Made by a program: the position numbers and the translations under genes
Assembly: GCA_025355255.1 (NCBI GenBank)
Contig: JANYAA010000291.1
Span: 1 to 17,230 of the forward strand
Origin: Chloroflexota bacterium
Lineage (GTDB): Bacteria; Chloroflexota; Limnocylindria; Limnocylindrales; CSP1-4
Reading direction: 5' to 3'
Length of the DNA stretch: 17,230 nt
Notes under the pieces: generated by a model
What the model saw: the letters and a program-made list of their open reading frames with translations, nothing else
The model's database searches: none
Told to the model about the DNA's origin: nothing
Part shown: one piece after another, positions 1 to 17,230 of the stretch
Position numbering within the stretch: position 1 is the first letter of the stretch
Layout: each line of letters opens with the position of its first letter

Positions 1-1256
1 CGCATGGTGGCCAGTGCGCGCCGCCACTCGGCGGCCGGCCGCCCCACGCCGGGCAGGACTAGGGCGATGACGCCCACGGCCAGCACCACGACGGACGCAA
101 TGATGATCAGGTCGCGCACCGGGAAGACGTCCGCAAGCCCCGCGCCCGCCATGCCGATGAGGAACACGACGTTGCGCATGACGAACATCGACGAGAAGAC
201 GCGGCCGCGGAGCTCGCGCGGCGTGTTGCGCTGGAGCAGGGTCTGCCGGGCAACGGACGTGGGCGAGTTGAAGAACCCGCTGACGATCACCCACAGGATG
301 CCGATCCAGATGTTGGGCGCCAGGCCGTACAGCACGCCTGAGATCCCCATGCCGGCGCAGCCGACGAAGATCCAGAGCCCCGTCTGGATGCGGTCCGAGT
401 AGCGGGCCATGAACAGGGAGCCTGCCACGAAGCCAACGGAGGTCAGGCCTTCCTGCAGGCCGTACTCGGCATCGCTGGCGCCCAGCACGCGGACGGCCAT
501 CGGCAGCAGCAGCACGTTCCACAGGCCAAACGCCAGCGACACGGGCGCGCCGATGAGGAACAGGGAGCGAAGCTCCTTCGACTGCGCGATGGTCTGCAGA
601 CCGATCTTGAGGTTGTCGATCACCACGCCCACGGTGGTGGGCTCGGCCGTCTCTACGCGGGCGTTCAGCTTGAGCAGCAGCACGCAACCGGCCGAGAAGA
701 TGAACGTGAGCGCGTCGATCCAGAAGGCCCAGCGGATGTCGATGGCGGCCAGCAGGCCAGCGCCGGCAAAGCCGATCGCGGTGGAGCCAAACGACGCGAT
801 CGACAGCATCGCGTTGGCGGCTTCGAGCTCCTCGTCGCTGGCGATCTCGGGGATGATGCTTTCGTAGGCCGGGTCGAAGAACTGTTTGACGCCGGCGTTG
901 AGCAGGATGGCGACAAACAGGAGATATGCGTTCAGGCCCAGCAGAAAGGGGATGGCCGCCACCACGACGCCCTGGAGCAGGTTGCTCACAAGCATCACCA
1001 TGCGGCGGTCGTAGCGGTCCACGAAGACGCCCGCCAGCAGGCCGACGATGAGGCTCGGCACCGCCGTGGCCATGAGGGTCATGCCCACGAGGAACGCCGA
1101 GCCCGTCACGCTGTACACGTAGATGGCGGCGGCGAGATCCGTCAGGGCGGAACCCGCGGTGGACACCAGCTGTGCCGTCCAGAGGAGCGTGAAGTCCCGC
1201 TTGCGGAAGACCGCGAACGGGGAGATGCGTGCGGGTGCGGCGGCCGTGCCCGTCAT
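1..1256 (-). CDS. MFS exporter, MFS_3/EntS-like (3' end outside window)
   Basis: Reading from the ATG at 1256 gives an open frame of about 418 codons that leaves the window without a stop, so the C-terminus is missing. The protein is strongly hydrophobic with repeated membrane segments. It has the MFS cytoplasmic loop motif A near residues 75-88 (GVFVDRYDRR) and a second-half signature LRGRVFSSMFVMRNV. These fit the drug/siderophore exporter branch of the major facilitator superfamily (EntS/MFS_3), which expels small molecules using the proton gradient. The substrate cannot be told from sequence. No clear Shine-Dalgarno lies before the ATG; a TTG three codons upstream is an alternative start. 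The gene follows ogt on the same strand but is separated by 358 bases, so it is probably a separate transcript. Family confidence is high and substrate confidence is nil. Confidence 0.88.
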   Translation of the reverse strand, partial: MTGTAAAPARISPFAVFRKRDFTLLWTAQLVSTAGSALTDLAAAIYVYSVTGSAFLVGMTLMATAVPSLIVGLLAGVFVDRYDRRMVMLVSNLLQGVVVAAIPFLLGLNAYLLFVAILLNAGVKQFFDPAYESIIPEIASDEELEAANAMLSIASFGSTAIGFAGAGLLAAIDIRWAFWIDALTFIFSAGCVLLLKLNARVETAEPTTVGVVIDNLKIGLQTIAQSKELRSLFLIGAPVSLAFGLWNVLLLPMAVRVLGASDAEYGLQEGLTSVGFVAGSLFMARYSDRIQTGLWIFVGCAGMGISGVLYGLAPNIWIGILWVIVSGFFNSPTSVARQTLLQRNTPRELRGRVFSSMFVMRNVVFLIGMAGAGLADVFPVRDLIIIASVVVLAVGVIALVLPGVGRPAAEWRRALATM

Positions 1257-1614
1257 TCGGGGCAACTCACAATTCGAAAGCCGAAGCTGGACATCCCCAA
1301 CCCTCCGCTCCCCACGCTCATGCCGGCGCGACTGGTCGGGTCGGATCCGGGCGTGAGGACCTCGGCAGTGTAACGGAGCGTCAACACGCGGTGTCGCCGA
1401 AGCCCCGCACGAGCCCTGCAGGTCCAGCCCCGCGGCTCACCCGGCGAGTCATCGCGCGCACGCGGGCACAGACGGCGCATCGTGTGAGCCGCCAAATGCA
1501 CGAGCGCGCCGAAGCAGCCCCTCGCGGCCCGTCCCGAGACCTAGATGACCCACCTGGTGAGGCTCTGCGCTGGATGACCCACCGGGTGAGCCGCTTGGGT
1601 TGGGGGACGCCGCC
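1257..1614. repeat. Gene-free gap with three copies of a 20-bp repeat
   Basis: No convincing gene was found between the MFS exporter and ogt. The gap holds three near-identical 20-bp words: 1544-1563 and 1573-1592 in one orientation, 29 bp apart, and 1434-1453 in the opposite orientation. Each contains a small dyad of the CACC-N-GGTG type; the most diverged copy has one arm altered. They could be regulator sites for the MFS gene, whose start lies about 180-340 bases downstream on the minus strand, or a small dispersed repeat. Short ORFs in the gap have no family signature and look like chance frames. Confidence 0.5.
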
Positions 1615-2175
1615 TCAGCGTCGGGCGGTGACGCCCTCGAGGGCAAGGAGCGCCGCCTTGAGGTCGAGCGCCGTCTCGATGCCGCCCCACGCAGCCGCGC
1701 CATAGCCGCCCAGCGAACCGTCACCGGCGATCACACGGTGGCAGGGGATCAGCAGGCTGACCGGGTTGCGCCCCACGGCCCCGCCCACCGCTCGAGCCGC
1801 GCCACGCCGGCCAATCCGCGCGGCGATCTCGCCGTAGCTTGCCGTGGACCCGCGGGGGATCGCCCGCACCGCGCCCAGGACCAGCTGGTCCCACGCTGGC
1901 CGGTCGCCAATCGCTAAGGGCAGCGCCGAGGTGTCGGGCGCGCCGCCGGCCAGGATCTCGGCCACCGCATCGGCTGCCCGGGCCGCAAGCGCCGCTGCCG
2001 CAGGCTCGTGCGATGCATCGGCCAGCGTCAACCCGCGGCGCGCCAGCCCTGCCGCGAGCCCTTCCGCGCTGCCCAGGAGCTCCACGGCAGCCACCCCGGC
2101 GCACGTCGCTGCAAGGTGGACGTCGCCCAGTTCAGTTGCCACGTGGCGGACCACCACTCGTGGTGCATAGAACAT
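1615..2175 (-). CDS. ogt: Methylated-DNA--protein-cysteine S-methyltransferase
   Basis: This 186-aa protein is the suicide repair enzyme that moves an alkyl group from O6-alkylguanine (or O4-alkylthymine) in DNA to its own cysteine. The active-site motif PCHRV is present, within NPVSLLIPCHRVIAGDGSLGG. It is preceded by the helix-turn-helix region IPRGSTASYGEIAARIGRRG with its arginine finger area. The N-terminal ribonuclease-H-like half is shorter and poorly conserved, as is usual in Ogt. No AlkA- or Ada-type DNA-binding domain is fused. The start is set at the ATG at 2175, which gives a normal length, but no clear Shine-Dalgarno precedes it and downstream GTG codons are possible. The gene is divergent from the dap operon, with about 50 bases between its start and the dap leader peptide. 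Confidence 0.92.
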   Translation of the reverse strand: MFYAPRVVVRHVATELGDVHLAATCAGVAAVELLGSAEGLAAGLARRGLTLADASHEPAAAALAARAADAVAEILAGGAPDTSALPLAIGDRPAWDQLVLGAVRAIPRGSTASYGEIAARIGRRGAARAVGGAVGRNPVSLLIPCHRVIAGDGSLGGYGAAAWGGIETALDLKAALLALEGVTARR

Positions 2176-2183
2176 ATTCACGC

Positions 2184-2196
2184 TGCAATCGTTGCA
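2184..2196. promoter_or_regulatory. Perfect 13-bp palindrome in the ogt/dap promoter region
   Basis: TGCAA-TCG-TTGCA is a perfect inverted repeat. It lies 8 bases upstream of the ogt start codon and overlaps the proposed -35 box of the dap leader promoter. This position suits an operator controlling one or both divergent transcripts. The binding protein is unknown and a 13-bp word may arise by chance. Confidence 0.35.
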
Positions 2197-2220
2197 CAAC
2201 CGAGCGGTACACGGCATACT
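2192..2220 (+). promoter_or_regulatory. Putative dap operon promoter
   Basis: TTGCAC at 2192-2197 and CATACT at 2215-2220 are separated by exactly 17 bp. The expected transcription start, about 2226-2228, is almost at the ATG of the short leader ORF at 2230. This matches the leaderless pattern seen at other genes in the window. Confidence 0.5.
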
Positions 2221-2229
2221 CACGTCCTG

Positions 2230-2307
2230 ATGACGCACCTCCACGCCGCCAACGCGAAAGCCAAAGCGCTGCGGCCCAGCCAGAAGGCTCGGGCCCTGAG
2301 GCTCTGA
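2230..2307 (+). CDS. Putative 25-aa leader peptide of the lysine operon
   Basis: A short ORF of 25 codons runs from the ATG at 2230 to the TGA at 2305-2307. Lysine codons fall at positions 10 (AAA), 12 (AAA) and 19 (AAG), with Arg at 15, 21 and 24; the rest is mainly Ala and Leu (core NAKAKALRPSQKARALRL). AAA is rare in the surrounding GC-rich genes, which nearly always use AAG, so two AAA codons stand out. The ORF lies between a promoter and a strong terminator-like hairpin upstream of dapB. That is the layout of translation-coupled attenuation, in which scarcity of charged tRNA-Lys would stall the ribosome. No Shine-Dalgarno is visible, but the promoter position suggests a nearly leaderless transcript. 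The reading as a leader peptide is inference from layout and codon content. Confidence 0.5.
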   Translation: MTHLHAANAKAKALRPSQKARALRL

Positions 2308-2358
2308 CGCGCGCGCAAGCGACGAGACACGAGCCTCCGGGACTGGAGGCGTCGAGGG

Positions 2359-2396
2359 GCCGCGGACACCAAGTGGTGACCGCGGCTTTTGTGTTT
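2359..2396 (+). terminator. Intrinsic terminator / attenuator hairpin before dapB
   Basis: GCCGCGG at 2359-2365 pairs with CCGCGGC at 2380-2386, and the inner arms CACCA (2367-2371) and TGGTG (2374-2378) also pair. The stem has one A-A mismatch and a tiny loop. It is followed directly by TTTTGTGTTT. No plus-strand gene other than the leader ORF lies upstream, so this terminator makes most sense as an attenuator in the dap leader. It ends 49 bases before the dapB start. Confidence 0.7.
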
Positions 2397-2445
2397 CTCG
2401 GACCTCCTGACCGGCGGCAGATCGCCACGAAAGGACAGTTCGGGA

Positions 2446-3186
2446 ATGCATCTCCTCCTCTACGGACCGGGTCGGCTGGGCGGGGCGGTTGCCTCGGCCG
2501 CCACCGCCGCGGGCTGGACCTGCACGCTTGTCGGCCGCCCGGCTGCGGGCGAGACCCGCGCGGACGCGCCCCTGGCTGACGTGGTGGTGGACACCTCGCT
2601 TGGCGACGCCGTCGCTGACAACCTCGCCCACGCGCTCGCCGCGGGTAACCGCGCGTTCATCCTGGCGGCCACGGGCTGGGACGCGGACATGCCCCGCGTC
2701 CGCGCGATGCTTCAGGAGCACGGCGCCGCGGCCGTCGTGGCCACCAACCTCTCGCTGGGCGCGGCGCTGTTCCTGCGCCTCGTGGAGACGGCCGCCGGCT
2801 GGTACGCCCGGGCTGGCGCCTTTGAGCCGTCCATCGTGGAGTGGCACCGCCGCGGCAAGGCCGATCGCCCGTCCGGCACCGCCCGCGCCATGGCCCGTCG
2901 CATAACCACCGCGGATCCCCGCTGGGCCGGCCCGGACGCGGCCGACGGCGACACCAGGCCCGCCCTCGACGTCTTCGGCATCCGCGCCGGCTCCAACCCG
3001 GGCTCCCATCTGGTGACGTTTGACGGCCAAGGCGAGTCGATCGAGCTCCGCATCGCCGCCCGCGACCGCACGGCCTACGCGGACGGCGCGCTCGCCGCGG
3101 CCCGCTGGCTCACGGCGGAGTGCCGCGCTCCCGGCATCCACGCGTTTGACGCAGTTGTTGACGACCTCCTGGCGGTGCCCGCATGA
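2446..3186 (+). CDS. dapB: 4-hydroxy-tetrahydrodipicolinate reductase
   Basis: This 246-aa cytoplasmic enzyme uses NAD(P)H to reduce hydroxy-tetrahydrodipicolinate to tetrahydrodipicolinate in the diaminopimelate/lysine pathway. The N-terminal Rossmann motif is YGPGRLGG. The catalytic segment WHRRGKADRPSGTA holds His134 and Lys138, equivalent to E. coli His159 and Lys163; the usual second His is Arg here. Also present are NLSLGAALFLRLVE and a C-terminal HLVTFDGQGESIELRIAARD block. The protein is somewhat shorter than the roughly 270-aa E. coli form. The ATG at 2446 was chosen because it places the Rossmann motif at the N-terminus and has AAAGGA about 10 bases upstream; an in-frame upstream extension has no family support. 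It is the first structural gene of dapB-dapA-dapD-lysA and sits behind the attenuator-like leader. Confidence 0.95.
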   Translation: MHLLLYGPGRLGGAVASAATAAGWTCTLVGRPAAGETRADAPLADVVVDTSLGDAVADNLAHALAAGNRAFILAATGWDADMPRVRAMLQEHGAAAVVATNLSLGAALFLRLVETAAGWYARAGAFEPSIVEWHRRGKADRPSGTARAMARRITTADPRWAGPDAADGDTRPALDVFGIRAGSNPGSHLVTFDGQGESIELRIAARDRTAYADGALAAARWLTAECRAPGIHAFDAVVDDLLAVPA

Positions 3187-3256
3187 AACAGCCGCCAAAG
3201 ACCCCCTCCCGCTGACCACCCTTCAGTCCAAACGGACACCCCAGGAGTCTCGCCCG

Positions 3257-4279
3257 ATGGCCCGCACCACGCCCCCCACCCACGGCACCGTCCCCGGCCT
3301 TCGCGGCGCGTTCACCGCGCTCGTCACCCCGTTCACCACAGACGGCACCCTCGACGAGGCCACGTTCCGCCGTCTGGTCGCCCGCCAGATCACCCTCGGC
3401 ATCGACGGCCTCGTCCCCGTCGGCACCACAGGCGAGAGCCCCACGCTCAGCGCCGAGGAGCGCGACCGGCTCATCGAGATCGCCATCGAGGAGGTCAACG
3501 CCCGCCCGTCGCGCACGCGGATCCCGGTCATCGCCGGCACGGGGAGCAACGACACCCGCGCCAGCATCGAGGCCACCCGGCGGGCCGCCGCCATGGGCGC
3601 CAACGCCGCGCTCATCGTCACGCCGTACTACAACAAGCCCGACCAACGCATGATCGAGGCGCACTTCCGCGCCATCGCCGATGAGGGTGGTCTGCCCATC
3701 GTCGTCTACAACGTCCCCGGGCGGACCGGCGTCAACGTTGACGCGGACACGTTCCTGCGGCTCGCCGAGCACCCGCGCGTCGTGGCGATCAAGGAGGCCA
3801 GCGCCAACATCGACCAGTTTGCGGTGATCTGCCGTGACCGCCCGCGTGACGTGGCCGTCCTCTCCGGTGACGACGCGGCAACGCTGGCGCTCCTCGCGAT
3901 GGGCGGCGACGGCGTGATCTCCGTGGCGTCCAACGAGCTGCCGGGCGAGATGTCCGCGCTGGTCCACGCGTGGCACGCGGGCGACGCGGCTGAGGCGCTG
4001 CGCATCCACAACCAGCTGCTCCCGCTGATGCGCGGCAACTTCCAGGGCGGGCCAAACCCGGTGCCGGCGAAGGCCGCGATGCTGGCGATGGGCCTGCTCG
4101 ACACGGACATGCTGCGCATGCCGATGCTGCCGATGGCCGATGCGGCGCGGACGCGCCTGGAGGGGATCCTCGATGGTATGGGGCTGCTTGGCCTGGCGGC
4201 GCGTGAGACGGCGGCGATGACCCCTGCGATGCCGACACAGCCGACCAACGTGGCCGAGCTTGTCGAGGCTGCCGCGTGA
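3257..4279 (+). CDS. dapA: 4-hydroxy-tetrahydrodipicolinate synthase
   Basis: This 340-aa TIM-barrel aldolase condenses pyruvate with aspartate semialdehyde, the committed step to diaminopimelate and lysine. Visible signatures are GTTGESPTLSAEER at the pyruvate site, TPYYNKP with catalytic Tyr near residue 125, and VVAIKEAS with the Schiff-base Lys179. The family norm is about 290-300 aa; the excess is an 18-residue N-terminal tail and a C-terminal extension rich in Ala, Pro and Thr. The ATG at 3257 has AGGAG 9 bases upstream. It lies 70 bases after dapB and shares GTGA with the next gene, so translational coupling is likely. Identification is secure; related N-acetylneuraminate lyases and similar aldolases are less likely given the dap neighbours. 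Confidence 0.96.
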   Translation: MARTTPPTHGTVPGLRGAFTALVTPFTTDGTLDEATFRRLVARQITLGIDGLVPVGTTGESPTLSAEERDRLIEIAIEEVNARPSRTRIPVIAGTGSNDTRASIEATRRAAAMGANAALIVTPYYNKPDQRMIEAHFRAIADEGGLPIVVYNVPGRTGVNVDADTFLRLAEHPRVVAIKEASANIDQFAVICRDRPRDVAVLSGDDAATLALLAMGGDGVISVASNELPGEMSALVHAWHAGDAAEALRIHNQLLPLMRGNFQGGPNPVPAKAAMLAMGLLDTDMLRMPMLPMADAARTRLEGILDGMGLLGLAARETAAMTPAMPTQPTNVAELVEAAA

Positions 4280-5097
4280 CGGAGGCATCGGCTGCCCCCG
4301 CCGAGGCTTCGATCCTCAACGAGCTTGACGCCGGGCGCCGGCGCGCCGCGGTGCCGGAACCCTCAGCACCCGGCGGCTGGCGCGCAGACCCGGAGGTCAA
4401 GGCGGCGATCCTCGCGTGCTTCCGCGATCGGGCGACGGCAACCTGGGATCTCGACGGCGCCCTGCGCTTTCGGGACCGCGTGGGGCTGCCCGTGAAGCGG
4501 GTGCTGGACGGACCGGAGGCCGATGCGGCGCTGGCCGCCGGTCGGCCATGGCGGATCGTCCCCGGCGGCACGTCGCTGCGGGCTGGCGTCTACCTCGGCC
4601 CGGGCGTCGTGGTCATGCCGCCCTCGTTTGTGAACGTGGGCGCCTGGATCGGCGAGGACACCATGGTGGACAGCCATGTCCTCGTTGGCTCCTGCGCCCA
4701 GATCGGCGCGCGGGTCCATCTCTCGGCCGGCGTGACCATCGGCGGCGTCCTGGAGCCTGCGGGTGCGCGCCCGGTCATCGTGGAGGACGGCGCCTTTGTG
4801 AGCGCCGGGTGCTCGCTGCTGGAGGGCGTCCTCGTTGGCGCAGGTGCCGTGCTGGGTGCGGGTGTGATCCTCACCGGGACGTCCCGCCTGTACGACCTCG
4901 TCCGCGGCCGCGTGCTTCAGGGGACAACCGAGGCGCCGCTCGTCGTGCCGCCGGGCGCCGTGGTGGTCCCGGGCACGCGTGCCCTCGGTGGCGCCTTTGC
5001 GGAGGAGCACGGGCTCTCCGCGGCAGTGGCGCTGCTGGTCAAGGACCGCGACACTGGCACCGACGCCCGCGTTGCTCTTGAGGATGTGCTTCGATGA
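4276..5097 (+). CDS. dapD: Tetrahydrodipicolinate N-succinyltransferase
   Basis: This 273-aa enzyme transfers succinyl from succinyl-CoA to tetrahydrodipicolinate, which places the organism on the succinylase branch of lysine synthesis. The N-terminal helical part has the LNELDAGRRRAA and VKAAILACFRDR blocks typical of DapD. From about residue 105 a left-handed beta-helix of hexapeptide repeats begins, with family-specific stretches PPSFVNVGAWIGEDTMVDSH, VGSCAQIGARVHLSAG and IGGVLEPAGARPVIVED. The length equals that of E. coli DapD. The start is GTG at 4276, overlapping the dapA stop by four bases. The gene in turn overlaps lysA by ATGA. The next pathway genes, dapC and dapE, are not in the window and must lie elsewhere. 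Confidence 0.95.
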   Translation: MTEASAAPAEASILNELDAGRRRAAVPEPSAPGGWRADPEVKAAILACFRDRATATWDLDGALRFRDRVGLPVKRVLDGPEADAALAAGRPWRIVPGGTSLRAGVYLGPGVVVMPPSFVNVGAWIGEDTMVDSHVLVGSCAQIGARVHLSAGVTIGGVLEPAGARPVIVEDGAFVSAGCSLLEGVLVGAGAVLGAGVILTGTSRLYDLVRGRVLQGTTEAPLVVPPGAVVVPGTRALGGAFAEEHGLSAAVALLVKDRDTGTDARVALEDVLR

Positions 5098-6455
5098 TGG
5101 TCCGCGAGCCTGGCCCGTCGCCCGCGCGTGTGGATGCGCCCGCGATCCGTCGTGGCCGTCCGCTGGCACGCAACGAGATCCTGCGCAACGGCCGGCTTGG
5201 CGGCATCGCCCCGGCGGAGCTCGCGGAGCGCTTCGGCACGCCGTTCTACGCCTACGACCTCGACGTGGTCACGCGCCAGGTGGCCGCCCTGCGAACCGCG
5301 CTGCCGCCGGTGTTCGACCTCGCGTATGCCGTCAAGGCCAACCCCAACCTCGCGGTGCTGCGCCATCAGGCTTCGCTTGGCCTTGGTGCGGACGTGGCGT
5401 CCGGCGGCGAGCTGCGCCATGTCCTGCGCGCCGGGTTTGCGCCGGAGCACATCGTCTTCACCGGTCCAGGCAAGCGTGACGACGAGCTGGCAGCGGCCGT
5501 GGCGGCCGGTGTCCGCGTGGTCACCGTGGAATCGGTGGGGGAGCTGCGGCGTCTGGCGCGGATCGCGGAGGCGCATTCCCGTCGCCAGCCAATCCTCCTG
5601 CGTGCCGCGGCCGTTGAGGCGGCACGTCACGAGCGGGTGCGGATCATCGGCGACGAGGGCGCCGGCAAGTTCGGGATGGACGAGGCGGACCTGGCCATCG
5701 CCGCTGCCGAGGCCGTGGCCTCGCCTTGGCTTGAACCCCTTGGTCTGCACGCGTTTGGCGCGTCCAACCTGCTCGACGCGCACGCCCTGGCGGGTCATGT
5801 CGAGGCCACCGTGGCTATGGCCGTGCGCATCGCTGCCGATGCTGGCTTTGCGCTGCGGCTGGTGGACTGCGGCGGCGGTCTCGGCATCCCATACGACGTG
5901 CACGAGCCCGTGCTGGACGTCGCGCTGCTGGGGTCCCGCCTCGCGACGCTGGCGTTGCGTCTGGCCGCCGATCCCGCAACTGCCGACACCCGGCTCCTGC
6001 TCGAGCCCGGCCGCTACCTCGTGGGCCCGTCCGGCGCGTACGTCGCCCGGGTCACGGAGCGCAAGGAGGTTGCCGGCCACCACGTGGTGATTCTCGATGG
6101 CGGCATCCACCACGTCCTGCGGCCCACGCTCGTGGGGCAGGAGCACCGCGTCCGCGTCCTGACCGGCGTCGCGGCGGGCTCGGCTGCTGGCCCCGGCAGG
6201 TTCCCCGTCACCATCGCGGGACCCCTGTGTACAGGGCTGGACGTCTTCGTCCACTCGGGCGTCATGGCGCTGCCCGACCCGGGTGATCTGGTGGCCGTGC
6301 TGGACGTTGGCGCCTACGGGGCCACCGAATCGATGCCGTTCTTCCTGTCGCACGCCCTCCCGCCCGAGATCGCCATCCGGGGCGGCGAGGCCTGGGTGGC
6401 CCGCCCGCGCATCGACCCTGACGTCTGGCTGGGCTGGCAGGTGGGCGAGCCCTAG
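5094..6455 (+). CDS. lysA: LysA-like PLP-dependent decarboxylase (probable DAP decarboxylase)
   Basis: This 453-aa fold-type III PLP enzyme most likely removes CO2 from meso-diaminopimelate to give lysine, as the last gene of the dap operon. PLP-binding Lys81 is in YAVKANPN. GAGKFGMDEADL, the glycine-rich LVDCGGGLGIPY, LEPGRYL and GAYG are also present. However, the C-terminal active-site block reads GPLCTGLDVF and GAYGATESMPFFLSH, instead of the CESGD and GAYGxxMSSNYN forms of classical LysA. The specificity helix region reads LHAFGASN rather than LHxHIGSQ. These features resemble the BtrK/PvsE branch that acts on carrier-bound or siderophore precursors. Context supports DAP as substrate, while the motifs leave room for another. 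The start ATG overlaps the dapD stop as ATGA. The N-terminus is about 30 residues longer than needed. Confidence 0.75.
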   Translation: MMVREPGPSPARVDAPAIRRGRPLARNEILRNGRLGGIAPAELAERFGTPFYAYDLDVVTRQVAALRTALPPVFDLAYAVKANPNLAVLRHQASLGLGADVASGGELRHVLRAGFAPEHIVFTGPGKRDDELAAAVAAGVRVVTVESVGELRRLARIAEAHSRRQPILLRAAAVEAARHERVRIIGDEGAGKFGMDEADLAIAAAEAVASPWLEPLGLHAFGASNLLDAHALAGHVEATVAMAVRIAADAGFALRLVDCGGGLGIPYDVHEPVLDVALLGSRLATLALRLAADPATADTRLLLEPGRYLVGPSGAYVARVTERKEVAGHHVVILDGGIHHVLRPTLVGQEHRVRVLTGVAAGSAAGPGRFPVTIAGPLCTGLDVFVHSGVMALPDPGDLVAVLDVGAYGATESMPFFLSHALPPEIAIRGGEAWVARPRIDPDVWLGWQVGEP

Positions 6456-6468
6456 GCACGCGTTGACG

Positions 6469-6527
6469 TGGCGCCAACGGCAGCCCCCGTACCGGCGAAG
6501 TTGTGACCTTCGGCACATCTGGCGCCA
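6469..6527. repeat. Two TGGCGCCA palindromes upstream of copA
   Basis: The 8-bp palindrome TGGCGCCA occurs at 6469-6476 and again at 6520-6527. The second copy sits where the -35 element of the copA promoter would be. The pair is a candidate operator for a copper-responsive or other regulator; no regulator gene lies next to copA. The word is GC-rich and could recur by chance. Confidence 0.3.
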
Positions 6528-6541
6528 GCGCGACTCGCCGG

Positions 6542-6547
6542 TATACT
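6542..6547 (+). promoter_or_regulatory. copA -10 box (TATACT)
   Basis: TATACT lies 10 bases before the copA ATG with no Shine-Dalgarno between, so transcription should start only a few bases before the start codon. ATACT-CCCCTCC-AGTAT (6543-6559) is an inverted repeat spanning the -10 box and start codon, with a C-rich centre faintly like CsoR sites. No good -35 box is seen. Confidence 0.55.
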
Positions 6548-6557
6548 CCCCTCCAGT

Positions 6558-9263
6558 ATGAATACTGCGTCCCCCGCCCCCCTGCCCACGCGACCCATCG
6601 AGATCGTCCTGCCCATTGAGGGCATGACTTGCGCCTCGTGCGTCAACAGGATCGAGCGCTTCCTCAAGAAGACGCCGGGCGTGGCGGAGGCGGCCGTCAA
6701 CCTGGCCACCGAGAAGGCCACGGTCCTGGTGGACCCGGGCATGGCGGGTCGCGACGAGTTGGTCAAAGCCGTAGAGGCTGCGGGCTACGAGGTCCGCGCC
6801 GAGGCGCCTGCCGCAGTCGCCGGTGCCCAAGCCGCCCAACTGGGCGACGAGATGAGCGCCGAAGACATCGAGCGCGAGAAGGCCCTGCGCGAGACGCTGC
6901 GCCAGTCGGCGGTCGCCATCGGCGCATCGCTCCTGTTCATGGCGGCGATGTTCCTGCCACAGACTGCCGTGTCCATGATGGACATCAACAAGCTGATCCT
7001 CCTGCCTGCCACCGCGCTGCAGGCGTGGGCTGGCGCCCGCTTCTACCGCTCGGCCTGGCGGGCCGGGCGCCATGGCGGGGCCACCATGGACACGCTGGTG
7101 GCAGTGGGCACGAGCGCCGCCTGGGCGTACTCCGCCGTGGTCACGCTCTGGCCGGAGGTGGTCCATCGCGCGGGGCTGCGGACCGAGACGTACTTTGACT
7201 CGGCCACGATCATCCTGGGCCTGATCCTGCTGGGCAAGTGGCTTGAGGGCCGCGCCAAGGGCCGCACCACCGGCGCTATTCGCCGCCTCATCGGCCTCCA
7301 GGCCACCACCGCCCGCCGCATCCGCAACGGGGTGGAGGAGGATGTGGAGCTGGCGCTGGTTGTGCCGGGTGATCTGCTCCGCGTGCGCCCAGGCTACAAG
7401 ATCCCGGTGGACGGCGTGGTGGCCGAGGGCAGCTCAGCCGTTGACGAATCGATGCTTACCGGCGAGCCGATCCCGGCGACGAAGACCGCCGGCGACGAGG
7501 TGATCGGCGCCACGCTCAACACCACGGGCTCGTTCATCATGCGCGCCACGCGCGTGGGCAGGGACACGGCGCTTGCCCGCATCGTGGACCTCGTCCAGCG
7601 CGCGCAGGGGTCCAAGGCCCCCATCCAGCGCATGGCCGACCAGATCAGCGCCGTCTTTGTCCCGGCCGTGCTGGGCGTGGCCGCGCTCACGTTTGCCATC
7701 TGGTTCCTGGCGGGACCCGAGCCGCGCATCACGCTTGCACTCACCGCGTTCATCGGCGTGGTGATCATCGCCTGCCCCTGTGCCATGGGTCTCGCAACGC
7801 CCACGGCCATCATGGTGGGGACGGGCAAGGGCGCCGAAACCGGCATCCTCGTCCGTGGCGGTGAGGCGCTTGAGGCGGCCGGCCGCATCGACACGGTGGT
7901 GCTGGACAAGACCGGCACGCTGACGCTGGGCAAACCCGCCGTGACTGCCATCGTTGCGGCGCAGGGGTTTGACGAGGCGCGCGTGCTGGACCTCGCGGCG
8001 TCTCTCGAGACGGGCTCTGAGCATCCGCTGGGCGAGGCGATCGTCCGACGCGCACGCGAGCAGGAGCTGGGCTTCGCAAAGGCCGAAGGCTTCGAGGCCA
8101 TCGTCGGCCGCGGTGTCAGCGGTGTCATCGACAGCGTGAGCGTCATCGTCGGCAGCCGGCGCCTCCTCGCGGAGCGCGGCGCAGACGTGGCAGCGCTGGA
8201 GGAAGCGGCCGCAGCACAGGCGGCCAACGGCGCCACCGTGGTGTTTGTGGCGGTTGACGGCCAGGCGGCCGGGATGGTCGCCGTGTCTGACCCCGTCAAG
8301 GCGGAGTCCGCCGAAGCCGTGCGCGGCCTGCGCGACGCCGGCCTTGAGGTCTGGCTACTCACCGGGGACGCCCGCGTGACGGCCGAAGCCGTGGCCCGCC
8401 AGGTTGGCATCGACGCCGGCCACGTCATCGCAGAGGTGCTTCCCGAGGACAAGGACGCCGTCATCGAGCGCCTGCAGGCGGAGGGCCACAAGGTGGCCAT
8501 GGTGGGCGACGGGATCAACGACGCCCCGGCGCTGGCCCGCGCGGACCTTGGCGTGGCCATCGGCACCGGTGCGGACGTGGCGATTGAGGCCTCCGACATC
8601 ACGCTGGTTGGCGGCGATCCGCGGCTGGTGGGCTCGGCGATTGCCCTGTCGCGCGCAACCCTGCGCGTCATCCGCCAGAATCTGTTTTGGGCCTTTGCCT
8701 ACAACGTGCTGCTGATCCCCATCGCGATGGGCGTGCTGTACCCGGCATTCGGCGTGACGCTGAACCCGGCGCTGGCCGCGGGCGCCATGGCGCTCTCGTC
8801 CGTGAGCGTGGTGACCAACTCGCTGCGGCTGCGCGGCGTGGATGTGCGGCCCGGGAAGACCGTGCTGCAGCGGCGCGGGCCGCTGGGCGTCGTGCGCGAT
8901 GGCGCCTTCCTGCTCATCGTCGGGGCGATTGGCCTGACGCTGGCTGGGGGTGTGCTGGCGGCGGACGGGGCGATCGATGCGACACTCCCGCGCGTGGCCG
9001 TGAGGGCAACCTCCGGCGGGATGCTCGAGCCTGCCGACATCACGCTCAAAGCTGGCGCCTGGACCGTGGTGGAGCTGCAGAACGGCGACAGCGTGGTTCG
9101 CGACTGGATGGTTGACGGCGTGGCCAACGTGGAGCTGGTGGCGCGCCCGGGGCAAACGGCCCGCGTGCGCGTGGTCCTGGACAAGCCCGGCACCTACACC
9201 GTGATGAGCACGGATGCGAGCGGGCGGTCGATGATGGCGGGGAAGCTCGTCGTTACCCCGTGA
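6558..9263 (+). CDS. copA: Copper-exporting P1B-type ATPase with C-terminal cupredoxin-like extension
   Basis: This 901-aa membrane pump uses ATP to export Cu(I) from the cytoplasm. Domains in order: an N-terminal heavy-metal-associated domain with GMTCASC (Cys25, Cys28); membrane helices; the actuator motif TGEP; the CPC ion site at 406-408; DKTGT with phosphorylated Asp450; the SEHPLG histidine at 489; and GDGINDAP with Asp651. C-terminal helices carry the copper-type YN and [16 protein letters not shown] signatures. Beyond the usual end near residue 760 there are about 140 extra residues: a further membrane segment near 782-803, then a beta-rich domain of about 95 residues resembling cupredoxins. 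That domain lacks the usual His and Cys ligands. The start is at the leaderless ATG at 6558. The 3' end overlaps the convergent methyltransferase gene by 11 bases. Confidence 0.95.
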
Positions 9264-9924
9264 GGCCCGGCTTCAGCCGATACACCCAGGCCGTCTTGCG
9301 GTCCTGATCCTCAAGCTCGGTGGTGGTCCGGACCATGTACGAGCCCACCTCGACGAAATCGTCCTTGGGCGTGTAGCGCCGGCCGGGATCGCCCGCCAGC
9401 ACTTCGATGCCCGCCGCGTGGGCGCGCAGCAGCCACGGCCGAACACGCTCCGCCAGACCCTCCGCGTACCAGCAGTCGCCCGCGAGGATCACGTCCGCGT
9501 CGGGCGGCTCGTCGTCCAGCACGTCGCGGCTGGTGATGTTCATGTGTCTGCCCACGGCGCCAAGCGCCTTGGCGTTGAGTTCCATCGCGGCGCAGGCGAA
9601 GGGGTCGATATCGGCTGCGACGGCATGGGCTGCCCCCGCCCCAAGCGCCGCGATAGCGCAAATGCCGGAGCCGGCGGCAAAGTCGAAGACGCGCTTGCCG
9701 GCGACGGCCTCAGGGTGCTCGCGCAGATAGCGGCCAATCGCCAGCCCGCCACCCCAGGCGAAGGCCCAGTACGGCGGGGGCGAATCGTCGTTCTTGGTTT
9801 CCACCTGGACGTCGTGCCAGAGCGGCAGGACCTCCTCGGCGAGGTGGAGGCGGACCTCCTCAAGGCTTGGAACTTGCTGCAGACGCGTATGCCGGAAGAC
9901 GAACGCGCGATGCGGCGATGCCAT
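9253..9924 (-). CDS. Class I SAM methyltransferase, NNT1/ETFB-lysine type
   Basis: This 223-aa cytoplasmic protein resembles the COG3897 group (predicted nicotinamide or protein-lysine N-methyltransferases, NNT1/EFM7/ETFBKMT). The pre-motif [19 protein letters not shown] is diagnostic of the group. It is followed by the SAM-binding motif [21 protein letters not shown], the acidic [20 protein letters not shown] in place of motif IV, and a terminal GDPGRRYTP block. The substrate in bacteria is not settled, so only the methyl-transfer chemistry is claimed. The ATG at 9924 is preceded on its own strand by TAGAGT with 6 bases between, which suggests leaderless transcription. The gene is divergent from the thioesterase gene (42 bases between starts) and convergent with copA, overlapping it by 11 bases. 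Confidence 0.85.
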
Positions 9925-9930
9925 GCGCCG

Positions 9931-9936
9931 ACTCTA
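9931..9936 (-). promoter_or_regulatory. Leaderless -10 box of the methyltransferase gene
   Basis: On the minus strand TAGAGT ends 6 bases before the ATG at 9924. That spacing places the transcription start at or next to the first base of the start codon. There is no Shine-Dalgarno. Confidence 0.45.
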
Positions 9937-9953
9937 CGCCATCGTGGCCCGCG

Positions 9954-9959
9954 TACACT
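9954..9959 (+). promoter_or_regulatory. Leaderless -10 box of the thioesterase gene
   Basis: TACACT ends 7 bases before the GTG at 9967, again predicting a transcript that begins at the start codon. It sits back to back with the methyltransferase promoter in a 42-base divergent region. Confidence 0.5.
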
Positions 9960-9966
9960 CCGGTGC

Positions 9967-10467
9967 GTGAGTGATGTGCCCGCCCGCATCGACGTCCCCT
10001 CAGATCCGCGCGACCTTCCCGGGCTGTTCTCCCACCGCTTTGTGGTGGACGTGCGGTTTGGCGACACGGACGCGATGGGCCACGCGAACAACTCGCGGTT
10101 CCTCACGTACTGCGAGTCGGCGCGCATCTCGTACTGGGAGTACGTCACCGGTCAGTCGTTCGCGCTCGTGACGCACGGCGCGCGCGAGTCGCTGATCCTT
10201 GCGGATATCCGCGTGACCTTCCGATCGCCGGCCATGTTTGGCGAGGTGCTCACCGTGGAGTCGCGAGCCACCCGCATCGGCCGCACGTCGTTTGTCATGG
10301 AGCACCGGCTCACGGCGTCCGCCTCGGTCCACGGCGAGGCGCGTCTGGTGGCAACCGCCGAGGACGCCCTCGTGCTGTACGACTACGCGACGGAGCGCCC
10401 GCAGGTGATCCCCGACGACGTGGTTGCACGGCTTGAGGCGCACGAGGGGCGCCGGCTGCGAGGCTGA
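9967..10467 (+). CDS. Acyl-CoA thioesterase, hot-dog fold (4HBT family)
   Basis: This 166-aa protein is of the single hot-dog 4HBT/YbgC type, which hydrolyses acyl-CoA or acyl-ACP thioesters in the cytoplasm. The catalytic motif is VRFGDTDAMGHANNSRFLTY, with the D-x-D-xxx-H-x-N pattern of the 4-hydroxybenzoyl-CoA thioesterase group. It is followed by ARISYWEYV and the strand ILADIRVTFRSPAMFGEVLTV. Length is slightly above the 130-150 aa norm because of a 20-residue N-terminal tail. GTG at 9967 was chosen because TACACT lies 7 bases upstream; longer frames to the left overlap the methyltransferase gene antisense and have no family match. The substrate is unknown. Its location beside the fab genes, converging on them, makes a fatty-acyl substrate plausible. 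Confidence 0.88.
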   Translation: MSDVPARIDVPSDPRDLPGLFSHRFVVDVRFGDTDAMGHANNSRFLTYCESARISYWEYVTGQSFALVTHGARESLILADIRVTFRSPAMFGEVLTVESRATRIGRTSFVMEHRLTASASVHGEARLVATAEDALVLYDYATERPQVIPDDVVARLEAHEGRRLRG

Positions 10468-10603
10468 GTCACACCTGACTCAACGCGGGAAGTCCGTGCG
10501 CGACTCAGCCCGCGAAGCCCGACTTCGGCCCGCGAACCCTGCACCAAGGATGTCCATCTGAGTCAGTACTGAATTCCGGGCCGCGAGCCAGCGCCCCGGG
10601 GCT
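10465..10603. repeat. Convergent intergenic region with TGASTCA cluster
   Basis: Between the thioesterase and fabF stops lie TGAGTCA (10465-10471), TGACTCA (10476-10482), the variant CGACTCA (10501-10507) and TGAGTCA (10559-10565). The first two form a perfect 7-bp hairpin with a CACC loop that overlaps the thioesterase stop. A CGAAG/CTTCG hairpin (10513-10527), two GCCCGCGAA words 20 bp apart (10508, 10528), and the palindrome TCAGTACTGA (10563-10572) follow. There is no T tract, so it is not a standard terminator. Confidence 0.45.
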
Positions 10604-11869
10604 CTACCCCTGCCAGCGCCGAAAGACCGCCACAGCGTTCTGGCCGCCGAAGCCAAACCCGTTGATCGCCACGGTGTCCACCTTGGCTTTGCGGGCCACG
10701 AGCGGCACGTAGTCCAGGTCGCACTCCGGATCGGGTGTGTGCAGGTTGGCCGTGGGGGAGATGACCCCGTCGCGGATCCCGCCGATGGCCGCCAAGGCGG
10801 ACGCGATGCCGGCCGCGCCAACGAGGTGCCCAACCATCGACTTGGGCGAGCTGATCGCGCGCGAGTACGCCGCGGACCCGTACGCCGCCTTGATGGCTTT
10901 GGTCTCGGTGGAGTCGTTGAGCGACGTGGATGTGCCGTGGGCGACGATCCAGTCCACCTCATCCGGCGCCACACCGCTGTTGCGCAGCGCGTTTACCATG
11001 GCGCGGGTCTGGCCGCGGCCCGACGGATCGGGTGCCGAGATGTGGAACGCGTCCGCGGTGAGCGCCCCGCCCAGGATCTCGGCGATGGGCGTGGCACCGC
11101 GCGCAAGCGCATGCTCGGCGGACTCCACAACAACCACGCCCGCGCCCTCGCCCAGGACGAAGCCGTCGCGCGTGAGATCGAAGGGCCGCGAGGCCGTCTC
11201 CGGCGAGTCATTGCGCTTTGACAGCGCCGTCATGTTGGACAGCGCGGCCACGCCCATCGGCACGATCGGCGCCTCAGCACCGCCTGCCAGCACCACATCG
11301 CACTCCCCGGTGGCGATCAGCCGCAGTGCGTCATGGAAGGAGATGACCGATGTGGCGCACGCGGCCACCTGGGTCATGACGGGGCCGGTGATGCCGTACT
11401 CCATGGAGACCATGCAGGCGGCCATCGAGCCCGACAGCGCCGGCACCGCAAACGCGGAGACAAAGCGCGGGCCCTTGTTGTCGTGGGCGTGGGTGCCCTC
11501 GATGATCGATTCGATGCCGCCGCCGCCCGTATTGAGCACCACTCCGACACGGTCCAGCTCGTCGGGGCTCATCGCCGCAAAGTCAATCCCGGACGAGGCC
11601 ACCGCCTCCTTGGCGGCGCCCATCCCGAGATGGATGAACCGGCTCATCCGCCGGGCCATCTTGGGCTCCATCACGGAGCTCACATCAAAGCCCAGAACCT
11701 CCGCGGCAATCCGAACCTCAAACCCGGACGCGTCAAACGCGGTGATGGGCCGCGTGCCCGTCACGCCGTTCTGCAGGTTGCGCCAGTAGGTCTCGAAGTC
11801 GTTGCCGATCGGCATGACCGCGCCCATCCCGGTGATGACGGCGCGGCGCGAGAGGTCGGACGAAGGCAC
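10604..11869 (-). CDS. fabF: 3-oxoacyl-ACP synthase II (first of two paralogues)
   Basis: This 421-aa condensing enzyme of the KAS II (FabF/KasA) family elongates acyl-ACP with malonyl-ACP in type II fatty acid synthesis. The catalytic triad is complete: Cys171 in QVAACATS, His311 in AHGTSTSLND, and His348 with Lys343 in PKSMVGHLVGAAG. GFGFGGQNA near the C-terminus is typical. The start is GTG at 11869, with GAGG about 8 bases upstream on the minus strand. It lies downstream of a second fabF on the same strand but is separated by 126 bases. That gap has its own good -10 box and a repeat array, so it may be transcribed partly on its own. It is an elongating ketosynthase rather than a chain-length factor, since the active Cys is kept. 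Confidence 0.95.
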   Translation of the reverse strand: MPSSDLSRRAVITGMGAVMPIGNDFETYWRNLQNGVTGTRPITAFDASGFEVRIAAEVLGFDVSSVMEPKMARRMSRFIHLGMGAAKEAVASSGIDFAAMSPDELDRVGVVLNTGGGGIESIIEGTHAHDNKGPRFVSAFAVPALSGSMAACMVSMEYGITGPVMTQVAACATSVISFHDALRLIATGECDVVLAGGAEAPIVPMGVAALSNMTALSKRNDSPETASRPFDLTRDGFVLGEGAGVVVVESAEHALARGATPIAEILGGALTADAFHISAPDPSGRGQTRAMVNALRNSGVAPDEVDWIVAHGTSTSLNDSTETKAIKAAYGSAAYSRAISSPKSMVGHLVGAAGIASALAAIGGIRDGVISPTANLHTPDPECDLDYVPLVARKAKVDTVAINGFGFGGQNAVAVFRRWQG

Positions 11870-11907
11870 TGCGGCAGCCTCAGCGAGGGGTTCGTGGACA
11901 GGCGGCG

Positions 11908-11913
11908 ATTGTA
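11908..11913 (-). promoter_or_regulatory. -10 box for the downstream fabF (TACAAT)
   Basis: Minus-strand TACAAT matches the -10 consensus at five of six positions. It is flanked by GGCGG/CCGCC arms. It would give a leader of about 30 bases carrying the GAGG ribosome site of the GTG start at 11869. No matching -35 box is seen. Confidence 0.5.
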
Positions 11914-11945
11914 CCGCCGCGCGGCCCCAGCCTCGTCCGGAGCGG

Positions 11946-12001
11946 CCTGACGCTCAGGTCCTGACGCTCAGGCCCTGACGCTCAGGCCCTGACGCTCAGG
12001 C
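11946..12001. repeat. Four tandem 14-bp hairpin repeats between the fabF genes
   Basis: The unit CCTGACGCTCAGGY occurs four times head to tail without gaps (units start at 11946, 11960, 11974 and 11988). Copies differ only in the last base, T in the first and C in the others. Each unit is itself an inverted repeat, CCTGA-CGC-TCAGG. The last unit supplies the stop codon of the upstream fabF (11996-11998). The array lies 33 bases upstream of the -10 box of the next fabF. Confidence 0.9.
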
Positions 12002-13270
12002 GCCGTCCCAGCGCTTGAAGATGATGGCGCCGTTGTGGCCGCCAAGACCGATGTTGTTCGACAGCGCGTACCGGATCGGCCGTCGCTCGGTCTCGGTGGT
12101 CACCCAGAGGTCGCAGTCCGGATCAAACTCGGAGTAGTTGATGGTCGCGGGCTGCACCTGCTCGGCCACGGACAGCACGGTCGCCACCGCCTCGAAGCCG
12201 CCGGCGGCGCCCATCATGTGGCCCGTCATCGACTTGGTGCCCGTGATCGCGATGGAGCGGCGGTCGCGCGAGGCACGCTCGCCAAACACGGTCCAGATCG
12301 CCTCGGCCTCGCGCTTGTCGCCCACCGGCGTTGAGGTGCCGTGCGGGTTGATCAGGTCGATCTCCTCGGCCGGCACGCCGCGACGCTGGAGGGAGTTGCG
12401 CATCGCGCGGGCGGCGCCGGAGCCGTGATCGGACGGCTGGATCATGTCCCAGCCATCGGCCGTGGCGGCGTAGCCCACCACCTCGGCGTAGATGTGGGCG
12501 CCGCGCGCCTTGGCCATCTCCATGTCCTCGAGCAGCAGCGCGCCTGCGCCCTCGCCCAGGACAAAGCCGTCGCGGGTGCGGTCGAAGGGCCGGCTGGTGT
12601 CGGCCATCGGGTAGCCGGGCCGCGGCGAGCCGAGCCCGCGCATGTTGCCAAAGCCCGCGTGGGCTACTTCGATGAGCGGCATCTCGGCGGAGCCCGCGAT
12701 CACGGTGTGGACGTCGCCGCGGCGGATCAGCTCGGACGCCTCCCCCACGCAGTTGGTGCCCGTGGAGCACGCCGTGACCACGCAGATGTTGTGGCCGATG
12801 GCGCCGGTCTCAATCGCGATCATGCCCGACGTGGAGTCCACCAGACCGTTGGCGATAAACGTGGGCGGGACGCGGTCAGCACCCTTGTGCTCAAGCACCT
12901 TGTGGCTGGCGATCATCAGCTCCTGCCCGCCCGCACCGGTGCCGAAGACCACGCCGACGTCCTCGCGGTTGCTGTCGGTGATCTCAAAGCCAGCATCGCG
13001 GAGCGCCTGCTTCGCTGCGGCCACGCCGTACCACATGGCGGACTCGGAGCGGCGGACCGCTTTGGCGTCCATCCAGTCGGTCGCCGTGAAGTTGCGGACC
13101 TCGCCCGCGACCTTGTGGTCGTACTGGGTGGGGTCAAACTTCGTGATCGTCGTCAGGCCCGAGACGCCGGCCTGGAGGTTGGCCCAGACGGTGTCCTTGT
13201 CGTTGCCGATGGGGCTGATGACGCCGACACCGGTGACGGCGACGCGGCGGGTGTAGTCGGGCTGGCGCAC
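11996..13270 (-). CDS. fabF: 3-oxoacyl-ACP synthase II (second of two paralogues)
   Basis: This 424-aa KAS II family ketosynthase is a paralogue of the gene just downstream. Catalytic residues are intact: Cys168 in VVTACSTGTN, His310 in NPHGTSTPVGD, and His351 with Lys346 in GTKSMTGHMMGAAGG. The start RRVAVTGVGVISPIGND is standard for FabF. GTG at 13270 has AGAGGA about 8 bases upstream. It follows fabD by 26 bases on the same strand, so the two are cotranscribed. There is no acpP between them, unlike the classical fabD-fabG-acpP-fabF or mycobacterial fabD-acpM-kasA-kasB order. The two ketosynthases may differ in acyl chain-length preference, as KasA and KasB do; this is inference. Confidence 0.95.
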   Translation of the reverse strand: MRQPDYTRRVAVTGVGVISPIGNDKDTVWANLQAGVSGLTTITKFDPTQYDHKVAGEVRNFTATDWMDAKAVRRSESAMWYGVAAAKQALRDAGFEITDSNREDVGVVFGTGAGGQELMIASHKVLEHKGADRVPPTFIANGLVDSTSGMIAIETGAIGHNICVVTACSTGTNCVGEASELIRRGDVHTVIAGSAEMPLIEVAHAGFGNMRGLGSPRPGYPMADTSRPFDRTRDGFVLGEGAGALLLEDMEMAKARGAHIYAEVVGYAATADGWDMIQPSDHGSGAARAMRNSLQRRGVPAEEIDLINPHGTSTPVGDKREAEAIWTVFGERASRDRRSIAITGTKSMTGHMMGAAGGFEAVATVLSVAEQVQPATINYSEFDPDCDLWVTTETERRPIRYALSNNIGLGGHNGAIIFKRWDGA

Positions 13271-13296
13271 GGGTGAGGTCCTCTCGCGGGGTGTGG

Positions 13297-14277
13297 CTAG
13301 TAGCTGGCGTCCACGGACGCCGCATCGGCGAACGGGACATTGAGCCGGTCGGCGGCTGCGGGATCGTCCAGGGCGATCGTCACGGCGTCCGCAACGATGC
13401 GCTTGATCAGCCCCGTGAGGACACGACCGGGGCCAATCTCGATAAATGTGGTCACGCCCCGCTCGTGCATCGCCTGCACGGCGACAACCCAGTCCACGCC
13501 CGTGGTCAGGTGGTTGACGAGCTCCGCGCGCCAGGCGTCGGCGGTGGTGATCAGCGCGGCATCGGCATTAGCCAGCAGCGGCGTGTGCGGGTCGCGGAAC
13601 GTGATGCCGCCCAGGACCTTGGCCATGCCGTCGGCCGCCTCCGCCATGAGCGGGGAGTGCGCGGCAACGCTCACCGGGAGCTCGATTGCGCGCTTCGCAC
13701 CCAGCGTCTTCGCGATGCCGAGGGCGGCCTCCACGGCCGCACGCTCGCCCGACACCACAACCTGGCCCGGTGAGTTCCTGTTGGCGACACCGAAGATGCC
13801 GAAGGCCGATGCCTGCTGCACCAATTCCGGCAGCTTGGCGTCGTCAAGGCCGATGAGGGCGGCCATGCGGCCCTCTCGCCCGGCGCCCGACGTCTGCATC
13901 AGCGTGCCGCGGGTGCGGACGAGGCGGACGGCATCGGCGAGGTCAAGAGCGCCCGCCGCCACGAGCGCCGTGTACTGGCCCATCGAGTGGCCCGCGGCAA
14001 ACGCCGGCGCCGGCACGTCCACGCCAAGTGCGGCCCAGCGCTCGCGGACGGCTGCGAGGTAGGCAATGGAAGCCGCGAGCAGCGCCGGCTGGCTGTTCTC
14101 GGTGCGGTTGAGGTCCTCCTCGGGGCCCTCCCACGCGAGACGGCTGATCGGCTCGCCAAGGGCGTCATCGGCGGTGGCGAAGACGGCGGCGGCAGCGTGC
14201 GAGCTCTCGGCGAGGGCGCGACCCATCCCGACGAACTGACTGCCCTGACCCGGGAAGACAAACGCGATCTGACTCAT
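13297..14277 (-). CDS. fabD: Malonyl-CoA:ACP transacylase
   Basis: This 326-aa enzyme loads malonyl groups from malonyl-CoA onto acyl carrier protein, supplying extender units to the two ketosynthases that follow. It begins MSQIAFVFPGQGSQ, the family N-terminus. The nucleophile Ser98 lies in GHSMGQY (usually GHSLGEY). Arg123, which binds the malonyl carboxylate, is in RTRGTLMQ, and catalytic His207 is in VAAHSPLM. Length is normal. The ATG at 14277 was chosen over an upstream in-frame start because the family motif begins here and minus-strand TACGCT ends 7 bases upstream, predicting a leaderless message. The gene is divergent from a MarR-family regulator, and fabF follows 26 bases downstream. 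Confidence 0.95.
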   Translation of the reverse strand: MSQIAFVFPGQGSQFVGMGRALAESSHAAAAVFATADDALGEPISRLAWEGPEEDLNRTENSQPALLAASIAYLAAVRERWAALGVDVPAPAFAAGHSMGQYTALVAAGALDLADAVRLVRTRGTLMQTSGAGREGRMAALIGLDDAKLPELVQQASAFGIFGVANRNSPGQVVVSGERAAVEAALGIAKTLGAKRAIELPVSVAAHSPLMAEAADGMAKVLGGITFRDPHTPLLANADAALITTADAWRAELVNHLTTGVDWVVAVQAMHERGVTTFIEIGPGRVLTGLIKRIVADAVTIALDDPAAADRLNVPFADAASVDASY

Positions 14278-14284
14278 CCGGTGG

Positions 14285-14290
14285 AGCGTA
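14285..14290 (-). promoter_or_regulatory. Leaderless -10 box of the fabD operon
   Basis: Minus-strand TACGCT ends 7 bases before the fabD ATG and there is no Shine-Dalgarno. It faces the marR promoter across a short divergent region. Confidence 0.45.
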
Positions 14291-14306
14291 CCCGCGATTT
14301 GCGGCC

Positions 14307-14358
14307 TTCCCGGCGGAATCAATGCAGGGCTGCATGGAGCTGTTCCCGGCGGTACCCT
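14307..14358. promoter_or_regulatory. Divergent fabD/marR control region with palindrome
   Basis: ATGCA-GGGC-TGCAT (14322-14335) is a perfect 5-bp inverted repeat with a 4-base spacer, a form and size typical of MarR-family operators. It overlaps the -35 position of the marR promoter, whose -10 is TACCCT at 14353-14358 (spacing 17 from 14335). A direct repeat TTCCCGGCGG occurs at 14307-14316 and 14343-14352, flanking the palindrome. This is consistent with one regulator controlling both directions. Confidence 0.45.
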
Positions 14359-14379
14359 CGGAGGCGTGAGGATCCAGCC

Positions 14380-15030
14380 GTGACCGATGACAACACCGCT
14401 CAGCCCGTTCCGCCCATGCGCCGCATGCGCCGCTCAGACCCTGCGGCCGGTCCGGCGCTCCCCGAGGCACTGACCCGCGTCCGGCGCAGCCGCACCGCGC
14501 CAAGTCGCGTTATCGCCCGCGTTTTTGAGGCAGACCTCTCGGCGCCCGTCGTCGCCGCCGGCACGCGCATCACCAACGTCCGCCAGATCACCGAGCGCGT
14601 GGCCATGGGCCGGGCGCTGTGGCGCGAGCTTGTCGTGGGCTTTGCGTCCCAGCTGGGCGAGCTCAACTTGGGCTTTACGCAGCTGGCCGCGCTCTACGTG
14701 CTGGCGGAGGGGGCCACCACCACCATCGCGGATCTCGCGGAGGCTATCGGCCGGTCGCCCTCCGCCACGTCGCGGCTGCTGGACGGGCTGGTCCGCCGCC
14801 GCCTGGTGGAGCGCCGCCGCGAGATGGACGACGGCCGGATCCGCACCGTCTGGCTCACGCCCCGCGGCCAGGCGATCCTGCGCATCGTGGACCGCGCCCG
14901 GGCCGAGCAGTTCCTGGCCGCCGTCCGGCCGCTGCCCCGCGGCGAGCGCGCGCTCATCGCGATGGGCGTGGCAGCGCTGGCCACGCACGGCATCACCCGC
15001 CGCGGCCGCCTGGTGCGCGGAGGCGTCTGA
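14380..15030 (+). CDS. MarR-family transcriptional regulator
   Basis: This 216-aa protein has a winged-helix DNA-binding domain: recognition region TTIADLAEAIGRSPSATSRLLDGLVRRRLVERRR, then the wing MDDGRIRTVWLTPRGQAIL. It carries about 70 residues before the first dimerisation helix, rich in Arg and Pro, making it longer than the usual 140-160 aa. The start is GTG at 14380, with GAGGA 7-8 bases upstream. The gene is divergent from fabD-fabF-fabF, and a MarR-type palindrome lies between, so it may act like FabT, the MarR-family repressor of fatty acid genes in streptococci. That role is inferred from position only. The effector ligand is unknown. A drug- or redox-sensing MarR is the alternative. 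Confidence 0.88.
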   Translation: MTDDNTAQPVPPMRRMRRSDPAAGPALPEALTRVRRSRTAPSRVIARVFEADLSAPVVAAGTRITNVRQITERVAMGRALWRELVVGFASQLGELNLGFTQLAALYVLAEGATTTIADLAEAIGRSPSATSRLLDGLVRRRLVERRREMDDGRIRTVWLTPRGQAILRIVDRARAEQFLAAVRPLPRGERALIAMGVAALATHGITRRGRLVRGGV

Positions 15031-15213
15031 GTTCCGCTCTGTGAGCACGCCGCCGGGGAAGGAGGTGCTCTCCAAGTGCGGAATCCGGGTAGTTCCAACG
15101 AAGCGGAACGAGTTGTGGATAGTCGCAGCGGGCCGCGTCAGCCCGCTCCGTTCACGATCACCCAACCGGTGATCGGCTCGACCCACAGGATCATGGCGGA
15201 CCGGTATTCCGGC
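15031..15213. other. Hairpin-dense intergenic stretch after marR
   Basis: No convincing gene is seen. The stretch starts right after the marR stop. GTTCCGCT (15031-15038) can pair with AGCGGAAC (15102-15109) around an inner GAGCAC/GTGCTC hairpin (15043-15070) and GGAA/TTCC. Further hairpins follow: AGCGGGC/GCCCGCT (15127-15147), CGATCACC/GGTGATCG with loop CAACC (15155-15175), and CCGG-TATT-CCGG (15201-15212). No tRNA signature is present. It may be a structured RNA, a marR terminator without T tract, or remnant mobile DNA. A minus-strand frame ending at about 15131 reads AMILWVEPITGWVIVNGAG before a stop and could be a decayed gene tail. Confidence 0.4.
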
Positions 15214-15300
15214 TCAACTCGCCTGCTTGAAAAGGTTGGCAGGGGCGACGATCGCTGCGGCGATCTGGGCGATACGATGCCGGATGCGACGCGCAATCAT
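15214..15300 (-). CDS. Possible 28-aa cationic amphipathic peptide
   Basis: The minus-strand ATG at 15300 opens a 28-codon ORF ending in TGA. It encodes a basic N-terminus (MIARRIRHR), then an Ala/Ile-rich hydrophobic stretch (IAQIAAAIVAPANLF). GAGGAG lies 10 bases upstream, a strong if slightly distant ribosome site. The composition fits a small membrane-active or leader peptide, but an ORF this short can arise by chance. It lies downstream of the exported-protein operon on the same strand. No family is recognised. Confidence 0.25.
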   Translation of the reverse strand: MIARRIRHRIAQIAAAIVAPANLFKQAS

Positions 15301-15508
15301 CTACTTCGGTCTCCTCGCCAGTTGCCAGCGGGGACCTACTCACGGTAGCGAGGGGCCGCAGCACGTGAGAGTCGATCGAACTTGGGCCCGCAGCCCCGAA
15401 CTCCATCGCAGGATTGAGGTCGCCAGTCGCGCGACGCGCAGGATCGCCGCGGCCGCGATCGCCCGGAAAGGATGGCCTTCGCGACGCCCGGGTCGGGGAC
15501 CCAGTTCT
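15301..15508. other. Gene-free stretch downstream of the exported-protein operon
   Basis: Short overlapping frames exist on both strands but none has a family signature or a good ribosome site. A small GGGTC-CCC-GACCC hairpin follows the 15509 gene stop on the minus strand, without a T tract. Nothing else is supportable. Confidence 0.4.
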
Positions 15509-15970
15509 TTACGGCATTCCCCAGCCGACGGTTTGGCCAGTCGCGTCATCAATGACGAAGTAGCCCGAAGTCGCGACGGCGGGGGTCGGCGAACGCACGT
15601 GCTGGTTCACGAACGTTCCCTGGGCCCTCACGATCCACAACACCGCATTCGGGTCACGATCGGACTGGGTCCCTGCGGCGCGCGGTTCGAGCGATCCGAT
15701 GTCGGCCGGGTGGATGCAGTCGATGGACCTGACCACCGTCGGTGTCGTGGGCAAAGAGGCTGCCTCCGCAACCGCGCTCATGTTCGCCAACGCCTGAACC
15801 GCAACTTGGGCCACCTGATCGGCCGACATCCTCGGTGTAATGCCGGCGGCGATGGAGGCGGTGTATCCCCCAGCGGCCGCCATTGGCGGCTCCCCGATAC
15901 CGCGCGACAGGACAAGCCCCACCACACAGAGGAGAAGGAAGCCGCTCAGCAGCAATCGACGGCGTGACAT
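15509..15970 (-). CDS. Membrane-anchored or exported protein of unknown function
   Basis: This 153-aa protein begins MSRRRLLLSGFLLLCVVGLVLS, a basic residue cluster and hydrophobic helix that act as a signal peptide or anchor. The mature part has a short helical region (MSADQVAQVAVQALANMSAV) and a C-terminal beta-like segment NAVLWIVRAQGTFVNQH, then SGYFVIDDATGQTVGWGMP. I do not recognise the family; the terminal segment resembles small secreted domains in which a variable is reported as a ratio or value strand. The ATG at 15970 was chosen because GAAGGGGG lies 5 bases upstream and the signal sequence begins here; a longer in-frame start would bury it. It is 11 bases downstream of another exported protein gene on the same strand, so the pair is one operon. 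Confidence 0.7.
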   Translation of the reverse strand: MSRRRLLLSGFLLLCVVGLVLSRGIGEPPMAAAGGYTASIAAGITPRMSADQVAQVAVQALANMSAVAEAASLPTTPTVVRSIDCIHPADIGSLEPRAAGTQSDRDPNAVLWIVRAQGTFVNQHVRSPTPAVATSGYFVIDDATGQTVGWGMP

Positions 15971-15981
15971 CGAGGCCCCCT

Positions 15982-16731
15982 TCACCCGCACGTGCCTGTC
16001 GGGATGGCGCTGTTCTGCCAATACCTGAACGTGACCGGCTGCGAACACCACGCGATCCCAGAAGGGGTCCCGGGGAGGTTGTGTTGCGCGCCGACGCCGA
16101 CGGTCACGTACGTACCGCTGTTTGACTGGAATTGATTAAGGGAGACGTACGTCCTGTCGACTTGGCTCGTCTGGCAGGTCGCTTCGAGGCCCCCGGAATA
16201 GTCGACTGTCCCGACGCGGTGCCCGGACCACCACGTCGCTCGATAAGACGAGGACCCCCACGTGGCCTCGGCGATATAGGAGTTCGCGACGACCGAACTG
16301 TAGTCGCGGACGGTGAAGGTGACTGTCGTACCGAGTGCGGGCGGCGAGGCCAACGCAGCCTCGTCATAGATCGCCCCGCCGTTGTGGCCGTGCGCGCTGT
16401 ACAGCTGGTAGGTGTTTGTGTACTGCCACCCCTGAGTCATGCCGATCTCGACCCAGTCCGTGTCTGCTTGGGAGTTGTCAGTCCCGACCCACAGGACCTC
16501 GGATGCAAAGCCACCCACCGCCCAGTCGCTGGCGGATAGGGTCCGCGTGATCCAGCGCTCTCGGCCGCCCTTCTGCGCGCTCAGGAGCTGCGCATCCTGA
16601 TAGGCCAGATGCTTGGTGCAGCCGGCGGCAAGCGCGGTCCTCGCGATCGGAACCGGTCCACCACCTGCCGGAATGACACTGATGGCAGCGGCCACAAGGA
16701 CCGCGAGAAACCCCGTCCGCTTTCGAGCCAA
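15982..16731 (-). CDS. Secreted protein of unknown function, TTG start
   Basis: This 249-aa protein has an N-terminal signal peptide (basic ARKR, then GFLAVLVAAAISVIPAGG) with likely cleavage near ARTALA-AGC. The mature part is rich in Trp, Tyr, Ser, Thr and Gly and looks all-beta. It has four cysteines (GCTKH, ATCQT, AWCSQ and the terminal GTCG), so two disulfides are plausible. Notable segments are VLWVGTDNSQADTDWVEIG, YSAHGHNGGAIYDE and ATWGSSSYRATWWSGHRVG. I do not recognise a named family; a lectin-like or cell-surface beta-sandwich is a guess. TTG at 16731 was chosen because AGGAGG lies exactly 6 bases upstream and it starts the signal peptide. The alternative ATG at 16848 would add a tail that overlaps the IS30 left end. 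It is the first gene of a two-gene operon. Confidence 0.7.
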   Translation of the reverse strand: MARKRTGFLAVLVAAAISVIPAGGGPVPIARTALAAGCTKHLAYQDAQLLSAQKGGRERWITRTLSASDWAVGGFASEVLWVGTDNSQADTDWVEIGMTQGWQYTNTYQLYSAHGHNGGAIYDEAALASPPALGTTVTFTVRDYSSVVANSYIAEATWGSSSYRATWWSGHRVGTVDYSGGLEATCQTSQVDRTYVSLNQFQSNSGTYVTVGVGAQHNLPGTPSGIAWCSQPVTFRYWQNSAIPTGTCG

Positions 16732-16763
16732 AGCCCACCTCCTTGACGATTGGACCTCCTCGG

Positions 16764-16783
16764 ACGCTACCACACCACGTGTG
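16764..16783 (-). promoter_or_regulatory. Putative promoter and palindrome of the exported-protein operon
   Basis: Minus-strand TAGCGT at 16769-16764 can serve as -10, giving a leader of about 25-30 bases with the AGGAGG site. Immediately upstream is the perfect palindrome CACAC-CAC-GTGTG (16771-16783), placed where a repressor could block RNA polymerase. The -35 box is weak. Confidence 0.35.
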
Positions 16784-16817
16784 AATGTTGCGTTGCCCTT
16801 CTGGCTGGGCATGATCA

Positions 16818-17230
16818 GGCGGAATCTGGCGAACGTCGCAACACCCATGAGGAGTTGCGATGGGCCGCCGAGGAACGAGTCCCGACCATGACAAGCGCGA
16901 GGCGTTCGCCCGCCTGATCGCCGAGGGCGTCCCCTCGGCCCGGGCCTGTCGCATGGTCGGCATCAACCCGCGCACCGGCAAGCGGTGGCGGAACGGCCGC
17001 CGGCTCGCGTCCGGCGGCCGTGTGCTGGACTTGCCGCCCGTGATCACCCCCATCCCCGCGAAGCTCTACTCACCGCGCTACCTGTCCGAGGACGAACGCA
17101 TCCAGCTCGCCGACCTGCGCCTCGAGGGGCGCGGCGTCCGCGAGATCGGCACGCTCATGGCGCGCTCCCCCTCGACGGTCAGCCGCGAGCTCCGGCGCGG
17201 ATCGGACGACGCCGGGCGGTTCCGGCCCTT
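16818..17230 (+). mobile_element. IS30-family insertion sequence, left end (right end outside window)
   Basis: The transposase gene identifies the family. The segment 16818-16845 (beginning GGCGGAATC and ending CGCAACACC) looks like an IS30-type terminal inverted repeat, as these often run from GGCGGATTC-like to GCAACACC-like ends. The right repeat is beyond the window, so the boundary is inferred. CGCAAC (16837-16842) and GTTGCG (16854-16859) form an inverted repeat directly before the transposase start. Confidence 0.55.
16860..17230 (+). CDS. IS30-family transposase (N-terminal part)
   Basis: The first 123 codons of a transposase are present, running off the right edge. An N-terminal helix-turn-helix (HDKREAFARLIAEGVPSARA, then CRMVGINPRTGKRWRNG) is followed by the IS30 signature YLSEDERIQLADLRLEGRG and VREIGTLMARSPSTVSRELR, the second helix-turn-helix that recognises the IS ends. 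The catalytic DDE core should lie to the right. The ATG at 16860 has GAGGAG 5 bases upstream. Base composition is like the host backbone, whereas the DNA to its left is AT-richer. The element is divergent from the exported-protein operon, and its left end sits about 35 bases upstream of that operon's putative promoter. Intactness cannot be judged here. Confidence 0.92.
   Translation, partial: MGRRGTSPDHDKREAFARLIAEGVPSARACRMVGINPRTGKRWRNGRRLASGGRVLDLPPVITPIPAKLYSPRYLSEDERIQLADLRLEGRGVREIGTLMARSPSTVSRELRRGSDDAGRFRP

Follow-up and report, generated by a model that had tools for sequence, protein, structure and literature searches.

Leader-peptide attenuation is the classical mode of control for the trp, his, leu, thr, phe and ilv operons, represented in Rfam by the families whose names end in _leader, while TnaC stands for leaders that act by nascent-peptide arrest. 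Accounts of lysine and methionine genes usually feature riboswitches or T-boxes, the lysine T-boxes being a case of leader-RNA control of lysine genes. Polycysteine leaderless ORFs were reportedly described by Canestrari et al. in 2020. For Mycobacterium tuberculosis, the accessible part of PMC13236596 describes an attenuator of ilvB1NC that has a uORF, mutually exclusive terminator and antiterminator structures and a Rho-independent terminator, and presents mycobacterial cysteine genes as being under translation attenuation; mycobacterial cysteine uORFs are called possible first cases for cysteine in the available portion of PMC4633059. For the lysine and methionine operons of Actinobacteria, the portion of PMC1262725 that was open to us records no conserved RNA structures upstream, and riboswitches elsewhere. 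A literature search, with subscription journals largely outside its reach, recognised no leader-peptide attenuator for lysine or methionine.

Here we describe a leader upstream of dapB in a Chloroflexota bacterium that has the sequence-level features of a ribosome-mediated attenuator, namely an upstream ORF with codons for the product of the operon and an intrinsic terminator between that ORF and the first structural gene. Very probably, it is a ribosome-mediated transcription attenuator of dapB-dapA-dapD-lysA that senses charged tRNA-Lys.

The leader element and its operon

The window, by which we mean the whole stretch of 17,230 nucleotides analysed, contains the leader just upstream of dapB. 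A direct check of the sequence re-located the promoter, ORF, hairpins, terminator and dapB start at the coordinates that the initial annotation had given them. The parts, with the pairing arms lettered A to G, are these:

2192 to 2220, plus strand: predicted sigma-70-type promoter, from motifs; TTGCAC 2192-2197, 17-nt spacer, CATACT 2215-2220
2230 to 2307, plus strand: leader peptide ORF, ATG to TGA, 25 codons, MTHLHAANAKAKALRPSQKARALRL and stop; read from the sequence, recurs in relatives
2257 to 2265, plus strand: regulatory codons K-x-K, AAA (codon 10, K1), GCC, AAA (codon 12, K2); from codon conservation
2271 to 2277, plus strand: arm A, GCGGCCC, putative antiterminator arm, whose partner is the terminator 5' arm F, or B; from conservation and pairing
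2273 to 2295, plus strand: hairpin A:B, GGCCC.AGCC/GGCT.GGGCC, within the ORF, which would sequester arm A; pairing conserved
2298 to 2304, plus strand: arm C, GAGGCTC, adjoining the stop codon; pairs with D and would be hidden by a ribosome at the stop codon; from pairing and folding
2331 to 2350, plus strand: hairpin D:E, GAGCCTCC..GGAGGC, the alternative to C:D, with a loop GGG that can pair with CCC of B; from pairing and folding
2357 to 2396, plus strand: predicted intrinsic terminator (hairpin and U-rich tail), 5' arm F in 2357-2365, 3' arm G 2380-2386, then TTTTGTGTTT to 2396

The start codon lies 9 nt past the end of the -10 element, and the lysines of the ORF are codons 10 (2257-2259), 12 (2263-2265) and 19. 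Arms D (GAGCCTC) and E (GGAGGC) occupy 2331-2337 and 2345-2350, respectively, and the terminator hairpin of 2359-2386 has one A.A mismatch. Simple promoter and terminator scanners called neither this promoter nor this terminator. The leader element is beyond chance, with parts that recur in relatives and an unusually stable fold: 2226-2400 lies 4.1 sd below dinucleotide shuffles, and none of 200 shuffles was equally stable. The flanking genes are as follows:

Starting near 2178, minus strand: MGMT-type gene, the upstream neighbour of the leader
2446 to 3186, plus strand: dapB, 4-hydroxy-tetrahydrodipicolinate reductase (divergent); Pfam DapB_C, E 8.7e-24; TIGR00036, E 2e-27, 96.4 bits, below the cut-off of 122
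3257 to 4279, plus strand: dapA; TIGR00674, 306.1 bits, cut-off 206.15
4276 to 5097, plus strand: dapD, tetrahydrodipicolinate N-succinyltransferase; NF008808, 242.6 bits, cut-off 204
5094 to 6455, plus strand: lysA-like, diaminopimelate decarboxylase; Orn_Arg_deC domains; TIGR01048, E 2.9e-79, 266.5 bits, below the cut-off of 297.9

For the lysA-like protein, TIGR03099 (301.4) outscores TIGR01048 and is likewise below its own cut-off. The dapA and dapD frames (4276-4279) share 4 bases, as do the dapD and lysA frames (5094-5097), an arrangement seen in translationally coupled operons. Lysine makes up 1 of the 246 residues of DapB, 3 of the 25 in the window leader and 174 of 1589 in the 67 dapB-type leaders described below. 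Just 5' of dapB, motifs resembling CCTCC and able to pair with the dapB Shine-Dalgarno were seen by eye in the leaders L012 (CCTCCAGCAGGAGG), L016, L018 and L021, hinting at a candidate extra layer of translational control. Pairing of arm E with a CCTCC motif 3' of the terminator gave no excess over shuffles (7 of 67 at p <= 0.05, median p 0.37) and was rejected.

Conservation in relatives

A DapB protein search of 61 genomes (the source genome and 60 relatives) gave matches in 25, and the upstream DNA was read at one dapB locus in each of these; L022 and L026 are one gene split in two matches, whose leader was counted once, and the weak extra match L027 was excluded. All 25 loci have a short ORF with at least two Lys codons and a terminator-like U-tailed hairpin (for example, MRRIFLTDEAKKKLWRPCREARALGL in L021), the remaining hairpins being more divergent in L023 and L025 than in the other dapB leaders. 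Ten relatives that carry a name are Chloroflexi MAGs. As one leader sequence occurs twice among the 25, the covariance model R1 was built from the 24 distinct ones. In genome scans run with stricter filters, in which weak matches are lost, R1 found leaders of any type in 79 of the 107 genomes scanned in the family and in 84 of 177 across the class. It matched 31 of the 34 best family genomes (completeness of 90% or more, contamination of 5% or less) and, in a sample of the phylum, 29 of 400 genomes, where only two marginal matches (27 bits) fell outside the class. Of the 147 matches that could be mapped, 67 are linked to dapB, in 66 genomes, and each of these 67 has an ORF at the model start, with 2-4 Lys, 19-30 amino acids and a start codon of ATG (64) or GTG (3). 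Forty-three of them are outside the training set (one is identical to a training row), and all 43 have at least two Lys. The initial annotation had pointed to a conserved Lys-codon ORF and covarying stems before dapB as the features to look for in relatives; the former is present in 25 of 25 loci, and A:B, D:E and F:G covary. By its recurrence, the short Lys-codon ORF with its putatively switchable terminator is a genuine, conserved element.

No match to the known Rfam amino-acid leader families was found in the window at the gathering threshold or, permissively, in 2130-2500. The same scans bear on an unrecognised lysine riboswitch or T-box, which we regard as a practically negligible alternative. 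T-box-like matches do occur elsewhere in 101 of the 107 family genomes, none of them over the cut-off, but the window had no Rfam match to either class at the gathering threshold, neither family appeared in the permissive scan of 2130-2500, and the lysine riboswitch RF00168 was matched in 0 of 107 family genomes versus 4 of 14 control genomes. Nor did the T-box covariance model RF00230 match the dapB leader. The T-box-like matches, in the source genome (G000:C496:12671-12957) and 100 other family genomes, reach at best 82 bits among those listed down to about 34, against a gathering score of 93, which suggests that divergent T-boxes are present in the family of the source genome.

Promoter and start codon

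The lysine leaders share a promoter motif and its spacing to the ORF. Of 66 such leaders, 64 have a -35 element starting with TTG, all 66 a -10 element with A2 and T6, and 62 a spacer of 17-18. Because a promoter scan picks the best site, a shuffled control was used, and the best-site score was 10.3 versus 6.9 (sd 1.3) in shuffles. A Shine-Dalgarno-like motif is present in 1 of 66. Since the -10 element ends only 6-11 nt before the start codon in these 66 leaders, the ORF is probably translated from a leaderless or nearly leaderless mRNA; judging from this spacing, transcription should start at the start codon or a few bases off it.

Codon identity and the downstream operon

R1 was trained on dapB leaders only, and hence the Met leaders, the Cys leaders and the 43 additional dapB leaders were found without having been put in. 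Of 150 matches listed, 147 were mapped to DNA and the next gene was compared with reference proteins. It is dapB in 67, metY in 50, carbonic-anhydrase-like in 3, OsmC-like in 3, threonine synthase in 2, SCO4226-like in 1 and DUF4395 in 1, and 20 have no reference match; the family searches were done on single representatives, and the OsmC and threonine synthase labels are interpretation. Among the 20, six full-length matches precede cysE-like genes, and three partial ones (L157, L163 and L164) have, by eye, a leader like the cysE ones. The cysE family search, made for L154 only, put TIGR01172 below its cut-off and NF041874 just above.

When the leaders are anchored so that K2 is the codon three before CGG-CCC, Lys stands at K2 in 64 of 66 dapB leaders versus 0 of 66 other leaders, four of the latter (three OsmC-like rows and one thrC row) being weak negatives because they were anchored in the wrong frame; Lys stands at K1 in 61 of the 66 dapB leaders. 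As to the two dapB exceptions at K2, G079 is an anchor error (peptide KPKSKRW) and G022 has its Lys one codon off. The K2 position is Met in 47 of 50 metY leaders, and Cys in the six cysE leaders (e.g., MNSRDFACSCPRRPRRRR) and in the DUF4395 leader of the source genome. Fifteen of the 147 mapped matches are unanchored: the dapB leader of G059 (KSK by eye), the thrC leader of G104, a contig-end fragment in G094 whose Lys leader is followed by no visible gene, the three partial cysE matches, and nine others that are short, opposite-strand, overlapping or chance.

In the 66 dapB leaders, the first two bases of both Lys codons are kept in 65-66 of 66 and the third bases vary between A and G, while the codon between K1 and K2 varies at all positions. 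Variable third bases and a variable middle codon argue for selection for lysine, not RNA shape. It is highly unlikely, then, that this is a constitutive terminator or an sRNA gene with an incidental ORF, which a weak, sub-threshold Rfam likeness to sRNA families ending in a similar terminator (E 0.27 and above) might bring to mind: an incidental ORF is at odds with Lys codons kept through third-base changes, with a promoter-to-start-codon distance that hardly changes over 66 leaders and with a codon identity that follows the downstream operon.

Several individual leaders outside the dapB set deserve mention. In the source genome, L068 (G000:C322:4153-4320, minus strand) encodes MIHTTVSWLMCMRGRPRRSETGAGFSAR and a stop, with Met-Cys-Met, before the O-acetylhomoserine sulfhydrylase gene metY (TIGR01326 above cut-off), and L069 (G000:C95:4415-4573) has a poly-Cys ORF (...VSTACCCCRRRPRS...) and a terminator-like hairpin before a DUF4395 gene, and is perhaps a cysteine-responsive attenuator. 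L154 and L158-L162, from the family genus g2, have a leader of the form M...C-x-C-PRRPRRRR, then stop, before a serine O-acetyltransferase-like cysE. Met-x-Met leaders precede threonine-synthase-like genes in L146 (MTPLASPMAMPCGPNEDGA, read by hand) and L085 (MAPHLDRMSMRWAPSGGDGA). At L071 (G059:C5:140092-140753), a Lys leader (dapB) and a Met-Cys-Met leader (SCO4226-like gene) are divergent, about 320 nt apart.

RNA pairing and covariation

In an alignment of 66 sequences that was fitted to the A:B/D:E/F:G structure, these three helices together are paired in 93.7% of cells, with 41 double-change cells versus 9.9 in shuffles; in a MAFFT alignment of 24 leaders the figures are 92.4% and 20 versus 7.3. 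Taken singly, A:B is paired in 93.1% of cells, with 4 pairs that show changes on both sides, D:E in 90.5% with 5, and the terminator F:G in 98.7% with 3. The GAGGCTC:GAGCCTC pair (C:D) of the initial annotation is conserved as well, at 88.4% of cells, and compatible with the revised model developed here.

Arm A (GCGGCCC, 2271-2277) can pair with the 5' arm of the terminator (GGGCCGC, 2357-2363), and the resulting A:F helix is formed in 99.1% of cells. In 63 of 66 rows none of its 7 pairs is lost, and it has two compensatory double changes, in L102 and L104, a small number that takes no account of phylogeny. The first bases of arm A, G and C, are invariant in 66 of 66 although they lie outside both A:B and B:F. 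A search upstream of F for its best complement leads to arm A in 66 of 67 Lys leaders, 48 of the 53 Met leaders in which F was located (57 were tried) and 7 of 7 Cys leaders, one of them with 4 bases.

The initial annotation had the terminator invaded by arm B instead, with GGCCC (2292-2296) pairing to GGGCC (2357-2361) while C pairs with D. The F arm is indeed invaded in the predicted antiterminated state, but by arm A (2271-2277) and not by GGCCC 2292-2296. A Lys-codon attenuator working through B:F is, on balance, improbable. C:D and B:F taken together reach 90.1% of cells across 66 leaders, which beats slid controls, and 53 of 66 rows keep every one of the five inner B:F pairs, but there is no excess of double changes over shuffles (7 versus 7.2), and the arm that best complements F in the Lys leaders is A, not B. 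L102 and L104, whose double changes preserve A:F, each lose one B:F pair as aligned (by eye, a register shift in L104 could give five pairs). In the window, B:F also falls short of A:F by about 10-16 kcal/mol, and its probability is 0.00 in partial and full folds with the +11 and +15 edges defined below. The proposed antiterminator needs correction, and A:F is to replace it.

Predicted ribosome-dependent switch

To fold the switch, the bases covered by the ribosome were masked, a mask edge of +11 meaning masked to the 11th base from the P site, and transcripts were ended before the 3' arm G of the terminator. Across the 24 leaders the mean probability of A:F is 0.18 with no ribosome. A ribosome with K2 in its A site is predicted to give 0.95, 0.79, 0.60, 0.14 and 0.00 with 11, 12, 13, 15 and 17 bases masked, respectively, and the leaders in which A:F exceeds 0.5 number 23 of 24 (11 bases), 15 (13), 2 (15) and 0 (17); with K1 in the A site the mean is 0.82 (11 masked) and 0.97 (13 masked). 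A codon-by-codon scan with the +11 edge put the maximum of A:F upstream of arm A at K2 and the preceding codon, while with the +15 edge K1 works (0.89) and K2 fails (0.05). A:F is zero while arm A is covered, which is partly trivial, and near the stop codon it returns to 0.47-0.76, without C:D. The window behaves likewise, A:F rising with the +11 edge from 0.01 to 0.99-1.00 with the ribosome at K1 or K2, and with the +15 edge being 1.00 at K1 and 0.00 at K2; when stalled transcripts are cut off at 2366, the pairing of B with the D:E loop reaches 0.98-0.99. Among 67 Lys, 6 Cys and 57 Met leaders offered for folding, 66, 5 and 54 gave values, and the rise in A:F at K2 was from 0.23 to 0.87, from 0.02 to 0.99 and, weakly, from 0.54 to 0.79, respectively.

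The predicted switch depends on the footprint assumed, and other features of these folds temper it too. Masking of the 5' region raises A:F unspecifically (mean 0.43 with the ribosome nine codons upstream, 19 leaders), so part of the increase is not specific to ribosome position. Moreover, A:F forms in partial transcripts at some footprints and not with the longest masks, and in full-length RNA at equilibrium the terminator wins in all states (at least 0.70 in every state across 24 leaders, and 0.97-1.00 in the window). Any switch would therefore have to be a kinetic one, in which A:F forms first and holds. The GCCTCC/GGAGGC pairing (D:E) that the initial annotation gave as the alternative for GAGCCTC is conserved and covarying, as seen above, but since C:D is already at 1.00 in the window without a ribosome, D:E is not the free state there.

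B:F suits a long footprint that hides arm A at K2, replacing A:F under the longest masks in 6-7 of 24 leaders (7 of 24 above 0.5, and 6 of 24 in a second run); in the window B:F reaches 0.24-0.52 with 15-17 nt masks, the value at 17 nt being 0.52.

A ribosome parked at the stop codon also permits A:F, at 0.98 in the window and in 15 of 24 leaders. This prediction would suit a TnaC-like nascent-peptide arrest: stalling at the stop codon would be caused by the WRPCREAR tail, which most lysine leaders conserve, and arm A would thereby be freed. We consider such arrest very unlikely and set it aside because L016 keeps the RNA GCGGCCC although its reading frame there differs. The tail has its explanation in the RNA hairpin that it encodes, WRP lies at varying distances from the stop among leaders, and peptide arrest leaves unexplained why the regulatory codon tracks the amino acid of the operon.

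Proposed mechanism

A lysine leader-peptide attenuator, as the initial annotation had it, is the best reading of the locus: Lys ORF, hairpins and terminator stand before dapB in 25 of 25 loci, and the regulatory codon tracks the operon amino acid. From the conservation, codon identity, promoter spacing and pairing given above, and with the ribosome-dependent switch a computational prediction, we infer translation, stalling, termination and a lysine response of the following kind. RNA polymerase would start at ATG 2230 or a few bases before it, and a ribosome would follow on the leaderless or nearly leaderless mRNA. With lysine ample, the ribosome would pass codons 10-12, reach the stop codon and hide arm C; on its release, A:B would hold arm A, the F:G terminator would form and transcription would stop near 2390. 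As for the A:F pairing that the folds allow with a ribosome at the stop codon, we assume that it is prevented by this release or by a bulky ribosome lying between A and F. When charged tRNA-Lys is scarce, the ribosome would halt with codon 10 or 12 in the A site, covering the bases before arm A and leaving A free. C would then pair with D, B with the D:E loop, and A (2271-2277) with F (2357-2363) before G is made, so that transcription would read into dapB.

Comparison with known systems

If true, a lysine leader-peptide attenuator would carry an old mechanism over to an amino acid that is new to it and into a phylum that has been little studied. Versions with Lys, Met and Cys codons would amount to a natural codon-swap experiment, in which the codon follows the operon and its distance to the antiterminator arm is fixed, and the ribosome-position rule of attenuation is thereby made directly testable. 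The leader may also serve as a chassis, a small and re-codable sensor of amino-acid supply.

With the classical attenuators the dapB leader shares an ORF rich in codons for the operon product, followed by predicted alternative RNA structures and by an intrinsic terminator that precedes the first gene of the pathway. Unlike them, it has no Rfam leader match, uses lysine codons (and, in paralogous leaders, methionine codons) and has a probably leaderless ORF; the putative antiterminator arm directly follows the regulatory codons and pairs with the 5' arm of the terminator, the sequestering strand lying 3' of that arm. As far as the accessible part of PMC13236596 describes it, the ilvB1NC attenuator shares with the dapB leader a uORF of regulatory codons, a terminator and antiterminator that exclude each other (in the dapB leader by prediction) and a Rho-independent terminator, and differs in its branched-chain codons (LVVI) and its 166-nt leader. 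The mycobacterial Cys-rich uORFs, in the portions of the sources available, are leaderless short ORFs sensing the amino acid of the downstream genes, and so come closest to the Cys leaders found here; unlike those uORFs, the dapB leader has a U-tailed terminator and a conserved putative switch and is predicted to sense lysine. The lysine riboswitch (RF00168) and T-boxes likewise exert leader-RNA control of lysine genes, but the dapB leader matches neither model, and sensing is proposed to go through a translated ORF.

Attenuator features combined with the absence of a precedent recognised in the literature search therefore place the element in a known mechanism class, in which the amino acids, the probably leaderless ORF, the order of the pairing arms and the re-coded family are new. 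We think it likely that the family is a codon-programmable attenuator chassis, with a leaderless ORF, a regulatory codon at a fixed register before GCGGCCC and a terminator 5' arm GGGCCGC, copied within one Chloroflexi class and re-coded for Lys (lysine operon), Met (metY and related genes) and Cys (cysE). Lysine and methionine would then have their first leader-peptide attenuators, in which the antiterminator joins an arm directly to the terminator and so departs from the 1:2, 2:3, 3:4 order of trp.
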